This document shows, piece after piece, positions 1-64,000 of a DNA stretch of 64,000 nucleotides. The stretch is from an uncultured Oscillospiraceae bacterium (GTDB taxonomy: Bacteria; Bacillota; Clostridia; Oscillospirales; Oscillospiraceae). Position 1 is the first letter of the stretch. Each line of letters opens with the position of its first letter. The stretch covers positions 1 to 64,000 of the forward strand of contig CAJFQQ010000012.1 of the NCBI GenBank assembly GCA_904419145.1. Reading direction: 5' to 3'. The notes beneath the pieces are model-generated. The model ran no database searches. It saw nothing but the letters and a program-made list of their open reading frames with translations, and was not told the DNA's origin. The position numbers and the translations under genes were made by a program.

Positions 1-159
1 TCGATAAAGTTCGGAAATACGACGACTTTCAGTAAAATTTCAGCAAAACACACGCAGAAAAGTTAGCTGCAAGAGGTGTATTACCGCCCCTGAGATTTCG
101 AAAAGGAGATAACGGGACAGACTGTAAAACAAAGATAATTCATCAAAGGGAATCACGCT

Positions 160-260
160 GGGTAGACATTGGGGTGGACAAGGCGGGCAAAACGAGCGAT
201 AAAAAACACCGGGAGCCCCTGCAACGCAAGGGTTCCCGGTGGGTAGACATTGGGTAGACA
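160..260. repeat. Paired 9-bp direct repeats GGGTAGACA flanking a hairpin
   Basis: GGGTAGACA occurs at 160-168, 241-249 and 252-260, with a degenerate copy (GGGGTGGACA) at 171-180. The repeats therefore form two pairs, each with an 11-bp period (about one helical turn), separated by 81 bp with the terminator hairpin between them. This is what is seen. Phased repeats suggest a protein-binding site such as recombinase arm sites or a regulator site, which is inference. Confidence 0.5.
201..241 (-). terminator. Rho-independent terminator on the minus strand
   Basis: A 12-bp stem (207-218 with 230-241, one G:U pair) and an 11-base loop are followed on the minus strand by six T residues (complement of 201-206). 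No minus-strand gene that would need it is visible to the right, so it may be a relic. Confidence 0.6.
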
Positions 261-562
261 TATATGCAAAGAGAGCTGCTTTTGCGTTCGACTGTGAACA
301 ACTATTTCGTGCCTTTTGCGAAAAATGCTAAAGGTTCCGAGGTTATATTAGGAGTGCGGGGCTGTGGATACTAATTGGTTCAGCATGAGTGATCTTCAGA
401 TATATATGAATATATGTAATGTATATAAAAGGGAGAAAGAGAGAGCTCTTTTTGAGTTTTTATCATAAATTGCCATCTTGAACAAATTGAAAACGGGAGT
501 TTGTGTGAAATGCACATAAGAAAAATGAGGAAATCATGAACAAATTGTAGGAAAATTCACCA

Positions 563-591
563 TTGACTTTATAATGATGAAGTTTTATCAT
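563..591 (+). promoter_or_regulatory. Sigma-A type promoter of livK
   Basis: TTGACT at 563-568, a 17-bp spacer and TATCAT at 586-591. The resulting leader of about 75 nt contains two short hairpins (601-615 and about 619-651) before the AGGAG ribosome binding site at 661-665. Confidence 0.65.
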
Positions 592-673
592 ATATCCAAC
601 ACGCAGAGGCTGCGTGGGGGCTGACCCCGCTGGAAGACGGGATCAGTCAGCAAATTGAAAAGGAGTTTGAACC

Positions 674-1876
674 ATGAAAAAGTTTTTAAGCCTGTGTATG
701 GCTGCTGTCATGGTATTTGCTCTGGTGGCCTGCGGTGGCAACACCACCAATAACGGCACCAGCGGCAACAGCAGCAATGGTGGCAGCACCGATGATGCCG
801 GCAGCACCGCTGCCACCTTTAAGATCGGCGTAATCGGCCCCCAGACCGGCGACGCTGCCATTTACGGCACCCACGTGGCCTGGGCTTCACAGATCGCTGT
901 GGACGAGATCAACGCCCTGGGCGGGGATATCCAGTTCGAGCTGATGGTAGAGGATGACGTCAACGACGCCGAGACCTCCGTCAACGCCTACAACGCCCTG
1001 ATGGACGACGAGATGCAGCTGCTGGTGGGCACCGTTACCACGACGCCGGCACTGTCCGTGGTGCCCCTGACCTACGAGGACCGGGTGTTCACCCTGACCC
1101 CCTCCGCCTCCGGTGACGACGTGATCGAGAACAACGACAACGTGTTCCAGATCTGCTTTACCGATTCCAACCAGGGCACGCGTTCCGCCCAGTACATCGA
1201 CGAGAATTTTGAGAATCCTCAGATCGGCATTATCTACAAGAACGACGACCAGTACTCCCAGGGTATCCGGGACAACTTCGTCGCTGAGGCGGAGACCCGC
1301 GGCTTGTCCATCGTCTACGAGGGCACCTTCAACAACTCCAGCTCCACGGACTTCAATGTCCAGCTGACCGCGGCCCAGGCCGCCGGCGCGGACCTGCTCT
1401 TCCTGCCCATCTACTACACCCCCGCCTCTGTCATTCTGACCCAGGCCAACGCCATGGGCTATGCTCCCACCTTCTTCGGCGTGGACGGCATGGACGGCAT
1501 CCTGACCGCCGAGGGCTTTGACGCCTCCCTGGCCGAGGGCGTGTACCTGCTGACCCCCTTTGCCGCGGACGCGGAGGACGAGGCTACCCAGAGCTTTGTC
1601 AGCGCCTTCCAGGAGGCCCACGGGGAGATCCCCAACCAGTTCGGCGCGGACGCCTATGATGCGGTGTATGTCCTCTATGAGGCTATCCAGGCTGCCGGCG
1701 TCACCGCTGACATGTCCACCGAGGAGATCTGCGATGCGCTGATCGACGTTATGCCTACCCTCTCCGTGGTCGGCCTGACCAGCGCCGGCTCTGCGATGAC
1801 CTGGGACGAGAACGGCGCCGTGTCCAAGGATCCCACCGCCGTCATCATCGAGAACGGCACCTATGTTACGCCCTGA
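674..1876 (+). CDS. livK: Branched-chain amino acid ABC transporter substrate-binding lipoprotein
   Basis: Secreted lipoprotein of 400 residues that should capture branched-chain amino acids (or a related amino acid or amide) for the LivHMGF importer encoded next. The N-terminus is a lipoprotein signal peptide ending LVAC with the lipidated Cys at residue 20, followed by a Gly/Asn/Ser-rich linker. The mature part is a type I periplasmic-binding (Leu/Ile/Val-binding) fold, recognisable from the start KIGVIGPQTGDAAIYG and the region around QYIDENF. AGGAG lies 8 bases before the ATG. It is first in the operon and separated from livH by 148 bp with strong RNA hairpins, consistent with the usual excess of binding protein over permease. 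The exact ligand cannot be read from sequence. Confidence 0.95.
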   Translation: MKKFLSLCMAAVMVFALVACGGNTTNNGTSGNSSNGGSTDDAGSTAATFKIGVIGPQTGDAAIYGTHVAWASQIAVDEINALGGDIQFELMVEDDVNDAETSVNAYNALMDDEMQLLVGTVTTTPALSVVPLTYEDRVFTLTPSASGDDVIENNDNVFQICFTDSNQGTRSAQYIDENFENPQIGIIYKNDDQYSQGIRDNFVAEAETRGLSIVYEGTFNNSSSTDFNVQLTAAQAAGADLLFLPIYYTPASVILTQANAMGYAPTFFGVDGMDGILTAEGFDASLAEGVYLLTPFAADAEDEATQSFVSAFQEAHGEIPNQFGADAYDAVYVLYEAIQAAGVTADMSTEEICDALIDVMPTLSVVGLTSAGSAMTWDENGAVSKDPTAVIIENGTYVTP

Positions 1877-1886
1877 CCCCTGAACA

Positions 1887-2001
1887 CATAGAAATAGAAG
1901 CAGGATCGGCTGCCGGATTTTCCGGCAGCCACCCTGTGTTTCTATGGTGGAAACCGATGCGGGGATATCCCGGTATGCCGCTTCGGTTTCTGCCATAGAA
2001 G
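1887..2001 (+). promoter_or_regulatory. Intercistronic hairpins with alternative pairings between livK and livH
   Basis: The livK-livH gap contains a perfect 10-bp hairpin (1908-1917 with 1921-1930) inside an outer helix (1887-1894 with 1939-1946), then a second hairpin (1950-1957 with 1983-1990, plus 1959-1962 with 1978-1981). The segment 1939-1948 can instead extend the second hairpin by pairing with 1993-2000, so two mutually exclusive folds are possible. There is no U-run. A role in partial termination or in protecting livK mRNA is inference. Confidence 0.5.
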
Positions 2002-2024
2002 GGAAAAGAGAGGTTCGAGAGCTT

Positions 2025-2945
2025 ATGGAATTTCTATCCTATTTGATTACCGGCATCAGCCTGGGCAGCATCTACGCCATCATTGCCCTGGGATATACCA
2101 TGGTGTACGGAATTGCCAAGATGCTGAACTTCGCCCACGGTGATGTGATCATGGTGGGCGGTTATGTGGCCTTTTACGCCACCTCCTTTGCCAGCAGCAG
2201 CCTGCTGGGGGAGGATCCCACCACTGCCGCAACGGCTCTGGCCACGGTGGGATCGGTTTTGCTGGCGATGGTGGTGTGCACGGTCCTGGGCATCGTGATT
2301 GAGGGGCTGGCCTATCGCCCCCTGCGCCAAGCCGGGAGCCTGGCGGTGCTGATTACCGCTATCGGCGTCAGCTACTTTCTGCAGAATGCGGTCCAGCTGC
2401 TCTTTGGCGCCGCCCCCAAGAACTTCACCCCCGTGGTGAGCGGCCAGCTGCAGCTGCTGGGCGGACGGCTGCGGATCTCCTATGTGGCGCTGCTGACTGT
2501 GGCGGTATGTATCGTCATTATGGTCGGCCTTACCACCTTCATCGGCAAAAGCAAGATGGGCAAGGCCATGCGGGCCTGTTCGGAGGACCGGGGCGCGGCC
2601 CAGCTCATGGGCATCAACGTCAACTCCACGATTTCCATGACCTTCGCTATCGGCTCCGCCCTGGCGGCGGTGGCCGGCGTGCTGCTGTGCTCCTATTCTC
2701 CGGTCCTGCAGCCCACCACCGGCTCCATGCCCGGCATCAAGGCCTTTACGGCCGCGGTGTTCGGCGGCATCGGCTCGATTCCCGGGGCGTTTTTGGGCGG
2801 CCTGCTCCTGGGCATCATCGAATCCATGGCCCAGGCGTATATCTCCACCCAGCTGTCCAATGCGATCCTGTTCGCCGTGCTGATCGTTGTGCTGCTGGTG
2901 AAGCCCTCCGGCCTGCTGGGCAAGTATATGCCAGAGAAAGTGTGA
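2025..2945 (+). CDS. livH: Branched-chain amino acid ABC transporter permease
   Basis: Integral membrane permease of 306 residues, one of the two membrane subunits of the Liv importer. It starts MEFLSYLITGISLGSIYAII, typical of LivH, and contains about eight hydrophobic segments and the conserved stretch GYTMVYGIAKMLNFAHGD near residues 22-39. An in-frame ATG exists at 1944, but the residues it would add (MVETDAGISRYAAS...) lie inside the intercistronic hairpins and look non-coding, so the ATG at 2025 was chosen; a purine-rich AGAGAGG lies at about 2007-2013. The gene is followed after 10 bases by livM. Confidence 0.93.
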   Translation: MEFLSYLITGISLGSIYAIIALGYTMVYGIAKMLNFAHGDVIMVGGYVAFYATSFASSSLLGEDPTTAATALATVGSVLLAMVVCTVLGIVIEGLAYRPLRQAGSLAVLITAIGVSYFLQNAVQLLFGAAPKNFTPVVSGQLQLLGGRLRISYVALLTVAVCIVIMVGLTTFIGKSKMGKAMRACSEDRGAAQLMGINVNSTISMTFAIGSALAAVAGVLLCSYSPVLQPTTGSMPGIKAFTAAVFGGIGSIPGAFLGGLLLGIIESMAQAYISTQLSNAILFAVLIVVLLVKPSGLLGKYMPEKV

Positions 2946-2955
2946 GGTGTCCGGG

Positions 2956-4058
2956 ATGCAGAAAGCTGGAAAGTCTGTCAAGAGAATCAAGAGCCTTGCC
3001 AAGGTGGACTATATCACCTACCTGGGCGTCATCATCGCCTTTATTGTGATGACCGTCCTGCAGTCCCGCGGGATGCTCAGCCGCTCGGTCAGCGGCATGC
3101 TGGTCCCCATCTGCTGCTATATCTGCATGGCGGTATCCCTGAACCTGACGGTGGGCATCCTGGGGGAGCTGTCCCTGGGGCACGCCGGCTTTATGAGCGT
3201 GGGGGTTTTCTCCGGCGTCATTACCGCCATGAGCCTCCAGTCCGCCATACCGAACGAGCTGGTGCGGATGATCATTGCCATCGTGGCGGGCGCTTTCTTT
3301 GCCGCGATTGTGGGCCTGATCGTGGGCATCCCGGTGCTGCGGCTCCGGGGCGACTATCTGGCCATTGTCACCCTGGCCTTCGGCGAGATCATCAAGGACC
3401 TCATCAACTGCCTGCTGGTGGGCTGGGATGAAAACGGACTCCACATCGCCCTGAACTTCGACGGCACCAAGACCATGGAAAGCCTGGGGCTCAGCGAGAA
3501 CGGCATTGAGATCATCAAGGGTGCCCAGGGGGCCACGGGCAACAGCCGGATCGCCACCTTTACCATGGGCTTTGTCCTGGTGATGATTACGCTGGTCGTG
3601 GTGCTCAACCTGATCCGCAGCCGGACGGGCCGGGCGGTTATGGCGATCCGTGATAACCGCATTGCCGCGGAGAGCGTGGGGCTCAATATCACCAAGTATA
3701 AGCTCATCGCCTTTGTCACCTCGGCCGCCCTGGCGGGCGCCGCCGGCGCCCTGTTCGGCATGAACTACTCCAACGTCACGGCCGCGCAGTTTGACTTCAA
3801 CGCCTCCATCCTGGTGCTGGTCTATGTGGTGCTGGGCGGCCTGGGGAATATCTGGGGCTCCATTGTGGCCACAGTGGTGCTGTATGTCCTGCCGGAGGCG
3901 CTGCGGGAGTACTCGGACTACCGCATGCTGCTCTATGCGATCATCCTGATCCTGGTGATGCTGGTGACAAATAACCCGACGCTCCGGAGCGCGCTGGATA
4001 TCCTGGGTAAGCACCTGGGACGCGGAAAGCAGAACGATGCGGAAGGAGGTGCCGTCTC

Positions 4059-4062
<4 letters not shown>
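2956..4062 (+). CDS. livM: Branched-chain amino acid ABC transporter permease
   Basis: Second membrane subunit of the Liv importer, 368 residues with about ten hydrophobic segments. Family hallmarks are the segment LNLTVGILGELSLGHAGFM and, later, LRLRGDYLAIVTLAFGEI, both characteristic of LivM. A GTG at 2947 is possible, but it overlaps the GAGGTG ribosome binding site (2944-2949) that is correctly spaced for the ATG at 2956. The 3' end overlaps the livG start by four bases, indicating translational coupling. Confidence 0.93.
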
Positions 4063-4907
<845 letters not shown>

Positions 4908-4908
4908 A

Positions 4909-5616
<708 letters not shown>

Positions 5617-5631
5617 GACGCAGCAATCTAT

Positions 5632-5664
5632 AAAAAACCAGGCGGTCAAACCGCCTGGTTTTTC
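5632..5664. terminator. Bidirectional terminator between livF and the methyltransferase gene
   Basis: Perfect 11-bp stem (5636-5646 with 5650-5660), three-base loop, A-run on the left and T-run on the right, so it can stop both converging transcripts. Confidence 0.85.
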
Positions 5665-5667
5665 TGT

Positions 5668-6417
5668 TTATACCGAACCCAGATAGGCAACGGTTTCATT
5701 GGGAAGTTCCAGAACGCCCTGCCGGGCGAATTTCTGAAACAGCGCGGCCAGCTCATCCTGGTAGGAGCGGAATTTGCCATCCCCCTCCCGCAGGGAGAAG
5801 GAGCTGGAGAGACAGCGGCGGAGGAAGCCCTCCCAGTCGTAGTACAGCGGATGGGGAAAGGCGCAGTAGCGGCACTCCCCGGGGAAAAATCCCCGGATAT
5901 GCGGATCATTGGGCATTAGCCCATTGGTGAAGCCTTGGAAATCCGGACAATACCGCCGGCAGAGATCGGCCCAGGCCTGGTTTACGGGCGCGCCCATATC
6001 CCGCAGGTTCCAGATCAGCGCCACACTGCCGCCGGGCCGCAGGATGCGCCGGCACTCCTGGAGAAAGGCATCCGGCTGGAACCAGTGAAAGGCCTGGGCA
6101 GCGGTGACAAGATCCACGCTGCCGCTGTCCAGTGTGGTGTGCTCCGCCGTGCCATTTACAGAGTGGAAGCGGGGACAGGTCGCGAGGCTTCGCTCTGCCG
6201 CCTGCCGCATATCCTGATTGGGCTCGACGCCGAATACCTGCGAGCCCTGTTCCAGCAGCTGGCGGGACAGCTTCCCGGTGCCGGAGCCCACGTCGGCAAT
6301 GGCTGCGGTGGGGAGGTGGCAGTCCTGATCGAGACGCTGGAGAAGGGCATGGGCATAGGCGGGGCGGGCGGCCTCATAGTGCTCCGCCCGGCCGCTGAAA
6401 CGGCTGATGGAATCCAT
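5668..6417 (-). CDS. Class I SAM-dependent methyltransferase
   Basis: Soluble methyltransferase of 249 residues, substrate unknown. The Rossmann motif I reads IADVGSGTGKLSRQLLEQG with an acidic E-P-N strand after it (VFGVEPNQDM), followed by VDLVTAAQAFHWF, as in UbiE/Tam-like methyltransferases of the domain 11 type. Reading could begin further upstream (to 6549), but the ATG at 6417 has a strong AAGGAGGG site and gives the usual family N-terminus (SRFSGRAEHYEAARPAY). It follows the lgt terminator by 35 bases and so may have its own or read-through expression. The function is only known at family level. Confidence 0.85.
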   Translation of the reverse strand: MDSISRFSGRAEHYEAARPAYAHALLQRLDQDCHLPTAAIADVGSGTGKLSRQLLEQGSQVFGVEPNQDMRQAAERSLATCPRFHSVNGTAEHTTLDSGSVDLVTAAQAFHWFQPDAFLQECRRILRPGGSVALIWNLRDMGAPVNQAWADLCRRYCPDFQGFTNGLMPNDPHIRGFFPGECRYCAFPHPLYYDWEGFLRRCLSSSFSLREGDGKFRSYQDELAALFQKFARQGVLELPNETVAYLGSV

Positions 6418-6451
6418 GTGGTATCCCTCCTTAGAATTTCCGGAAAAGGGG

Positions 6452-6482
6452 CAGGGCATGCTGCGAAAGGCGGCATGCCCTG
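6452..6482 (-). terminator. Terminator after lgt
   Basis: 10-bp stem (6452-6461 with 6473-6482), 11-base loop, then CCCCTTTTCC on the minus strand. It lies 15 bases after the lgt stop codon and may also act as an attenuator for the methyltransferase gene. Confidence 0.6.
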
Positions 6483-6496
6483 TTTGTGTGTGGTAC

Positions 6497-7609
6497 TTAT
6501 GCGTGTTTGGAGTCCTCCTCCGGCGCGGCGGCCGGGGCCTCTTGTGCATCCGGTGCGGCTTCGGAGGCGGTGTCGGTGTCGGGAGCCGGGGAGAGGTCCG
6601 CCTGATTGGCCTGGGCCGCGATCTCAGCGTCCGCCGTGCGGCCCGCTTGGTCCACAGCCTCCAGCAGAGCGGCGTCCCGCTTGTCGGCCTCCTGATCAGC
6701 CAGATACTGCTCCGATTGGGCGGTGGCCTCTGCCATCAGCCGGCGGGTGACGAACAGATTGGCCGGGTCCGGGTGACGGCTGCGGCGGATGATAAGGTAC
6801 GCCACGGCCACCACAAAAATGACCACAGACAGCGCCTGGGACACCCGGATGGGCTGGCCGGCGATGGTCCAGTCAAAGAGATAGAGGCTGTCGGTGCGCA
6901 GGCCCTCGATCCAGAAGCGGCCAAAGGCATACCAGGCGAAGTAGAAGCATGCGTTCTCTCCGTCGAAGCTGCGCAGCTTCGACACCAGGAAATACACAAT
7001 GATGAGTCCCAGCACGTTCCACAGACTCTCATACAGGAATGTGGGATGGACCTCCACATATTCTGTGGAGCTCAGCCACAGCCCCATGCGCCAGGGGAGG
7101 TCTGTCTCTGTGCCGAAGGCCTCGCGGTTGAAGAAGTTGCCCCACCGGCCAACGGCCTGACCAATGAAGAGCCCCATTACACAGACATCCAGCATGGCGC
7201 CGATGGAGAGCTTTTTTAGTTTACAGAAGATCATCAATGTGATGACCGCGGCGATGATTCCGCCGTAGATGGCGGCGCCGCCGTCCCAAATGGCGATGAC
7301 CCGGGACCAGTCCAGACTGCCGTCGGGATTTTTGTACAGGTCCAGATAGAAGATCACATAGTAGAGCCGGGCGCCGATGAGGCTCAGGGGCAGGGCCCAG
7401 ATAAAGAAGGTGTAGAGATCGTCCTGGGTGATGCCGTATTTCGGCGCCTGCCGGGCACAGAACAGCAGGGCGATCAGAACGCCCACGGTGATGATGACGC
7501 CGTACCAGTAGATGCCGTTGCCGATGTCCAGAAGCTTGGGGTCCGGATTGAAGGACCAGTCCCCGAACAACCCCGGGAACGTAATGGGCATGTCTTGCAT
7601 TGCGTGCAT
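6497..7609 (-). CDS. lgt: Prolipoprotein diacylglyceryl transferase with long C-terminal tail
   Basis: Membrane enzyme that transfers a diacylglyceryl group from phosphatidylglycerol to the lipobox Cys of prolipoproteins; the window encodes several such lipoproteins. The Lgt signature is visible as GRWGNFFNREAFG, with upstream ARLYYVIFYLD and the glycine-rich IWDGGAAIYGGI. About seven transmembrane segments are present. At 370 residues it exceeds the usual 260-290: the last 80-90 residues form a hydrophilic, Ala/Glu/Asp-rich tail after the final helix. The ATG at 7609 has GGAGGT eight bases upstream. It follows yfmH by 50 bp, probably as part of the same transcript. Confidence 0.93.
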   Translation of the reverse strand: MHAMQDMPITFPGLFGDWSFNPDPKLLDIGNGIYWYGVIITVGVLIALLFCARQAPKYGITQDDLYTFFIWALPLSLIGARLYYVIFYLDLYKNPDGSLDWSRVIAIWDGGAAIYGGIIAAVITLMIFCKLKKLSIGAMLDVCVMGLFIGQAVGRWGNFFNREAFGTETDLPWRMGLWLSSTEYVEVHPTFLYESLWNVLGLIIVYFLVSKLRSFDGENACFYFAWYAFGRFWIEGLRTDSLYLFDWTIAGQPIRVSQALSVVIFVVAVAYLIIRRSRHPDPANLFVTRRLMAEATAQSEQYLADQEADKRDAALLEAVDQAGRTADAEIAAQANQADLSPAPDTDTASEAAPDAQEAPAAAPEEDSKHA

Positions 7610-7659
7610 GGAAGGTTACCTCCAGTGGTTAAACTTTTCAGTAGGGACAGAGCCCAGCG

Positions 7660-8931
7660 TTACGCCTTGGGCGTGATGAGGGAGATGGCCGTCCGCTCCG
7701 CGGTAATATTGCGGCGGAGGAACGCCTCCAGATCCGCCTTGGTGATGGAGGCAAAGACCTCCGGGAAGGTGTAGTAGTCGTAGCCGTGGAACACGCCCTC
7801 GGCCTGGGAGATGGCAATGGACTCAAAGGAGTTGAGGCTGCGGATCATCTGGCCGTAGGCGGCGCGGCGGATGCGCTGGTAGAAGTCCTCGTCAATGCCC
7901 TCCTGCCCCAGACGCTGGGCCTCCGCTGTAACCGCAGCGTGAACAGCGTGGGGATCGTTGGAGTCCCCGCCTACATAGAGGTAAGCCACACCGGGCAGAA
8001 CATCAAAATTTCCGCCAAAGGTGTCGTTGATGAGGCCCTGCTCATAGAGGCGGCTGTACAGGGGGCTGCTGTCCCCGAAGAGGATGTCGCAGGCCATGTC
8101 TCCGATCATCCCCAGGCGCAGCTGTTCCACCCCGTCCGGCGGCGTATCGCACTTGTATCCGGCCAAAAACTGCGTCATGGAGACCTCCATGGTCTGGCTG
8201 CGCTCCCGCTTGGCCGGAGCGGAGGACTCCTCAGCCCCGTAATCCCGGGGGATCGGATTTCCTCCGGTCTGGGGCAGGACCTCCCGGGCAATGGCGGATA
8301 CCTGCTGAGGGTCCACGTTGCCCACCACGCACAGCACCATGTTGCTGGGGTCATAGAAGGCCCGGTGGCAGTCGTAGAGGGTCTGGGCGGTGATATGGCG
8401 GATACTCTCCACCGTCCCGGCCACGGAGACCCGGGCGGGGCTCTTCTCATACAGACATTCCATCAGGTTGGTGTAGATCTGCCAGTCCGGTGTGTCCTCC
8501 ACCATGCGGATCTCCTGGCCGATGATGCCCTGCTCCTTCTCCACGCTCTCGTCGGTGAAATAGGGGACGGAGACGAACTGGAGCAGGACCTTCAGGTTCT
8601 CATAAAAGTGCTCGGTGCTGTAGAAATAGTAGGCGGTGATGGCGTTGCTTGTAAAGGCGTTGGGCTCGGCGCCGTTCTGCGCCAGGATCTGGAGGGCGTT
8701 GCCGTCCTCGGTGTCAAACATTTTGTGCTCCAGATAGTGGGCGATGCCCGCCGGGGTGTCCTGCCACTGGCCGTTCAGCTGAAAGCGCAGGTCCATCCCG
8801 CCGTAGCGGGTGACGAAAAAGGCGCAGGCCTTGGCGTGATGGGGCTTGCTGATGACCCGGATGGCCAGGCCGTTGGGCAGGGTCTCCTCATAGACCCGCT
8901 CACCGATCTGGGGGTAATTGCGCTCGGTCAT
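7660..8931 (-). CDS. yfmH: M16-family zinc metallopeptidase, YfmH-like
   Basis: Probable catalytic subunit of a heterodimeric M16 (insulinase/pitrilysin-like) peptidase, 423 residues. The inverted zinc motif HYLEH sits at residues 65-69 and a downstream Glu (in GIIGQEIRM, residue 140) is the expected third ligand. The partner gene yfmF overlaps its start by four bases. In Bacillus subtilis YfmF and YfmH are linked to the 5-aminopentanol modification of elongation factor P; efp itself is not in this window, so that role is inferred from family membership. Confidence 0.88.
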   Translation of the reverse strand: MTERNYPQIGERVYEETLPNGLAIRVISKPHHAKACAFFVTRYGGMDLRFQLNGQWQDTPAGIAHYLEHKMFDTEDGNALQILAQNGAEPNAFTSNAITAYYFYSTEHFYENLKVLLQFVSVPYFTDESVEKEQGIIGQEIRMVEDTPDWQIYTNLMECLYEKSPARVSVAGTVESIRHITAQTLYDCHRAFYDPSNMVLCVVGNVDPQQVSAIAREVLPQTGGNPIPRDYGAEESSAPAKRERSQTMEVSMTQFLAGYKCDTPPDGVEQLRLGMIGDMACDILFGDSSPLYSRLYEQGLINDTFGGNFDVLPGVAYLYVGGDSNDPHAVHAAVTAEAQRLGQEGIDEDFYQRIRRAAYGQMIRSLNSFESIAISQAEGVFHGYDYYTFPEVFASITKADLEAFLRRNITAERTAISLITPKA

Positions 8932-10199
8932 GGATTGGTTGCCTCCTTTCCGGTGAGGAAGTAGATGGTGTCCAGCTTCACGGCGTTTGCCGCGGCCCGG
9001 ATGCGCTCCGGCGTCACGGCCAGGGCCGCCTCCAGCAGCTTTTCCGGGTCGTCATCCCGCCCGGTGGCGATCTGCCCCATGTAGAAGTCCTCCAGTTGGC
9101 TGGCAGAGTCGAAGATGGAGCGGTGGCCATTGGAGAGGCTGGAGCGGACGGCGGTCAGCTCCCAATCCTCCCAGCTGCCGCTCTGCATGGCGGTGAGCTG
9201 GGCGGTGATCTCGTCCAGCGCCTTCTGATAATTTTGGAATTCAATGCCCGAGGCCACGGTGATCATATTTTTGGCCCGGTGGTAGGTGGAACTGGCGTAG
9301 TAGCAGAGGGAGAGCTTCTCCCGCACATTGAGAAACAGCTTGGAGTTGCTGGTGGCGCCGAACATGGTGTTCATCACCACCACGGCCTCCTTGTCATCCG
9401 TATCCACGCTGTAGCCAACGCACAGCTTTCCCTGGGTCACATCCATCTGTTCCCGGATGACCTGGGGGGTCTCCCGGACCGGATGGGGCTGGGCTGCGGC
9501 CAGCGGGACGCCGCCACAGCGGGGCAGGTCCCGGAAGGCGGCGCGGAAGGCATCCTCCACCCGCTGCATCTCTGCCCGGCCGCAGTAGTAGAGCTCCAGG
9601 CGGCTCTGGGCGATGGCCTGGTGATAGTGGGCAGTGAGGGCCTCGGGGGTGATGGCGGCCACAGAGGCCTCGTCGCCGATGTGGCTGAGGCCATAGGCCT
9701 CGCCACGGCACATCTCCTCCAGGAGGCGCCGGGAGGCAAAGGTGCGCTTCTCGTTGATGGCGGAGCGGATGGCGTCGATGAGATTGGTCCGCTCCGAGGC
9801 CACATAGGCCGGCGACAGGGTGCCGTTTTCCAGCACCGGCCGGCAGATCAGCTGTCCCAGGATATCGGTCAGCGGCTCCAGCAGCTGATCGCCGCCGGGC
9901 AGGAAGGCGTCGTCCACGCAGGTGGCCACAAAGCCCCACAGCTGGTTTTCGCCCCGCTTGCGCACGCTGTGTTCCACATTGGCGCCGTACAGCAGGTCCA
10001 GCGCCGCGCTGAGGCGCTGCATGTCGGGATACTCCGCCGTGCCCCGCTGCAGCACGGCGGGCAGCAGGGCGTTGAGACCGGCGGTCTCGGCGCGCAGGGG
10101 GGTGATAAACTGGGCGCTGAGAAAATCGGTTTTGAATTTGTCTGCCGGCACGTAGGTGAGGAATACGTTGTCCAGCAGTTGGATCCGTTGTTTTGTCAT
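8928..10199 (-). CDS. yfmF: M16-family non-catalytic subunit, YfmF-like
   Basis: 423-residue M16 homologue that lacks an HxxEH zinc motif and is therefore probably the inactive partner that shapes the peptidase cavity with YfmH. Recognisable M16 features are GLNALLPAVLQRGTAEYPD near the N-terminus and the later NTMFGATSNSKLFLNVREKLSLCYYASS, which is typical of the C-terminal M16 domain. GAGGAG lies about 8 bases before the ATG. It heads the minus-strand group yfmF-yfmH-lgt, with a plausible -10 (TATACT) about 50 bases upstream. Confidence 0.87.
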   Translation of the reverse strand: MTKQRIQLLDNVFLTYVPADKFKTDFLSAQFITPLRAETAGLNALLPAVLQRGTAEYPDMQRLSAALDLLYGANVEHSVRKRGENQLWGFVATCVDDAFLPGGDQLLEPLTDILGQLICRPVLENGTLSPAYVASERTNLIDAIRSAINEKRTFASRRLLEEMCRGEAYGLSHIGDEASVAAITPEALTAHYHQAIAQSRLELYYCGRAEMQRVEDAFRAAFRDLPRCGGVPLAAAQPHPVRETPQVIREQMDVTQGKLCVGYSVDTDDKEAVVVMNTMFGATSNSKLFLNVREKLSLCYYASSTYHRAKNMITVASGIEFQNYQKALDEITAQLTAMQSGSWEDWELTAVRSSLSNGHRSIFDSASQLEDFYMGQIATGRDDDPEKLLEAALAVTPERIRAAANAVKLDTIYFLTGKEATNP

Positions 10200-10335
10200 A
10201 ACAAACTCCTCTCCCCTGGGGGGATTTTTACAATCAGGATATAGTATACCGCTTCTTTATGAATTTTTCCACTGTTCTCTGAAAGTTTTTCCAGCAGCAG
10301 CGGCACTCTTTTTGTCACAGAGTTCCAAAATCCCC

Positions 10336-10364
10336 TTGACTTTTCTGATGAAGTAGGGTATGAT
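10336..10364 (+). promoter_or_regulatory. Promoter of ylxM-ffh-rpsP-khpA
   Basis: TTGACT at 10336-10341, 17-bp spacer, TATGAT at 10359-10364. The leader to the ylxM ATG is about 40 nt with AAGGAGG at about 10399-10405. Confidence 0.75.
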
Positions 10365-10411
10365 AATTCAGGCTGTAAAGCTGTCATACTTTACATAAAG
10401 GAGGAACACCC

Positions 10412-10777
10412 GTGAAGAACCAGACCTATCGGATGACGATGCTCTTTGATTTTTACGGGGAGCTCCTGACAGAGAGACAGAAGGAGTTCTTCGATCTGTA
10501 CTATAACGAGGACTTATCCCTGTCCGAAATCGCGGAGAACAACGGCATCTCCCGCCAGGGCGTGCGGGACGTGATTGTCCGGGCCGAGCATATCATGCAG
10601 GAGGTGGAGGACAAAACGGGGCTCATCCGCCGCTTTCTGGCCATGGGCGGGAACCTGAAGAAGATCCAGGACGCCGCCGAGGGCATCCGCCTCATCAACT
10701 ACCGGCAGTACGAGGACCCGGCCATCGACAGCTATCTCGGCGAGATCAGCGATGCGGTGGCCGCGTTGAAGGAATAA
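10412..10777 (+). CDS. ylxM: YlxM family SRP-associated DNA-binding protein
   Basis: Small helix-turn-helix protein of 121 residues (UPF0122). The core FYGELLTERQKEFFDLYYNEDLSLSEIAENNGISRQGVRDVIVRAE is diagnostic and resembles sigma factor region 4. In Firmicutes ylxM sits directly before ffh, and in streptococci YlxM modulates the signal recognition particle. Here ffh follows after 13 bases. Confidence 0.93.
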   Translation: MKNQTYRMTMLFDFYGELLTERQKEFFDLYYNEDLSLSEIAENNGISRQGVRDVIVRAEHIMQEVEDKTGLIRRFLAMGGNLKKIQDAAEGIRLINYRQYEDPAIDSYLGEISDAVAALKE

Positions 10778-10790
10778 GGAGATTCACACT

Positions 10791-12179
10791 ATGGCATTTG
10801 AGGGCCTGACGGAAAAACTGAGCGCCGCCTTTAAGCGCCTGCGGGGCAAGGGGCGGCTGACGGAGGCCGACGTGAAGGAGACCATGCGGGAGGTCCGCAT
10901 GGCCCTGCTGGAGGCGGACGTCAGCTATAAAGTGGTGAAGGACTTTGTGGCCTCTGTGACGGAGCGGGTCACCGGCAGCGATGTGCTGGAGAGCCTGACC
11001 CCCGCCCAGCAGGTCATCAAGATCGTCAACGAAGAGCTGACGAAGATGATGGGCGGCACCAACGCCAAGATCGCCTTTGCCAACTCCGGGCCCACAGTGA
11101 TCATGATGGTGGGCCTACAGGGCGCCGGCAAGACCACCAACGGCGCCAAGCTGGCGGGTTATCTCAAAAACCGCATGGGCAAACGGCCGCTGCTGGCGGC
11201 CTGCGACGTATACCGCCCCGCCGCCATCACCCAGCTCCAGGTGGTGGGAGAACAGCTGGGGATCCCCGTGTTTGCCGAGGGGCAGATCGACCCGGTGCAG
11301 ATCGCCCGGGACGCCCTGGCCCACGCCAAGGACCACGGATTTGACACGGTCCTGCTGGACACGGCGGGCCGCCTCCATATCGACGAGCAGCTCATGGACG
11401 AGCTGAAGAACATCAAGTCCGCCGTCCACCCCAACGAGATCCTACTGGTGGTGGACGCCATGACCGGTCAGGACGCGGTGAACGCCGCCTCCGCCTTCGA
11501 CGATGCCCTGGGCATCGACGGCGTGGTGCTGACCAAACTGGACGGCGACGCCCGGGGCGGTGCAGCCCTCTCCATCCGGGCGGCCACCGGCAAGCCCATC
11601 AAGTTCGTGGGCACCGGCGAGAAGCTGGACATGATCGAGCTGTTCCACCCGGACCGCATGGCCTCCCGGATCCTCGGCATGGGGGACATGCTCTCCCTGA
11701 TCGAGAAGGCGGAGCAGAGCTTTGATGAAAAGCAGGCGGCCAAGCTGGAGGAGAAGCTCCGGAAGAACCGCTTTACCCTCACCGACTATCTGGAGCAGAT
11801 GCAGCAGCTGAAGAACATGGGGGATCTCAGCCAGATCGCCGCCATGATGCCCGGTCAGATGGGCAAGCAGATGCAGAACGCCCAGATCGACGAGAAGCTG
11901 ATGGCCCGCACAGAGGCGATCATCCTCTCCATGACCCCCCAGGAGCGGGAGAACCCCGGCATCCTCAACGCCAGCCGCAAGCGCCGCATCGCCGCCGGCT
12001 GCGGCCAGGAGGTGGTTGCGGTAAACCGGTTGCTCAAGCAGTTTGAGATGATGCAGCAGCTCACCAAGCAGCTGTCCAAGGGAAAGCTTCCCAAGGGCCT
12101 GGGCGGTTTGGGCGGCGGAGGCTTTGGCGGCGGTATGGGCCGGATGCACGGCTTTGGCCGCAGAAAGCGCCTGAAATGA
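10791..12179 (+). CDS. ffh: Signal recognition particle GTPase Ffh
   Basis: SRP54 homologue of 462 residues that binds signal sequences and 4.5S/6S RNA and, with FtsY, targets membrane proteins. The N-domain helices are followed by the NG GTPase with P-loop GLQGAGKTT at 108-116, DVYRPAA, DTAGRL and TKLDGDARGG. The C-terminal M-domain is Met-rich (MQQLKNMG, MMPGQM, SRKRRIAAGCG) and ends in a Gly-rich basic tail. Its length and all motifs are normal. The SRP RNA gene was not found in this window. Confidence 0.97.
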   Translation: MAFEGLTEKLSAAFKRLRGKGRLTEADVKETMREVRMALLEADVSYKVVKDFVASVTERVTGSDVLESLTPAQQVIKIVNEELTKMMGGTNAKIAFANSGPTVIMMVGLQGAGKTTNGAKLAGYLKNRMGKRPLLAACDVYRPAAITQLQVVGEQLGIPVFAEGQIDPVQIARDALAHAKDHGFDTVLLDTAGRLHIDEQLMDELKNIKSAVHPNEILLVVDAMTGQDAVNAASAFDDALGIDGVVLTKLDGDARGGAALSIRAATGKPIKFVGTGEKLDMIELFHPDRMASRILGMGDMLSLIEKAEQSFDEKQAAKLEEKLRKNRFTLTDYLEQMQQLKNMGDLSQIAAMMPGQMGKQMQNAQIDEKLMARTEAIILSMTPQERENPGILNASRKRRIAAGCGQEVVAVNRLLKQFEMMQQLTKQLSKGKLPKGLGGLGGGGFGGGMGRMHGFGRRKRLK

Positions 12180-12273
12180 CCTGCCCTCCCGCCGGGCGGC
12201 GGGTGATATCGGAATAAGTGCGCATTGCATTTATGATAAATTGATTTTATTTTAATACTTGGAGGAAAGAAAC

Positions 12274-12513
12274 ATGGTTAAGATCAGACTGCGCCGCATG
12301 GGCGCCAAGAAGGCCCCTTTCTACCGCGTGGTGGTGGCAGACAGCCGCTATCCCCGTGACGGCCGTTTCATCGAGGAAATCGGCACCTACAATCCCTGTG
12401 TAGCTCCCGCGGAAATCAAGATCGACGCTGAGCGCGCCAAGGAGTGGATCAAGAGCGGCGCACAGCCCACGGATACGGTCCGGGCCCTGCTGAAGAAAGT
12501 CGACGTGCTGTAA
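12274..12513 (+). CDS. rpsP: 30S ribosomal protein S16
   Basis: 79-residue ribosomal protein starting [20 protein letters not shown], which is diagnostic of bS16. GGAGG at 12261-12265 fixes the ATG at 12274 rather than an in-frame ATG five codons earlier. The 94-bp gap after ffh holds a small GC hairpin (about 12188-12203). khpA follows with 23 bases between stop and its preferred start. Confidence 0.97.
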
Positions 12514-12536
12514 TGGCCGCGTTGGAGGGCAACCGC

Positions 12537-12767
12537 ATGAAGGACTTGCTGCTCTACATCGCCAGAAACCTTGTGGAGAATCCGGATGCCGTCTCCGTGA
12601 CGGAGGTGGAGAAGGATGGGGAGCTGACGCTGCAGCTGCGGGTAGCTCCCGAGGACATGGGCAAGGTGATTGGCCGTCAGGGCCGCATTGCCAAGGAGAT
12701 TCGGACGCTGATCCGCTCCTATGCCCAGCGCACCGGCCAGAAGGTCTCGGTGGATATCGTAGACTGA
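12537..12767 (+). CDS. khpA: KH-domain RNA-binding protein KhpA (YlqC)
   Basis: Small single-KH-domain RNA-binding protein, 76 residues, with the GxxG loop in KVIGRQGRIAKEIRTLIR. KhpA forms dimers with itself and KhpB and affects cell division and small-RNA function in Firmicutes. The ATG at 12537 has GGAGG nine bases upstream; an alternative ATG at 12513 overlaps the rpsP stop codon. In many Firmicutes rimM, trmD and rplS follow, but here a strong terminator ends the operon. Confidence 0.93.
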   Translation: MKDLLLYIARNLVENPDAVSVTEVEKDGELTLQLRVAPEDMGKVIGRQGRIAKEIRTLIRSYAQRTGQKVSVDIVD

Positions 12768-12777
12768 TAGGAAATCC

Positions 12778-12812
12778 GGGACCTGCGGCCTGAAGCCGCA
12801 GGTCCCTTTTTT
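12778..12812 (+). terminator. Terminator of ylxM-ffh-rpsP-khpA
   Basis: Perfect 12-bp GC-rich stem (12778-12789 with 12795-12806), five-base loop, then six T residues. Confidence 0.92.
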
Positions 12813-12888
12813 GATGGCCCGATTCTGTTGGGGATGGAAAGCGCAAAGAGGCGCAGAGCACATGCTCCGCGCCTCTTTACATTTTGTT

Positions 12889-13308
12889 TTACTGAATGTC
12901 GATCTGGCGGGCGGCGGGAACCACCGGCTGGGCCTTGGGCAGCGTCAACTCCAGAACGCCGTTGTTATAAGCGGCGGTGATGTGGTCCTCCTGGATGCCG
13001 GATACATCAAAGCTGCGGCTGAAGGAGCCATACCGACGCTCGCGGCGGATATAGCTGTCCTTCTTTTCCTCGTTCTCCGTGCTGTGCTGAGCGGAGATGG
13101 TGAGGATGCCGTCCTTCAGGTCCAGCTTGATGTCCTCTTTCTTGAAGCCGGGCAGCTCCGCCTCCAGAACGAACTTGTCGCCCTCGTCCCGGATGTCCGT
13201 CCGGAAGGAGGAGGCGGTGTTGTTGGCACCAAAGAAGCTGCGCTCAAAGTTATCAAACATATCAAACAGGCTGCTGTCACGATGATCAAAGGGAATCATA
13301 CCAAACAT
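12889..13308 (-). CDS. Hsp20/alpha-crystallin small heat shock protein
   Basis: ATP-independent holdase chaperone of 139 residues. The alpha-crystallin domain spans roughly residues 35-130, with ELPGFKKEDIKLDLKDGILTI and the A-x-x-x-N-G-V-L-x-L-T-L-P motif (AAYNNGVLELTLPK). The expected start region MFGMIPFDHR is preceded by AAAGGAT. A CIRCE operator lies about 140 bp upstream, so HrcA repression with heat induction is likely; this is inferred from the operator because hrcA and dnaK are not in the window. Confidence 0.94.
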   Translation of the reverse strand: MFGMIPFDHRDSSLFDMFDNFERSFFGANNTASSFRTDIRDEGDKFVLEAELPGFKKEDIKLDLKDGILTISAQHSTENEEKKDSYIRRERRYGSFSRSFDVSGIQEDHITAAYNNGVLELTLPKAQPVVPAARQIDIQ

Positions 13309-13447
13309 AACTCATTATCCTTTCTGAAATCAAAATTTCGAATGGGGAGGCGCCCCTTCCGGGGCTTTCCTCTGTCTCATTTCTTGATTTTAGTATATGG
13401 CAAGTTTGTGAATAATACTTGTTTATTTTGTGTCCAAATTATGAATT

Positions 13448-13474
13448 TTAGCACTTCCTGTTTGAGAGTGCTAA
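13448..13474. promoter_or_regulatory. CIRCE operator (HrcA binding site)
   Basis: The 27-bp element TTAGCACTT-N9-GAGTGCTAA differs from the CIRCE consensus (TTAGCACTC-N9-GAGTGCTAA) at one base. It is upstream of hsp20 (minus). The promoter of the divergent MATE gene begins 26 bp to its right, so that gene might also be affected. Confidence 0.9.
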
Positions 13475-13499
13475 AATTGTAAAAACAGGCGTTTCACCC

Positions 13500-13528
13500 T
13501 TTACGGCAGGGACAAATCATGCTATGAT
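13500..13528 (+). promoter_or_regulatory. Putative promoter of the first MATE gene
   Basis: TTTACG at 13500-13505, 17-bp spacer, TATGAT at 13523-13528. The -35 is weak. Confidence 0.45.
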
Positions 13529-13561
13529 ACGCTGGATGCGAATATGGGAGGGAATGATTGT

Positions 13562-14947
13562 ATGAAAAAAGAAAAAGACCTGGGCAGCGGCCCGGTCTTT
13601 CGGCTGGTGCTGGGGCTGGCGATCCCCACTATGCTGGCCCAGCTGGTCAGCGTACTGTACAGCATTGTGGACCGGATGTACATTGGAAACCTGCCGGAGA
13701 TTGGCAGTGTGGCCCTGGCAGGGGTGGGGGTCTGCGGCCCCATCGTCACGCTGCTGACCTCTTTTGCCACCCTGGTGGGGCTGGGAGGGTCGCCCCTTAT
13801 GGCCATGCGCATGGGACAGGGGCGCCTGGAGGACGCCAAAAAGATCCTCAACAACTGCTTTATGACCCTGGCGGCGCTGTCTCTGGTCCTGACGGCGCTG
13901 TTCCTGCTGCTGAAGGACCATCTGCTCATGTGGTTTGGCGCCAGTCCGAACACCTTTCCCTATGCCAACACCTATATGACGATCTACACTGCCGGCACCT
14001 TTTTCGCCCTGATGGCCTCCGGTATGAACAGCTTCCTCATCTGCCAGGGGTTCTCCGGCCTTGGGATGATCTCAGTGGTGCTGGGGGCGGTGATGAATAT
14101 TATCCTGGACCCCGTGTTCATGTTCCTGCTCCACATGGATGTGGCCGGGGCGGCCATTGCCACGGTGATCTCCCAGATCTGCTCCTGCGCCTTTGTCCTG
14201 CTGGCCCTGCGGCGCAGGAGCATGCCGGTGCCGCTGGGCTGGGGCGGTCTGGATCTCAGGATCGTGGGGCGGGTGCTGTCCTTCGGGCTGTCCCCCTTCC
14301 TCACCATCGCCACGGACAGTATCCTGCTGATCGTGCTGAACACGGTGCTCCAGCGCTACGGCGGTCCCGGCCTGGGAGATACCCTGGTGACCTGTGCCAC
14401 GGTGGTGCAGAGCTATCTGCTGGTGATCACCATGCCGCTGGGGGGCATCACCCTGGGGACCCAGCCGGTCATCAGCTTCAACTACGGCGCCGGCCGTCCG
14501 GACCGGGTCCGGTGGGCCATGCGTGATATTGTATTCCTGTGCCTGTGCTTTGTGGCGCTGATGATGGTGGTGACCCATACGCTCTCGCCCCTGTTTGTCC
14601 GGCTCTTTACCAGCGACGCAGATCTGGCGGCCCGCTCGGTGACCTATATCAAGCGATTTACCTGCATGATTATCCCTCTGGGCATCCAGTATCCACTGGT
14701 AGATGAGAGCATTGCCCTGGGGCAGGTGAACCGGGCACTGTTCTGCTCGCTGTTCCGCAAGACGGTTTTTATGGCCGGGCTGTTGCTGCTGCCCCGTTTC
14801 TTTGGGGCGGAGGCCACCTTCTTCTCCGAGCCTATTGCCGATGTGATCGCCGCTGCCATGAGCAGTATCCTGTTCCTGCGGGCCTATCCCAAGGTGCTGC
14901 AGACATGTGCCTCCTTCCGGCAGGGGGCGGAGACTGCAGTGCAGTAG
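13562..14947 (+). CDS. MATE family efflux transporter
   Basis: Cation-coupled multidrug exporter of 461 residues with about twelve transmembrane helices. It shows the MatE start FRLVLGLAIPTMLAQLVSVLYSIVDRMYIG and, after the midpoint, LSFGLSPFLTIATDSILLIVLNTVLQRYGG with ITLGTQPVISFNYGAGR, both typical of the family. An in-frame ATG at 13544 lies within the GGAGGG ribosome binding site, so the ATG at 13562 was chosen. It is monocistronic, ending at the terminator near 15051. The substrate is not predictable. Confidence 0.92.
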   Translation: MKKEKDLGSGPVFRLVLGLAIPTMLAQLVSVLYSIVDRMYIGNLPEIGSVALAGVGVCGPIVTLLTSFATLVGLGGSPLMAMRMGQGRLEDAKKILNNCFMTLAALSLVLTALFLLLKDHLLMWFGASPNTFPYANTYMTIYTAGTFFALMASGMNSFLICQGFSGLGMISVVLGAVMNIILDPVFMFLLHMDVAGAAIATVISQICSCAFVLLALRRRSMPVPLGWGGLDLRIVGRVLSFGLSPFLTIATDSILLIVLNTVLQRYGGPGLGDTLVTCATVVQSYLLVITMPLGGITLGTQPVISFNYGAGRPDRVRWAMRDIVFLCLCFVALMMVVTHTLSPLFVRLFTSDADLAARSVTYIKRFTCMIIPLGIQYPLVDESIALGQVNRALFCSLFRKTVFMAGLLLLPRFFGAEATFFSEPIADVIAAAMSSILFLRAYPKVLQTCASFRQGAETAVQ

Positions 14948-15050
14948 GAAAGCAGGAAATCAATCCATTGACAACGGCCGGCGGAGAGATTATCCTGAGA
15001 TCAGCAGGAGCACGATTGTGGGAACAAGGACAGACGGTTCAAGAGTGACA

Positions 15051-15082
15051 GCGGGGGCGCAGCGGCGCCTCCGCCTCTTTTT
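15051..15082 (+). terminator. Terminator after the MATE gene
   Basis: 10-bp stem (15051-15060 with 15065-15074, one G:U pair) followed by CTCTTTTT. It lies about 100 bp after the MATE stop. A promoter-like TTGACA-17-TATCCT (14968-14996) sits between the two; what it would express is unclear. Confidence 0.65.
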
Positions 15083-15084
15083 GC

Positions 15085-15113
15085 TTGCAAGAGCAGGTTT
15101 TGCATGGTATGAT
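15085..15113 (+). promoter_or_regulatory. Promoter of the AraC-family regulator gene
   Basis: TTGCAA at 15085-15090, 17-bp spacer, TATGAT at 15108-15113. Confidence 0.6.
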
Positions 15114-15154
15114 CTGCATATTGAGGATTTACTGCGGAGCGTGAGGTGAACACC

Positions 15155-15997
15155 ATGCGAAGTGACGGCGAAGCGGGAAAGCGGGGCTATCTCAAGGAGG
15201 GGTTCCGTTTATTCCATCTGAAGGACAGCAAGGCCCCGGAGCTGGATTTCCACTACCATGAGTTTGACAAGGTGGTGCTGCAGCTGGGGGGCAAGGTGAC
15301 CTACAGCGTGGAGGGCCGCAGCTACTTTTTGAAGCCCTACGATATTTTGCTGGTGGGCCGGAGCATGATCCATAAGCCCACCATTGACCCCTCGGAGCCC
15401 TATGAGCGGATGGTGCTGTGGCTGGGCGGAGACTATCTGGCAAACCACAGCACGGAGGACTGCTGGCTGGAGACCTGCTTTGAGCGGACGGAGCAGAGGC
15501 ATTTCCATCTGCTGCGGCCTAAGGGGGAGGACCGGCTGCGCTACCGGGAGCTCTTTGAGCGGCTGGAGGCGGCCCTGGAGGATACAGCGTTCGGAAGCGG
15601 ACTGCTGGCGGAGACCTGCCTGCTGCAGCTGATGGTGGCGCTGAACCGGGATCTGGTGCCTGAGCCGGTGGAGGACGACGCGGCCTACCGCTTTGATCCC
15701 AAGATGGAGGAGGTCACCCGGTTTATCGGGGCGCACCTTGGGGAGAACCTGTCCATCGACCGGCTGGCCGGGGAGTTCTACCTCAGCCGCTATTACCTGA
15801 TGCACCGCTTCAAGGAGGTCTACGGCATTACCACCCACCAGTATATCCGCCAGAAGCGGCTGCTGCGGGCGGCGGAGGAGATCCGCCGGGGAACGCCGGT
15901 GCTGAAGGCCGCCATGGAGGCGGGCTTCAACGACTACTCCGCCTTTCTCCGGGCCTTTCAGGCCGCCTACGGCATGAGCCCCCGGGAGTGGAAGTGA
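15155..15997 (+). CDS. AraC family transcriptional regulator
   Basis: 280-residue regulator with an N-terminal cupin-type sensor domain (FHYHEFDKVVLQLGGKVTYSVEGRSYFLKPYDILLV, about 30-75) and a C-terminal AraC double helix-turn-helix (about 180-280, with LSIDRLAGEFYLSRYYLMHRFKEVYG and ending AAYGMSPREWK). The ATG at 15155 is preceded nine bases upstream by GTGAGG. The effector is unknown. It is monocistronic between two terminators, so its target may be elsewhere or may be the adjacent MATE gene (inference). Confidence 0.9.
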   Translation: MRSDGEAGKRGYLKEGFRLFHLKDSKAPELDFHYHEFDKVVLQLGGKVTYSVEGRSYFLKPYDILLVGRSMIHKPTIDPSEPYERMVLWLGGDYLANHSTEDCWLETCFERTEQRHFHLLRPKGEDRLRYRELFERLEAALEDTAFGSGLLAETCLLQLMVALNRDLVPEPVEDDAAYRFDPKMEEVTRFIGAHLGENLSIDRLAGEFYLSRYYLMHRFKEVYGITTHQYIRQKRLLRAAEEIRRGTPVLKAAMEAGFNDYSAFLRAFQAAYGMSPREWK

Positions 15998-16022
15998 GAG
16001 AGGCAGGCATAACAGAAAGCAG

Positions 16023-16067
16023 ACGTGCCGGAGGAGCAGTTCCTCCGGCACGTTTCCGGTTTTTTAT
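16023..16067 (+). terminator. Terminator after the AraC-family gene
   Basis: 13-bp perfect stem (16023-16035 with 16041-16053), five-base loop, then TTCCGGTTTTTT. Confidence 0.85.
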
Positions 16068-16112
16068 GATAGGGCATGGGATCAGACAGCAAGGCGTACC
16101 ATTCCGGTTGGG

Positions 16113-16640
16113 CTATGTATAGAAGAACAGGCGCACGGCGAAGGCCGCCGCTATGAACCCCGCCAGATCCGCCACCAGGGCCGCAGGCACCGCATAGCGG
16201 GTTTTCCGGATACCGGCGCTGCCGAAGTAGACGGCGATGGTGTAGAAGGTGGTCTCGGTGCTGCCCAGCATCACCGCCGCCACCCGGCCGATGTAGGAAT
16301 CCGGGCCGTATTGGGCCATCAGGTCGCTGCCCACCGCCAGCGCGCCTCCGCCGCTGACGGGGCGGATGAAGAGCAGGGCAGCCGTCTCCGCCGGGATGCC
16401 CACCAGCTCCAGCACTGGGGCCAGGAGCGCTCCCAGGAAATCCATGGCGCCGGAGGCCCGGAACATGTACACCGCCGTCAGCAGCCCCACCAGGGAGGGG
16501 AGGATCTTCGCCGACACCGACAGCCCCTCCCGGGCGCCGTCCACCAGGGTGTCATAGACGTTGACCTTCCGGCCCATTCCCACCAGGGCGGTGACAGACA
16601 GCAGGGCCGGTACCAGCAGGGAAGAAATGTCCAAGGCCAC
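16113..16640 (-). CDS. spmB: Spore maturation protein SpmB
   Basis: 175-residue membrane protein of the nucleoside-recognition/Gate fold that works with SpmA in spore core dehydration in Bacillus and Clostridium. Recognisable are LLSVTALVGMGRKVNVYDTLVDGAREGL and FIRPVSGGGALAVGSDLMAQYGPDSYIGRVAAVMLGSTETTFYT. The GTG at 16640 follows the spmA stop by four bases, and GGAGATAGGAGG upstream serves as ribosome binding site. A longer frame continues upstream through spmA in another phase but is not coding. Confidence 0.93.
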   Translation of the reverse strand: MALDISSLLVPALLSVTALVGMGRKVNVYDTLVDGAREGLSVSAKILPSLVGLLTAVYMFRASGAMDFLGALLAPVLELVGIPAETAALLFIRPVSGGGALAVGSDLMAQYGPDSYIGRVAAVMLGSTETTFYTIAVYFGSAGIRKTRYAVPAALVADLAGFIAAAFAVRLFFYT

Positions 16641-16644
16641 CCTC

Positions 16645-17226
16645 CTATCTCCTGCGGAAGAGCCGGGAAAAGAGCCGGGCGGCGGTGAGCCCCGCGGTGA
16701 CCGACAGCACCGATGCCAGCCACACCGCCGGGAGAATGTCAAAGGGGGAGGCGGAGCCGTAGGCGGCCCGGACGCCGGCCACCGTGGTGGGCAGGAGCTG
16801 GATGGAGGCGGTATTGAGCACCACCAGCGCGCACAGCTCGTCGGTGGCGACGCCGCCGGTTCCCCGGGCCATGCGGCGGGCCGCTTGGATGCCCAGCGGC
16901 GTGGCGGCGTTTCCAAGCCCCAGCATATTGCAGGAGATATTGGCGCTGACCGCGTTCAGCGTCTCCTTGTCCCGGCAGGCACAGGGAAGAAAGCGGCGGA
17001 GAATGGGGCGGAACAGCCGGGAGAGGCCGTCGATGAAGCCGCACTTGTTCATAATTGCCATGATCCCTGTCCACAGGCACATGATGCCTCCCATGGAGAT
17101 GCACAGCTCCACCGCCGCCGTGGCGCCCTCCATGGCCGCGCTGGACACCTCTGTGATGGTGCCGTTGAGAACACCGAAGATCAAGGACAGGACCACCATT
17201 CCGGTCCAGACCCATGCCATTGCCAT
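16645..17226 (-). CDS. spmA: Spore maturation protein SpmA
   Basis: 193-residue membrane protein, partner of SpmB. The region WTGIMAIMNKCGFIDGLSRLFRPILRRFLP and ANISCNMLGLGNAATPLGIQAARRM are characteristic SpmA segments. Three candidate ATGs lie at 17232, 17226 and 17220; GAGGTG (complement of 17233-17238) is best spaced for 17226. The pair spmA-spmB indicates an endospore former. It is divergent from the abrB-like gene. Confidence 0.93.
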   Translation of the reverse strand: MAMAWVWTGMVVLSLIFGVLNGTITEVSSAAMEGATAAVELCISMGGIMCLWTGIMAIMNKCGFIDGLSRLFRPILRRFLPCACRDKETLNAVSANISCNMLGLGNAATPLGIQAARRMARGTGGVATDELCALVVLNTASIQLLPTTVAGVRAAYGSASPFDILPAVWLASVLSVTAGLTAARLFSRLFRRR

Positions 17227-17302
17227 TTCCATCACCTCAACCCAGTCTATGTGGCTTGGCCGGAAATCATACGGGAATTTTTGGAAATAAGCAGAGAGGT
17301 AA

Positions 17303-17331
17303 TTGACAAAAAGCGCGAGGGATGTTATAAA
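17303..17331 (+). promoter_or_regulatory. Promoter of the AbrB-like gene
   Basis: Perfect TTGACA at 17303-17308, 17-bp spacer, TATAAA at 17326-17331. Confidence 0.8.
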
Positions 17332-17374
17332 ATTGTGACAAAGCTGAAATAAAACGGAAAGAAGGAGGGAGGAA

Positions 17375-17620
17375 ATGAAGTCCACAGGGATCGTGCGGCG
17401 GGTGGACGCGCTGGGGCGGATCGTTCTGCCCATTGAGCTGCGGCGGACGCTGGAGATCGGGGACCGGGATGCGGTGGAGATCTGTGTGGAGGGATCCGGC
17501 ATCGTGCTGCGCAAATACCGCCCCGCCTGCATTTTTTGTGATGCCACGAAGGAAGTGCAGAGCTTTAAGGGGAAAAATGTGTGTGCCAAGTGTCTCCGTG
17601 AATTGCGGGAGACCTTGTAA
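17375..17620 (+). CDS. AbrB/SpoVT-type transition regulator with C-terminal zinc ribbon
   Basis: 81-residue DNA-binding protein. The swapped-hairpin AbrB domain is residues 1-46 (MKSTGIVRRVDALGRIVLPIELRRTL). The tail carries CxxC-14-CxxC (Cys 52, 55, 70, 73), a probable zinc knuckle absent from classical Bacillus AbrB but seen in clostridial relatives. It is likely a growth-phase or sporulation regulator, consistent with the divergent spmA/spmB; the target is inferred. AAGGAGGGAGG precedes the ATG. Its last 56 bases overlap the 3' end of rsmI on the opposite strand. Confidence 0.88.
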   Translation: MKSTGIVRRVDALGRIVLPIELRRTLEIGDRDAVEICVEGSGIVLRKYRPACIFCDATKEVQSFKGKNVCAKCLRELRETL

Positions 17621-18449
17621 AACGGGAAATAGAGGCAAAAGAAGCGCCGCAACGATCACCAGGAGCCCCATCCCCAGCGACCTCCCGGACGGCGTCCTTC
17701 ATCCCCAGCCCGGCGGCGCGGCGCTGCAGCACCAGGGCCACGCCCTCCTCCAGCGTCAGCACTGTCTCCTCCGGCGGCTGGGCGCCGGCGATCACCAGGA
17801 CGAACTCCCCTTTGGGCTCCTGCTCCTGGTAATAGGCCACCGCCTGGGCCAGCGTGGTGCGGCGTGTCTCCTCGTGGAGCTTGGTCAGCTCCCGGCACAG
17901 GGCGATGGGGCGGTCGCCAAAGGCGGCCAGAAGGTCCGATAGAGTGGCACGGAGCTTGTGGGGCGCCTCATAGAACACCATGGTCCGCGGTTCATTTACC
18001 AGGGACTGGAGGTGCTCCCGGCGGTTTTTCCTGTTGGTGGTGAGAAACCCCTCGAAGGTAAAGCGGCCGGTGGGGAGGCCGGATACCGCCAGGGCGCTGA
18101 CAGCGGCGCAGCATCCCGGCACCGCCAGCACCTCCACGCCGTGCTCGGCGCACAGCCGCACCAGATCCTCGCCGGGGTCGCTGATGGCGGGCATGCCCGC
18201 ATCGGTCACCAGGGCGCAGCTCTCACCCCCCAGCAGACGCTGCAGCACCGAGGGGCCGGCGGTGTGCTGGTTGTGCTGGTGGTAGCTCACCAGGGGCTTT
18301 TTGATGGAAAAATGGTTCAGAAGCTTCACCGAGACCCGGGTGTCCTCTGCGGCGATGAAGTCCACCGCCTCCAGAGTCTCCAGGGCCCGGGGGCTCAGGT
18401 CCCCCAGATTGCCGATGGGGGTAGCCACCAGATAGAGTGTTCCAGCCAT
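17565..18449 (-). CDS. rsmI: 16S rRNA (cytidine-1402-2'-O)-methyltransferase with atypical C-terminus
   Basis: Tetrapyrrole-methylase-fold enzyme that methylates C1402 of 16S rRNA. It starts MAGTLYLVATPIGNLGDLSPRA and shows AAEDTRVS, DAGMPAISDPG and FEGFLTTNRKNRREHLQ. The start at 18449 matches the family N-terminus; an ATG at 18458 is also in frame. The body is normal up to about GMKDAVREVAG, where family members usually continue with a helix such as TGLSKKELY. Here about 35 unrelated residues follow and run into the convergent abrB-like gene. The natural end seems lost by rearrangement or frameshift, but function could survive. Confidence 0.85.
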   Translation of the reverse strand: MAGTLYLVATPIGNLGDLSPRALETLEAVDFIAAEDTRVSVKLLNHFSIKKPLVSYHQHNQHTAGPSVLQRLLGGESCALVTDAGMPAISDPGEDLVRLCAEHGVEVLAVPGCCAAVSALAVSGLPTGRFTFEGFLTTNRKNRREHLQSLVNEPRTMVFYEAPHKLRATLSDLLAAFGDRPIALCRELTKLHEETRRTTLAQAVAYYQEQEPKGEFVLVIAGAQPPEETVLTLEEGVALVLQRRAAGLGMKDAVREVAGDGAPGDRCGASFASISRFTRSPAIHGDTWHTHFSP

Positions 18450-18450
18450 G

Positions 18451-19188
18451 TTATCCATTCCCTTTCTCAGATTCCTTATCCCGGAAATAGGCTGCCCGCA
18501 CCTCCGGCGTTTCCCGGCCCTCCGGGTCCCGGAGCACCAGCGGCGGCTCCACCGCCAGGGAGGGCTTCCCGCCCCGGCGGCTCTCCACCAGCACCAGAGA
18601 GGGCGCGGCGCTGGCGGTGTGCTGGACCAGCCGCAGCCGCTTGGGCTCCAGGCCCCACTGTCGGAGGGTGACCATCAGGTCGCACAGCCGCTCCGGCCGG
18701 TGGACCAGGGCAAACCGTCCGCCCCACCGGAGGAGCCGGGACGCCGCGGCGCAGATATCCGCCAGGGAGCAGCTGTCCTCCGCCCGGGCGGCGCGGCGGG
18801 CGGCGTCCGGCGGTGTGCCGCCGCTGCCTGGCGGGAAGTAAGGCGGGTTGGACACCACATAGTCCATGCCGCCCGCCGGGAGGATTCCCTCCAGCTGCCG
18901 CAGGTCCGCCAGGTGCTGGGACACGGCCAGTCCGTTGGCCGCCGCCGTTTGCTCCGCCAGGCGGAGCGGAGCCGCCTGAAGCTCCACATTGTGGAGGGCG
19001 AGGGAGGGCTCCCGGGCCAGGAGCAGCAGACCGATGAGCCCGGTGCCGGCCCCCAGGTCGCACACCCGATCCCCGGCCCTGGGCCGGGCGAAGGCGCCCA
19101 GAAGGAAGGCATCGGTGCCGGGTTTGAACAGGGTGTCGTCATAGTAAAACACCGGCCCTTCGGGCCAGAGCCGGTCCATCTGCTCCAT
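18451..19188 (-). CDS. tRNA1(Val) (adenine-N6)-methyltransferase-like protein
   Basis: 245-residue N6-adenine methyltransferase of the TrmN6/YabB type. Motif I is CDLGAGTGLIGLLLL and the catalytic motif NPPYF (in VVSNPPYFPPG) is intact. The start at 19188 has AGGAGGCGAG upstream. The stop codon is adjacent to the rsmI start, so both RNA-modification genes are translated from one message, a common pairing in Firmicutes. The tRNA target is inferred from family. Confidence 0.87.
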   Translation of the reverse strand: MEQMDRLWPEGPVFYYDDTLFKPGTDAFLLGAFARPRAGDRVCDLGAGTGLIGLLLLAREPSLALHNVELQAAPLRLAEQTAAANGLAVSQHLADLRQLEGILPAGGMDYVVSNPPYFPPGSGGTPPDAARRAARAEDSCSLADICAAASRLLRWGGRFALVHRPERLCDLMVTLRQWGLEPKRLRLVQHTASAAPSLVLVESRRGGKPSLAVEPPLVLRDPEGRETPEVRAAYFRDKESEKGNG

Positions 19189-19316
19189 CCTCTCGCCTCC
19201 TTTTTCTCCCCATTGTACCGGAAAAGAGGGACCGGCGCAAGGGCGCATGTACGGACAGAAAAACATGCCGCTGGGGACAGACTCCCTGCGGCATGCTTCA
19301 AGATCGCCTATGTATC

Positions 19317-19487
19317 TTACTCAGCCACGATGGCGTCGGCGGGGCAGTTGGCAGCGCAAGCGCCGCAATCCACGCAGACATCCGCATCGATCACATACTG
19401 GGTATCGCCCTGAGAAATCGCCTCCACGGGGCAGTTCTCGACACAAGTGCCGCAGCTGACGCAGGCGTCAGTGATTTTGTGAGCCAT
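19317..19487 (-). CDS. 2[4Fe-4S] ferredoxin, clostridial type
   Basis: 56-residue low-potential electron carrier with two CxxCxxCxxxCP motifs (Cys 9/12/15/19 and 38/41/44/48). It would serve anaerobic enzymes such as pyruvate:ferredoxin oxidoreductase or hydrogenase (family knowledge). GGAGGTG lies seven bases before the ATG. Confidence 0.96.
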   Translation of the reverse strand: MAHKITDACVSCGTCVENCPVEAISQGDTQYVIDADVCVDCGACAANCPADAIVAE

Positions 19488-19515
19488 AGTACACCTCCAA
19501 TAGAATTGTACCCTC

Positions 19516-19543
19516 ATTGTAACATGAAACGCCGAAATTGCAA
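19516..19543 (-). promoter_or_regulatory. Promoter of the ferredoxin gene
   Basis: On the minus strand TTGCAA (19543-19538), 16-bp spacer, TACAAT (19521-19516). Confidence 0.6.
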
Positions 19544-19659
19544 GTATGAAAACGGAAAAAATTCTGTGAACATTTCCGAACGATGCTGTCAGGCTTAAAA
19601 ACAGGGATTCGGGGCAATACTTTCTTTACCAAATCGTTTCACCCAAGGAGAGCGTTGCC

Positions 19660-22092
19660 ATGAACGACTACAAGTTTACGCCCCGGGCCCAAAACGTGCT
19701 GCGCCAGAGCCACGAGGCGGCCAAGGAGCTGGGACACAGCTACGTAGGCAGCGAGCACCTGCTGCTGGCGCTGCTGGAGGAGGACGCGGGGATTACCTGC
19801 CGGACGCTGGAGGAGCAGGGGCTGACCCGCAGTGCGGCCAAGGATCGGATCGTCCGCAGCGTCGGCATGGGGATCCCCGGAACCGCACCGGCCCAGGGGC
19901 TGACCCCGCGGCTGCGCCGGGTCATCGAATACGCTGTGGATGAGTCCATCCGGGGCGGCTACGGCTATGTGGGCACGGAGCATCTGCTGCTGGGGATTCT
20001 TCGGGAGGGGAACAACATGGCCCTGCAGGTGCTGCGGGGCAGCGGCGTGGAGCCACGCCGGCTCCAAAGCGCCCTGCTGCAGGGCGCCAACGCTCCGCTT
20101 CGCTCTCCGCAGGAGGGAACCAAATCAAATCGGGAGGAGACACGCATGCGCGTACTGAGTGAATATACGGTGGATCTGACTGCTGCCGCCAGGGAGGGGA
20201 AGCTGGACCCGGTGATCGGGCGGGATGTGGAGATCCAGCGCGCCATCCAGATCCTCAGCCGCCGTACCAAGAACAACCCCGTCCTCATCGGAGAGCCAGG
20301 GGTGGGCAAAACAGCAGTGGCCGAGGGGCTGGCGGCGCGGATTGTCCTGGGGGACGTGCCGGAGGACCTCGTCGGCAAGCGCATCCTGTCCCTGGATCTG
20401 CCGGCGATGCTGGCGGGGACCAAGTACCGGGGCGAGTTTGAGGAGCGGGTGAAAAACGCCCTGGCAGAGGTCCGCCGGGCCGGAAATATCATCCTCTTTC
20501 TGGACGAGCTGCACACCATCGTGGGTGCCGGCAGCGCCGAGGGATCCATCGACGCCGGGAATATCATCAAGCCCGCCCTGGGCAGGGGGCTGGTTCGCAT
20601 GATCGGCGCCACCACCCTGGCGGAGTACCGAAAGTATATCGAAAAGGACGCCGCTCTGGAGCGGCGGTTCCAGCCCATTCTGGTGGAGGAGCCGGGACGG
20701 GACGCGGCGCTGGAGATCCTGCGGGGCGTCCGGGACAAGTATGAGGCCCACCACCGGCTGACCATCACCGATGAGGCGCTGGCCGCGGCGGTGGATCTGT
20801 CCCGCCGGTATATCCACGACCGCTACCTGCCGGACAAGGCCATCGACCTGATGGATGAGGCGGCCAGCCGGGTGCGGATGGAGCGGGAGGGGCTCTCTCC
20901 GGAGCTGATGGCGCTGGAGGAGAAGGTCACCACGGTGCGCCAGGAGAAGGCGGAGGCCATCGCCAATCAGGACTACGAAAAAGCGGCCCGCCTGCGGGAC
21001 ATTGAGGACAATTTTGAGGCCCAGCGCCAGGCGGAGAAGAGCCGGACCCTGACCCGGCGGCTCAGCGTGGAGAGCCGGCACATCGCCGCTGTGGTGTCCG
21101 GATGGACCGGAGTGCCTGTGGAGCAGCTGACAGAGGGGGAGGCCCAGCGCCTGCTCCACATGGAGGACCTGCTCCGGGAGCGGGTGGTGGGACAGGAGGA
21201 GGCGATTGCGGCGGTATCCCGGGCGGTCCGGCGCAGCCGGGTGGGGCTCAGCGATCCCCGGCGCCCCATGGGCTCGTTTTTGCTGCTGGGGCCTACCGGG
21301 GTGGGCAAGACAGAGCTGTGCAAGGCCCTGGCCTGTGCCCTCTTTGGGGATGAGAACGCCCTGATCCGTGTGGACATGAGCGAATATATGGAGCAGCACA
21401 GCGTCTCCCGCCTCATCGGCTCCCCACCGGGTTATGTGGGCCACGAGGAGGGGGGGCAGCTGACGGAGAAGGTCCGCCGCAAGCCCTACTGTGTGGTGCT
21501 GCTGGACGAGATGGAGAAGGCCCACGCCGATGTCTGGAACCTGCTGCTGCAGGTGCTGGAGGAGGGCTGCCTCACCGACGGACAGGGGCGGCAGGTGGAC
21601 TTTCGGAACGCCATCATTGCCATGACCTCCAATGTGGGGGCCAAGCGCATGACCGCCGCCGCGCCCTTGGGATTCTCCGGGGATGCTGCCGAGGACGCGG
21701 AGCAGCGTCAGCGCCGGATCCGGCGCGCGGTGCTGTCGGAGGTGCGCAATACCTTCCGGCCGGAGTTCCTTAACCGTGTGGATGAGACGGTGGTATTCCG
21801 CCAGCTGGAGCGCCAGGATATCCGGGAGATCGCCCGGAGGATGCTGGAGCAGACGGCGCTGCGGGCGGCAGAGCTGGGGATGGAGCTGGTGCCGGATGCG
21901 GATGCGGTGGACCAGCTGGCCCGGGAGGGCTTCGACCCCGCCAACGGCGCCCGGCCTTTGCGCCGCCTGGTCCGAAGCCATGTGGAGGACCCCATTGCCG
22001 AGGCGGTCCTCTCCGGCCGGATGGCGGCGGGGGACCGGCTGAAATTGAAAGTGGAGGAGAATACCCTTGTCATAGCGGTGGAAAAGGAGTAG
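19660..22092 (+). CDS. clpC: ATP-dependent Clp protease ATP-binding subunit ClpC
   Basis: AAA+ unfoldase of 810 residues that feeds substrates to ClpP. Two Clp_N repeats occupy residues 1-145, the first AAA module has Walker A GEPGVGKT at 211-218 and FLDELHTI, a UVR/coiled segment ([23 protein letters not shown]) lies near 430-450, and the second AAA module has GPTGVGKTE and a C-terminal D2 domain. The UVR motif marks ClpC rather than ClpA/ClpB. The usual ctsR-mcsA-mcsB partners are absent here, so adaptor and regulation may differ. AAGGAGAG precedes the ATG. I see no CtsR heptad repeat upstream. Confidence 0.95.
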
Positions 22093-22163
22093 AATAGCCC
22101 CAAGCCCGGCAGTGCCTCAGAGAGTGCTGCCGCGGGAAAACTACAAAAAGGAGCTTTACGACT

Positions 22164-23912
22164 ATGCCGTTTTCTGGCAATGACGCAGGCGGCTTTCGCT
22201 GGGAGGGGTTCAACAGCGGCGCCCCCTCCCAAAATGCCCGTCGGGCTGCGCAGCGGAAGTCCCGCAAGCCTATGAACAATACCAAGCGGACCTTGATCAA
22301 CATTTTGGTGACAGCGGTAGTGGGGCTGCTCTACTTTTACTTTGAGCTGCCTGCCCTCAATTTCCAAGATCCCAGCTTCTACACCTTTTTCCTGCTTCTG
22401 TGTGTGGTGTACTGCGTATGCGCGGTGGTGACCTCCGGCTTCCATGCGGACAGCTTTACCGGTTATTTTCAATTTGTCAAGAAGCAGTGCCTGATTCCGA
22501 TGCTGGTTGCAGTGGCGCTGTTGGTATTGATCCTGATCGGATTGCTGGTGGGGGCCACGATCTTCCGGGCCAAGTCCTATGCCGGCTTGCTGGAGATCCA
22601 GACGGGAGATTTTGTGCAGGAGGTCGAGGAGATTTCCTACGACCAGATCCCTATGCTGGACAAGGACAGCGCCGAGCGCCTGGGCGACCGGAAGTTGGGT
22701 GAGCTCAGCGACATGGTCAGCCAGTTTGAGGTCAACGAGGACTATACCCAGATCAACTACCAGGGCCGCCCGGTGCGTGTGGCGACACTCAGCTATGCGG
22801 ATATCATCAAATGGATGACCAACCGGGGGGAGGGACTCCCGGCCTATTTGCTGGTGGATATGGTGGATCAGAGCGTAGAGCTGGTGCGCCTGGAAGAAGG
22901 GATCAAATACACCACTGCCGAGCACTTGGGCCGCAACCTCTACCGTTATCTCCGCTTCCGCTATCCCACTTATATGTTTGGCGAGGCAGTGATGGAGGTG
23001 GATGAGTCCGGTGTGCCCTATTGGGTGTGTCCCCGGATCATCAAAACCATCGGGCTCTTTGGCGGAACCGATATCAAGGGCGGCGTACTGGTCAATGCCA
23101 TTACCGGGGAGCATCAGTACTATGAGGAGGTGCCCTCCTGGGTGGACAACCTCTATAATGCGAACCTTATTATGGAGCAGTATGACTACTACGGCATGTA
23201 CCACAACGGCTTTTTCAACTCCATCTTCGGCCAGCGGGATGTGACCGTCACCACCGAGGGATACAACTACATCGCCATTGACGACGATGTGTATGTCTAC
23301 ACCGGCGTCACCTCTGTGGGAGGGGATCAGTCCAATGTGGGGTTCATCCTCACCAACCAGCGCACCAAGGAGACGCACTTCTATGAGGTGGCCGGTGCCA
23401 CGGAGCTTTCCGCCATGGCCAGCGCAGAGGGCGAGCTGCAGAACTTGCGTTACACAGCTACCTTCCCGCTGCTGCTGAATATCAGCGGCCAGCCAACCTA
23501 TTTCATGGCCATGAAAGATGCTGCTCAGCTGGTGAAAATGTACGCCATGGTCAATGTCAGCCAGTACCAGATCGTTGCGACTGGCGATACCGTGGCGGAG
23601 TGTGAGCGCAATTACACGCAGATGCTCCGGGAGGAGGGGATCCTTACCGGGGAGGAAGAAGATCCGGTGGACGAGACGGTTCAGACCGTGGAGGGCACTG
23701 TGGCGGAGATCCGTTCGGCAGTACTCAGCGGGAACACCTACTACTATATTCGATTGATTGGCAGCGAGGTGTATTATTCCATCTCTGCGGTGGCCAGCCC
23801 GGAGGCAGTAATTCTCAACGAGGGGGATCAGGTAACGATCGCCTATCGTCTGGAGGATGCACAGATGCCGGAGCGGGGAATTCTGGCGGGGGAGAGCGTG
23901 ACCCTGCGGTGA
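22164..23912 (+). CDS. Large membrane-anchored protein of unknown function
   Basis: I do not recognise this 582-residue protein with confidence. A hydrophilic basic N-terminus of about 42 residues is followed by three hydrophobic helices (about 43-61, 71-91 and 110-131) and then a 450-residue hydrophilic domain rich in Tyr, Val and Glu, predicted extracytoplasmic. The last 70 residues (TVEGTVAEIRSAVLSGNTYYYIRL...GDQVTIAYR) look like a small beta-barrel. AAGGAG lies ten bases before the ATG, 71 bp after clpC. A long perfect palindrome terminates it. It could be a stress or envelope protein co-expressed with clpC; no function is claimed. Confidence 0.75.
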   Translation: MPFSGNDAGGFRWEGFNSGAPSQNARRAAQRKSRKPMNNTKRTLINILVTAVVGLLYFYFELPALNFQDPSFYTFFLLLCVVYCVCAVVTSGFHADSFTGYFQFVKKQCLIPMLVAVALLVLILIGLLVGATIFRAKSYAGLLEIQTGDFVQEVEEISYDQIPMLDKDSAERLGDRKLGELSDMVSQFEVNEDYTQINYQGRPVRVATLSYADIIKWMTNRGEGLPAYLLVDMVDQSVELVRLEEGIKYTTAEHLGRNLYRYLRFRYPTYMFGEAVMEVDESGVPYWVCPRIIKTIGLFGGTDIKGGVLVNAITGEHQYYEEVPSWVDNLYNANLIMEQYDYYGMYHNGFFNSIFGQRDVTVTTEGYNYIAIDDDVYVYTGVTSVGGDQSNVGFILTNQRTKETHFYEVAGATELSAMASAEGELQNLRYTATFPLLLNISGQPTYFMAMKDAAQLVKMYAMVNVSQYQIVATGDTVAECERNYTQMLREEGILTGEEEDPVDETVQTVEGTVAEIRSAVLSGNTYYYIRLIGSEVYYSISAVASPEAVILNEGDQVTIAYRLEDAQMPERGILAGESVTLR

Positions 23913-23934
23913 GTCCGATGGAAAAGGCGCCATA

Positions 23935-23972
23935 CACAGCGGAGGGAGGGGATATCCCCTCCCTCCGCTGTG
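23935..23972 (+). terminator. 38-bp perfect palindrome after the membrane protein gene
   Basis: Two 19-base arms (23935-23953 and 23954-23972) are exact inverted repeats with no unpaired centre. A second hairpin (23973-23999) follows. There is little T-run, so it may act as terminator with the next hairpin or as an mRNA 3' stabiliser. Confidence 0.65.
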
Positions 23973-24000
23973 CGTCAGGCAGACGATTTTGTCCTGACGG

Positions 24001-24028
24001 CAAAAAAGGCCGCGCCCTGCGGCGCGGC
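24001..24028 (-). terminator. Terminator of ireB
   Basis: 8-bp GC-only stem (24009-24016 with 24021-24028) followed on the minus strand by C and six T residues, 24 bases after the ireB stop. Confidence 0.85.
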
Positions 24029-24051
24029 TTGCGTGCAATATAGGAATACCA

Positions 24052-24297
24052 TTACTGGCTCAGATAGCTGCGCACCAGAATCTGCAGCAGCTCGTCCCGA
24101 TCCACCTTGCGGATCAGGGTCCGGGCCTGATTGTGGTTGGTGATGTAGGTGGGATCCTCGGAGAGGATATAGCCGACGATCTGGTTGATCGGGTTGTACC
24201 CCTTCTCCTCCAAAGCCTGATACACCGTCAGCAGGATGCGGTGGATCTCCTGATCCTGTTCCTTGGAGAAGTCATATTTGCGGGTAAAATCGTCCAT
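24052..24297 (-). CDS. ireB: IreB family regulatory phosphoprotein (UPF0297, YrzL)
   Basis: 81-residue protein with the invariant FTRKYDF start, the helix [29 protein letters not shown] and [17 protein letters not shown]. In Enterococcus IreB is a substrate of the Ser/Thr kinase IreK that influences cephalosporin resistance. In most Firmicutes it lies beside alaS and ruvX (yrrK); here it stands alone between terminators, with its own promoter. Confidence 0.92.
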
Positions 24298-24332
24298 GCC
24301 GGCACCACCTTTCAAAACCCTAATCTTTCTTC

Positions 24333-24361
24333 AGTATATACATTTTATCCCAATCTGTAAA
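24333..24361 (-). promoter_or_regulatory. Promoter of ireB
   Basis: On the minus strand TTTACA (24361-24356), 17-bp spacer, TATACT (24338-24333). Confidence 0.7.
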
Positions 24362-24378
24362 GAGGTATTCTGCGAATG

Positions 24379-25488
24379 TTACAGAGATGTAATATTCGAC
24401 CGCGTCAGACGGATATGACAACAAAGTACATAGATCAGGGTGAATACCAGCAGAGCGATGTAAAGCCACACGCTGGGCTGGCCGAAGCGGTGGTAGAGGT
24501 CGGAGGTGCTGAAAAGCACCCTGTCCCATTCTACGCTGTAAACAGCCCAGGAGTCCCAGTCGAGAAGTCCCGTCAGTGCCCAGCAGCTCGCCACCAGTCC
24601 CAGGGAGGGAAGGAGCATCCCCCGGTGCCCCTTCCAGTTGAAAAGCAGCACGCACACCAGGGCGCAGCCCAGAAGAAAAAGGCCGTAGATATCATCCTGG
24701 ATCAGGTAAAAGTCCGCCGGTAGGATGGCGTCCCCGGCGACCAGATACAGGCTCCAGAACACGGCCACCAGCACCATCAGCCCCACGGGGACCCACTTGC
24801 GCCAGTCCATTATGGCCCGCTCCACCTTGATCCGGACAGGGACGGCGGGACGGCCCTCTGCGCCGAAGTATTTCCGCACCAGATGGACCGTCAGGGCAGT
24901 GAGGGCGGCGCTCAGCGCCAGGTACAGCAGATACAGTACGACCACGGCGGAGGAATAGGAGTAGCCGGAGGAGGGGGAGAGGGAGGTCAGAAGCAGGGCG
25001 ATGAAATTGGGGAACATGGCGACGCCGAAAAAGCCGAGCAGACTTTCCAGGATACTGCAGTTGACGAAAAAATCCATTGCTGCGTTGGCCACGAGAAACC
25101 ACTGGCTGTGGTAGGTGTAGTGCTTCTGAAGGTACACGCCATAGGCCATGGCCCCCAGATATAAAAGATAGGCAACCGGCACCGGGGTAAAGAGCACCAG
25201 CAGGAAGTAGAGCACGCCGCCACCGATGGCGAAGGCGAAGGACAGCAGGTTCTGCCAGTCGGATTTGCCCAGGGTACGGATCGGGGGCGCGGTTCCCAGC
25301 AGGTCATCCACCGTGACCCCCAGAGCCTTTGCCAGGGGGCCCAGGGTGGCTACATCGGGATAGCTGCCGCTCTCCCACCGGGAGACGGATTTGTTGGACA
25401 CGCCCAGCAGGTCCGCCAGCTCCTGCTGGGTCAGTCCCTTTTGCTTGCGGTACTGCTTCAGCCGCTCGCCGAATTCCAGTTCGGTCAT
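24379..25488 (-). CDS. XRE-family regulator fused to a multi-pass membrane domain
   Basis: 369 residues. Residues 1-65 are a Cro/C1-type helix-turn-helix (LKQYRKQKGLTQQELADLLGVSNKSVSRWESGSYPDVATLGPLAKALGVTVDDLL). The remainder contains about eight hydrophobic segments, beginning with FAFAIGGGVLYFLLVLF, and no enzymatic motif. Such HTH-membrane fusions are common in Clostridia and are thought to sense the envelope or membrane state; the target genes are unknown. AAAGGAGG precedes the ATG and a TATACT -10 box lies about 50 bases upstream. A few basic residues end the protein. Confidence 0.82.
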   Translation of the reverse strand: MTELEFGERLKQYRKQKGLTQQELADLLGVSNKSVSRWESGSYPDVATLGPLAKALGVTVDDLLGTAPPIRTLGKSDWQNLLSFAFAIGGGVLYFLLVLFTPVPVAYLLYLGAMAYGVYLQKHYTYHSQWFLVANAAMDFFVNCSILESLLGFFGVAMFPNFIALLLTSLSPSSGYSYSSAVVVLYLLYLALSAALTALTVHLVRKYFGAEGRPAVPVRIKVERAIMDWRKWVPVGLMVLVAVFWSLYLVAGDAILPADFYLIQDDIYGLFLLGCALVCVLLFNWKGHRGMLLPSLGLVASCWALTGLLDWDSWAVYSVEWDRVLFSTSDLYHRFGQPSVWLYIALLVFTLIYVLCCHIRLTRSNITSL

Positions 25489-25581
25489 TGGGATTCCTCC
25501 TTTGAAAAAGGTTCTCGCAAGGCCTTTGCTTGTCCTTAGTATACCGGGAAAAGACTCCCATTACCACCCCGCGGGGCGGGA

Positions 25582-25646
25582 ATTTTGTCTCGGCTGGGGA
25601 GAAAAGACAAAATCAGGCCGGGCAGAAGCTACTGCCCGGCCTGATT
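25582..25646 (-). terminator. Terminator downstream of the pheT-end duplicate
   Basis: 15-bp perfect stem (25611-25625 with 25632-25646), six-base loop, followed on the minus strand by TTTTGTCTTTTC. The T-rich part can also form a second hairpin (25582-25590 with 25605-25613). Confidence 0.7.
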
Positions 25647-25679
25647 GCTAGCTGTGTTGCAGGGAAAAGGGGCACTTAC

Positions 25680-25742
25680 CGCAGCGTCGCCCCGCAGTCC
25701 TTTTCCAGGGCCTCCAGGATGCTCTTCATATCCACGTCCGCC
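25680..25742 (-). pseudogene. Detached duplicate of the pheT 3' end
   Basis: 63 bp aligned without gaps to 25899-25961, the end of pheT, with six mismatches. On the minus strand it encodes ADVDMKSILEALEKDCGATLR followed by TAA, against ADADVKSILETLEKDCAATLR and TGA in the true gene. It has no start codon or ribosome binding site of its own and lies about 155 bp beyond the pheT stop. The amino-acid-level conservation, including a working stop, suggests it was once the end of a pheT allele. Confidence 0.85.
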
Positions 25743-25894
25743 CATCCCGCCGGATGTGGCATCCGGCGGGAACCCAAATCAAAAGAAGGAGCGGCAGGAA
25801 TCAATCCTGCCGCTCCCAAGGTTTCGGCAGCGCCGAAACGCTTGGACGCGCTCTGCGCGCCCCGCACAGCGGGGTCCCGGAGGCGTCGGGAACA
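25743..25894. repeat. Hairpin array A, downstream of pheT
   Basis: About 150 bp made almost entirely of unrelated inverted repeats: 25745-25771 (12-bp stem), 25788-25816 (12 bp), 25821-25839 (8 bp), 25860-25874 (6 bp) and 25875-25891 (5 bp). The second is followed on the minus strand by TTCTTTT and can terminate pheT transcription. No coding potential was found. Confidence 0.7.
25781..25816 (-). terminator. Terminator of pheT
   Basis: 12-bp stem (25788-25799 with 25805-25816) and five-base loop, then CTTCTTTTGATTT on the minus strand, about 80 bases after the stop. Confidence 0.7.
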
Positions 25895-28597
25895 TCAGCG
25901 CAGCGTCGCCGCGCAGTCCTTTTCCAGGGTCTCCAGGATGCTCTTCACATCTGCATCCGCCTCCTCGGCGGTGAGGGAGCGGTCGTCAGAGCGGAGGACC
26001 AGGTTGAAGGCCACAGACTTTTTCCCGTCGGCAACGCCCTTGCCCCGGTAAATATCGAAGAGGCTGACCTCCTTGAGAAGGCCCTTGGCGCCCTTGCGGA
26101 TGGCATTTTCCAGCTGCCCCACGGTGACGGCCTCATCGCACACCACGGCGATATCCCGGGTGACGGAGGGGTACTTGGGCAGGGGAGCATACTCCGGGTC
26201 CGCGCCCTCAGCGGCCAGCAGCTGGCCGAAGTCCAGCTCCGCGCAGTAGAGCTCTGCGTCTACGCCGTAGTTCTGGGCCACCAGGGGATGGATCTGCCCC
26301 AGGACACCCAGGCGGTGCTCCCCGGCATACACATCCGCGACCCGGCCGGGGTGGTAGGAGGGGTTGGGCTGGCAGGGTACCTCAAAATGGATGTCCTCCG
26401 CCCGGAGATCCCGGAGGATAGCCTCCACGGCCCCCTTCAGCGTGAAGAAGTCCATATCCTCGCCATAGGCCCCCATGGAGAGGATCTTGTTTTCCACCGC
26501 AAGGCCGTCATCCCCGCCGGGGAGGTAGATGCGGCCGATCTCGTACAGCCGCACGTTCTTGTTGCGGTAGTTGTAGTTCCGGGCCAGGATCTCCAGCATG
26601 GAGGGAAGGGTGGTAGTGCGCATGATGGAGGTGTCCTCCCCCAGGGGGTTCAGGATCTTGAAGGACTGACGGCGGGGATCGTCAGAAGCCCAGCCGATCT
26701 TGTCGTAGCAGGTGGGGGAGATGAAGGAGTAGGTGATGATCTCGCTGTACCCGCAGGCGCGGCACATGGCGCCCAGCCGCCGCTCCACCTGCTGCTCGTG
26801 GGTGTAGCCGCCCCGGGTGGTCTGGCCCCGCATGAGGGTGGTGGGGATGTTGTTGTAGCCGTGGAACCGGGCCACCTCCTCCGCCAGGTCCGCCATGCCC
26901 TCCACGTCGGAGCGCCAGGAGGGGACGGTGACCTTCTCCCCGTCCACGCCGAAGCCCAGCTCCCGGAGAATGGACTGCATCTCCTCCACCGGGACGTCGG
27001 TGCCCAGCAGGGCGTTGATGCGGTCGGGCTGGAGGTCCAGGACCAGGGGCTGGGGCACATAATTTAAGATGTCGATGACGCCATCCACCACTTCGCCGGC
27101 TCCCAGCAGTTCCACCAGTTCACAGGCCCGGTTCACCGCGGGCAGGGTGTTCATGGGGTCCAGGCCCTTCTCAAACTTGGCGCTGGCCTCGGTGCGCATC
27201 CCCAGGGACAGGGCCCCCTTGCGGATGCAGGTGCCGTCAAAACAGGCGGACTCGAACACCACGTCGGCGGTATCCGCCACGATCTCGCTGTTGAGACCGC
27301 CCATGATGCCCGCCAGGCCCACGGCCCGGGTCTCATCGGCGATGACCAGATGGTTTGCAGTGAGGGTGTGCTCCTTGCCGTCCAGGGTGGTCAGTTCCTC
27401 ACCCTCCTGCGCCCGACGGACGATGATATGACCGCCCTTCACATAGCGGTAGTCAAAGGCGTGCATGGGCTGGCCGTACTCCAGCATCACGTAGTTGGTG
27501 ATGTCCACGATGTTGTTGATGGGGCGCACGCCGCTGGCGCGCAGGCGCTCCCGCATCCACTTGGGGGAGGGGGCGATCTTCACGTTGCGGACCATCCGGG
27601 CGGTGTACCGGGGGCACAGGTCGGCGGCCGGGGTTTCGACATCCAGCAGGTCGCAGAGGCTGCCCTCCGCCCCGCCCTTTACCACCGGCTCGTGGAGGGT
27701 CAGGGGGGCGTGGAAGGTGGCGGCGGCCTCCCGGGCCAGGCCGATGACGCTGAGGCAGTCGGGCCGGTTGGGGGTGATCTCAAACTCCACCACGTGGTCG
27801 TCTGCACCGATCACCGGCTTGATATCGTCGCCGGGCTTGCAGTCCTCCTGGAGGACAAAGATGCCGTCGCTGATGCAGTGGGGGAACTCTGCCTGCTGGG
27901 CGTGGAGATCCTCCAGCGTGCAGATCTTCCCTTCTTTGGTGTGAAAGGCCACCAGATCCCCGGCGTGGATATTGGCGCAGGGGGTGGTGACGATGGCGCT
28001 GGAGGGGCCGTCCTTCTCCGCGTAAGAGAGACGGCAGGTCCATCGGCCGTCCTCGGCGCGCTTGACGGCCTCCACCAGTGCGCACACCACCGGGCCGAAC
28101 ACCTTGTCCCCGGGCTGGATGTCTGCGGGGATGGAGGGCTTGGCCGGATCCAGGGGATGATAGTCGTTCAGGAGAGCGGCGGGGGTGATGGCGGCGTAGG
28201 GGAAGTCACGCTCCTCCAGCTTCAGCTCCTTCAGGGAGCAGAGCATACCGTTGGACACCTCGCCCCGAAGTTTCCCCTTCTCAATCTTGACGCCGCCGGG
28301 GAGGGTAGACTTGTGGAGGGCTGCCGGGATAAGGTCCCCCTCGTGGATGTTCCAGGCGCCGGTGACGATCTGGACGGGTTCCTCTTTGCCCACGTCGATC
28401 TGGCAAACCCACATGTGGTCGCTGTTGGGGTGGCGCTCCATGGAGAGGATCTTCCCCACCACCACATTGGAGATCTCAGCCCCCAGATCCTCGGTGATCT
28501 CCACCTTGGAGCCGGAGAGGGTCATCGCCTCGGCAAATTCTTTATCATTGGCATCGACGGGCACAAACTCGTCCAGCCATTTTCTGCTTAATAACAT
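25895..28597 (-). CDS. pheT: Phenylalanine-tRNA ligase beta subunit with a duplicated tRNA-binding domain
   Basis: Beta subunit of the alpha2-beta2 PheRS, 900 residues against the usual 790-810. Visible in order are the N-terminal MLLSRKWLDEFVP, an EMAP/OB tRNA-binding domain (about 40-155), a second region resembling it (about 165-265), the B3/B4 editing domain beginning VEFEITPNRPDCLSVIGLAREAAA, B5, the catalytic-like core (YSFISPTCYDKIGW) and the C-terminal anticodon-binding FDX-ACB domain. The added 100-110 residues explain the length. ATG at 28597 has AAGGAG 11 bases upstream; longer frames run into intergenic hairpins. pheS precedes it, 212 bp away. Confidence 0.94.
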   Translation of the reverse strand: MLLSRKWLDEFVPVDANDKEFAEAMTLSGSKVEITEDLGAEISNVVVGKILSMERHPNSDHMWVCQIDVGKEEPVQIVTGAWNIHEGDLIPAALHKSTLPGGVKIEKGKLRGEVSNGMLCSLKELKLEERDFPYAAITPAALLNDYHPLDPAKPSIPADIQPGDKVFGPVVCALVEAVKRAEDGRWTCRLSYAEKDGPSSAIVTTPCANIHAGDLVAFHTKEGKICTLEDLHAQQAEFPHCISDGIFVLQEDCKPGDDIKPVIGADDHVVEFEITPNRPDCLSVIGLAREAAATFHAPLTLHEPVVKGGAEGSLCDLLDVETPAADLCPRYTARMVRNVKIAPSPKWMRERLRASGVRPINNIVDITNYVMLEYGQPMHAFDYRYVKGGHIIVRRAQEGEELTTLDGKEHTLTANHLVIADETRAVGLAGIMGGLNSEIVADTADVVFESACFDGTCIRKGALSLGMRTEASAKFEKGLDPMNTLPAVNRACELVELLGAGEVVDGVIDILNYVPQPLVLDLQPDRINALLGTDVPVEEMQSILRELGFGVDGEKVTVPSWRSDVEGMADLAEEVARFHGYNNIPTTLMRGQTTRGGYTHEQQVERRLGAMCRACGYSEIITYSFISPTCYDKIGWASDDPRRQSFKILNPLGEDTSIMRTTTLPSMLEILARNYNYRNKNVRLYEIGRIYLPGGDDGLAVENKILSMGAYGEDMDFFTLKGAVEAILRDLRAEDIHFEVPCQPNPSYHPGRVADVYAGEHRLGVLGQIHPLVAQNYGVDAELYCAELDFGQLLAAEGADPEYAPLPKYPSVTRDIAVVCDEAVTVGQLENAIRKGAKGLLKEVSLFDIYRGKGVADGKKSVAFNLVLRSDDRSLTAEEADADVKSILETLEKDCAATLR

Positions 28598-28623
28598 ATC
28601 TTTTATAACTCCTTTATTCGGAA

Positions 28624-28805
28624 TGTGGAATTGCTCCACAAAAGCCTCGCAGAGTTTCACGCCGCCGGCGTGAAAAATATCCAATCATTTTGGCAGGACA
28701 TGTGCCTGCCGAAAATACTTTGATCTGCGCGCCGGGGGCGCGCACACCAGTGACCGACGTCACTGGTGAGGGGGAATCTAAAGGGGGGACGAAGTCCCCT
28801 CTTTA
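28624..28805. repeat. Hairpin array B, between pheS and pheT
   Basis: Six successive inverted repeats with different sequences: 28624-28640 (6-bp stem), 28655-28675 (9 bp), 28687-28716 (imperfect, 14 bp with bulges), 28726-28744 (8 bp), 28745-28768 (10 bp) and 28779-28805 (12 bp, one wobble). They fill almost the whole 212-bp gap inside what should be a tight operon. The last is just after the pheS stop and could terminate or protect the upstream mRNA. Confidence 0.75.
28641..28685. repeat. Constant-flank hairpin module, copy 1
   Basis: AAAGCCTCGCAGAGTT at 28641-28656, a palindrome TTTCACGCC/GGCGTGAAA, then ATCCAAT at 28679-28685. Copy 2 (30629-30672) has identical outer blocks and a different palindrome. 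Confidence 0.75.
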
Positions 28806-28809
28806 AGCA

Positions 28810-29835
28810 CTAGAACTGTTCTAGGAACCGCATGTCGTTCTCAAAGATCAGCCGCAGGTCGGCGATCTTGAACCGGCGCATGGCGGTCCGCTCCAGGCCC
28901 ACGCCGAAGGCCCATCCGGAGTACACGTTGGGGTCGATGCCGCTCATCTCCAGCACCTTGGGGTGGATCATGCCGGCGCCCAGCAGCTCGATCCAGCCCT
29001 CGCCCTTGCAGGTGGGGCAGCCCACGCCGCCGCATTTGTGGCACTGGACGTCCATCTCGCAGCTGGGCTCGGTGAAGGGGAAGTGGTGGGGGCGGAAGCG
29101 GGTCTTGGTGCCCTTGCCATAGAGCTGCTCCACCACGGTGTTCAGCGTGCCCTTCAGATCCGCCATGGTGACGCCCTTGTCGATGACCATACCCTCCACC
29201 TGGTGGAACATGGGGGAGTGGGTGGCGTCCACCTCGTCCTTCCGGTACACCCGGCCGGGGGCGATGATGCGGATGGGCAGCTCCCTCGTCTCCATGGCCC
29301 GGACCTGCATGGGGCTGGTCTGGCTGCGGAGCATCACCCGGCTGTCCTCGTCAAAGTAGAAGGTGTCGCTCCAGTCCCGGGAGGGGTGGCCCTCCTCGGC
29401 GTTGAGGCGGTCAAAATTGTAGGAGGCCAGCTCGATCTCCGGGCCGTCCAGCACGTCGAAGCCCATGCCGATGAAGATGTCCTTGATCTCATCCAGGGCG
29501 ATATACATGGGGTGCTGGTGGCCGATGGACACCTTTTTGCCCGGGACGGTGACGTCCACCGCCTCCGCCTGGAGCCGGGCGGTGAGGGCCTGGGCCTCCA
29601 GCTTCCTGCCCTGCTGCTCCAAGGCGCTCTCCAGGGCGGCGCGCACCTCGTTGGCCAGCTGGCCCATGGCGGGGCGCTCCTCGGGGGAGAGCTTGCCCAT
29701 CATCTTCAGGACAGCGGTGAGTTCGCCCTTCTTGCCCAGATACTGGACCCGGAGGGCGTCCAGGGCGGCGGAGTCCTGGGCGGCCTCAAAGGCGGCCAGG
29801 GCCTCTGCACGGATCTTTGCCAGTTGTTCTTTCAT
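28810..29835 (-). CDS. pheS: Phenylalanine-tRNA ligase alpha subunit
   Basis: Catalytic alpha subunit, 341 residues. The N-terminal coiled coil (LAKIRAEALAAFEAAQDSAALDALRVQYLGKKGELTAVLKMM) is followed by the class II core with motif 2 (RVYRKDEVDATHSPMFHQVEG) and motif 3 (GWAFGVGLERTAMRRF). AAAAGGATACC precedes the ATG. Phe-level control comes from the T-box upstream, with the DUF2500 gene in between. It pairs with pheT. Confidence 0.97.
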   Translation of the reverse strand: MKEQLAKIRAEALAAFEAAQDSAALDALRVQYLGKKGELTAVLKMMGKLSPEERPAMGQLANEVRAALESALEQQGRKLEAQALTARLQAEAVDVTVPGKKVSIGHQHPMYIALDEIKDIFIGMGFDVLDGPEIELASYNFDRLNAEEGHPSRDWSDTFYFDEDSRVMLRSQTSPMQVRAMETRELPIRIIAPGRVYRKDEVDATHSPMFHQVEGMVIDKGVTMADLKGTLNTVVEQLYGKGTKTRFRPHHFPFTEPSCEMDVQCHKCGGVGCPTCKGEGWIELLGAGMIHPKVLEMSGIDPNVYSGWAFGVGLERTAMRRFKIADLRLIFENDMRFLEQF

Positions 29836-29865
29836 GGTATCCTTTTCTCGGATGTGGATGACAAT

Positions 29866-30240
29866 TTACGGGAAGCGTTCGAACCCCAGGTAACGGGTGC
29901 CCTGGAAGGTAAGCCGGCCCCGGTCCCCCTCCGCCAGCAGGCCGTAGTCCCGGCCCACTTGCAGCGCCATGCGGTCGCCGCTTTCCACCTGGAAGGTGGC
30001 ATAGCAGGTGGAAGCGGTGGTGGTATGAAAGCCGTGGGCGCCGGAGGTGTCTCCAGTTACCGGGTGCCGGTGGAGGCTGACATCGGTGCGCTTGGCCACC
30101 ACGGTGGCCTCCACGGTGAGCCGGGGGGCGTGGTTGTTCCGGCTCCAGTGGGCGATGCCCCGGATGCATACGACAAGAATGACGCCGAACACCGTGAGAA
30201 AAATCAGCAGAGACAGCAGAAATGACACAGAGAACATCAT
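29866..30240 (-). CDS. DUF2500-family membrane-anchored protein
   Basis: 124-residue protein with one N-terminal transmembrane helix (LLSLLIFLTVFGVILVVCIRGI) and a C-terminal beta-rich domain (LTVEATVVAKRTDV...YATFQVESGDRMALQV...GDRGRLTFQGTRYLGFE), matching the DUF2500 pattern. The function is unknown. GGAGG is eight bases before the chosen ATG. It is the first gene after the Phe T-box and 30 bp before pheS, so it appears to be under phenylalanine-tRNA control. Confidence 0.8.
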   Translation of the reverse strand: MMFSVSFLLSLLIFLTVFGVILVVCIRGIAHWSRNNHAPRLTVEATVVAKRTDVSLHRHPVTGDTSGAHGFHTTTASTCYATFQVESGDRMALQVGRDYGLLAEGDRGRLTFQGTRYLGFERFP

Positions 30241-30257
30241 GTGGTTTTCCTCCATCC

Positions 30258-30495
30258 AGCAAAAAAGCCCTCCGTCCCAGTTCCTGGGACGAAAGGCTGC
30301 TTCCTTCCGCGGTACCACCCGTATTCGCACATCGTGCGCACTTTCACGCCGGTAACGGGGCGCTTACCGTCCCTGTCTCCAGGGCAGCTCCCGGGCGAAC
30401 CAAGGGACACGGCGCAGGCGGGCTCTCAGCCGGTGACCCACCCTCTCTTGGAGCCGCAAGCTCCCTATTTTCCCGTTCAACGCGTTTCGCTAAGA
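30258..30495 (-). ncRNA. T-box riboswitch specific for tRNA-Phe
   Basis: The minus strand carries the T-box sequence GGGTGGTACCGCGG (complement of 30307-30320), followed by an intrinsic terminator: stem AGCCTTTCGTCCCAG with CTGGGACGGAGGGCT and TTTTTT (30261-30300). Stem I includes GAGAGGGTGGG and CTGAGAGCC upstream of TTGGTTCGCCCGGGAG, in which the specifier codon is UUC (30399-30397), encoding Phe. Uncharged tRNA-Phe should stabilise the antiterminator and allow transcription of DUF2500-pheS-pheT. Confidence 0.95.
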
Positions 30496-30499
30496 CTAC

Positions 30500-30528
30500 T
30501 TTATACCATATTCCGCTCGGAATTGCAA
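30500..30528 (-). promoter_or_regulatory. Promoter of the T-box-pheST transcript
   Basis: Minus strand TTGCAA (30528-30523), 17-bp spacer, TATAAA (30505-30500); transcription would start about 30493, just before Stem I. Confidence 0.8.
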
Positions 30529-30572
30529 GAGGCAACGGGAATTTCCCGGCCCGGAAAAACGGGAATAATAAA

Positions 30573-30599
30573 GAATCCCCCGGAGTTTCCTCCGGGGGA
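30573..30599. repeat. 27-bp direct repeat with hairpin, copy 1
   Basis: The 27-base block starting GAATCCCCCGGAG is identical to 30887-30913. Each copy contains a 10-bp hairpin (30576-30585 with 30590-30599). On the minus strand copy 1 is followed by TTCTTTATTATT, so it can act as a terminator. Confidence 0.9.
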
Positions 30600-30886
30600 C
30601 GTAGACTGTCAAAAAACTTCCCCGCAGGAAAGCCTCGCAGAGTTCCTGCGGCCGCAGCCGCAGGAATCCAATGAAGATCCGTCATTTCCGGGGACAGCAA
30701 CCTTCCCCGCGCAGCATAGCTGCGCGGCCTACGCTAAAAATGTGCCACCGGCACATTTTCTTTACGCTGCGGCCTCGGAAATGACACTCCTCGCGCAAGA
30801 TGGGCTGACTTTTCCGTCAGGAATCGAGGCCCATCTTGTGCGCATCCCTCTCAAAAAAGTGGCAGAAGCCACTTTTTTGACGCACT
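30600..30886. repeat. Hairpin array C between the rhomboid-like gene and the T-box
   Basis: 287 bp with no gene, enclosed by the 27-bp direct repeats. It contains hairpins at 30643-30666 (10-bp stem), 30707-30727 (9 bp), 30737-30759 (10 bp) and 30851-30880 (13 bp); the 30707 and 30737 hairpins are nested in a long-range helix 30681-30690 with 30776-30785, and an imperfect helix joins about 30792-30804 with 30829-30843. The arm CCGCAGGAA (about 30623-30630) competes with the 30643 hairpin. Confidence 0.75.
30629..30672. repeat. Constant-flank hairpin module, copy 2
   Basis: AAAGCCTCGCAGAGTT at 30629-30644 and ATCCAAT at 30666-30672 enclose the palindrome TTCCTGCGGC/GCCGCAGGAA, which shares no sequence with the palindrome of copy 1. 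Confidence 0.75.
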
Positions 30887-30913
30887 GAATCCCCCGGAGT
30901 TTCCTCCGGGGGA
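30887..30913 (-). repeat. 27-bp direct repeat with hairpin, copy 2
   Basis: Identical to 30573-30599. It lies seven bases after the stop codon of the rhomboid-like gene and is probably its original terminator stem. Confidence 0.9.
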
Positions 30914-30920
30914 TGTCGGA

Positions 30921-31781
30921 TCACTTCTCGTCGTCCTCGGTAAAGTGGACGTGGTTGAAGATATGCTCCTCGCAGAAGCAGTGGTACCCGGCGCAGCGGG
31001 AGCAATACCGGAACTGCATGTTGGGATAGTCCGCGTCGGTCTTGCCGCAGACGGCGCACTTGTGGTTGTAGGGCTTGGCGTGCTGGCTGGCCTTCACCGT
31101 CTGGCGGAACCGGGTGGCCTGCTTGCTGCGGCCGGCGCGCTGAATGCGGGCCTTTTTGCTGAAATAGGGGTAGAAGAACACCACGAAGTTCAGCAGCGCC
31201 ACCACCGGCGCCACCGCGCCGCCCCAATCTCCAATGGCGATGCTGGTGATGACTCCATAGGCAAAGTAGGCCAGGTCCGCCCAGGCCAGCCACTTGATCT
31301 TGATGGGGATGAAGAAGAACAGCAGCACCATGGCATTCGGGTTCAGGGCCGCATAGGCCAGGAACATGGCCATGTTTACGTAGTGGAGCCCCGTCATGAT
31401 CCCCAGGCCGCCGGCAAAGTAGGCGATAAAAGCGGCCAGGATGGTGAGGACGATGCCGCTGATGTAGTAGATGGTAAACTTCGGCGTGCCCCAGTAGTTT
31501 TCCAGCATGTTCCCCATCCAGTAGTAAAAGTACAGAGAGATCAGCAGGGAGAGGGGGCTGGTGCTCAATGGCAGGAAGATAAAGGTCACCAGACGCCAGA
31601 CCTCCCCATGGAAGATGGAGCCGGGAACCAGGGATAGGGACAGATAGGCCTGATTCTGGGTCAGAATGCACAATACATACATGGCCACTGTGCCGATGAC
31701 GATGTAGCGCATCAGGTTGGGGATGCCCCAGTAGGGGTGTCGGGCACAGAAGCGGTCGATGGCGTCGTATAGCTTGTTCAA
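30921..31781 (-). CDS. Rhomboid-like membrane protein lacking the catalytic serine, with C-terminal zinc ribbon
   Basis: 286 residues with about six transmembrane helices. HGEVWRLVTFIFLP matches the rhomboid L1 loop WR motif, but the GxSG serine motif is missing: the corresponding helix reads GLHYVNMAMFLAYAALNPNAM. The C-terminus holds CAVCG...YCSRC and a further Cys/His cluster (CFCEEH), a probable zinc-binding module. It is therefore likely a pseudoprotease that binds or retains membrane proteins (inference). A minus-strand hairpin repeat immediately follows its stop. Confidence 0.75.
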   Translation of the reverse strand: MNKLYDAIDRFCARHPYWGIPNLMRYIVIGTVAMYVLCILTQNQAYLSLSLVPGSIFHGEVWRLVTFIFLPLSTSPLSLLISLYFYYWMGNMLENYWGTPKFTIYYISGIVLTILAAFIAYFAGGLGIMTGLHYVNMAMFLAYAALNPNAMVLLFFFIPIKIKWLAWADLAYFAYGVITSIAIGDWGGAVAPVVALLNFVVFFYPYFSKKARIQRAGRSKQATRFRQTVKASQHAKPYNHKCAVCGKTDADYPNMQFRYCSRCAGYHCFCEEHIFNHVHFTEDDEK

Positions 31782-31875
31782 AGAAGTGTCCCTCCTTACA
31801 GGACCGTGATACTGTTTTTCAGGCTGGTTTTATTCTACCCTAAGCAGGCAGGGAAAATATCACAGATTTGTAAAC

Positions 31876-32547
31876 TTACAGCGCCGTCTCCTCCGGACAC
31901 AGGGCGGCGAAATAGCGGTAGAAGGGCGTCAAAAAGTCGTAGGCCCGGCACAGCTTGTCCACGATGTCGTGGGAAAACACGGCGTCGTCGTAGGAGGCGT
32001 CCCGCCCCAGGACGATATGCTTTTGGGAAAACCAGGGCTCCAGCAGGGGGGACGGGGCGCTCTTGGGTCGCTTATAGCGCTCCCCCTGCAGCGAAAACTC
32101 GCTCTGGGCGTTGAAGGCGCGCACCAGCTTCTCAAAGGGAGCTGGATCCTCCGTCAGCGACCGGCGGAACCGCTCCATCACCTGGGGCGTGGCGTTCCAG
32201 AACCCCATACCGTAGGCGTAGCCCTCGGGGTTTACCTCAAAGTAGAACTCCGGGCGGCAGGACCAGGCGTCGTTCTCGTGGCGCAGGGAGAGCCACAGGT
32301 GGTCCTTGTAGGGCCCGCGGCCAAAGAGCCGCCGGGCGTCCCGGTAGATGCGGGACACGTGGAGGTTCAGCCACAGCTCCGGGTATTTGCCCGCCATGTA
32401 GTCGTACAGCTCCGCCCCCAGTTCCCGGGTGGGCTGGAGGAGATATTGCAGATAGTCGCCCTTGTGGGCTTCGAACCAGGGGCGCTCATTGTTGAAGCGG
32501 ATGCCCCAGAGAAAGTCGATGGTATTGTCACAGTAGCCGGTAAACAT
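31876..32547 (-). CDS. DUF2461 family protein
   Basis: 223-residue soluble protein. The pattern DFLWGIRFNNERPWFEAHKGDY, HVSRIYRDARRLFGRGPYKDHLWLSLR and FYFEVNPEGYAYGMGFW is diagnostic of DUF2461 (TIGR02453), a widely distributed family without a defined reaction. Monocistronic by spacing (94 bp from the rhomboid-like gene, 79 bp from the lipoprotein gene). No function is proposed. Confidence 0.85.
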   Translation of the reverse strand: MFTGYCDNTIDFLWGIRFNNERPWFEAHKGDYLQYLLQPTRELGAELYDYMAGKYPELWLNLHVSRIYRDARRLFGRGPYKDHLWLSLRHENDAWSCRPEFYFEVNPEGYAYGMGFWNATPQVMERFRRSLTEDPAPFEKLVRAFNAQSEFSLQGERYKRPKSAPSPLLEPWFSQKHIVLGRDASYDDAVFSHDIVDKLCRAYDFLTPFYRYFAALCPEETAL

Positions 32548-32626
32548 GGAACACTCCTTGGGTCATGGGATTGAAAAAGAGGGACGCTGACAGCCAGTAT
32601 ATCACCGAAAGAGCGGCTTTGCAATG

Positions 32627-33154
32627 TCAGGAATCCACTGCGTCGCTGGCGGCCACAAAATGGACATCTGCACCATCCATGGAGAAGGACACCCGGTAGC
32701 CCAGCGCAGCGCCGTCCTGGTCCAGGACCTGGAATGTCACAGTGCCATCCCCCTGGTAGGAGAGGGAACCGTCCTCAGACGGAGGCGCCACAATGCCGCA
32801 GGTCTGGTAATCCCCCGCCGCGTCCAGAAACGCCAAATTGGTGACGCCGTCTTTCTCCGTGGTGTACAGCGCGACGCCGATCCGGTCATAGGCCCCGTCG
32901 TCCACAGCCGCGCAGCTGAGGACCGTATAGCCCTCCCCGGCGGTTTTTTCTTCGAACAGGGAGCGGATCTCCTCCTCGGTCCACAGGGCCTCTTCCGCCG
33001 CGGCGCCATCCTCTGCTCCGGTGCCGGGGACATTGTCCTGGCCCTGGAGGGACAGGTCGTCCTCCGCCGGTTTTTCGGCAGGCTGGGCGCAGGCGGTCAG
33101 GAGGACCGTCAGCAGGAGCAGGGCCAGGAGAACAGAATGTCGTTTCAGATTCAT
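32627..33154 (-). CDS. Secreted lipoprotein of unknown function
   Basis: 175 residues with a lipoprotein signal peptide (LLALLLLTVLLTAC, lipidated Cys at about residue 22), an acidic linker and a compact domain of about 120 residues beginning LWTEEEIRSLFEEKT. It is not recognised beyond this. AAAGGTG precedes the ATG. A good promoter lies 75-100 bp upstream. Confidence 0.75.
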   Translation of the reverse strand: MNLKRHSVLLALLLLTVLLTACAQPAEKPAEDDLSLQGQDNVPGTGAEDGAAAEEALWTEEEIRSLFEEKTAGEGYTVLSCAAVDDGAYDRIGVALYTTEKDGVTNLAFLDAAGDYQTCGIVAPPSEDGSLSYQGDGTVTFQVLDQDGAALGYRVSFSMDGADVHFVAASDAVDS

Positions 33155-33226
33155 AGGGCACCTTTCCTTTCTGTGAATTTCCTTTTCGATACCGTTTCAG
33201 TGCAGGCCGGGCGAATGGTTGGCCTG

Positions 33227-33255
33227 ATTGTATCACAGTTTCCCCGGATACGCAA
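33227..33255 (-). promoter_or_regulatory. Promoter of the lipoprotein gene
   Basis: Minus strand TTGCGT (33255-33250), 17-bp spacer, TACAAT (33232-33227). Confidence 0.65.
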
Positions 33256-33284
33256 CACAGAGAGGGCACGGGAGAGAAAATGGA

Positions 33285-33320
33285 CAAAAAGAAGGTCCCC
33301 GGACAGATTCCGGGGACCTT
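33285..33320 (-). terminator. Terminator of ackA
   Basis: 11-bp stem (33292-33302 with 33310-33320), seven-base loop, followed on the minus strand by CTTTTTGTCC. Confidence 0.88.
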
Positions 33321-33341
33321 GCAGACAACGGATAGGAGAAC

Positions 33342-34532
33342 TTATTTCCCGCACAGAGCGGCGGTGTCCATGGCGATCATCAGTTCCTCGTTGGTGGGGA
33401 TGACGAAGATCTTCACCTTGCTGTCGGCGGCGGACACATCGGCCTCCTTGCCGCGGACGTTGTTCTTCTCGGCATCCATCTTGATGCCCATGTACTCCAG
33501 ACCGTCGCAGATCTGACGGCGCAGGTCGATGGAGTTCTCGCCGATGCCGGCGGTGAACACGATGGCATCCACGCCGCCCATGACGGTGGTGTAAGCGCCG
33601 ATGAACTTCTTCACCTCATAGATGAACTTGTCCAGGGCCAGCTGAGCCCGCTCGTTACCCTGGGCAGCGGCGGCATCCAGATCACGGAAGTCGGAGGAGA
33701 CACCGGAGATGCCCAGCACGCCGGACTTCTTGTTGAGGATGTTCAGCATCTCCTTGATATCATAGTTGTAGCGGCCCATGAGGTACTCCAGGATGGTGGC
33801 GTCCACATCGCCGGAGCGGGTGCCCATGGGGAAGCCGGCCAAGGGGCCAAGGCCCATGGAGGTGTCCATGACCTTGCCGTCCACAATGGCGGCCAGGGAG
33901 GAGCCGTTGCCCAGGTGGCAGGAGATCACGCGGCTGTGCGCAGGATTGCCCAGCATGTCGATGGCCCGGGCGGACACATAGCGGTGGGAGGTGCCGTGGA
34001 AGCCGTAGCGGCGGACATCGTCCTTCTCATAGTACTCATAGGGAATGGCGTAGATGTAGGCCTTGGGGGGCATGGTCATGTGGAAGGCGGTATCAAACAC
34101 GGCCACCTGGGGGGTGCTGGGCATGATCTTCTGGCAGGCCTCGATACCCATGAGGTTGGCGGGGTTGTGGAGGGGGCCCAGGGGGATGCACTTCTTGATG
34201 GCCTCGATGCAGGCGTCGTCAATGATGCAGCTCTCGGTGAAAGCGGCGCCGCCATGGAGGACGCGGTGGCCCACTGCGGCGATCTCATCGGTGGAGGCGA
34301 TGACGCCCTTCTCCGGGTCTACCAGGATGTCCAGCACGGACTGGATGGCTTCATTGTGGGTGGGCATGGGGATCTCGCGGACCACGTCCTCCCGGCCGGG
34401 GACCTTGTGGGTCAGGCGGCCGTCGATGCCGATGCGCTCGCACAGGCCCTTGGCAAATACCTCGCCGCCCTCAGACTCCATAAACTGGTACTTGAGGGAG
34501 GAACTGCCGGCGTTGATAACCAGAATCTTCAT
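33342..34532 (-). CDS. ackA: Acetate kinase
   Basis: Interconverts acetyl phosphate + ADP and acetate + ATP, the substrate-level phosphorylation step of acetogenic fermentation. The 396 residues show the ASKHA phosphate-binding start LVINAGSSSLKYQF, VGHRVLHGG (active-site Arg), AVFDTAFH and RYGFHGTSHRYVS, plus FTAGIGENS. AAGGAG precedes the ATG. pta is not adjacent, so phosphotransacetylase must lie elsewhere. It has its own promoter and terminator. Confidence 0.97.
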   Translation of the reverse strand: MKILVINAGSSSLKYQFMESEGGEVFAKGLCERIGIDGRLTHKVPGREDVVREIPMPTHNEAIQSVLDILVDPEKGVIASTDEIAAVGHRVLHGGAAFTESCIIDDACIEAIKKCIPLGPLHNPANLMGIEACQKIMPSTPQVAVFDTAFHMTMPPKAYIYAIPYEYYEKDDVRRYGFHGTSHRYVSARAIDMLGNPAHSRVISCHLGNGSSLAAIVDGKVMDTSMGLGPLAGFPMGTRSGDVDATILEYLMGRYNYDIKEMLNILNKKSGVLGISGVSSDFRDLDAAAAQGNERAQLALDKFIYEVKKFIGAYTTVMGGVDAIVFTAGIGENSIDLRRQICDGLEYMGIKMDAEKNNVRGKEADVSAADSKVKIFVIPTNEELMIAMDTAALCGK

Positions 34533-34635
34533 GGGTACAATTCTCCTTGTCCTAAATTGTTATTGTTTTGTCATTTTTGTTTCTGCTCTGTGACTTGCAT
34601 TTTTTCACAGGAGCAGTTAGAATACATGCAGAACT

Positions 34636-34664
34636 ATTGTAATGCGTACAAGACAAAAAAGCAA
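34636..34664 (-). promoter_or_regulatory. Promoter of ackA
   Basis: Minus strand TTGCTT (34664-34659), 17-bp spacer, TACAAT (34641-34636), about 105 bases before the start codon. Confidence 0.65.
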
Positions 34665-34882
34665 GTTTTTGTTGGGTTCTTCGGAGAGAAATTCTTGAAA
34701 TTTCCCCTCTTGCCGGATAAATAGTTGAATACGGAGTCCGTTTTGCATGCAGCGGGGCGGACCTGAGGAGCGGTTTGGCGCCCCGTTGCGGCCCAAACGG
34801 CTCTTATTGTAGACCATTTTTCCCGGAGATACAACCCTCTTTTCAAAAATTTACCTCCCTTGAACGGGAAAAGGAGGAAGCC

Positions 34883-36070
34883 TTGGCCGTCATCGGGATC
34901 ATCGCGGAGTACAACCCCTTTCATCTGGGCCACGCCTACCAGCTGGCCCAGGCCCGCCGCATTTTGGGCGCGGACAGCCCGGTGGTGGCGGTGATGAGCG
35001 GGAACTTCGTGCAGCGGGGGGAGGCCGCCCTGCTCCACAAGCACGCCAGGGCGGAAGTTGCTGTCCGCTGCGGGGCGGACCTGGTGCTGGAGCTGCCCAC
35101 AGCCTGGGCGGCCGCCACGGCGGAGGTGTTTGCCCGGGGCGGCGTATCCCTGCTGGCGGCCACGGGGGTGGTGACCCATCTGTGCTTTGGCAGCGAGTGC
35201 GGGGAGCTGTCCCAGCTGGAGCATCTGGCGGACTGTCTGGATGGACAGTCCTACCAGGCGGAGCTACGCCGTTTCCTTGGCGCGGGGATGACCTTCGCCG
35301 CCGCGCGGCAGGCCGCGGCGCGGGAGCTGTCAGGTGCTGCGGCGGACGGCCTCTCCCAGCCTAACAACAATTTGGCGGTGGAATACCTGCGGGCGATCCG
35401 TGCCCTGGGGGCGGACCTGATGCCGGTGACGGTCCGGCGGGTGGGGGCCCCCCATGACAGCGACGAGACGGAGGGCTTCGCCTCTGCCTCCGCCATCCGC
35501 CGGCGCGTCCTGACGGGGGCACCGTGGGAGCATCTGGTGCCGGCGGAGAGCGCCGCCGTCCTCCGGCGGGAGATGGATGCCGGACATGCCCCGGTATCCC
35601 AGGCTGCCTGCGAGCGGATGATCCTCTCCCGGCTTCGGGCCATGGGGGAGGAGGATTTCTATGCCTATGACGGCGGGAATGAGGGGCTTTACCACCGCTT
35701 TTATGAGGCGGTGCGGCGTTCTTCCACGCTGGAGGAGCTGCTGGACCGGGCAAAGACCAAGCGGTATCCCCGTGCCCGTCTGCGGCGGATGGCCCTGGCA
35801 GCCTGGCTGGGGTTGGAGAAGCCGGAAGAGACACCCCCTTGTCTGCGGGTGCTGGCGGCCAACGGACGTGGCTGCTGCCTGCTGAAAGAGATGAAACAGC
35901 GGGCCCTTCTGCCGGTCCTCACCAAGCCCGGGTACGTCCGGGCGCTGGGGGAGGCGGTGGAGCAGAGCCTTGCAGCGGAGAGCCGCTGTACCGATCAATA
36001 TACTCTGGCCTGGCCGGTGCCGGGCCCTCCGGGATGGGAGTACACCTCCGGTCCCGTGATCCTGCCCTGA
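34883..36070 (+). CDS. tmcAL: tRNA(Met) cytidine acetate ligase TmcAL
   Basis: Nucleotidyltransferase-fold enzyme that acetylates the wobble cytidine of elongator tRNA-Met using acetate and ATP. The start region IGIIAEYNPFHLGHAYQL contains the HxGH motif (His14, His17), followed by VVAVMSGNFVQRGEAAL and FGSECG. The TTG at 34883 is chosen because GGAGG lies six bases upstream and family members begin just before IGIIAEYNPFH; an upstream ATG would add 36 non-conserved residues. It is divergent from ackA, so acetate-forming and acetate-using genes are neighbours, which may be coincidence. The C-terminal domain appears intact. Confidence 0.9.
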   Translation: MAVIGIIAEYNPFHLGHAYQLAQARRILGADSPVVAVMSGNFVQRGEAALLHKHARAEVAVRCGADLVLELPTAWAAATAEVFARGGVSLLAATGVVTHLCFGSECGELSQLEHLADCLDGQSYQAELRRFLGAGMTFAAARQAAARELSGAAADGLSQPNNNLAVEYLRAIRALGADLMPVTVRRVGAPHDSDETEGFASASAIRRRVLTGAPWEHLVPAESAAVLRREMDAGHAPVSQAACERMILSRLRAMGEEDFYAYDGGNEGLYHRFYEAVRRSSTLEELLDRAKTKRYPRARLRRMALAAWLGLEKPEETPPCLRVLAANGRGCCLLKEMKQRALLPVLTKPGYVRALGEAVEQSLAAESRCTDQYTLAWPVPGPPGWEYTSGPVILP

Positions 36071-36120
36071 GCGCAGTCTTGCAAACAGAATGGGGCGGGG
36101 ATTGGAAAGGAGCCAATGCT

Positions 36121-36972
36121 ATGAATATCAAAAAAATCATCAGTTTGATGCTCTGCGCTGGGATATGCTTTGCGCTGATCTCCTGTGCCAATGAGGAGTT
36201 GCCGGCGGAGGAGATTCAGCCGCCGGAGGAAGAGACGGGCCCGGCCTATTGGTTTGAGACAACAGAGACCTCTGATAAATACTCTGATGATGAAGGGCAT
36301 CTGCTTGCTTCCTACGACTACCAGATTATAGTGATGAAGACTGCGGAGCAGGCGGATGAGGCAGTGCTTGCGATGGCGGAACATTTTAACGCCGGCATGC
36401 TGGAAGTCCTGAACAGTCAGCTGGAGACCGGAGAGGAACTGGGGCAGTGGGCCTCGTTTGATGAACGGCTCTCCTCCAGTCTGGGGGAGGGCGACTACTA
36501 CTACACAGATGAATTGACAGCCGAAGGAACACAAGCTGGGGATATTTACTCGGTGTGTTTCAACAATTACAGCTATATGGGCGGGGCGCATCCCGGCCAG
36601 ACCTATTTCAGCCGGATTTTTGACCTGAGCCGGGGGGAGTATATTGATCCCCTGGAGGTAGCCGACGACCCGGAGCTGTTCCGTGCCACGGTCACGGATC
36701 TGCTGCTGGATCAGATTCAGCACCTGGATCCGGAGATCCTGTCGGGGTATTCCGACGGCTACGAGAGCACGGTGGCCCAGTGGAACAGCCGCTCCGTCTG
36801 CTTTGGAGAAGATCGCATGACGGTGATTTTCTCCGAGTATGAGTTGGGGCCCTACGCGCTGGGGACACAGATCTTCGAGATTCAATACGATGAGCTGACG
36901 GAGGCATTGGGACAGGGCGGCCAGGTAAAGCTGGGGCTGGCGCAGCCGGACAGTACAGCGGATAATCAATAA
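36121..36972 (+). CDS. DUF3298-type secreted lipoprotein
   Basis: 283 residues. A lipoprotein signal peptide ends LISC (Cys22), then an acidic linker, then a domain of the DUF4163/DUF3298 kind known from RsiV-like anti-sigma factors and other secreted proteins; the hallmark NNYSYMGGAHP spans about 149-158. There is no transmembrane anti-sigma part, so it is probably a stand-alone surface lipoprotein. AAAGGAG precedes the ATG. Its role is unknown. Confidence 0.82.
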   Translation: MNIKKIISLMLCAGICFALISCANEELPAEEIQPPEEETGPAYWFETTETSDKYSDDEGHLLASYDYQIIVMKTAEQADEAVLAMAEHFNAGMLEVLNSQLETGEELGQWASFDERLSSSLGEGDYYYTDELTAEGTQAGDIYSVCFNNYSYMGGAHPGQTYFSRIFDLSRGEYIDPLEVADDPELFRATVTDLLLDQIQHLDPEILSGYSDGYESTVAQWNSRSVCFGEDRMTVIFSEYELGPYALGTQIFEIQYDELTEALGQGGQVKLGLAQPDSTADNQ

Positions 36973-37048
36973 ATGGTGGATCCATATTGGGGAGAGGGAG
37001 AGCGATGGCTACCCTCTCCTCTTTTACATAAATTTTTCTTTCCGGGTA

Positions 37049-37077
37049 TTGACAAATGAGTTAGCGTATGCTAATAT
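37049..37077 (+). promoter_or_regulatory. Promoter of the feo operon
   Basis: TTGACA at 37049-37054, 17-bp spacer, TAATAT at 37072-37077. The dyad TTAGC-N4-GCTAA (37061-37074) overlaps the spacer and -10. Confidence 0.8.
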
Positions 37078-37084
37078 ATGCGCG

Positions 37085-37102
37085 AGTTAGAAAAAGCTAA
37101 CT
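37085..37102 (+). promoter_or_regulatory. AGTTAG-N6-CTAACT operator at the feo promoter
   Basis: Perfect 6+6 dyad covering the expected transcription start. Position and TTAG/CTAA half-sites fit a DtxR/MntR-family iron-dependent repressor; the identity of the regulator is inferred. Confidence 0.65.
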
Positions 37103-37146
37103 AAAGGACAGACAGGGATATCCTGCCAGTGGTTGGAGGAAGTATG

Positions 37147-37356
37147 ATGCCATTAACATTAACCCACGCTGGTGAACAGGTATATATTAAGCAGGTGGGA
37201 GGCCGTACAGAGACCCGGCAGTTTCTGGAAAAGCTGGGATTTGTTGTCGGAGAGATGGTGACAGTGATCAGCGAGATTGAAGGGAACGTGATCGTCCAGG
37301 TCAAGGATTCCCGGGTAGCCATCAGCAAAGAGATGGCCTGTAAGATCATGGTATGA
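37147..37356 (+). CDS. feoA: FeoA domain protein (first copy)
   Basis: 69-residue SH3-like FeoA protein (LTLTHAGEQVYIKQVGG...FLEKLGFVVGEMVTVISEIEGNVIVQVKDSRVAISKEMACKIMV). FeoA assists FeoB in ferrous iron uptake. Two adjacent ATGs exist (37144 and 37147); GGAGG at 37135-37139 is better spaced for 37147. It is followed by a second feoA and feoB, the usual clostridial order. Confidence 0.92.
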   Translation: MPLTLTHAGEQVYIKQVGGRTETRQFLEKLGFVVGEMVTVISEIEGNVIVQVKDSRVAISKEMACKIMV

Positions 37357-37470
37357 ACGGGCGGCAGCCCAGCCATGCGAATTGGTATACCGCAGGGGCG
37401 GACGTGCGCCTGTGATATAAAACCCTGCTGTTCCCGGGGAATAGTGGGAGACGGAAGGAAGGAGAAACAG

Positions 37471-37692
37471 ATGAAGACCCTGAAAGAAGTGAAGGTCGGA
37501 GAAACCGTGGTGGTAAACAAGCTCCATGGCGAGGGCGCTGTGCGCCGGCGCATCATGGATATGGGCATTACCAAGGGGACACAGATCTTCGTGCGGAAGG
37601 TTGCACCTCTGGGAGATCCCATTGAAGTAAACATCCGCGGTTATGAGCTGAGCCTGCGCAAGGCTGACGCTGAGATGATCGAAGTCAGCTGA
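37471..37692 (+). CDS. feoA: FeoA domain protein (second copy)
   Basis: 73-residue FeoA homologue, distinct from the first (MKTLKEVKVGETVVVNKLHGEGAVRRRIMDMGITKGTQIFVRKVAPLGDPIEVNIRGYELSLRKADAEMIEV) and closer to the classical FeoA with its R-x-x-M-D-M-G motif. AAGGAAGGAG precedes the ATG at 37471. Confidence 0.94.
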   Translation: MKTLKEVKVGETVVVNKLHGEGAVRRRIMDMGITKGTQIFVRKVAPLGDPIEVNIRGYELSLRKADAEMIEVS

Positions 37693-37748
37693 GCAGCTGC
37701 AGAACCGCGGCAGTCTGGGCGGGGAACCGCCCGTTTCTTTGAAGATGG

Positions 37749-37765
37749 AGTTAGGAAGAACTAAC
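37749..37765 (+). promoter_or_regulatory. Second AGTTAG-N6-CTAAC dyad before feoB
   Basis: AGTTAG at 37749-37754 and CTAAC at 37761-37765, same half-sites and spacing as the promoter operator. It sits in the 109-bp feoA2-feoB gap, after a small hairpin. An internal, iron-controlled promoter or roadblock is possible. Confidence 0.55.
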
Positions 37766-37801
37766 GCTTGAGGGAACTTTTGGAAGGAAGGGAAATCAAT
37801 C

Positions 37802-39985
37802 ATGCCGATAACGATAGCGTTGGCGGGCAACCCCAACTGCGGTAAGACAACACTCTTTAACGCGCTGACTGGGTCGGCGCAATTCGTGGGCAACTGGCCC
37901 GGCGTGACGGTGGAGAAGAAGGAGGGGCGCCTGAAGGGGCACAAGGACGTGTCCATCATGGACCTGCCCGGAATCTACTCCCTGTCCCCCTACACGCTGG
38001 AGGAAGTGGTAGCCCGGAACTATCTGGTGAATGACCGCCCCGATGTGATTTTGAACATTGTGGATGGCACCAACCTGGAGCGGAACCTCTACTTAACCAC
38101 CCAGCTCACCGAGCTGGGCATCCCCGTGGTGGTGGCCATCAACATGATGGACGTGGTGAACAAGAGCGGCGACAGGATCAACACCGCGCAGCTGGCCAAA
38201 GAGCTGGGCTGCGAGGTGGTGGAGATCTCCGCCCTGAAAGGCACCGGCGTCATGGACGCGGCGGAGAAGTGCATCGCCGTGGCTGGCAGTGGGAAAAAGA
38301 CCATCCCCATGCACACATTCTCCGGCTCTGTGGAGCACGCCCTGGCCCACATCGAGGAGTATCTCCTCCACAGTGTGCCCGAGGAGCAGCAGCGCTGGTA
38401 CGCCATCAAGATCTTCGAGCGGGACGACAAGGTGATTGAGCAACTCCAAATCAACAAGGCGGACCTGGAGCACGTGGAGCAGGACATCAAGGCCTGCGAG
38501 GACGAGATGGACGACAACGCCGAGTCCATCATCACCAGCGAGCGCTACAGCTGGATTGCCTCTATTATTGGCGGCTGTTACAAAAAGAAAAACAGGGGCG
38601 GCCTGACCGTCTCCGATAAAATTGACAAGATTGTCACCAACCGCATCCTGGCCTTACCCATCTTTGTGGCGGTCATGGCCCTGGTGTATGCCATCTCCAT
38701 GGGCAGCTGGACCGTCTCCATTGGCACCGCCGCCACCGACTGGGCCAACGACGTGCTCTTCGGCGAGTGGGTGCCGGGGCTCTTTGACACGATCCTGGGC
38801 GCCCTGGGCGTGGCCGAGGGCAGCTGGATCTACGGACTCATCCAGGATGGTATTGTAGCCGGTGTGGGCGCGGTGCTGGGCTTTGTGCCCCAGATGCTGG
38901 TGCTGTTCCTCCTGCTGTGCATCCTGGAGGACATCGGCTACATGGCCCGGATCGCCTTTATCATGGACCGGATTTTCCGGCGCTTCGGCCTCTCCGGCAA
39001 GTCCTTTATCCCCATGCTGGTGGCCACCGGCTGCGGCGTGCCCGGCATCATGGCCTCCCGGACCATTGAGCAGGACCGCGACCGGAAAATGACGATTATG
39101 ACCACCGGCTTTATCCCCTGTGGCGCCAAGATGCCCATTGTGGGCCTCATTGCCGGCGCCATCTTCGGCGACGCCTGGTGGGTAGCCACCTCCGCCTACT
39201 TCATCGGCGTGGCGGCGGTGATCATCTCCGGTATCATCCTCAAGAAATTCAAGGCATTTGCCGGCGAGCCCGCCCCCTTCGTGATGGAGCTGCCCGCCTA
39301 CCATATCCCCTCCCTGGGCAACGTGCTGCGGGGCACCTGGGAGCGGGGCTGGTCCTTCATCAAGCGGGCCGGCACCGTGATCCTGCTCTCCACCATCGTC
39401 CTCTGGTTCCTCCAGGGCTACGGCGTGGTGGACGGCACGCTCCAGGCGGTGGAGGACAACAACACCTCCCTGCTGGCGGCCATCGGCAATGCCATCGCCT
39501 GGATCTTCTATCCCCTGGGCTGGATCGGCGACTGGGCCTGGAAGGCCGCTGTGGCCACCATCACCGGACTCATCGCCAAGGAGGAGGTTGTCTCCACCTT
39601 CGGAGTGCTCTACCAGTATGTTGGGGAAGAACTGGGGGACAACGGCGAAGCCATCTGGGCCCTGGTGGGTGCGGATTTCGGCGCCATGAGCGGCTACAGC
39701 TTCCTGATTTTCAACCTGCTGTGCGCCCCCTGCTTCGCGGCCATGGGCGCCATCAAGCGGGAGATGAACAACCCCAAGTGGACCCTGGGCGCTATCGGCT
39801 ACATGTGCGGTTTTGCCTATGTGATCTCCATGATTGTCTTCCAGATTGGCGGCCTCTTCACCGGCGAGGCGGTGTTCAGCGTCTGGACCGTGGTGGCCGT
39901 TGCCTTCCTGGCGGGCCTGCTGTACCTGCTCTTCCGTCCCTATAAGGAGAGCAAGACCCTCAGCGACCGTCTGGTCCGCGCCTGA
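37802..39985 (+). CDS. feoB: Ferrous iron transporter FeoB
   Basis: Main Fe(II) importer, 727 residues. The cytoplasmic G domain shows G1 GNPNCGKTT (9-17), G3 DLPG and G4 NMMD, then a GDI helical region, then two Gate/nucleoside-recognition transmembrane halves (for example MLVLFLLLCILEDIGYMARIAFIMDR and GCGVPGIMASRTIEQDRDRKMTI). Length and order are normal. GGAAGGGAA precedes the ATG. It is the core of the feoA-feoA-feoB-Cys-rich-protein operon. Confidence 0.97.
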   Translation: MPITIALAGNPNCGKTTLFNALTGSAQFVGNWPGVTVEKKEGRLKGHKDVSIMDLPGIYSLSPYTLEEVVARNYLVNDRPDVILNIVDGTNLERNLYLTTQLTELGIPVVVAINMMDVVNKSGDRINTAQLAKELGCEVVEISALKGTGVMDAAEKCIAVAGSGKKTIPMHTFSGSVEHALAHIEEYLLHSVPEEQQRWYAIKIFERDDKVIEQLQINKADLEHVEQDIKACEDEMDDNAESIITSERYSWIASIIGGCYKKKNRGGLTVSDKIDKIVTNRILALPIFVAVMALVYAISMGSWTVSIGTAATDWANDVLFGEWVPGLFDTILGALGVAEGSWIYGLIQDGIVAGVGAVLGFVPQMLVLFLLLCILEDIGYMARIAFIMDRIFRRFGLSGKSFIPMLVATGCGVPGIMASRTIEQDRDRKMTIMTTGFIPCGAKMPIVGLIAGAIFGDAWWVATSAYFIGVAAVIISGIILKKFKAFAGEPAPFVMELPAYHIPSLGNVLRGTWERGWSFIKRAGTVILLSTIVLWFLQGYGVVDGTLQAVEDNNTSLLAAIGNAIAWIFYPLGWIGDWAWKAAVATITGLIAKEEVVSTFGVLYQYVGEELGDNGEAIWALVGADFGAMSGYSFLIFNLLCAPCFAAMGAIKREMNNPKWTLGAIGYMCGFAYVISMIVFQIGGLFTGEAVFSVWTVVAVAFLAGLLYLLFRPYKESKTLSDRLVRA

Positions 39986-40018
39986 GATACGCTGCAATAA
40001 AGAATGGGAGTTGATTTT

Positions 40019-40189
40019 GTGCAGTGGCTCATTGAAAACCTTGGATCCATTGTGGTTGTGCTGGTGTTGATCGCCATAGTCAGCGCCATCATCGTCCACA
40101 TGATCAGACAGAAGCGGTCCGGCAAGGGCGGCTGTGGCTGCGGCTGTGACGGCTGCGCCAACAGCGGCTACTGCCACCCGCGGAAGTAG
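40019..40189 (+). CDS. FeoB-associated Cys-rich membrane protein
   Basis: 56 residues: one transmembrane helix (about 10-30) followed by RQKRSGKGGCGCGCDGCANSGYCH, a Cys-rich cytoplasmic tail. This is the small protein family regularly encoded after feoB in Firmicutes and thought to help iron handling. The GTG at 40019 has GGGAG eight bases upstream; an ATG at 40004 lies in front of that site and lacks its own. It was included because it is easily missed. Confidence 0.85.
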   Translation: MQWLIENLGSIVVVLVLIAIVSAIIVHMIRQKRSGKGGCGCGCDGCANSGYCHPRK

Positions 40190-40228
40190 TACATTCTCCT
40201 TTCTCACTTCTCATAGACCACTAGATTG

Positions 40229-40267
40229 TGCGGAAAATCCCCCGGAGCGTTCTCCGGGGGATTTCCG
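40229..40267. terminator. Bidirectional terminator after the feo operon
   Basis: Stem of about 18 bp with a single bulge; the core TCCCCCGGAG/CTCCGGGGGA is the same as in the 27-bp repeats near 30.6 and 30.9 kb but with a different loop (CGTT instead of TTTC). Confidence 0.8.
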
Positions 40268-40284
40268 CATCTTTCGGATGGAGT

Positions 40285-41637
40285 TTAACTGAGGGCGGCC
40301 AGTATCGGGGTGGTCCGCCGCAGGTGGCGGCAGCACAGGAAGTAGGCGGCGATCAGAAAGACGTCCGCCAAGAGCCAGGCTACCGGGGAGGCGAAGCAGG
40401 CGGCCATATAGCCGAGGGCCGGTGTGAGATAGGCCATCGCGCCCCGGCCGATCATCTCCAGGGCCCCGGCCAGGGTGGCGATGGGGGAGAAGCCCATGCC
40501 CTGGATCATGAAGCGCAGGATATTCACCAGGGCCAGAGGCACAGAGAAAGCGGTTACGATCAGCAGGTACTGCCGCACCAGGGGCATCAGGGACATGGCC
40601 TCCGCATCCAGAAAGAGCGCGGCCAGGAAATCCCCGAAGAACCAGACAATACCCAGCGAGAGGATAGAGTAGATTACACCCAGCAGGACGCAGGCCCGGG
40701 TGCCCTGGTGCAGACGATCCCACTTCTGTGCTCCCACATTCTGACCGCCGTAGGTGGCCATAGCGGAGCCCATGGCGTCAAAGGGGCAGGCCAGGAACAG
40801 GTGGACCTTGCTGGCGGCGGTGACGGCGGTGATATAGCTGGTGCCCAGGTGGTTCACCGCCGCCTGGATCAGAATGGAGCCGATGGCGGTAATGGAATAT
40901 TGCAGCCCCATGGGCAGCCCCATGCTGCACAGCACCCGGATGCGCTTCCCGTCCCAGGCCCAGTCCCCTTTTTCCATTTTCAGCACCGGGAAGCCACGGC
41001 ACAGGCGGACGAGGCAGCCGAAGCCGGCCACATACTGGGAAAAGATGGTGGCAAAGGCGGCACCGAACACATCCATATGGAAGGTGACGATGCACACAAT
41101 GTCCAGCACCACGTTCAGAAGGGAGGCGGCCACCAGCCAGATCACCGGGGTCCGGCTGTCCCCCAGGGAGCGGAGGATCCCCGCGCACATGTTATAGAGG
41201 AAGTAGCCGGGCATACCCGCAAAGATGGTGACGATATACAGCCAGGCCCGGTGGTAGATGTCCTGGGGCGTGTCCATCAGTGTCAGGATATTGCCGCACA
41301 GGGCGACAGTAGCCGCGGTGAGCAGCAGCCCAACGATGATGCACAGCCAGAGGCTGCCGGTGACATAGCGGCGCAGCTCCCGGTCGTTGCGGGCGCCGCA
41401 CTGCTGGGCGATGGGGATAGCGAAGCCGCCGCACACGCCGGTGGTGAAGCCCACCACCAGAAAGTTGATGGAGCTGGTGCTGCCCACGGCGGCCAGGGCG
41501 TTCCCGCCCAGGGTCTGGCCCACAATAGCGGTATCCACCACATTATAGAGCTGCTGAAAGAGGAAGCCAAACAGAATAGGGATACCAAAGCTCAGCAGAA
41601 GCCGCATGGGGGATCCCTTCGTCAGATCCTTTGTCAT
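40285..41637 (-). CDS. MATE family efflux transporter
   Basis: 450 residues, about twelve helices, with the DinF/NorM-like segments MRLLLSFGIPILFGFLFQQLYNVVDTAIVGQTLG and MGLPMGLQYSITAIGSILIQAAVN plus VGAQKWDRLHQGTRA. It is clearly a different paralogue from the pump at 13.6 kb. GGAGGG precedes the ATG at 41637; an upstream in-frame ATG would add residues without conservation. Substrate unknown. Confidence 0.93.
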   Translation of the reverse strand: MTKDLTKGSPMRLLLSFGIPILFGFLFQQLYNVVDTAIVGQTLGGNALAAVGSTSSINFLVVGFTTGVCGGFAIPIAQQCGARNDRELRRYVTGSLWLCIIVGLLLTAATVALCGNILTLMDTPQDIYHRAWLYIVTIFAGMPGYFLYNMCAGILRSLGDSRTPVIWLVAASLLNVVLDIVCIVTFHMDVFGAAFATIFSQYVAGFGCLVRLCRGFPVLKMEKGDWAWDGKRIRVLCSMGLPMGLQYSITAIGSILIQAAVNHLGTSYITAVTAASKVHLFLACPFDAMGSAMATYGGQNVGAQKWDRLHQGTRACVLLGVIYSILSLGIVWFFGDFLAALFLDAEAMSLMPLVRQYLLIVTAFSVPLALVNILRFMIQGMGFSPIATLAGALEMIGRGAMAYLTPALGYMAACFASPVAWLLADVFLIAAYFLCCRHLRRTTPILAALS

Positions 41638-41769
41638 GTGTTTTCCCTCCGAAAAAGAAATCGTCCCTATTATAGTGAAACCGCGGAGAATAGCAAGCAA
41701 TAGAATTATAGGAATTCACTAAAAAATGTGGAAAACGATTGTGCAGAATGACCATCCATGTGGGGCGGC

Positions 41770-41798
41770 TTGACAAACCGCAGCGCTGCGGCCATAAT
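41770..41798 (+). promoter_or_regulatory. Promoter of the aldose epimerase gene with palindromic spacer
   Basis: TTGACA (41770-41775), 17-bp spacer, CATAAT (41793-41798). The spacer contains the perfect 14-bp palindrome CCGCAGCGCTGCGG (41778-41791), an obvious candidate operator or hairpin. Confidence 0.65.
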
Positions 41799-41829
41799 GA
41801 CAGGTACCAAGCGAAGGGGGATATCGACA

Positions 41830-42858
41830 ATGGCTGTGATACGGGAACCGTTTGGCCGGACAAAGGACGGCCGGGAAGTGGAAAAATTGACGCTGCGGCG
41901 GGGAACATTGGAGGCAGAGGTGCTGACCTACGGCGGCGTGGTGGCGGCGCTGCGGACAGCGGACCGGACCGGGACCATGGTGGATGTCGTGCTGGGGTAT
42001 CGCACCTTGGCGGGCTATGAGGAGAACGGCGGCTATCTGGGAGCCCTGGTGGGGCGGTATGCCAACCGCATCGGCGGAGCCCGCATCACCATTGACGGCC
42101 AGACCTATCCCCTGACCGCCAACGAGGGGACCAAGCAGCTCCACGGCGGGCCGGAGGGGTTCAGTTTCCAGGTGTTTGACGTGGCGGAGGCCTCCAAGGA
42201 CCGGGTGGTGCTCACCTACACCGAGCCGGACGGGAAGAACGGCTTCCCGGGCACGTTGGCCCTCACCGCCACCTATGCCCTGACGGAGAACGGGCTTTCT
42301 CTGCGGTATGAGGCTGTCTGCGACAAGCCCACGGTGTGCAACATCACCAACCACAGCTATTTCAATCTGAACGGCGGCGGCAGCGCCATGGACCATCGGC
42401 TGTGGGTGGATGCGGACGCCTTTACCCCCATCGACGCCGACAGCCTGCCGGTGGCGGCGTCTGCGGATGTAGCGGGTACGCCCTTTGACTTCCGCACGGA
42501 GAAGGCCGTGGGCCGGGATATCGGGCAGGACCACGAGCAGCTACGCCTGGCAGGGGGCTATGACCACAACTTTGTGCTGACCCCCAAGCCGGGCCTTCGG
42601 CTGGCGGCCCGCCTCACCGGGGAGCGCTCCGGCATCACCATGGAGTGCTGGACAGAGCAGCCCGGCGTCCAGGTCTACACCGCCAACTTCCTGGAGACGG
42701 ATGCCTCCACCAAGAGCGGCGTGCCCTACGGCCCCCGGCAGGCGGTGTGCCTGGAGACCCAGGTGCCTGCCGACAGCCCGAACCATCCGGAGTGGAGGGA
42801 CGTGGTCCTCCGGCCCGGACAGGTGTATGACTACACCACGGAATATCGCTTCCTGTAA
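41830..42858 (+). CDS. Aldose 1-epimerase (galactose mutarotase)
   Basis: 342-residue enzyme interconverting alpha and beta anomers of aldohexoses. Family motifs are LTYGGVVAALRT, GRYANRIGGARITIDGQTYPL, KQLHGGPEGFSFQVFDV, NHSYFNLNG (catalytic His), GGYDHNFVL and PGVQVYTANFL. The ATG at 41830 follows AAGGGGG. No other galactose genes are adjacent; a LacI-type regulator lies 2.2 kb away on the same strand. Confidence 0.93.
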   Translation: MAVIREPFGRTKDGREVEKLTLRRGTLEAEVLTYGGVVAALRTADRTGTMVDVVLGYRTLAGYEENGGYLGALVGRYANRIGGARITIDGQTYPLTANEGTKQLHGGPEGFSFQVFDVAEASKDRVVLTYTEPDGKNGFPGTLALTATYALTENGLSLRYEAVCDKPTVCNITNHSYFNLNGGGSAMDHRLWVDADAFTPIDADSLPVAASADVAGTPFDFRTEKAVGRDIGQDHEQLRLAGGYDHNFVLTPKPGLRLAARLTGERSGITMECWTEQPGVQVYTANFLETDASTKSGVPYGPRQAVCLETQVPADSPNHPEWRDVVLRPGQVYDYTTEYRFL

Positions 42859-42897
42859 GGAAAAACGGGACAGGCAGAGGCCTGTCCCGTTTGATTA

Positions 42898-43956
42898 TCA
42901 GTCTACAGCATGGTCGATGGTGGCGCCGCCTATCACCTGTTCTCCGCTGTAAAACACCACCGCCTGCCCGGGGGTGATGGCACGCTGGGGAACGGCAAAG
43001 CGCACCAGCACCTGCCCGTTTTCCAGAGGGATGGCCCTGGCGGGCGTCTCCGTCTGGCTGTACCGGGTCTTGGCTGTGACGGCCAGAGGGCCGTCGGGGG
43101 CCGGAAAGGGGATCCAGTTCACATCCCGCCCCACAAGGCCCAGGTGGTACAGCTGGCTGTTCTCAGCCAGGGTGATGGTGTTGCGGGCCGGGTCCTTTTC
43201 AGCCACATAGAGGGGGTGGGGGGCAGAGATGCCCAGCCCTCTCCGCTGGCCGATGGTATAGGCCTGCTGGCCCCGATGGCGGCCCAGAACATGCCCCGCC
43301 TGGTCGAGAAAGTCGCCGCCCTCCAGCCGGACGCCCGCCTGTTCCACGAGAAACCGGACGTAGTCCCCGTCAGGGACAAAGCAGATATCCTGGCTGTCGG
43401 GGCGCTGGGCGCTGACGAGGCCGTGGGCCTCGGCCTTCTGTCGGATAGACTCCTTGCCCCAGACTCCCACCGGCAGCACCAGGCGGGAGAGCTGACGCTG
43501 TGTCAGGTGATAGAGCATATAGCTCTGGTCCTTGCGCCGGTCCAGCCCCCGCAGCAGCAGCGTCCGGCCGGTGTCCGGGTCCTGGGCGGTGGAGGCGTAG
43601 TGGCCGGTGGCGATGGCGTCAAAGCCGTGTTCCAGGGCCCAGTTCAGAAAGGAGCCAATCTTCAGGCAGCGGTTGCATACCACGCAGGGATTCGGGGTCT
43701 CTCCCCGGTTATAGCCCGCCACAAAGTCGTCAATGACGCACCGCCGGAAGGTCTCCCGTTCATCCAAGAGAAAAAAAGGGATCCCAAGTTGCTGACAGAC
43801 CCGGCGGGCGTCGGCGGCGTCCTGCTCGGCAGCGCCGTAATCGTGCATATGGATGTAGGCGCCGGCCACCTGATACCCCTGCTCCTGCAGCAGTACGGCG
43901 GCGCCGGCACTGTCCACGCCGCCGCTCATGGCGACCAATATCTGGGAATGGATCAT
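42898..43956 (-). CDS. mnmA: tRNA-specific 2-thiouridylase MnmA
   Basis: Thiolates U34 of Glu/Gln/Lys tRNAs. The 352 residues contain the PP-loop VAMSGGVDSAGAAVLL near the N-terminus, NPCVVCNRCLKIG with the first catalytic Cys, DSQDICFVPDGDY with the second, and GQAVVFYSGEQVIGGATI at the end. AAAGGAG precedes the ATG at 43956. The sulfur donor gene (iscS-type) is not adjacent. It is divergent from lacI. Confidence 0.95.
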   Translation of the reverse strand: MIHSQILVAMSGGVDSAGAAVLLQEQGYQVAGAYIHMHDYGAAEQDAADARRVCQQLGIPFFLLDERETFRRCVIDDFVAGYNRGETPNPCVVCNRCLKIGSFLNWALEHGFDAIATGHYASTAQDPDTGRTLLLRGLDRRKDQSYMLYHLTQRQLSRLVLPVGVWGKESIRQKAEAHGLVSAQRPDSQDICFVPDGDYVRFLVEQAGVRLEGGDFLDQAGHVLGRHRGQQAYTIGQRRGLGISAPHPLYVAEKDPARNTITLAENSQLYHLGLVGRDVNWIPFPAPDGPLAVTAKTRYSQTETPARAIPLENGQVLVRFAVPQRAITPGQAVVFYSGEQVIGGATIDHAVD

Positions 43957-44001
43957 GCGCGCTCCTTTCATAGAGCCGTCAAGGTGAAAGATTTCTCCCA
44001 C

Positions 44002-44031
44002 TTGACGGGGAAATGGTATGTCTTGTATAAT
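44002..44031 (+). promoter_or_regulatory. Promoter of the LacI-family gene
   Basis: TTGACG (44002-44007), 18-bp spacer, TATAAT (44026-44031). AATCGTTTT follows at about 44042, and its reverse complement AAAACGATT occurs at about 41732 ahead of the epimerase promoter. Confidence 0.65.
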
Positions 44032-44088
44032 CATACTAGAGAATCGTTTTAATATTCAAGTAAATTCTGTAACTTTAACAGGTGTCAT

Positions 44089-45114
44089 ATGGTATCAATG
44101 AAAGACGTGGCCCAGGAGGCCGGCGTGTCCATCGGGACGGTCTCCGGGGTGCTGAATGGAAAAAAGACCATCAAGCCCCAGAACTATCAGAGGGTGATGG
44201 ACGCGGTAAAGAAGCTGGACTACCGCCCCAATATGCTGGCCCGCTCCCTGCGCACCAATATCACCGGGAGCATCGGGCTTATCATCCCGGATATCACAAA
44301 CCCCTATTACCCGGAGCTGGCCCGGGGCGTGGAGGATGTGGCGCGGAAGGCCGGTGTGACCCTCTTCCTGTGCAACAGCGACCGCGATGTGGAGAAGGAG
44401 CTGGGCTATGCCCAGGCCCTGGTTCAGAAGCAGGTGGACGGCATCATTATTGCCAAGCCCCATATCAGCCTGGAACAGCTGCAGGCGCTGGGCCGCACCT
44501 GCAAAATTGTCCTGGTGGACGGAACAGAGGAGCAGCTGCGGGAATTCGATCTGGTGAACGTGGACAACAAGACCGGCGCTGCAAGCGCCATTGATCTGCT
44601 GCTCTCCTATGGGCATCGGGACATCGCCTTTATCGGCGGGATCATTGACTCAGAGAGCATGCAGTACCGGTTGGACGCCTACCGCGCCGTTTTGGCGGAG
44701 CAGGGCATCCCGTACCGGCCGGAGTGGGTCCGGGAGTGCGACTACAGCTGGAGCAGCGGACGGGAGGCGGCCATAGAGATCCTGTCCGCCCCGGGACTGC
44801 GGCCCACCGCCTTTTTTGTGGGCAATGACATTATGGCCCTGGGCGTGATCCGGGGCATCCACGACTGCGGACTGCGGGTGCCGGAGGATATCTCCGTGTG
44901 CGGCTTTGACGATATCGCCATGGCGGAGCTGGCCGTGCCGGCGCTGACAACCGTGCGGCAGCCCAAATATGAGATCGGACGCCAGAGTGCCCGGCTGCTG
45001 CTGCAGAAGATCCATGGGGAGGATGGAGGAATCACCCACAAGATCCTGGATACAGAGATCGTATTCCGCGGGTCAGTAGCCTGTGCGCCGTCGGCCGCGG
45101 CGGCGACAAGATAG
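44089..45114 (+). CDS. LacI family transcriptional regulator
   Basis: 341-residue repressor: N-terminal helix-turn-helix MVSMKDVAQEAGVSIGTVSGVLNGKKTIK with the hinge helix around NMLARSLRTN, then a type I periplasmic-binding-like sensor (GSIGLIIPDITNPYYPELARGVEDVA ... VCGFDDIAMAELAVPALTTVRQP). The start has only a weak AGGTG, and an ATG three codons downstream is an alternative. The ligand is probably a sugar (family knowledge). Its target may include the aldose epimerase gene, which is inference. Confidence 0.92.
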   Translation: MVSMKDVAQEAGVSIGTVSGVLNGKKTIKPQNYQRVMDAVKKLDYRPNMLARSLRTNITGSIGLIIPDITNPYYPELARGVEDVARKAGVTLFLCNSDRDVEKELGYAQALVQKQVDGIIIAKPHISLEQLQALGRTCKIVLVDGTEEQLREFDLVNVDNKTGAASAIDLLLSYGHRDIAFIGGIIDSESMQYRLDAYRAVLAEQGIPYRPEWVRECDYSWSSGREAAIEILSAPGLRPTAFFVGNDIMALGVIRGIHDCGLRVPEDISVCGFDDIAMAELAVPALTTVRQPKYEIGRQSARLLLQKIHGEDGGITHKILDTEIVFRGSVACAPSAAAATR

Positions 45115-45229
45115 ACATAGGATATCACAGTTCCCGCGCTGTTTCAATGACAATCCAATAGGCACTGGCTCCCTTTGGCCTGTCAGCAGGCCGGAGGGAG
45201 CCGCAGACTGTCCGGAAAAGGAGAAAACC

Positions 45230-45967
45230 ATGAGGGAAAACCGATACGACGACGAGATATTTTTCCAGAAATACAGCCAGATGGCCCGGAGCCGGCAGGG
45301 ACTGGCCGGGGCCGGGGAGTGGCCGACCTTGCAGGCTGTGCTGCCGGATTTCGCCGGGAAGGCGGTGCTGGACCTGGGGTGCGGCTACGGCTGGCACGCG
45401 CGGTACGCGGCGGAGCGGGGGGCGGCCTCGGTGACGGCCTGTGACATCTCGGAGAAGATGCTGGCCGTGGCCCGGGAGAAAAACGCCCACAGCGCCGTCA
45501 CCTACCGCCGGGAGGCCTTTGAGGATGCGGACTACCCGGCGGAGACCTTTGATGTGGTGCTGTGTTCCCTGATGCTCCACTATCTGGCGGACTACGGCGA
45601 TTTTGTGGAGAAGGTCCACCGCTGGCTGAAGCCGGGGGGCATCCTGGTCTACACGGTGGAGCACCCGGTGTTCACCGCCTACGGCTCTCAGGACTGGTAC
45701 TACGGCCCGGACGGGGAGATCCTCCACTTCCCGGTGGACAACTACTACATCGAGGGACAGCGGGACGCGGTGTTCCTGGGGGAGCACGTGGTGAAGTACC
45801 ACCGGACCCTCACCACCTATCTGGAGGGCCTGCTGGCGCGGGGCTTCACCCTGCTCCATGTCCGGGAGCCCCAGCCGCCGGAGGAGCTGGTGCGCACCGT
45901 CCCAGGCATGGCGGATGAACTGCGCCGGCCCATGATGCTGATTGTCTCCGCCCGGAAGGACCGGTAA
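45230..45967 (+). CDS. Class I SAM-dependent methyltransferase
   Basis: 245 residues. Motif I is AVLDLGCGYGWHARYAAERG, followed by the acidic strand ACDISEKML and FDVVLCSLMLHYL, as in UbiE/methyltransferase-11 enzymes. AAAGGAG precedes the ATG at 45230. A strong nested hairpin (45166-45201) lies in the leader. The substrate is unknown. A second, unrelated methyltransferase of the same broad class is at 5.7-6.4 kb. Confidence 0.87.
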   Translation: MRENRYDDEIFFQKYSQMARSRQGLAGAGEWPTLQAVLPDFAGKAVLDLGCGYGWHARYAAERGAASVTACDISEKMLAVAREKNAHSAVTYRREAFEDADYPAETFDVVLCSLMLHYLADYGDFVEKVHRWLKPGGILVYTVEHPVFTAYGSQDWYYGPDGEILHFPVDNYYIEGQRDAVFLGEHVVKYHRTLTTYLEGLLARGFTLLHVREPQPPEELVRTVPGMADELRRPMMLIVSARKDR

Positions 45968-45976
45968 TCGTACGAA

Positions 45977-46016
45977 ACAGCGGCGGCAGAGGAAAGATTT
46001 CCTCTGCCGCCGCTGT
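45977..46016. terminator. Bidirectional terminator
   Basis: 18-bp stem (45977-45994 with 45999-46016), four-base loop, followed by TTGTTTG on the plus strand, between convergent genes. Confidence 0.85.
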
Positions 46017-46027
46017 TTGTTTGGAAA

Positions 46028-48166
46028 CTATCTGTGGATGTGGAGCAGGGAGAGCACCTGCCGGAGCGTCAGACGGTAGACCACATAGATGAGGGCGCTG
46101 CACCCGGCGGTGACCAGCAGGCAGGAGCCCATGCCTGCCAGTTCCCCGCCGGTGTAGCCGTAGGGCTCGCCGTTGAAGTACATGATGAGCAGGTACAGCC
46201 CCCACATGGCCGCCGTACCCACAGTGACGGGGGTGACGAACACCCGGCTCACCTGCCGCCGCACCGTGCAATACAGGTACCAGGGGGAGGCCCCCAGGTG
46301 CCGCAGGTCGTCGTACACCTGGACATTCCCTGCGGCGATGGTGAGGCACCGGGTATAGGCGATGACGAGGACCGCAGCAAAGCAGATGAGGGCGATGAAG
46401 ATAAAGAGCATCAGGAACACCGCCATGGTGGTGAGGAAGTCGTTCTCGTCCAGGACGCGGAACTGGGGCATGTACTTCCAATAGTTGCGGAAATCCGAAC
46501 TGTCCCGCTGGCCGTAGTCCGCCTGGTAGAGGTCGGCCTCGGCCAAATACGCGGGGTCGTCATAGTCGTAGCGGCCCGTCTCCGCGATTGCCAACTCCCG
46601 CTGTACCGGATCCCAGTAGTCGGCCACCTCCACCTCCGGCTCCGAGCGGTCCACGATCTCGTTGAACAGGGCCTTGGCAAAGGGATAGGTCGCCTCCACG
46701 TCCTCCACATTGAAGAACACCACCTCCTCCCGCCAGTCCGGCGTGAGGTCCGCTGCAATGGCGGCGTAGTCGGCGTCATCCAGCACATAGTAGCCCAAAA
46801 GCAGCGTGCAGCACAGGGGCTCCGCCGGCGTTACATCCAGGGTCGCGCCGGTGGACATGTTGGTGAGGTGGGTCACATCGCCGCCGGACAGGTAGCTGCT
46901 GCCCCCCTCGTCGTCCAGCACATTGGCGCAGGACCCGGCGGGGATGTCGATTCCCTGGCCGGTGAGGGCGTTATAGGCGCTCTCCGGGAGGAAACTGGCC
47001 CCACCGGCGATTTCCCGGTACGCCTCGGTGTAGGTGGTGCCCAGGGCCCCGTTGTCCTGCTCGATGGAGATGGTGCCGTCGGTGCCCAGGATGGCGCTGG
47101 GCTGGTGGGTGAAGGTGGTGATGATGACGCCGTAGTCCGCCGCCAGCTGCCGCACCTCGTCCTCCAGGGGGATGTCCTGGTCGGAGCGGAAGTGGTAGGC
47201 GTAGTCCACGGGGCGGGTGTCGAACTGGTAGGAGCTGCTGGTGGAGAGCATGGGGGCGTAGAAGGAGGCGAAGTAGGCCCCGGCCACCAGCACTGTGATT
47301 ACCAGCATATTCCGCACGGTCTGGCGACCCTGAAAGCGCATCTGGCTGGTGGAGATGATGTGTTTATAGCGGTTTCTGCCCCGGCCCCAGCCGTTGACCA
47401 CCGTGTGGAGCAGCACCATGTAGAGCCCCACCATGGCCGGGAGGTAGAAGATGGCGGTGACGGCACCGGGGGCGTACCAGTGGAGCTGCCGGACGAAGAA
47501 GGAGGGCATCATGTACCCCAGGACGCCACCGGCGACGAGGAGCAGGATGCCCACCCGCCCGTACCAGGGTTTTACCTCCCGGATGGGCTCGGACTTCCGG
47601 GCCTCGTTGACAATGTCGATGATATTGGTACGGCGGATGAACTGGGCGGCCATGAGGAACAGCGCCACGGTGACGAACACGGAGAAGGCCAGGGCATAGA
47701 GGTAGGCCTGGGGGTCAAAGGACAGGACCATCTCCTCCGAGTCCACCACGACCAGACGGAAGATCTGCCAGATGACCCAGGCGAGAGGCGTCCCCAGCAG
47801 GGCCCCGGCGGCGCAGGAGGCCACAGAGACAATGCCCAGATCCCGGTAGAGCTGGCGGCGCACCTGGGCCCGGGAGGCCCCCAGGGCCAGGAAGATGCCG
47901 GTCTCCCGGCTCTTGCTGCGGAGAAACAGCCCCGAGGCGTAGGTGGTGAACACGGCGCAGCCCACCACCGCCAGGACGAATACCATCATCACCTGTTTGC
48001 GGCTGTCGCCACCCTCGGGGAGGACGGAGAGAACCGTGGGGGAGCGCATCATGGACACATAGGCGGTGATGAGCAGCACAGAGAAGAAACAGCAGCCCAT
48101 GAGCAGCAGGTAGTTCTTCCGCCCCTGCCGGCGCAGGTGGGCGGTGAGTTGATTAAAGGATTGCAT
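46028..48166 (-). CDS. FtsX-like ABC transporter permease
   Basis: 712-residue permease with about ten transmembrane helices arranged as 4 + 2 + 4 and a large extracytoplasmic domain in the second half (about residues 300-560). The N-terminal part (FLRSKSRETGIFLALGASRAQVRRQLYRDLG) is the FtsX/MacB coupling region. The size and the big external domain resemble BceB/VraG-type peptide-resistance permeases. Its start overlaps the ATPase gene by 14 bases. With TraX and the divergent LytTR two-component system it forms an accessory island. Confidence 0.85.
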   Translation of the reverse strand: MQSFNQLTAHLRRQGRKNYLLLMGCCFFSVLLITAYVSMMRSPTVLSVLPEGGDSRKQVMMVFVLAVVGCAVFTTYASGLFLRSKSRETGIFLALGASRAQVRRQLYRDLGIVSVASCAAGALLGTPLAWVIWQIFRLVVVDSEEMVLSFDPQAYLYALAFSVFVTVALFLMAAQFIRRTNIIDIVNEARKSEPIREVKPWYGRVGILLLVAGGVLGYMMPSFFVRQLHWYAPGAVTAIFYLPAMVGLYMVLLHTVVNGWGRGRNRYKHIISTSQMRFQGRQTVRNMLVITVLVAGAYFASFYAPMLSTSSSYQFDTRPVDYAYHFRSDQDIPLEDEVRQLAADYGVIITTFTHQPSAILGTDGTISIEQDNGALGTTYTEAYREIAGGASFLPESAYNALTGQGIDIPAGSCANVLDDEGGSSYLSGGDVTHLTNMSTGATLDVTPAEPLCCTLLLGYYVLDDADYAAIAADLTPDWREEVVFFNVEDVEATYPFAKALFNEIVDRSEPEVEVADYWDPVQRELAIAETGRYDYDDPAYLAEADLYQADYGQRDSSDFRNYWKYMPQFRVLDENDFLTTMAVFLMLFIFIALICFAAVLVIAYTRCLTIAAGNVQVYDDLRHLGASPWYLYCTVRRQVSRVFVTPVTVGTAAMWGLYLLIMYFNGEPYGYTGGELAGMGSCLLVTAGCSALIYVVYRLTLRQVLSLLHIHR

Positions 48167-48911
48167 GGTCGTCCCCTCCGCTCATGGATTTGATGGCTGC
48201 GAGCAGTTGGTCCTGGAAGGCGCTGCGGCTGCCGGGGTTCGTGAGGGTGTCGTACACCACGCCGTCCTGGAGCAGCACCACCCGGTCGCAGAAGGAGGCG
48301 GCAAAGGAGTCGTGGGTCACCATGAAGATGGTGGCCCCCAGTTCCCTCTGGGCCCGCTGGAAACTGTCGATGACCGCCCGGCTGGATTTGCTGTCCAAAT
48401 TGCCCGTGGGCTCGTCGGCCAGGATGACCAGGGGGTGGTTGATGAGAGCCCGGGCCACAGCGGTGCGCTGCTTCTCCCCACCGGAGATCTCGGCGGGATA
48501 CTTGTTTCGGATGTGGTCGATGCCGAAGGTGCGGCACAGGTCGTCGGCATAGGACTCCGCCTGGGCGTCCACCGCGCCGGAGAGGATGCGGGGCAGCAGG
48601 ATGTTGTCCCGGACGGTGAGGCCGTCCAGGAGCATGAAATCCTGGAATACGAACCCCAGCTTCTGGTTGCGCACCTTGGCCAGGGCCGCCTCATCCAGGT
48701 CTGAGAGTTTCTGGCCGCCCAGGGTGATCTGGCCGCGGTCAAAGGGGATATAGCAGGAGATGCAGTTGAGAAGGGTGGTCTTGCCGGAGCCGGAGGGGCC
48801 CATGACGGCCACAAACTCCCCCTGGGCCAGCTGGAAACTGACGCCTTTCAGCACCTCCACCGGCTCTTTGCCCACCAGATAGGACTTGTGAAGATTTTCT
48901 ACATACAGCAT
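48153..48911 (-). CDS. ABC transporter ATP-binding protein (MacB/BceA-like)
   Basis: 252-residue ATPase with Walker A GPSGSGKTT (38-46), signature ISGGEKQR and Walker B LVILADEPTGNLDS, the pattern of the LolD/MacB/BceA branch that pairs with FtsX-like permeases. AAAGGAG lies 11 bases before the ATG at 48911. It is translated just before the permease and probably from the same transcript as traX, 31 bp upstream. Confidence 0.92.
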   Translation of the reverse strand: MLYVENLHKSYLVGKEPVEVLKGVSFQLAQGEFVAVMGPSGSGKTTLLNCISCYIPFDRGQITLGGQKLSDLDEAALAKVRNQKLGFVFQDFMLLDGLTVRDNILLPRILSGAVDAQAESYADDLCRTFGIDHIRNKYPAEISGGEKQRTAVARALINHPLVILADEPTGNLDSKSSRAVIDSFQRAQRELGATIFMVTHDSFAASFCDRVVLLQDGVVYDTLTNPGSRSAFQDQLLAAIKSMSGGDDHAIL

Positions 48912-48942
48912 GGATAGGATCGTCTCCTTTCGGGTTTGTTGG

Positions 48943-49722
48943 TTACGCCCCCGCCGCAAACCGCAGCAGGGCGATCAGCAGCAGGTGGGCGGGGTAGAAC
49001 GCATAGAACACGTACTTGGGGATGTTAAGGCCGCTGTGGGTGGGGCAGAAGATGAGGGGCGCGGCGAAGATGGCGAAGAAACTCCAGTCCACAGCCAGGT
49101 TCCCGACCATCAGGGTCAGAGGGTCGCCGGGGTCGCCGTAGAGAAGGCTGGTGGCGTAGGTCAGGCAGAACAGCACCGCCCCCAGTTTGGGCCGGTTTCG
49201 GCAGAGGTAGAAAATCAGCATCAGCTGGATGCCGAGGCCGCTGTAGTCGAAGTTCCACCAGGAGACTACAAAGAGCCCCAGGAGGAACAGCCACCACTTC
49301 CGCGCCTTCAGGCCGGCCATCGCCAGGAGGCTGAGAAAGAGGGTGAAGAAGATGTTCCAGTTGGCCCACTCGGTCCGCCAGTCATAGGGGTGGAAGGCCA
49401 GCAGGTAGAAGGGCTGGCTCACCACCGCGAAGACCGCCAGCCGCCCCAGGTACTTCCGGATGTCCCGGGTGTAGAGGAGCCCCACGGTCATGCAGTAGCA
49501 GAAGAGGGGGAAGGCGATACGCCCGACCCAGCGGAAGATGCCCACCCCGGGAAAGAATACGTCGCCGAAGTGGTCCAGGAACATGGCGGCAATGGCCACC
49601 AGTTTCAGAAGGTCCGTGTCCAGGTTGGTTTTCAGCCGGGGGCCGTCCGATGGAATCACCGGGGGTGTGGTCAACGCCCGGCGGACGCGGGCGGAGAGGG
49701 GCTCAGAAGGCGGGGATGCCAT
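48943..49722 (-). CDS. TraX family membrane protein
   Basis: 259 residues with about eight transmembrane helices. TDLLKLVAIAAMFLDHFGDVFF and GRIAFPLFCYCMTVGLLYTRDIRKYLGRLAVFAVVSQPFY are the hallmark of TraX, an acyltransferase-3-like family named after the F-plasmid pilin N-acetylase. Chromosomal members in Firmicutes have no defined substrate. AAAGGAG lies ten bases before the ATG at 49722. It heads the ABC operon, so an envelope or peptide modification linked to transport is conceivable (inference). Confidence 0.9.
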   Translation of the reverse strand: MASPPSEPLSARVRRALTTPPVIPSDGPRLKTNLDTDLLKLVAIAAMFLDHFGDVFFPGVGIFRWVGRIAFPLFCYCMTVGLLYTRDIRKYLGRLAVFAVVSQPFYLLAFHPYDWRTEWANWNIFFTLFLSLLAMAGLKARKWWLFLLGLFVVSWWNFDYSGLGIQLMLIFYLCRNRPKLGAVLFCLTYATSLLYGDPGDPLTLMVGNLAVDWSFFAIFAAPLIFCPTHSGLNIPKYVFYAFYPAHLLLIALLRFAAGA

Positions 49723-49827
49723 AGGCGGTCGCTCCTTTGCGTTACAGGATGGGGATTCGGTCACAGGGGAATATCGAACTTCCTCCTGCGGCTACCATAA
49801 CACAGGCGGGCAGGGCATGGAAAACGC

Positions 49828-49915
49828 CCTGTCAAAACCGGCAGGGCGGATGGAATATTTGGCGCGGGAGGGGACGGACCTGTCAAGTTTGGCAGGCCCC
49901 ATGTCAAGTTCTGCA
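49828..49915. promoter_or_regulatory. Repeated TGTCAA elements between traX and the LytTR regulator
   Basis: CCTGTCAANNNNGGCAGG occurs at 49828-49845 and 49879-49896, and a related TGTCAAGTTCTGCA at 49902-49915. The last two form 9-bp direct repeats (TGTCAAGTT) separated by 12 bp (21-bp period), the spacing typical of LytTR-domain binding sites. The first copy lies next to a weak minus-strand promoter (49822-49794), the others next to the regulator's promoter. Confidence 0.65.
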
Positions 49916-49925
49916 CCGGCGGGAC

Positions 49926-49954
49926 TTTTGCCCAGGGCGGTTTTGTGGTAAGAT
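49926..49954 (+). promoter_or_regulatory. Putative activator-dependent promoter of the LytTR regulator
   Basis: Poor -35 TTTTGC (49926-49931), 17-bp spacer, TAAGAT (49949-49954). The direct repeats end 10 bp upstream of this -35, a common arrangement for an activator. Confidence 0.45.
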
Positions 49955-49979
49955 ACAGGGGAGAAAAGGAGGGGATGGG

Positions 49980-50687
49980 ATGCTCCGCATCGGCATCTGC
50001 GACGACACGGCGGCGGCCCGGGAGAACCTGCGGCTGCTGTGCCTGAAACACTTCCGGCTGGAGGAGCCGGAGTTCTTCGAGTTCTCCACCGGCGACGGGG
50101 CGGTGCGGTGGCTGAAGGGCCATCCGGGGGCCCTGGATCTGCTGTTTTTGGATATTGAGATGCCCGGCCGCTCCGGCATGGAGGCGGCGGAGGCAATCCG
50201 CGCCTTTGACCGGGAGGTACTGCTGGCCTTTGTCACCAGCTACACCGACTATGTCTACGACGGCTACGCCGTGGGGGCCGTCGGCTATCTGGTGAAGCCG
50301 GTGTCGGAGGAGAAACTGTCATCCCTCCTGGACCGGGCGGCGGCCGCCCTGGAGCAGCGGGCCCCGGCGGTCTACACCCTCCGCAACGCCCAGGGCATGT
50401 TCAAGGTCCCTCTGCGGGAGATCCTCTACGCCGCCAGCGACCGGCGGCAGGTGACCCTCACCACCAGCCGGGGGGACTACACCTTCTATGGGAAACTGGA
50501 TGATGTAGCGGCGCAGCTAGGGGCCGGGTTTGTCCGCATCCACCAGCGCTATCTGGTGAACGCCCGGGCGGTGTCCGCCGTGGTGGGCGCCAGCGTCCAG
50601 GTGGGGGAGGTACACCTCCCCATCAGCCGCTCCCTCCACCAGCAGGCCGCCATGGCCCTGGCCCGGGCCATGGTGGGGGAGGGCTGA
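49980..50687 (+). CDS. LytTR-type response regulator
   Basis: 235 residues: receiver domain with phospho-acceptor Asp58 (LFLDIEMPGRSG) and a C-terminal LytTR DNA-binding domain (about 130-232; YTLRNAQGMFKVPLREILYAASDRRQVTLTT ... FVRIHQRYLVNARAV). AAAGGAGGGG precedes the ATG at 49980; a longer frame upstream has no ribosome binding site and would run through the repeat elements. The histidine kinase gene follows after three bases. It probably controls itself and the divergent traX-ABC operon. Confidence 0.93.
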   Translation: MLRIGICDDTAAARENLRLLCLKHFRLEEPEFFEFSTGDGAVRWLKGHPGALDLLFLDIEMPGRSGMEAAEAIRAFDREVLLAFVTSYTDYVYDGYAVGAVGYLVKPVSEEKLSSLLDRAAAALEQRAPAVYTLRNAQGMFKVPLREILYAASDRRQVTLTTSRGDYTFYGKLDDVAAQLGAGFVRIHQRYLVNARAVSAVVGASVQVGEVHLPISRSLHQQAAMALARAMVGEG

Positions 50688-50690
50688 GGA

Positions 50691-52001
50691 ATGCGGATTG
50701 CTTTAGGTGTTTTGCAGGTGCTGGACTGGGCGGCATCCTTCGCCACCCCTCTGACGGTGCTGGTGATGCTGGGCAAGTTCCTGGAGCGGCGGGAGGGCTG
50801 GCTGCGCCTGGTGCTGCGGTACGCGGCGGCCTGGGTCATGTGCAACAATGTGATCTACTTCGGGGACTATGTGAATATCCTCTACGCCCTGCCGGCAGTG
50901 TTCCTGCTGATCCGGCTGGGGTGGCGGTGCCGGGGGGCGGCGTGGCTGACCGTGTCCATGCTGATCTATACTATGGTGTCCACCCTGGCGGCCATCACCG
51001 ACGCGCTCTATACCCTGTCCTACACAGTGCCTGAGGGGATCCGGTTCTACGTCGCCCTCCTGGGGAACCACTATTTGACCCGGGGGATCGTCCTGACCCT
51101 GGCCATGCTGGCCCTCCGCCGGCTGCTGCCCCAGAAGCGGTATGTGGTGTCGGAGCGGGTATGGCGGCTGATGCGGCTGCTGAGCCTGCTGCCCTTTGTG
51201 GGGATTTTGGCCTCCGTGGCTCTGGTGAACCCCTACTATGAGTCCCTGCTGCCCGGTGCGATCGGTACGGGGATGCTGCCGCTACTTGTGATGCTGCCCC
51301 TGTTCTTCTTCACCTCCCTGGCCCTGCTGTATACCGCCACCGTGCTGGGTAACCACGAGCAGCTGGAGAGGGAGGCCGCCCTGGCCCGGATGAGCCAGAC
51401 CTATTACACCCAACTGGAGCAGCAGCAACAGAGCCTGCGCCGCCTGCGCCACGACATGGCAAATCACCTGACGGTGCTGTCTGGCTTGCTGGAGGGCGGG
51501 AAACAGGCGGAGGCGGAGCAGTATCTGGCCGGCCTGCAGACCGCGTCCGGCGTCTCCGCCGGACGCAGGTACTGTGAGAACGCGGTGGTGAACACGGTCC
51601 TCTCGGCCAAGGCCGCCGCCATGGAGGAGCAGGGCATCCGCTTTGCCGCCCAGGCCACAGTGCCGGCGCAGGTGAATGTGGAGGGGCCGGACCTGTGCGC
51701 CCTGCTGGGGAACGCCCTGGATAACGCCATGGAGGCCTGCGCCGCCCTGCCGGCGGAGCGGCGGGAGGTGCGCCTGAGCCTGCGGGCGGACCGGGGGCTT
51801 CTGGCGCTGCGGGTGGTGAACCCCTGCGAGCAGGCGCCCAAGCGGGAGGGAAAGCGCCTGCTGAGCGGGAAAAAGGACCCGGAGAATCACGGCCTGGGCA
51901 CCGAGAGCATCCGGGGCATCGCGGAGAAGTACGGCGGCAGCGCCGACTTCACGGTCAAGGACGGGCAGTTTGAGTGCATGCTGTACCTGCCCCTGGCGTA
52001 A
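50691..52001 (+). CDS. GHKL-domain sensor histidine kinase (AgrC-like)
   Basis: 436 residues with about six transmembrane helices (1-215), a short coiled coil, the H-box LRRLRHDMANHLTVLSGLLEGG with phospho-His254, and a GHKL ATPase domain with N-box LLGNALDNAMEAC and the glycine motif NHGLGTESIRGIAEKYGG. This type senses peptides or envelope stress and works with LytTR regulators. No signal peptide gene (agrD-like) was found nearby. Confidence 0.93.
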   Translation: MRIALGVLQVLDWAASFATPLTVLVMLGKFLERREGWLRLVLRYAAAWVMCNNVIYFGDYVNILYALPAVFLLIRLGWRCRGAAWLTVSMLIYTMVSTLAAITDALYTLSYTVPEGIRFYVALLGNHYLTRGIVLTLAMLALRRLLPQKRYVVSERVWRLMRLLSLLPFVGILASVALVNPYYESLLPGAIGTGMLPLLVMLPLFFFTSLALLYTATVLGNHEQLEREAALARMSQTYYTQLEQQQQSLRRLRHDMANHLTVLSGLLEGGKQAEAEQYLAGLQTASGVSAGRRYCENAVVNTVLSAKAAAMEEQGIRFAAQATVPAQVNVEGPDLCALLGNALDNAMEACAALPAERREVRLSLRADRGLLALRVVNPCEQAPKREGKRLLSGKKDPENHGLGTESIRGIAEKYGGSADFTVKDGQFECMLYLPLA

Positions 52002-52010
52002 GGACAGCAA

Positions 52011-52047
52011 AAGAGCGCCCTGCGAGGATTCCTCGCAGGGCGCTCTT
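52011..52047 (+). terminator. Terminator after the two-component system
   Basis: 17-bp perfect stem (52011-52027 with 52031-52047) and three-base loop; the plus strand continues TTGCTCTGTTTTG. Confidence 0.8.
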
Positions 52048-52067
52048 GCTCTGTTTTGTGAGAATCA

Positions 52068-53351
52068 CTATGCCTGCACCAGTTTCCGGCAGGCCCGGGC
52101 CAGCTCGTCCAGGGTACTGCAGGGCACCATCTGGCAGAGCATGGAGAGAAGCTGGATACTGCGGACATAGGGCCACTTCTGCTCGGGGATGGGGTTGAGC
52201 CACAGCACCTTCCCGGCCTGGCGCTTGGCCTCCGCCAGGGCCCGGGCCGCTCGGGGCAGGTCAATGGACTTGGTGTCCGAGAGGATCAGCAGCGTGGTGG
52301 AGGGCCCCAGGGGGGAGGGGCGCAGAGTGCACAGGTGCTCCAGGGCGGTGCCCAGGTCCGTCCCCTTGCCGTAAAGGCCCGAGGAGCGGACATAGCTGCG
52401 GAAGGACTCCATGTTCTGCAGGGCAAAGGGATCCACCTCGTAGACCCCCTCGGAGAAGAGAAAGGTCCGGGAGGACTCGGAAATCTCGGACATGGACTTG
52501 ATGAAGCGCAGGGCGAACTCCGAGAACTGGAGCATGGAGCCGGATACATCGCACAGCAGCACCAGCCGGCGGCGGCGCCGGCGCTTGCGCCGGAAGGAGA
52601 GGCGGTAGAAGCTGCCTCCCGTCTCCAGCCCCCGGCGGATGGTCTTTTTGAAGTCCAGTTTCCCGCTGTGGCCGGCGTGGAGCCGCCGCTGGGAGAGCTC
52701 GGCGTTGAGCTGTTGGGCGATCCGGGCGATGAGAGCTGTGGCCCGGGGGATGTCCGTCTCCTTGAAGCGGGAGATGTCCCGGTACAGCAGGGCCAGATCG
52801 GGGTCCGCCTCCTCGCAGCCCACGGCGGCGTCCTCCATGAGCATCTGCTGCTCCAGGAGGAAACGCATAAACACCGAGCGGATGAAATTCCCATAGAGTT
52901 TGGGGCTGCGGGTGAGATTCTCCTGGGACTTCTCCAAAAACTGCCGCAGATACTCCCGTTTGTCCTCGCTGAGTTGGAGGTACACCTCCTGGAGGTCCTC
53001 CCGCAGGTCCATGCTTTGGCCGTTGACCTGGAGCTCCTGCTCCGCCTCAGACCGGCGGCGGGCCAGCTCCTCCGCCTCCGCCCGGTGCTGCTCCCGGAGG
53101 GCGTCCCGGCGCTCCACACTGACAAAGAAGCCGTCAAAGGCCCGGTCAAAGGCGCTCTGCTCCTGCTGGGACTTGGCGTAGACCGCCCGCAGGGCGGCCT
53201 TCACCACCTCACGGTCCTCAAACCCGAAGGACTCCAGGACTTTGCAGGCGTCCGCCGTCTCCTGGGGGCCCACCGCCAGCCCCTCCTGCCGCAGGAGGGC
53301 GGAGAACTCCGTCAGTTTTTCCAGGTAGACAAATCCGGTGGGGCCCATCAC
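52068..53351 (-). CDS. VWA domain (CoxE-like) protein
   Basis: 427 residues. A helical N-terminal half (rich in Glu/Arg, coiled-coil-like around 85-130) precedes a von Willebrand A domain with the MIDAS motif LLCDVSGSM near residue 275 and the later TTLLILSDTKSIDL. The gene overlaps moxR by four bases. MoxR-VWA pairs act as metal-dependent chaperones or insertases for target complexes; the client here is unknown. Confidence 0.88.
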   Translation of the reverse strand: MMGPTGFVYLEKLTEFSALLRQEGLAVGPQETADACKVLESFGFEDREVVKAALRAVYAKSQQEQSAFDRAFDGFFVSVERRDALREQHRAEAEELARRRSEAEQELQVNGQSMDLREDLQEVYLQLSEDKREYLRQFLEKSQENLTRSPKLYGNFIRSVFMRFLLEQQMLMEDAAVGCEEADPDLALLYRDISRFKETDIPRATALIARIAQQLNAELSQRRLHAGHSGKLDFKKTIRRGLETGGSFYRLSFRRKRRRRRRLVLLCDVSGSMLQFSEFALRFIKSMSEISESSRTFLFSEGVYEVDPFALQNMESFRSYVRSSGLYGKGTDLGTALEHLCTLRPSPLGPSTTLLILSDTKSIDLPRAARALAEAKRQAGKVLWLNPIPEQKWPYVRSIQLLSMLCQMVPCSTLDELARACRKLVQA

Positions 53352-54322
53352 CGGCCCTCCGCGCGCTGCTGGGCCTGCTGGATCTTATCCGTGTCGTCGC
53401 TCTGTTCCGCTGGGGCGGTGTGGTCGTGGTGGCAGTGGCCGCAGTGCTGGTGAGCGGCCTCCTGGGCGCCCTCCGCCTTGGGGATGCCCCCCTCCACCGC
53501 CTCCAGGTCCTCACTGTTTTTCAGCACGAACCCGCGGGTCTGGCGGACGGCCTCCGGCGTCAGGTCGCTGATGCCCAGGGCCTCCAGGGCGGAGACCCAG
53601 TCCAGCGTCTCGGCGATGGAGGGCTTTTTCAAGATGGCGTCGTTAGCGCGGAGGTCCTGGATGGCCTGGGCCACCTGGACGGCCAGATGCTCGTTGACGT
53701 TGGGCTGCTTGGCGCGGATGATGGCGATCTCCTTCTCCAGGCTGGGGTACTGGATATAGAGGTAGGCGCACCGGCGGCGCAGGGCCTCGCTGAGGGGCCG
53801 GGCCCGGTTGGAGGTCAGCACCACAAAGGGGATGGTCTTGGAGCGGATGGTGCCGATCTCCGGGATGCTCACCTGCATCTCCGACAGCAGCTCCAGCAGG
53901 AACGCCTCAAACTCCTCGTCGGCCTTGTCGATCTCGTCAATGAGCAGCACCACGGGCTTCTCCGAGCGGATGGATTTCAGCAGCGGCCGCTCCAGGAGAT
54001 ACTCGTCGCTGAAGAGGGAGCGGGTCAGCTCCTCCGGGTCCTGGCGGTTCATCTGCACCTGGATGGAGAGCAGCTGCTTCTGGTAGTTCCACTCGTACAG
54101 GGCCTTGCTCTCGTCCAGGCCCTCATAGCACTGGAGCCGCACCAGCTCCCGGTCCAGGGCCTGGGCCATCACCTTGGCAATCTCCGTCTTGCCCACGCCG
54201 GCGGCTCCCTCGATGAGAAGGGGGCGGCCCAACTGCAATGCCACCAGCAGGGTAGTCACCAGACTGTCGTCGTAGACATAGTGGGCGGCGTCTAATTTTC
54301 TCTTGAGTTCTTGTGCGTCCAT
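53348..54322 (-). CDS. MoxR-type AAA+ ATPase
   Basis: 324 residues. Walker A GAAGVGKTE (39-47), Walker B VVLLIDEIDKADEEFEAFLLELLSEMQ, sensor region FVVLTSNRARPLSEALRRRCAYLYI. The C-terminal 50 residues are acidic and His-rich (GAQEAAHQHCGHCHHDHTAP), a possible metal-binding tail not typical of MoxR proteins. GGAGGT precedes the ATG at 54322. It works with the VWA protein encoded immediately after it. Confidence 0.92.
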   Translation of the reverse strand: MDAQELKRKLDAAHYVYDDSLVTTLLVALQLGRPLLIEGAAGVGKTEIAKVMAQALDRELVRLQCYEGLDESKALYEWNYQKQLLSIQVQMNRQDPEELTRSLFSDEYLLERPLLKSIRSEKPVVLLIDEIDKADEEFEAFLLELLSEMQVSIPEIGTIRSKTIPFVVLTSNRARPLSEALRRRCAYLYIQYPSLEKEIAIIRAKQPNVNEHLAVQVAQAIQDLRANDAILKKPSIAETLDWVSALEALGISDLTPEAVRQTRGFVLKNSEDLEAVEGGIPKAEGAQEAAHQHCGHCHHDHTAPAEQSDDTDKIQQAQQRAEGR

Positions 54323-54432
54323 GGATACCTCCGTTAGATGTACTGTAATAATCGACAAAAATATAACATACTTTTCCCGGAAAAGCAACGGAAAGACGGG
54401 AGAAAACTGCACAAAATCGTGAAAAACAAAAA

Positions 54433-54463
54433 CCGGCACGGTCCCGGAGAGGGACCGTGCCGG
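54433..54463 (-). terminator. Terminator of the carboxymuconolactone decarboxylase family gene
   Basis: 13-bp stem (54433-54445 with 54451-54463), five-base loop, then TTTTTGTTTTTC on the minus strand. Confidence 0.9.
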
Positions 54464-54476
54464 CAAAGGGGGGCGA

Positions 54477-55229
54477 TCAGCCGCCGGCCACCTGATTGAT
54501 GCAGGCCAGGGCGTTGAGCGTGCGGGGGAAGCCCATGTAGGGCAGGCACTGGGTCATGGCGTCCACCAGGGTCTGCTTGCTGTTGCCCACGGACAGGTTG
54601 CCCTGGACATGGGACTTGACCTGGCTCTCGCAGCCGCCCAGGGCGCTGATGATGCACAGCGTCAGCAGCTCCCGGGTCTTGAGATCCAGCACGCCGCGGG
54701 TGTAGATGTCGCCAAAGCAGAAGGCGGAGAGATAGTCCTGGATATGCTCCTGCCCCTCCGGCGCGTTGGCGCGCATCTGGTCGATGGCGTCCCCGAAGAT
54801 GGACTTCTGCACCGCCAGCCCCTTGTCAAAGCGGTCCTCCTCGGTGACGGTGCCCTGCTTTTCCAGGGGGAGGGAGATCCCCTGGGCGGCAAAGGCCTGG
54901 TTCATCTCCCCCAGGGCGCTGAGGGTTTTGGGGAAGCCAATGTAGGGGGCGCACTGGTACAGGGCCTCCTGGATGGCCTCCGGCGCCAGACCCACCCGCA
55001 GCCCCACGCCCACGTGGGAGCGCAGCTGGGGCAGACACTGGCTGGCGGCCAGGACGACAATGGTGATGAGCTCCCGGTGCTGCTCGTCCAGGCTGCCCTG
55101 GTTGAACACCTCGCCAAAAATAAAGCGGTTGAGGATGTCCTGCATCTCCGGGTTGGTGGCGGCCATGGGGGCCGGCCGGTCTCCGCACAGCTTGCGGTAG
55201 GTCTCCTCGCTTCTCTGTACACGATCCAT
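54477..55229 (-). CDS. Carboxymuconolactone decarboxylase family protein (two CMD domains)
   Basis: 250 residues made of two repeats of the CMD/AhpD-like all-helical fold (about 30-115 and 145-235); both contain the pattern E-L-x-T-x-x-x-x-x-A-L/S-G-C/Q-x-x-Q-L-x-x-H (RELITIVVLAASQCLPQLRSHV and RELLTLCIISALGGCESQVKSHV). The AhpD CxxC pair is not evident, so a redox role is uncertain; such proteins often accompany quinone or thiol metabolism. AAAGGAGA precedes the ATG. The function is not assigned. Confidence 0.88.
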   Translation of the reverse strand: MDRVQRSEETYRKLCGDRPAPMAATNPEMQDILNRFIFGEVFNQGSLDEQHRELITIVVLAASQCLPQLRSHVGVGLRVGLAPEAIQEALYQCAPYIGFPKTLSALGEMNQAFAAQGISLPLEKQGTVTEEDRFDKGLAVQKSIFGDAIDQMRANAPEGQEHIQDYLSAFCFGDIYTRGVLDLKTRELLTLCIISALGGCESQVKSHVQGNLSVGNSKQTLVDAMTQCLPYMGFPRTLNALACINQVAGG

Positions 55230-55552
55230 GGATGAAGTCTCCTTTCCTGTTTGCTGCCGCCGCGGGCGGCACGATCTGCTCTGATTATCTGCTGCCAGTG
55301 TAAACCTTGGATTGCACTCCAAGTCAAGCGGAAACTGGAGACAAATCCAATGGACAGGGGACTTCTGAACAAAGTGAAGAAGAAAATAGTGCCGGGCAGA
55401 GGGGCTATAGCACAAAGAATTTCCTGAAAACAGCAGCAAATAGCATGAAATATACATACAGATTGTAGGATATCCAAACGGCATATCCTGTGGTACAATA
55501 AAAAATATTCTGCATTGAACCGACGATGTTTCAAAGAAAGAAGGAAGAGCCT
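55230..55552. other. 323-bp intergenic region without genes
   Basis: It lies between divergent genes: the decarboxylase family gene (minus) and the N-acetyltransferase gene (plus). It is AT-richer than the surroundings. TGTGGTACAATAAAA at about 55490-55504 is a reasonable -10 (TACAAT) for the rightward gene; no other motif or RNA was recognised. Confidence 0.4.
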
Positions 55553-56362
55553 ATGTATGAGGAGATGTATGCACCATTGCCGGATGCCAAAGCCTATGCT
55601 GAACGGATTGGCCTGGAATGGCCTTTGACACCGGATCTTGATACGCTGGACCGGATTATCCTGGCCCACCAGTGCATGGTGCCCTTTGAAAATCTCCAGT
55701 GCTACGACCAGGGGCAGGAGCCGTCCCTGGCAATCGAAACGCTGTTTGAGAAGATCGTGGCCCAGCGGCGGGGAGGATTCTGCTTTGAGCTCAACGCATT
55801 GCTGCTGTCTTTTTTGAAAGCGCTGGGATATGATGCCTGGGGGGTCTCCTGCCGTATTGTCCGTGGGCGGGATTACGCGCCGCCCATGCTGCACCGGGCC
55901 CTCCTGGTCCGTCTGGAAGAAACAGTGTATTACTGCGACGTGGGATACGGCGGTCCCCAGCCGGCGGGGCCGGTTCCCGTGGACGGTGAGCGGGTTGTCT
56001 TTGGAGAGCGGTTCCTCATAGAGCCCCGGGGAGAGCATTGGTGGGGGCTGGACCGCTACACCAGCAAGGGGGAGCGGGAGCGGGTCATCGAGCTGCTGGA
56101 TCTGCCCCTGCCGGAGAGCTATTTCATCCCTTACAACTTCTACTGCTCGAAAAATCCCAGCTCTCTGTTTGCCAAGAAGCGGGTCCTGAATCTGCGCACT
56201 GCCCAGGGCAGTCTGGCGCTGATGGATGCCACCCTGACCGAGCACCGCGGCGGCGAGGTGCTGGTGACAGAGGCGGGCAGCCGGGAGGAGCTGGCAGCCC
56301 TGATCCGTGAGAAATTCGGCATTGACTTCCCAGCCGCATCCCTGCGCTGGGAAGAGGGATAA
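55553..56362 (+). CDS. Arylamine N-acetyltransferase
   Basis: 269 residues that acetylate arylamines or hydrazines from acetyl-CoA, a drug-modifying activity known in gut bacteria. The catalytic triad is visible: Cys77 in RRGGFCFELN, His114 in MLHRALLV and Asp129 in YYCDVGYGG. AAGGAAGAG precedes the chosen ATG at 55553; an ATG nine codons earlier is less well placed. It is followed 81 bp later by the DUF2284 gene. Confidence 0.93.
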   Translation: MYEEMYAPLPDAKAYAERIGLEWPLTPDLDTLDRIILAHQCMVPFENLQCYDQGQEPSLAIETLFEKIVAQRRGGFCFELNALLLSFLKALGYDAWGVSCRIVRGRDYAPPMLHRALLVRLEETVYYCDVGYGGPQPAGPVPVDGERVVFGERFLIEPRGEHWWGLDRYTSKGERERVIELLDLPLPESYFIPYNFYCSKNPSSLFAKKRVLNLRTAQGSLALMDATLTEHRGGEVLVTEAGSREELAALIREKFGIDFPAASLRWEEG

Positions 56363-56443
56363 GCCCGCCTTGACAGGTGGAAAGAGGCGGCTTATACTGA
56401 AAGAAATAGCTCCGCCGGGAGAAAAGTGGCGGGAAGGGAAGCG

Positions 56444-56986
56444 ATGAAAACGTCGGAAAAGGAACTGCTGGCCCTGGCAGAGGCGCTTGGCTTTGACCAG
56501 GCCGCCCTGGTGGATACAGAGAATATTGTCTTTGAGCCGTCGTTTCGCCGGTTTTGTGAGGCGAACCTGTGCGGGAAGTATGGGGCAAATTACACCTGCC
56601 CGCCGGACTGCGGCAGCGCAGAGGAGATGCGGAGCCGGATACGAGCTTATCGAAAAGCCCTGGTCCTCCAGTCCCGCTGGGAGATAGACGGCCGGGATGA
56701 GGAAGCGGTCAAGCCCGCCAAGGCGGACCACAACCGCCGCACCCGGACGCTGATGGAGCGCGGGGAGCTGGAGGGGCTGATGGTGGGGGCCAGCGGCTGC
56801 AACCTCTGTGCCCCCTGCCTGCGTGTTCAAGGGGAGCCCTGCCGGTTCCCGGCGCTGCGCTTCTCCTGCATGTCCGCCTACTGTGTCCATGTGGCCGGAC
56901 TGGCAGGGCTGTGCGGCATGGACTACTACAGCGAGGGGACTGTCCGCCTGTTCAGCATGTGCTGCTTTGACCGGCGGGACGGGTAA
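56444..56986 (+). CDS. DUF2284 metal-binding protein
   Basis: 180 residues with the DUF2284 pattern: CGKYGANYTCPPDCGSAEEM, ASGCNLCAPCLRVQGEPCRFP, RFSCMSAYCVHVAGLAGL. The numerous Cys residues suggest an Fe-S or other metal centre. These proteins often occur beside corrinoid or methyltransferase genes, which is not the case here. GGAAGGGAA precedes the ATG at 56444; an ATG six codons upstream is possible. Confidence 0.88.
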   Translation: MKTSEKELLALAEALGFDQAALVDTENIVFEPSFRRFCEANLCGKYGANYTCPPDCGSAEEMRSRIRAYRKALVLQSRWEIDGRDEEAVKPAKADHNRRTRTLMERGELEGLMVGASGCNLCAPCLRVQGEPCRFPALRFSCMSAYCVHVAGLAGLCGMDYYSEGTVRLFSMCCFDRRDG

Positions 56987-57003
56987 ATAGAAAAGATGAC
57001 GAT

Positions 57004-57047
57004 AAAAAAGGACGCCCGGAAGCATCTTCCGGGCGTCCCGCTGTTTT
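57004..57047. terminator. Bidirectional terminator
   Basis: 13-bp stem (57010-57022 with 57026-57038); T-run on each strand (complement of 57004-57009 and 57043-57047), serving the DUF2284 and anti-sigma genes. Confidence 0.88.
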
Positions 57048-57054
57048 TAACCAT

Positions 57055-58473
57055 CTAATCGTCGTAGTCCTGCTCCACCGAAAGAATCTCTCCGGTAGAA
57101 GCATTGATTTTATATTCGTACTCCATGGAGCCGGATTTGAATTCCACGCTGTAGCTGGGGATGCGCTCGTCCAGATCTGCCTCGATATCCAGATCGCGGA
57201 TATCAGACAGGCTGAGCCCCGCATGGGCCAGTGCGGCATCCCGGGCAGCTTCGCTGGCGATCAGGTTCCCGGAGGGGGCGGAGGCGTGGGCCTCCTGCTC
57301 CTGCTTCAGCACGGTACCGCTGGTGCCGTCGATTTCGAACTCATACTCTGTACTGTTGTACCAGAACGCGACGTCGTATTCCAGCCGCCCGTCGTCGTAG
57401 TCCCCCTTGACCGTCAGCGCAGAGACCTGGCTCTCCGTGAGACCGGCTGCCGCCAGGGCAGCGGACTTGGCGGCCTCGGCGCTGATGCCGGAGGCGCTGG
57501 AGGGGCGGCCGGTGGAGGGGGTGGTTGTGGCGCCGCCGCTGCTCTCCAGAACACCGGACGGCCCGCCGAGCACCTCGCCGGTGTAGGCGTCCACCATATA
57601 TTCAAACTCCCCAAACTGGGTGTAGAGCTCCACCTCATAGTGGGCGGGGGATTCATCCAGCTCCGGGTCCACCTCCCAGGTGATGGCGCTGACTTCCAGC
57701 ACGCCGGCATATTCCTGGGCGGCGTAGGCAGCCTGCTCCCGGCCGATGGGCAGTCCCGGGGCACCGGCCTCCTGGAGCTGCTGGAGCTCCTCTACGCTGA
57801 GGGCCGCCAGGTCATCGAAGCTGAGGCTGCTGTTGAGGGCGAGGATGCTCTGGATCAGGGCTGCCTTGCCCACAGAGATATTGTTCTGCTGGGCCTGGGT
57901 CTCCAGCCCCGCATCCTGGGTGAAGGTCTGACTGAGGATGGAGGCGTTGGCGGAGGCGTTTTGCAGGGCGGTATCCACCTGGCTGGTGAGATCGGCCTGG
58001 AGGCGGCTGGCCCGCTGGGTATCGTTGTCCTCCACCGAGATGAGGATGGCGGAGGAAATGCTGTCCAGATAGCCGTTCTGCACCAGGGAGCCGATGATGG
58101 CGTTCACCGCCACATCCAGCTGGGTCCCCTTCAGATCCATGTCGCCCAGGACGGCCTGGGCATCTGCATTGAGGGCAGAGCAGGAGAGGACCTTCTCGCT
58201 GCTGCTGATGCGCAGCTCAAAGCTGGGGTTGACATCCAGAGAGATTACCGAGGCCACCGCCGTAGCCTGCTGCAGGGAGACGCCGCCCACCACCAGAAGG
58301 GCAAGACAGGCGGCGATCAGCCAGGGGACAAAGCGGCGGCTGCGCTTTTTCCCGGATGGGGATGCCGGGGCCTGCTCCTGGGCGCCGCAACGGGAGAGGA
58401 TCGCGTCCAGGCGGTCCGGTGCGGCGTGCTCAATGGCGCTGTGCAAAGTGTTTTCCAGCTGTTGTTCCGTCAT
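57055..58473 (-). CDS. RsgI-like anti-sigma factor with three PepSY repeats
   Basis: 472 residues. Residues 1-48 are cytoplasmic, a single transmembrane helix spans about 49-66, and immediately outside lies VISLDVNPSFELRIS (76-90), the signature of the RsgI periplasmic domain; the Asn-Pro bond in it is the autocleavage site of clostridial RsgI proteins. A helical segment (100-235) follows, then three PepSY repeats (about 243-304, 330-391 and 404-472), each ending in a D-x-x-T-G-E/T-V/I-L motif, in place of the carbohydrate-binding modules of cellulolytic RsgI. The start overlaps the sigma factor gene by four bases. It should hold that sigma factor inactive until an external signal arrives. 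Confidence 0.87.
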   Translation of the reverse strand: MTEQQLENTLHSAIEHAAPDRLDAILSRCGAQEQAPASPSGKKRSRRFVPWLIAACLALLVVGGVSLQQATAVASVISLDVNPSFELRISSSEKVLSCSALNADAQAVLGDMDLKGTQLDVAVNAIIGSLVQNGYLDSISSAILISVEDNDTQRASRLQADLTSQVDTALQNASANASILSQTFTQDAGLETQAQQNNISVGKAALIQSILALNSSLSFDDLAALSVEELQQLQEAGAPGLPIGREQAAYAAQEYAGVLEVSAITWEVDPELDESPAHYEVELYTQFGEFEYMVDAYTGEVLGGPSGVLESSGGATTTPSTGRPSSASGISAEAAKSAALAAAGLTESQVSALTVKGDYDDGRLEYDVAFWYNSTEYEFEIDGTSGTVLKQEQEAHASAPSGNLIASEAARDAALAHAGLSLSDIRDLDIEADLDERIPSYSVEFKSGSMEYEYKINASTGEILSVEQDYDD

Positions 58474-59039
58474 GGCGTTCCATCTCCTTCCAATAAATTC
58501 CGCAGCTTCTTCAGCCCCCTGTGGTACTTGGACAAAGCGGTTGCCAGGGGGATCTCCAAAAGCTCTGCGATCTCCCGGTGCTTGAGCCCGGATACCGCGT
58601 GGAGCAGGATCACCTGCCGCTCGGTATCGTCCAGGGCTGTAAGAGCTGCATGGAGCACCTCGCGCTCCTCGGCGGTTACTGCCGGGGAGGGAATGGCAAA
58701 GCTCTCCCAGTCCTCCTGAGAGAGATCGGTTATTTTCCCCTGCTCCCGCAGACGCATCAGAGCCAGATTTTTGGCAATGGTCAGAATCCAGGCCATAGGG
58801 CTCCCCTGGGGCCGGTAGAGGGGCGCCTTTTCCCAGATGCGCACAAAGGTGTCCTGGGCCACGTCGTCCGCGTCGTGTCCATTTTTCAGATAGGACAGGG
58901 CCAGGCCGTAGACGGCCCCCCTGGCGTGATCATAGAGGGCGGCCAGCGCGTCCTGGTCCCCCTTGGCGATGCTCTCCAGCAGCGCTTCTACCTCTGTAGG
59001 GCCGTATTCCGCAGTAAACAGGCCCATCATAAAAAACAT
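58470..59039 (-). CDS. ECF-type RNA polymerase sigma factor
   Basis: 189 residues with region 2 (ALAALYDHARGAVYGLALSYLKNGHDADDVAQDTFVRIWEKAPLYRPQGSPMAWILTIAKNLAL) and region 4 (LTALDDTERQVILLHAVSGLKHREIAELLEIPLATALSKYHRGLKKLRN). The start may be 59039 or the ATG at 59030; AAGGA is well placed only for the latter. It is co-translated with the downstream RsgI-like protein, its probable inhibitor. Confidence 0.92.
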   Translation of the reverse strand: MFFMMGLFTAEYGPTEVEALLESIAKGDQDALAALYDHARGAVYGLALSYLKNGHDADDVAQDTFVRIWEKAPLYRPQGSPMAWILTIAKNLALMRLREQGKITDLSQEDWESFAIPSPAVTAEEREVLHAALTALDDTERQVILLHAVSGLKHREIAELLEIPLATALSKYHRGLKKLRNLLEGDGTP

Positions 59040-59130
59040 ATTCCTTCTCTCCCGTCAATTGTATAATGCCAGAGGCTTTGATTTTATTGCAGCAGGATAA
59101 AAATTTTTACTGGGCCGGGATGCTGAAAAT

Positions 59131-59154
59131 CCGGGCCGCCATTTGGCGGCCCGG
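59131..59154 (-). terminator. Putative terminator upstream of the sigma factor gene
   Basis: 10-bp GC-rich stem (59131-59140 with 59145-59154) followed on the minus strand by ATTTTCAGC; weak T-run. It would end the SRPBCC gene transcript. Confidence 0.5.
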
Positions 59155-59185
59155 GCAACGGCGTTCAGAAGTTCCCAGGCTTGTG

Positions 59186-59581
59186 TTACCGGGACAGGGC
59201 GGATTTCAGATCCGCCACAAACTGTGCCTGCTGTTTTTTGAGATAAAACTTGACAAAAGGCTTTAGAAAAAACTTTCTGGCGGTTACATGTTCGGTAAAG
59301 GTGAGTTCTGTCCCCTCGGCGATTTGAGCGAAGGTGCCTATCCAGATGCCCTCCATATTGCTGTTTTCCATACGAAATTCCCACCGGCGGCAAGGTTCCC
59401 ATACCGTGGTAGTGAAGGTGGTAGGGTATCCGGATTTGGTATATTCTATAAACTGTGCTTCATTAAGAATCTCCGTCCGGCTCAGATCGCTGCGCCAGGA
59501 GTATTGATTCACCGCTGTGACAGTATCCCACACCTTTTTGATTCCGCAGGGTACAACAGTGCGGATGGTGGAAGTGGCCAT
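59186..59581 (-). CDS. SRPBCC (START-like) domain protein
   Basis: 131 residues. STIRTVVPCGIKKVWDTVTAVNQYSWRSDL and the later GIWIGTFAQIAEGTELTFTEHVTARKFFLKPFVKFYLKKQQAQFVADLKSAL fit the polyketide-cyclase/START ligand-binding fold. No catalytic residues can be assigned. GCAGGAGGTG precedes the ATG. It is 36 bp after the phosphodiesterase gene and possibly co-transcribed. Confidence 0.82.
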   Translation of the reverse strand: MATSTIRTVVPCGIKKVWDTVTAVNQYSWRSDLSRTEILNEAQFIEYTKSGYPTTFTTTVWEPCRRWEFRMENSNMEGIWIGTFAQIAEGTELTFTEHVTARKFFLKPFVKFYLKKQQAQFVADLKSALSR

Positions 59582-59617
59582 ATCAGCACCTCCTGCCGTA
59601 CAGAATGTCGGAATGGA

Positions 59618-60160
59618 TCAGAGCTGACGGGACTGGTACACATCGCCGGAAAGATCCTTCCACTGGAACAGGCCGCCCTCCAGGGTCATGTAGCTGTGCC
59701 GGCTGCCCCCCTTGGGAATGGAGACGGAGCCGGGGTTCATATAAAGATAGCTGCCGTGATCTGTGCAGGCGGGAATGTGGGTGTGGCCGTTGAGGAGGAC
59801 GGTGCCCTCCTGCATGGCGGGTAAAGACTGTTCGTTCCACAGGTGGCCGTGGGTGGCGTAGATGTGGACGCCGTCGATTTCCAGCAGGGCGTAATCGCTC
59901 ATGATGGGGAAATCCAGCACCATCTGATCCACCTCGCTGTCGCAGTTGCCCCGGACAGCCAAGACCGTATCCTTCAGGGTGTTCAGCATTTCACAGGCCT
60001 GAGGACAATCATATTCTTCCGGCAAAGCGTTGCGGGGGCCGTGATAGAGCAGGTCCCCCAATAGCAAAATACGGTCCGGCGCCTCGGCGGCGATGCGGTC
60101 CATGAGCTGGCGGCAGTAGAAGGCGGAGCCATGGATATCGGATGCGATCAAGAGCTTCAT
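59618..60160 (-). CDS. YfcE/MJ0936-family phosphodiesterase
   Basis: 180-residue metallophosphoesterase. Motifs ASDIHGS, LLGDLLYHG, VRGNCDSEVD, THGHLW and NGHTHIP supply the metal ligands of the calcineurin-like fold. YfcE-type enzymes hydrolyse phosphodiesters in vitro; the natural substrate is unsettled. Two adjacent ATGs (60163 and 60160) are possible with AGGAGAA upstream. Confidence 0.92.
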   Translation of the reverse strand: MKLLIASDIHGSAFYCRQLMDRIAAEAPDRILLLGDLLYHGPRNALPEEYDCPQACEMLNTLKDTVLAVRGNCDSEVDQMVLDFPIMSDYALLEIDGVHIYATHGHLWNEQSLPAMQEGTVLLNGHTHIPACTDHGSYLYMNPGSVSIPKGGSRHSYMTLEGGLFQWKDLSGDVYQSRQL

Positions 60161-60230
60161 CATGAACAGGTTCTCCTTATCTGCTTTTATTTAACGTAAG
60201 TATATCAAAATTTTCAGAAAATTCAACAGT

Positions 60231-60259
60231 TGCTTTCTGCTGGGAAAAAGGCTATACTG
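60231..60259 (+). promoter_or_regulatory. Promoter of the HAD hydrolase gene
   Basis: TTGCTT (60231-60236), 17-bp spacer, TATACT (60254-60259). Confidence 0.65.
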
Positions 60260-60282
60260 AGGGTCGTTGAGGTGAGAACATC

Positions 60283-60933
60283 ATGGCATATCAAACCATA
60301 TTATTTGACCTGGATGGCACGCTGCTGGATACCCTGGAGGATCTGGCCGATGCCGTGAACCATATTTTGGAGCGCCACCGCTGCCCCCAGCGCACACTGG
60401 ATGAGGTGCGTTTGTTTGTCGGAAATGGGCTGGGGATGCTGATGCGCCGCAGCCTTCCCGCACAGTACAGCCAGACCGTGTCGGATCTGCTGGCGGAGGA
60501 GCTGCGGACGTACTATACCGCCCACAGCCGGATCAAGACGGCGCCCTATGCAGGAGTTCGGGAACTGCTGGAGACCCTCCACGCCGCCGGGGCAAAGGTG
60601 GCCGTAGTGTCCAACAAGGCTGACGAGGCAGTGGGGGAGCTGTGCAGCTTCTACTTCCCGGGCTTGGTGGACGCCGCCGTGGGTGAGACAGCAGGCCGCC
60701 GGCCCAAGCCTGCCCCGGACGCGGTGGAGCTGGCCCTGGAGCGGCTGCATGTGGATAAGACCGACGCGGTCTATGTGGGCGATTCCCAGGTGGATCTGGA
60801 CACTGCCAAGGCGGCGGGCCTGCCCTGCGTCGCTGTGACCTGGGGCTTCCGTTCCAGGGAGGATCTGGTGAAGGCCGGCGCGGAGACCCTGGCAGACAGC
60901 GTGGAGGAGCTCTCCCGGCTGCTCCAGGCGTAA
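60283..60933 (+). CDS. HAD hydrolase, phosphoglycolate phosphatase-like
   Basis: 216 residues. HAD motif I FDLDGTLLDT, motif II VVSNKAD, motif III RRPKPAPDAV and motif IV YVGDSQVDLDTAKAAG are all present, with a helical cap between I and II, as in Gph/PgmB. The substrate may be phosphoglycolate or another small phosphate ester. GAGGTG precedes the ATG. Confidence 0.9.
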   Translation: MAYQTILFDLDGTLLDTLEDLADAVNHILERHRCPQRTLDEVRLFVGNGLGMLMRRSLPAQYSQTVSDLLAEELRTYYTAHSRIKTAPYAGVRELLETLHAAGAKVAVVSNKADEAVGELCSFYFPGLVDAAVGETAGRRPKPAPDAVELALERLHVDKTDAVYVGDSQVDLDTAKAAGLPCVAVTWGFRSREDLVKAGAETLADSVEELSRLLQA

Positions 60934-60996
60934 GAGCCTCGCGCCGGGCGGTACCGCTTGGTGATGGATTTTACCATACGAAGAAGAAAGACAGCA

Positions 60997-61028
60997 CGCC
61001 CCTCCGGCCGCTTCAGGCCGGAGGGGCG
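60997..61028. terminator. Bidirectional terminator
   Basis: 13-bp stem (60997-61009 with 61016-61028), six-base loop, between convergent genes. Confidence 0.75.
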
Positions 61029-61047
61029 GATTGATTGTGGGGCAGGG

Positions 61048-61803
61048 TCATTGCTTCAGGAGCCGTTCCAGGGCGGTGGAGTCCAGCAGGTTCACAGTCT
61101 GGAAGGTTCCCCGGTAGAACACCGCCCAGTTGTTGAACACGCAGGGCAGATGCTTGGCCTGTTCCAGGGACTCCACCGGGATCAGGGACAGGGGGACGCC
61201 GTGCGCTTCGCAGTAGCGGACGGCCAGCTCCACGCTCTGGAGAATATAGGGACACTGCATGCTGTAGTAAATGGTCAGCGCCTGCTGTGCAATGGACTGG
61301 GCCTTGGCGCTGGGGGCGAAGCGGGGGACCGTGCCGTCAAAGGACAGGGCCAGCAGCGCATAGCCGTCCGCCGTGGTGTCCACGACCTCAAATCCAAAGG
61401 ATTTGGCAAAGGACTGGTCGGAAAGCCATGCCTTCTGTTTGTCCGCACCCAGCATGCAGACGCCGGATTTGCCCTGCCGCCTTGCGTCCGCCAGGCAGTA
61501 CTCCATCAGGGCCCTTCCGTACCCCTTGCCCCGGTACTCCCGCCCCAGAACCCAGAGGCAGTAGATATAGAGGTAGTTGTCCCCCAGGACAGGCACCCAG
61601 GCGGACTCCAGGGGCGCGTATTCGATGAACACCGTGGCCTTGGCGTCCAGCTTGCGAAAGACATGCCCCTCCCGGAGCCGCTGGCTGAGCCACTGCCGCT
61701 TGGCCTCCACCCCCGGGTGGGGCTTTTTGCTGCGGATGATGCAGCACAGATGTTCCTGAGCCAGATTTTCCTCCGTCAGATTGATAAATACGGCGTCCTC
61801 CAT
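61048..61803 (-). CDS. GNAT N-acetyltransferase with YoaP-like C-terminal domain
   Basis: 251 residues. The N-terminal GNAT domain (about 50-150) has the acetyl-CoA loop REYRGKGYGRALMEYCL. The C-terminal half (IYYSMQCPYILQSVELAVRYCEAHGVPLSLIPVESLEQAKHLPCVFNNWAVFYRGTFQTVNLL) is the YoaP-type thioredoxin-like extension with a single Cys in MQCPY. The fusion is a known architecture without a defined substrate. AAGGAGG precedes the ATG. Confidence 0.88.
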   Translation of the reverse strand: MEDAVFINLTEENLAQEHLCCIIRSKKPHPGVEAKRQWLSQRLREGHVFRKLDAKATVFIEYAPLESAWVPVLGDNYLYIYCLWVLGREYRGKGYGRALMEYCLADARRQGKSGVCMLGADKQKAWLSDQSFAKSFGFEVVDTTADGYALLALSFDGTVPRFAPSAKAQSIAQQALTIYYSMQCPYILQSVELAVRYCEAHGVPLSLIPVESLEQAKHLPCVFNNWAVFYRGTFQTVNLLDSTALERLLKQ

Positions 61804-61891
61804 AGGCGGCCTCCTTCTGCCATTCGATTGGGGCCATTATACCATGGGCGCGGTCCCGCGGCAAGTGCGCCGCGAGACCGAAAGTTCCCGG

Positions 61892-61920
61892 TTGATTGTG
61901 CCGGGGAAGTGTGGTATAAT
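61892..61920 (+). promoter_or_regulatory. Promoter of the purine riboswitch-guanine deaminase transcript
   Basis: TTGATT (61892-61897), 17-bp spacer, TATAAT (61915-61920). Confidence 0.8.
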
Positions 61921-61938
61921 CAACATGACAAGTACATC

Positions 61939-62050
61939 ACGCTCATATAATTTCGTTAGTATGGTACGAAAGTTTCTACGGGGCCGCCAAAAGGTCCTGC
62001 TATGGGTGTTTCGCCGGGGCTGTTCCGGGCGAAGCGCCCTTTTGCTTTTT
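61939..62050 (+). ncRNA. Purine riboswitch (guanine-type) with expression platform
   Basis: The aptamer is 61939-62009: P1 (61939-61946 with 62002-62009), J1/2 TATAAT, P2 with loop TAGTATGG, J2/3 GTTTCTAC, P3 with loop GCCAAAA, and J3/1 ending CTATG, in which the C corresponds to position 74 (C for guanine, U for adenine). The base before it is G rather than the usual A. Downstream, TTCGCC (62010-62015) can pair with GGCGAA (62028-62033), competing with terminator stem GGGCG/CGCCC (62027-62039) and TTTTGCTTTTTC. Confidence 0.88.
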
Positions 62051-62077
62051 CAAATATTTTGAAGAGGAGGAGTGCAT

Positions 62078-63331
62078 ATGACGACGATCCTGCGCGGGAA
62101 CATCATCCACGCCCCGTCGCTTGGCCGGCTGGAGACCCTGGAGCGGGGCTATCTGGTGCTGGAGGACGGGAAGATCCAGGGGCTGTACTCAGTGCTGCCG
62201 GAGGCATACCGCAGCCTGCACGTGGAGGACTACGGGGAGGGGCTGATTTTGCAGTCCTTTGCCGACATGCACCTCCACGCCCCCCAGTACGCCATGGCGG
62301 GCATGGGGATGGACCTGCCGCTGCTGGAGTGGCTGGACACCTATACCTTCCCCGCCGAGGCCCGCTACGCGGATCTGGATTACGCCCGCCGGGCCTACCG
62401 GAAGCTGGCGGCGGACCTCATCGCCTGCGGCACCACCCGGGTGGCCATGTTCTCCACCCTCCACACCGACGCCACCCTGATTCTCATGGAGGAGCTGGAG
62501 CGCTCCGGTGTCACCGGCTATGTGGGAAAGGTGAACATGGACCGCAACGGGGGCAAGAACCTCCAGGAGACCACGGAGGAGTCCGTTTCGGAGACGCTGC
62601 GCTGGCTGGATCAGTGTCATTTTGAACACATCAAGCCCATCCTGACGCCCCGCTTTACCCCCTCCTGCACTGACGCTCTCATGGAGCAGCTGGGGCGCAT
62701 CGCGGCGGAGCGGGGGCTCTATGTCCAGTCCCACCTGTCGGAGAACAGGGGGGAGATGGCCTGGGTCCGGGAGCTGTGTCCGGACTGCGGGCAGTACTGG
62801 GAGACCTACGCCAAGCACGGCCTCTGGAAGTCCCACACCATCATGGCCCACTGTGTCCACAGCGATGAGCGGGAGCAGAGAGCTATGGCGGAGGCGGAGG
62901 TCCTGGCGGTCCACTGCGCCGACTCCAATGTGAGCCTGTGCAGCGGGACGGCGCCGGTGCGGGAGATGCTGGAGCGGGGCGTCTGGGTGGCCCTGGGCAG
63001 CGACGTGGCCGGCGGGGCGATCCTGGGGATGAACGATGCCATCACCGCCAGCATCCGCGCCTCCAAGATCAAATCCATGGAGACCGGCGCCGCCTTCCTC
63101 ACCGTGCCCGAGGGGTACTACCTGGGCACCACCGCCGGCCACCGCTACTTCGGCGCCGGCGCCGGCTTTGCCGCAGGCGACAGGCTCCACGCCATTGTGG
63201 TGGATGAGAGCCGTTTCCCGGAGCCGGTGCGGGCGCTGAGCCTTTCGGAGCGGCTGGAGCGGGCCCTGTACCTGATGGACTCCCGGGATATCCGGGCGGT
63301 CTACAGCGACGGGCGGAAAGTTCTCGGTTGA
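62078..63331 (+). CDS. guaD: Guanine deaminase (amidohydrolase)
   Basis: 417-residue metal-dependent amidohydrolase that should convert guanine to xanthine for purine salvage or breakdown. Motifs: ADMHLHAPQYAMAG with metal ligands His65 and His67 and the substrate loop QYAMAG, a central SHLSEN, CVHSDE, and NVSLCSG...LGSDVAGG with the Asp ligand. AGGAGG lies about seven bases before the ATG at 62078 (a GTG at 62072 is less likely). The purine riboswitch upstream supports guanine as substrate. Confidence 0.9.
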   Translation: MTTILRGNIIHAPSLGRLETLERGYLVLEDGKIQGLYSVLPEAYRSLHVEDYGEGLILQSFADMHLHAPQYAMAGMGMDLPLLEWLDTYTFPAEARYADLDYARRAYRKLAADLIACGTTRVAMFSTLHTDATLILMEELERSGVTGYVGKVNMDRNGGKNLQETTEESVSETLRWLDQCHFEHIKPILTPRFTPSCTDALMEQLGRIAAERGLYVQSHLSENRGEMAWVRELCPDCGQYWETYAKHGLWKSHTIMAHCVHSDEREQRAMAEAEVLAVHCADSNVSLCSGTAPVREMLERGVWVALGSDVAGGAILGMNDAITASIRASKIKSMETGAAFLTVPEGYYLGTTAGHRYFGAGAGFAAGDRLHAIVVDESRFPEPVRALSLSERLERALYLMDSRDIRAVYSDGRKVLG

Positions 63332-63356
63332 TTTTTTTGCCAATCTAGGCTATACT
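63328..63356 (+). promoter_or_regulatory. Promoter overlapping the guaD stop codon
   Basis: TTGATT (63328-63333), 17-bp spacer, TATACT (63351-63356). It drives the gene starting at 63469. Confidence 0.65.
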
Positions 63357-63405
63357 AAAGAAAAATGACACCACAAAAGGTCGTGCCGTATTGACCAGGC
63401 AACGA

Positions 63406-63431
63406 GGGGGATATACCCGGGTATATCCCCC
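63406..63431 (+). terminator. 26-bp palindrome in the leader of the last gene
   Basis: GGGGGATATACCC followed directly by its reverse complement (63406-63418 and 63419-63431), then TTCCTTCTG. It lies after the promoter, so it acts within the leader, as an attenuator or as the terminator of guaD. Confidence 0.5.
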
Positions 63432-63468
63432 TTCCTTCTGCCGGCGGCGGCCATAAAGGAGTGTAGAC

Positions 63469-64000
63469 ATGGCAACTGCGTTTGAAAACTTCGCCCTGAC
63501 GGATCTGGTCAAGAATCCGGAGGACGCCCTGCGTCTGGCTAGCCTTGCGGCGGTGGAAGGACGGAAGATCCGGGGCTATGCCGGCAACTATTTCCAGTAC
63601 TGGATGGGAGATGCCTCCGTCATTGTGCGGACGCTGCAGAACTACGACACCGACGAGTCGGAGCTCTACGGCATGGATACCCACGCCGCCTCCGACTGCG
63701 TGTGGGAGTGCGCCATCGAACAGGATATCACGCCGCCGAACTTTGATCCCCTGGAGCGGCGGCTGCTGGTCAATGGAAAGGGGAAGGGCCTTGCGGTGGT
63801 GGATGTGGTGAATGCCGACGTGCTGCCCGCCTTCTACCCAGGCACCCCTCTGCGCCTCAATATGGTGGGGTTCCCCCGGTGGATCGACTATCTCCCCGAT
63901 GAGGCCGCCTATATTGAGGCACAAAAGGCCAAGAACGACGGGGAGAACCTGGTGCTCTCAGAGGGGGGGCTGTTCTCCTGCGGCTATGTCATTACCCACG
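63469..64000 (+). CDS. Hypothetical protein, truncated by the window end
   Basis: An open frame starts at the ATG at 63469, with AAAGGAG eight to ten bases upstream, and stays open for 177 codons to the last base. The product starts MATAFENFALTDLVKNPEDALRLASL and contains VEGRKIRGYAGNYFQYWMGDASVIVR and VDVVNADVLPAFYPGTPLRLNMVGFPRWIDYL. I recognise no catalytic motif. Codon use is like its neighbours. It is a genuine gene but of unknown function, incomplete at the 3' end. Confidence 0.8.
   Translation, partial: MATAFENFALTDLVKNPEDALRLASLAAVEGRKIRGYAGNYFQYWMGDASVIVRTLQNYDTDESELYGMDTHAASDCVWECAIEQDITPPNFDPLERRLLVNGKGKGLAVVDVVNADVLPAFYPGTPLRLNMVGFPRWIDYLPDEAAYIEAQKAKNDGENLVLSEGGLFSCGYVITH

Follow-up and report, generated by a model that had tools for sequence, protein, structure and literature searches.

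A stem-rich block lies between two copies of one hairpin

How did a gene-free block full of stems come to lie between two copies of the same terminator hairpin? The question arises in the window (the whole stretch of DNA analyzed, 64,000 nucleotides), where such a block separates a rhomboid-like gene (positions 30921 to 31781, minus strand) from the T-box leader upstream of pheS (30282 to 30489, minus strand). A preliminary description had drawn attention to 27-bp perfect direct repeats on its two sides, and we found positions 30573 to 30599 and 30887 to 30913 to be identical indeed, each copy being a 10-bp hairpin. Over 30573 to 30602 and 30887 to 30916, the first 27 bp are identical and 29/30 positions agree overall, the similarity thus reaching 30602 with one mismatch. 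The block itself (30600 to 30886) has the 287 nt described and folds with −133.8 kcal/mol, compared with a mean of −85.5 for shuffled versions (z = −9.0, 0/200 shuffles), and the only open reading frames in the window's list that overlap the outer element defined below are chance-like. The T-box that had been placed beside the block was recovered as a match to RF00230 (66.9 bits, E = 3e-14), which is under the curated cut-off of 93 and is missed by a standard scan of the window.

One repeat had also been taken for the natural 3' end of the rhomboid-like gene, which we could refine. Copy 2 (30887 to 30913) adjoins the stop codon of this gene, but in gene direction it has lost its U-tract to the end of the intervening element, whereas copy 1 (30573 to 30599), distal to the gene on the T-box side, comprises the whole terminator hairpin and retains the U-tract in the minus-strand sense; neither copy is assigned to a strand. 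A widespread terminator sequence, named in the preliminary description as the competing source of the repeats, was rejected, since a search of the 2.4-Mb genome for the 24-bp stem-loop of the 27-mer, with up to 2 mismatches allowed, gave these two sites and no third.

The block consists of two nested repeats

When blasted against its own genome, the block gave 26 matches, comprising one other full-length copy (G000:C67:2918-3197, 93% identical) and many copies of ~200 bp or less, which lack the positions equivalent to ~30697 to 30771. The block is made of two nested dispersed repeats, the inner one lying in the loop of the central palindrome of the outer one. This arrangement accounts for the long-range helix enclosing other stems that had been described; the helix stands, while the single hairpin array envisaged around it has to be replaced by the two repeats.

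The outer, non-autonomous element (30603 to 30886, plus strand) has IS1182-like inverted ends, AGACTGTCAAAAAA / TTTTTTGACGCACTG. It holds, all on the plus strand, a conserved motif GCCTCGCAGAG (30632 to 30642) on the 5' side of a structured core, helix H1 of this core (30643 to 30666, arms 30643-30652 / 30657-30666), helix H2 (30681 to 30785, pairing 30681-30693 with 30773-30785 and split by the inner insert), and helix P3 (30793 to 30841, pairing 30793-30805 with 30829-30841). These are followed by a terminal hairpin, TCAAAAAAGTGGC / GCCACTTTTTTGA (30851 to 30880, no strand assigned), which is terminator-like on both strands. At what is seemingly the same gene end, we found the terminal hairpin alone in the window's genome (L100, G000:C1:83274) and the full element in a relative (L102, G009:C54); L100 looks like an internal-deletion remnant.

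The inner 75-bp hairpin repeat in the H2 loop (30697 to 30771, plus strand, boundaries approximate) belongs to a separate family, whose 70- to 75-bp members have matches in 11/11 genomes of the genus. Copies of the outer element without the insert exist, and the inner repeat is most simply a later insertion into the loop. In two outer copies (L096 and L106), this loop holds other hairpin inserts and looks like a hot spot for insertion. The inner repeat itself is composed of two hairpins with compensatory changes, as judged by eye.

The nearest relative carries an empty site

We then compared the site in 10 other genomes of the genus (G010 being left out of the count), among which G009 is the closest by its rhomboid protein (92% identity). 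At the end of its rhomboid-like gene, on the same contig as locus L205, G009 has one terminator hairpin with a T-tract, directly followed by the T-box promoter, and no element. This is the single-copy empty site for which the preliminary description had proposed to look. Eight other genomes of the genus also have the site without the element, but with different downstream genes. The arrangement of the U-tracts in the window is the one that a hairpin duplication by an insertion would produce.

Duplicated hairpins recur at other copies

We then asked how often copies of the element lie between duplicated hairpins, by aligning the 40-nt left and right flanks of each element locally and using mismatched element pairs as a control. 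For 23 end-defined copies in the genus (26 rows minus L084:1460, L112:207, and L145:1433, whose end pairs are false or doubtful), among them another element body from G001 that shares these ends, the flank score reached at least 14 in 15 copies, versus 1/506 cross pairs, and at least 18 in 12 copies, versus 0/506. In G074, from another genus, 19/20 near-identical copies were flanked at a score of at least 18, compared with 0/380 mismatched pairs at 18 and 1/380 at 14. Three of the four copies in G084 have a duplicated flanking hairpin, as do 9 of the single best copies from 27 genomes, where G068 has a non-hairpin repeat (this count omits L311 and L339, which have short flanks, and L325; L318/L374, L319/L361, and L330/L378 each mark a single place). 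In G076, whose copies lack the end motif, the flanks were compared without using end motifs.

The signature is thus common but not universal across genomes. No duplicated hairpin was found at 8/23 genus copies or at 18/27 single best copies from different genomes, which could be due to decay, to different ends, or to different target outcomes. A score of 18 is reached by only 2/7 end-defined copies in the window's own genome (the window copy and L092). Both results count against the explanation that we favor.

In 23 clear cases, hand-chosen from the genus copies, complete IS, and the G074 and G084 sets, the duplicated stretch measures 22 to 41 bp (median, 30), and in 18 of them neither of its edges is more than 2 nt from that of the palindrome. 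At L351 and L287, one hairpin copy has its loop reversed relative to the other, as though a stem-loop had been flipped when the element inserted or later. A simple staggered cut would not give this result, which also counts against the favored explanation.

These flanks bear on two other origins of the repeats. The two terminators might be independent, one per flanking gene and alike through within-genome resemblance, the element between them being no more than tolerated, and two different hairpins do occur at L089, L090, L096, L191, L196, and L308. We consider this very improbable, as no cross pair reaches 18 in either control, and at the window it is refuted by these controls together with the uniqueness of the 24-mer and the one-hairpin empty site. 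Alternatively, the locus could be a product of segmental duplication or recombination, the element carrying its terminator along as it spreads. A tandem pair in another genome (L145/L153, G001:C77:12393-12763), in which three copies of one terminator are shared by two near-identical elements, speaks for this origin. The hairpin differs from locus to locus, however, yet any one element has the same hairpin on its two sides, which makes the hairpin a property of the site and not of the element; we give such an origin hardly any credence. The tandem pair looks as if amplified between duplicated hairpins, which suggests that recombination between copies does happen. Loss of the block by recombination between the 27-bp repeats, which had also been envisaged, was not observed. 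The envisaged insertion with terminator duplication is right, being supported by the dispersed repeat, the empty site in G009, and the duplicated terminators at unrelated sites.

Complete IS1182-type elements share the ends and the targets

Transposases with PF13751 are encoded in 78/300 genomes of the bacterial family. Scanning 52 of these loci, we found 7 distinct IS with ends of the form CAGNNTGTC..GACANNCTG (leaving out the spurious L181 and L190 and counting L303 as a repeat of L194), and 4/7 sit between duplicated hairpins of 29 to 35 bp. The proteins of all four score above the cut-off of 270 for NF033551 (IS1182 family), with 385 to 401 bits, compared with 22 to 26 bits for the IS1634 model (cut-off, 100). 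Among six plasmid records, the IS1182 elements of Cetobacterium and Bacillus subtilis show hairpin duplications, the S. simulans record shows two hairpins that differ, and the remaining three have no duplication or no end pair. In G074, a decayed transposase lies beside a matching end, CAGACTGTCAAA.

The outer element passes four tests for a MITE: it is 284 bp long (<500 bp), multicopy, and dispersed; it has terminal inverted repeats (AGACTGTCAAAAAA / TTTTTTGACGCACTG) and, at the window locus, a 27-bp target-site duplication; and it shares its ends with autonomous elements, namely, the 7 IS of the bacterial family, none of which is in its own genome. Because it is dispersed, has an empty site, and lies between two copies of the local hairpin, as do complete IS with the same ends, and because the duplicated stretch is the palindrome, we propose that the block is very probably a miniature transposable element, non-autonomous but bearing IS1182-family ends, and that its target was the intrinsic terminator of the rhomboid-like gene. 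The IS1182 family at large has the NF033551 transposase and inverted ends. The window element is too short to hold a transposase and has none, so it is not a member of the family but an IS1182-type derivative by its ends and target.

Several observations count against this explanation. No IS1182 transposase was detected in the window's own genome, and none in 10/18 genomes examined, several of which are rich in element copies. The 5' end of the window element is CGTAGACTGTC instead of CAGACTGTC, and the source genome of its copies is a draft assembly. As no transposase is detectable there, the copies in the window's genome are probably stranded.

A proposed mechanism in which the hairpin sets the duplication

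A given transposase usually makes target-site duplications that are short and constant in length. Here, both length and position match those of a DNA hairpin, suggesting recognition of structure by the transposase. In the mechanism that we propose, the transposase would recognize the hairpin or cruciform shape of its target, the element would be joined on each strand to the 5' foot of the stem, and the whole stem-loop would be copied during gap repair, so that the length of the duplication would follow the size of the hairpin. The transposase would have acted in trans; it is now undetectable in the window's genome. Each neighbor would keep a terminator, making the insertion nearly harmless, which suggests how such elements accumulate without disturbing gene expression. 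Duplicated hairpins would also allow recent insertions to be recognized cleanly.

Unusually long, variable target duplications are made by IS1549 / IS1634. The duplications described here are likewise long and variable, but their length is set by the hairpin and the IS1634 model stays far below its cut-off.

Targeting of hairpins by the IS1182 family is already known. IS1272 and TnSha1 of Staphylococcus, which belong to this family, are described in PMC5678879 and PMC4923244 as using stem-loop targets, often terminators, with no sequence specificity, and the palindromic targets of the family are attributed there to Siguier 2015. IS1272 resembles our elements in that the complete IS found here have the same transposase family and hairpins as targets. 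The two differ in outcome: IS1272 deletes or replaces the hairpin, and its treatment in PMC4923244 has terminator hairpins as targets, a deletion, and no target-site duplication, whereas the elements here, at the window and elsewhere, duplicate the hairpin instead of replacing it. In Fig. 13 of PMC5678879, according to its legend, stem-loop duplication in full appears only as a possibility (pathway b), next to the deletion that is proposed for IS1272; the present counts are genome-scale evidence for pathway b. PMC12056078 has IS1182-related transposases acting with or without target duplication and able to recognize the sequence or the structure of the target. For ISPse1 of Paracoccus, also of the IS1182 family, the relevant entry in PMC3281130 gives the number 4, which we read as a 4-bp duplication.

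The pneumococcal BOX, RUP, and SPRITE repeats, characterized in PMC3049150 as small, non-coding, and probably mobile, with strong secondary structure and enrichment downstream of genes, are similar to the window element in these features. They occur in another host, and the passages that describe them mention no terminator duplication. In the literature that we searched, we found neither duplication of a whole terminator by an IS or a MITE, exact and as a regular outcome, nor the non-autonomous family described here. Such duplication may already stand in the Siguier 2014/2015 reviews or in ISfinder.

The structured core covaries and is widespread in the family

Without its inner insert, the outer element consists of helices with conserved loops and linkers and strongly varying stems. 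In 10 elements, 23/53 pairs change on both sides (mean of 13 for shuffled and 5 to 10 for slid versions), including 10/12 pairs of P3. In 80 distinct sequences aligned with a covariance model covering the first 89 nt, with 83 of the core loci collected by then as input, 21/23 pairs change on both sides (9/10 in H1), 97.7% of the cells pair, versus 44 to 57% in slid versions, and the covariation score is 0.508, versus 0.158 when shuffled, in an alignment that is fitted to the structure and thereby favors it. Covariation supports the helices. Part of the 10-element alignment (A2) has H4 out of register by one column; RNAalifold, applied to the mixed alignment (A1), missed P3 and part of H1 because two P3 subtypes were mixed; and a joint alignment (A4) was left out, the row of the pheS-pheT copy described below being misaligned.

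Matches to the core model were found in 103/200 genomes and 69/106 genera of the bacterial family. A phylum sample of 149 gave only 2 matches, both family members, and 0/147 outside the family. An Rfam search with the block and 8 related loci gave sub-threshold matches only, with no family at its cut-off. The analysis brings to light an unnamed repeat family of gut bacteria, large and with strong covariation.

Might the element be primarily a structured RNA or regulatory unit, and not selfish DNA, which acquired IS-like ends and whose hairpins are kept by selection for RNA function? The paired changes in the core and its presence in about half of the family genomes speak for this, as does an excess of G-U over A-C pairs (76 to 9; with one fixed G-U column set aside, 25 to 9), hinting that one strand of the core folds, as RNA or single-stranded DNA. 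However, the G-U count is biased by the model's preference for such pairs, folding of single-stranded DNA on one strand would also favor G-T over A-C, and the window element is antisense to both neighbors. We judge a primary RNA role rather unlikely; it is in any case compatible with the history of insertion and concerns what the core is for.

With insertion of an IS1182-type derivative as the preferred history, a broader picture can be entertained tentatively: a mobile family of structured RNA (or DNA folding on one strand), restricted to one gut bacterial family and carried on IS1182-type ends in about half of its genomes, whose transposase might measure the shape of a hairpin and duplicate it exactly, preserving the host terminator. 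If true, this picture would join an unnamed RNA to a separate outcome of DDE transposition, namely, target duplication defined by shape.

The pheS-pheT gap holds another copy of the structured core, a divergent one (28644 to 28723, also given as 28644-28800; plus strand; 39.5 bits, E = 1.2e-6). This copy runs antisense to the T-box operon in which it is located, the one described above, and has no visible inverted ends. Elsewhere in the window, a purine riboswitch (RF00167) was found at 61923 to 62022, with 56.4 bits.
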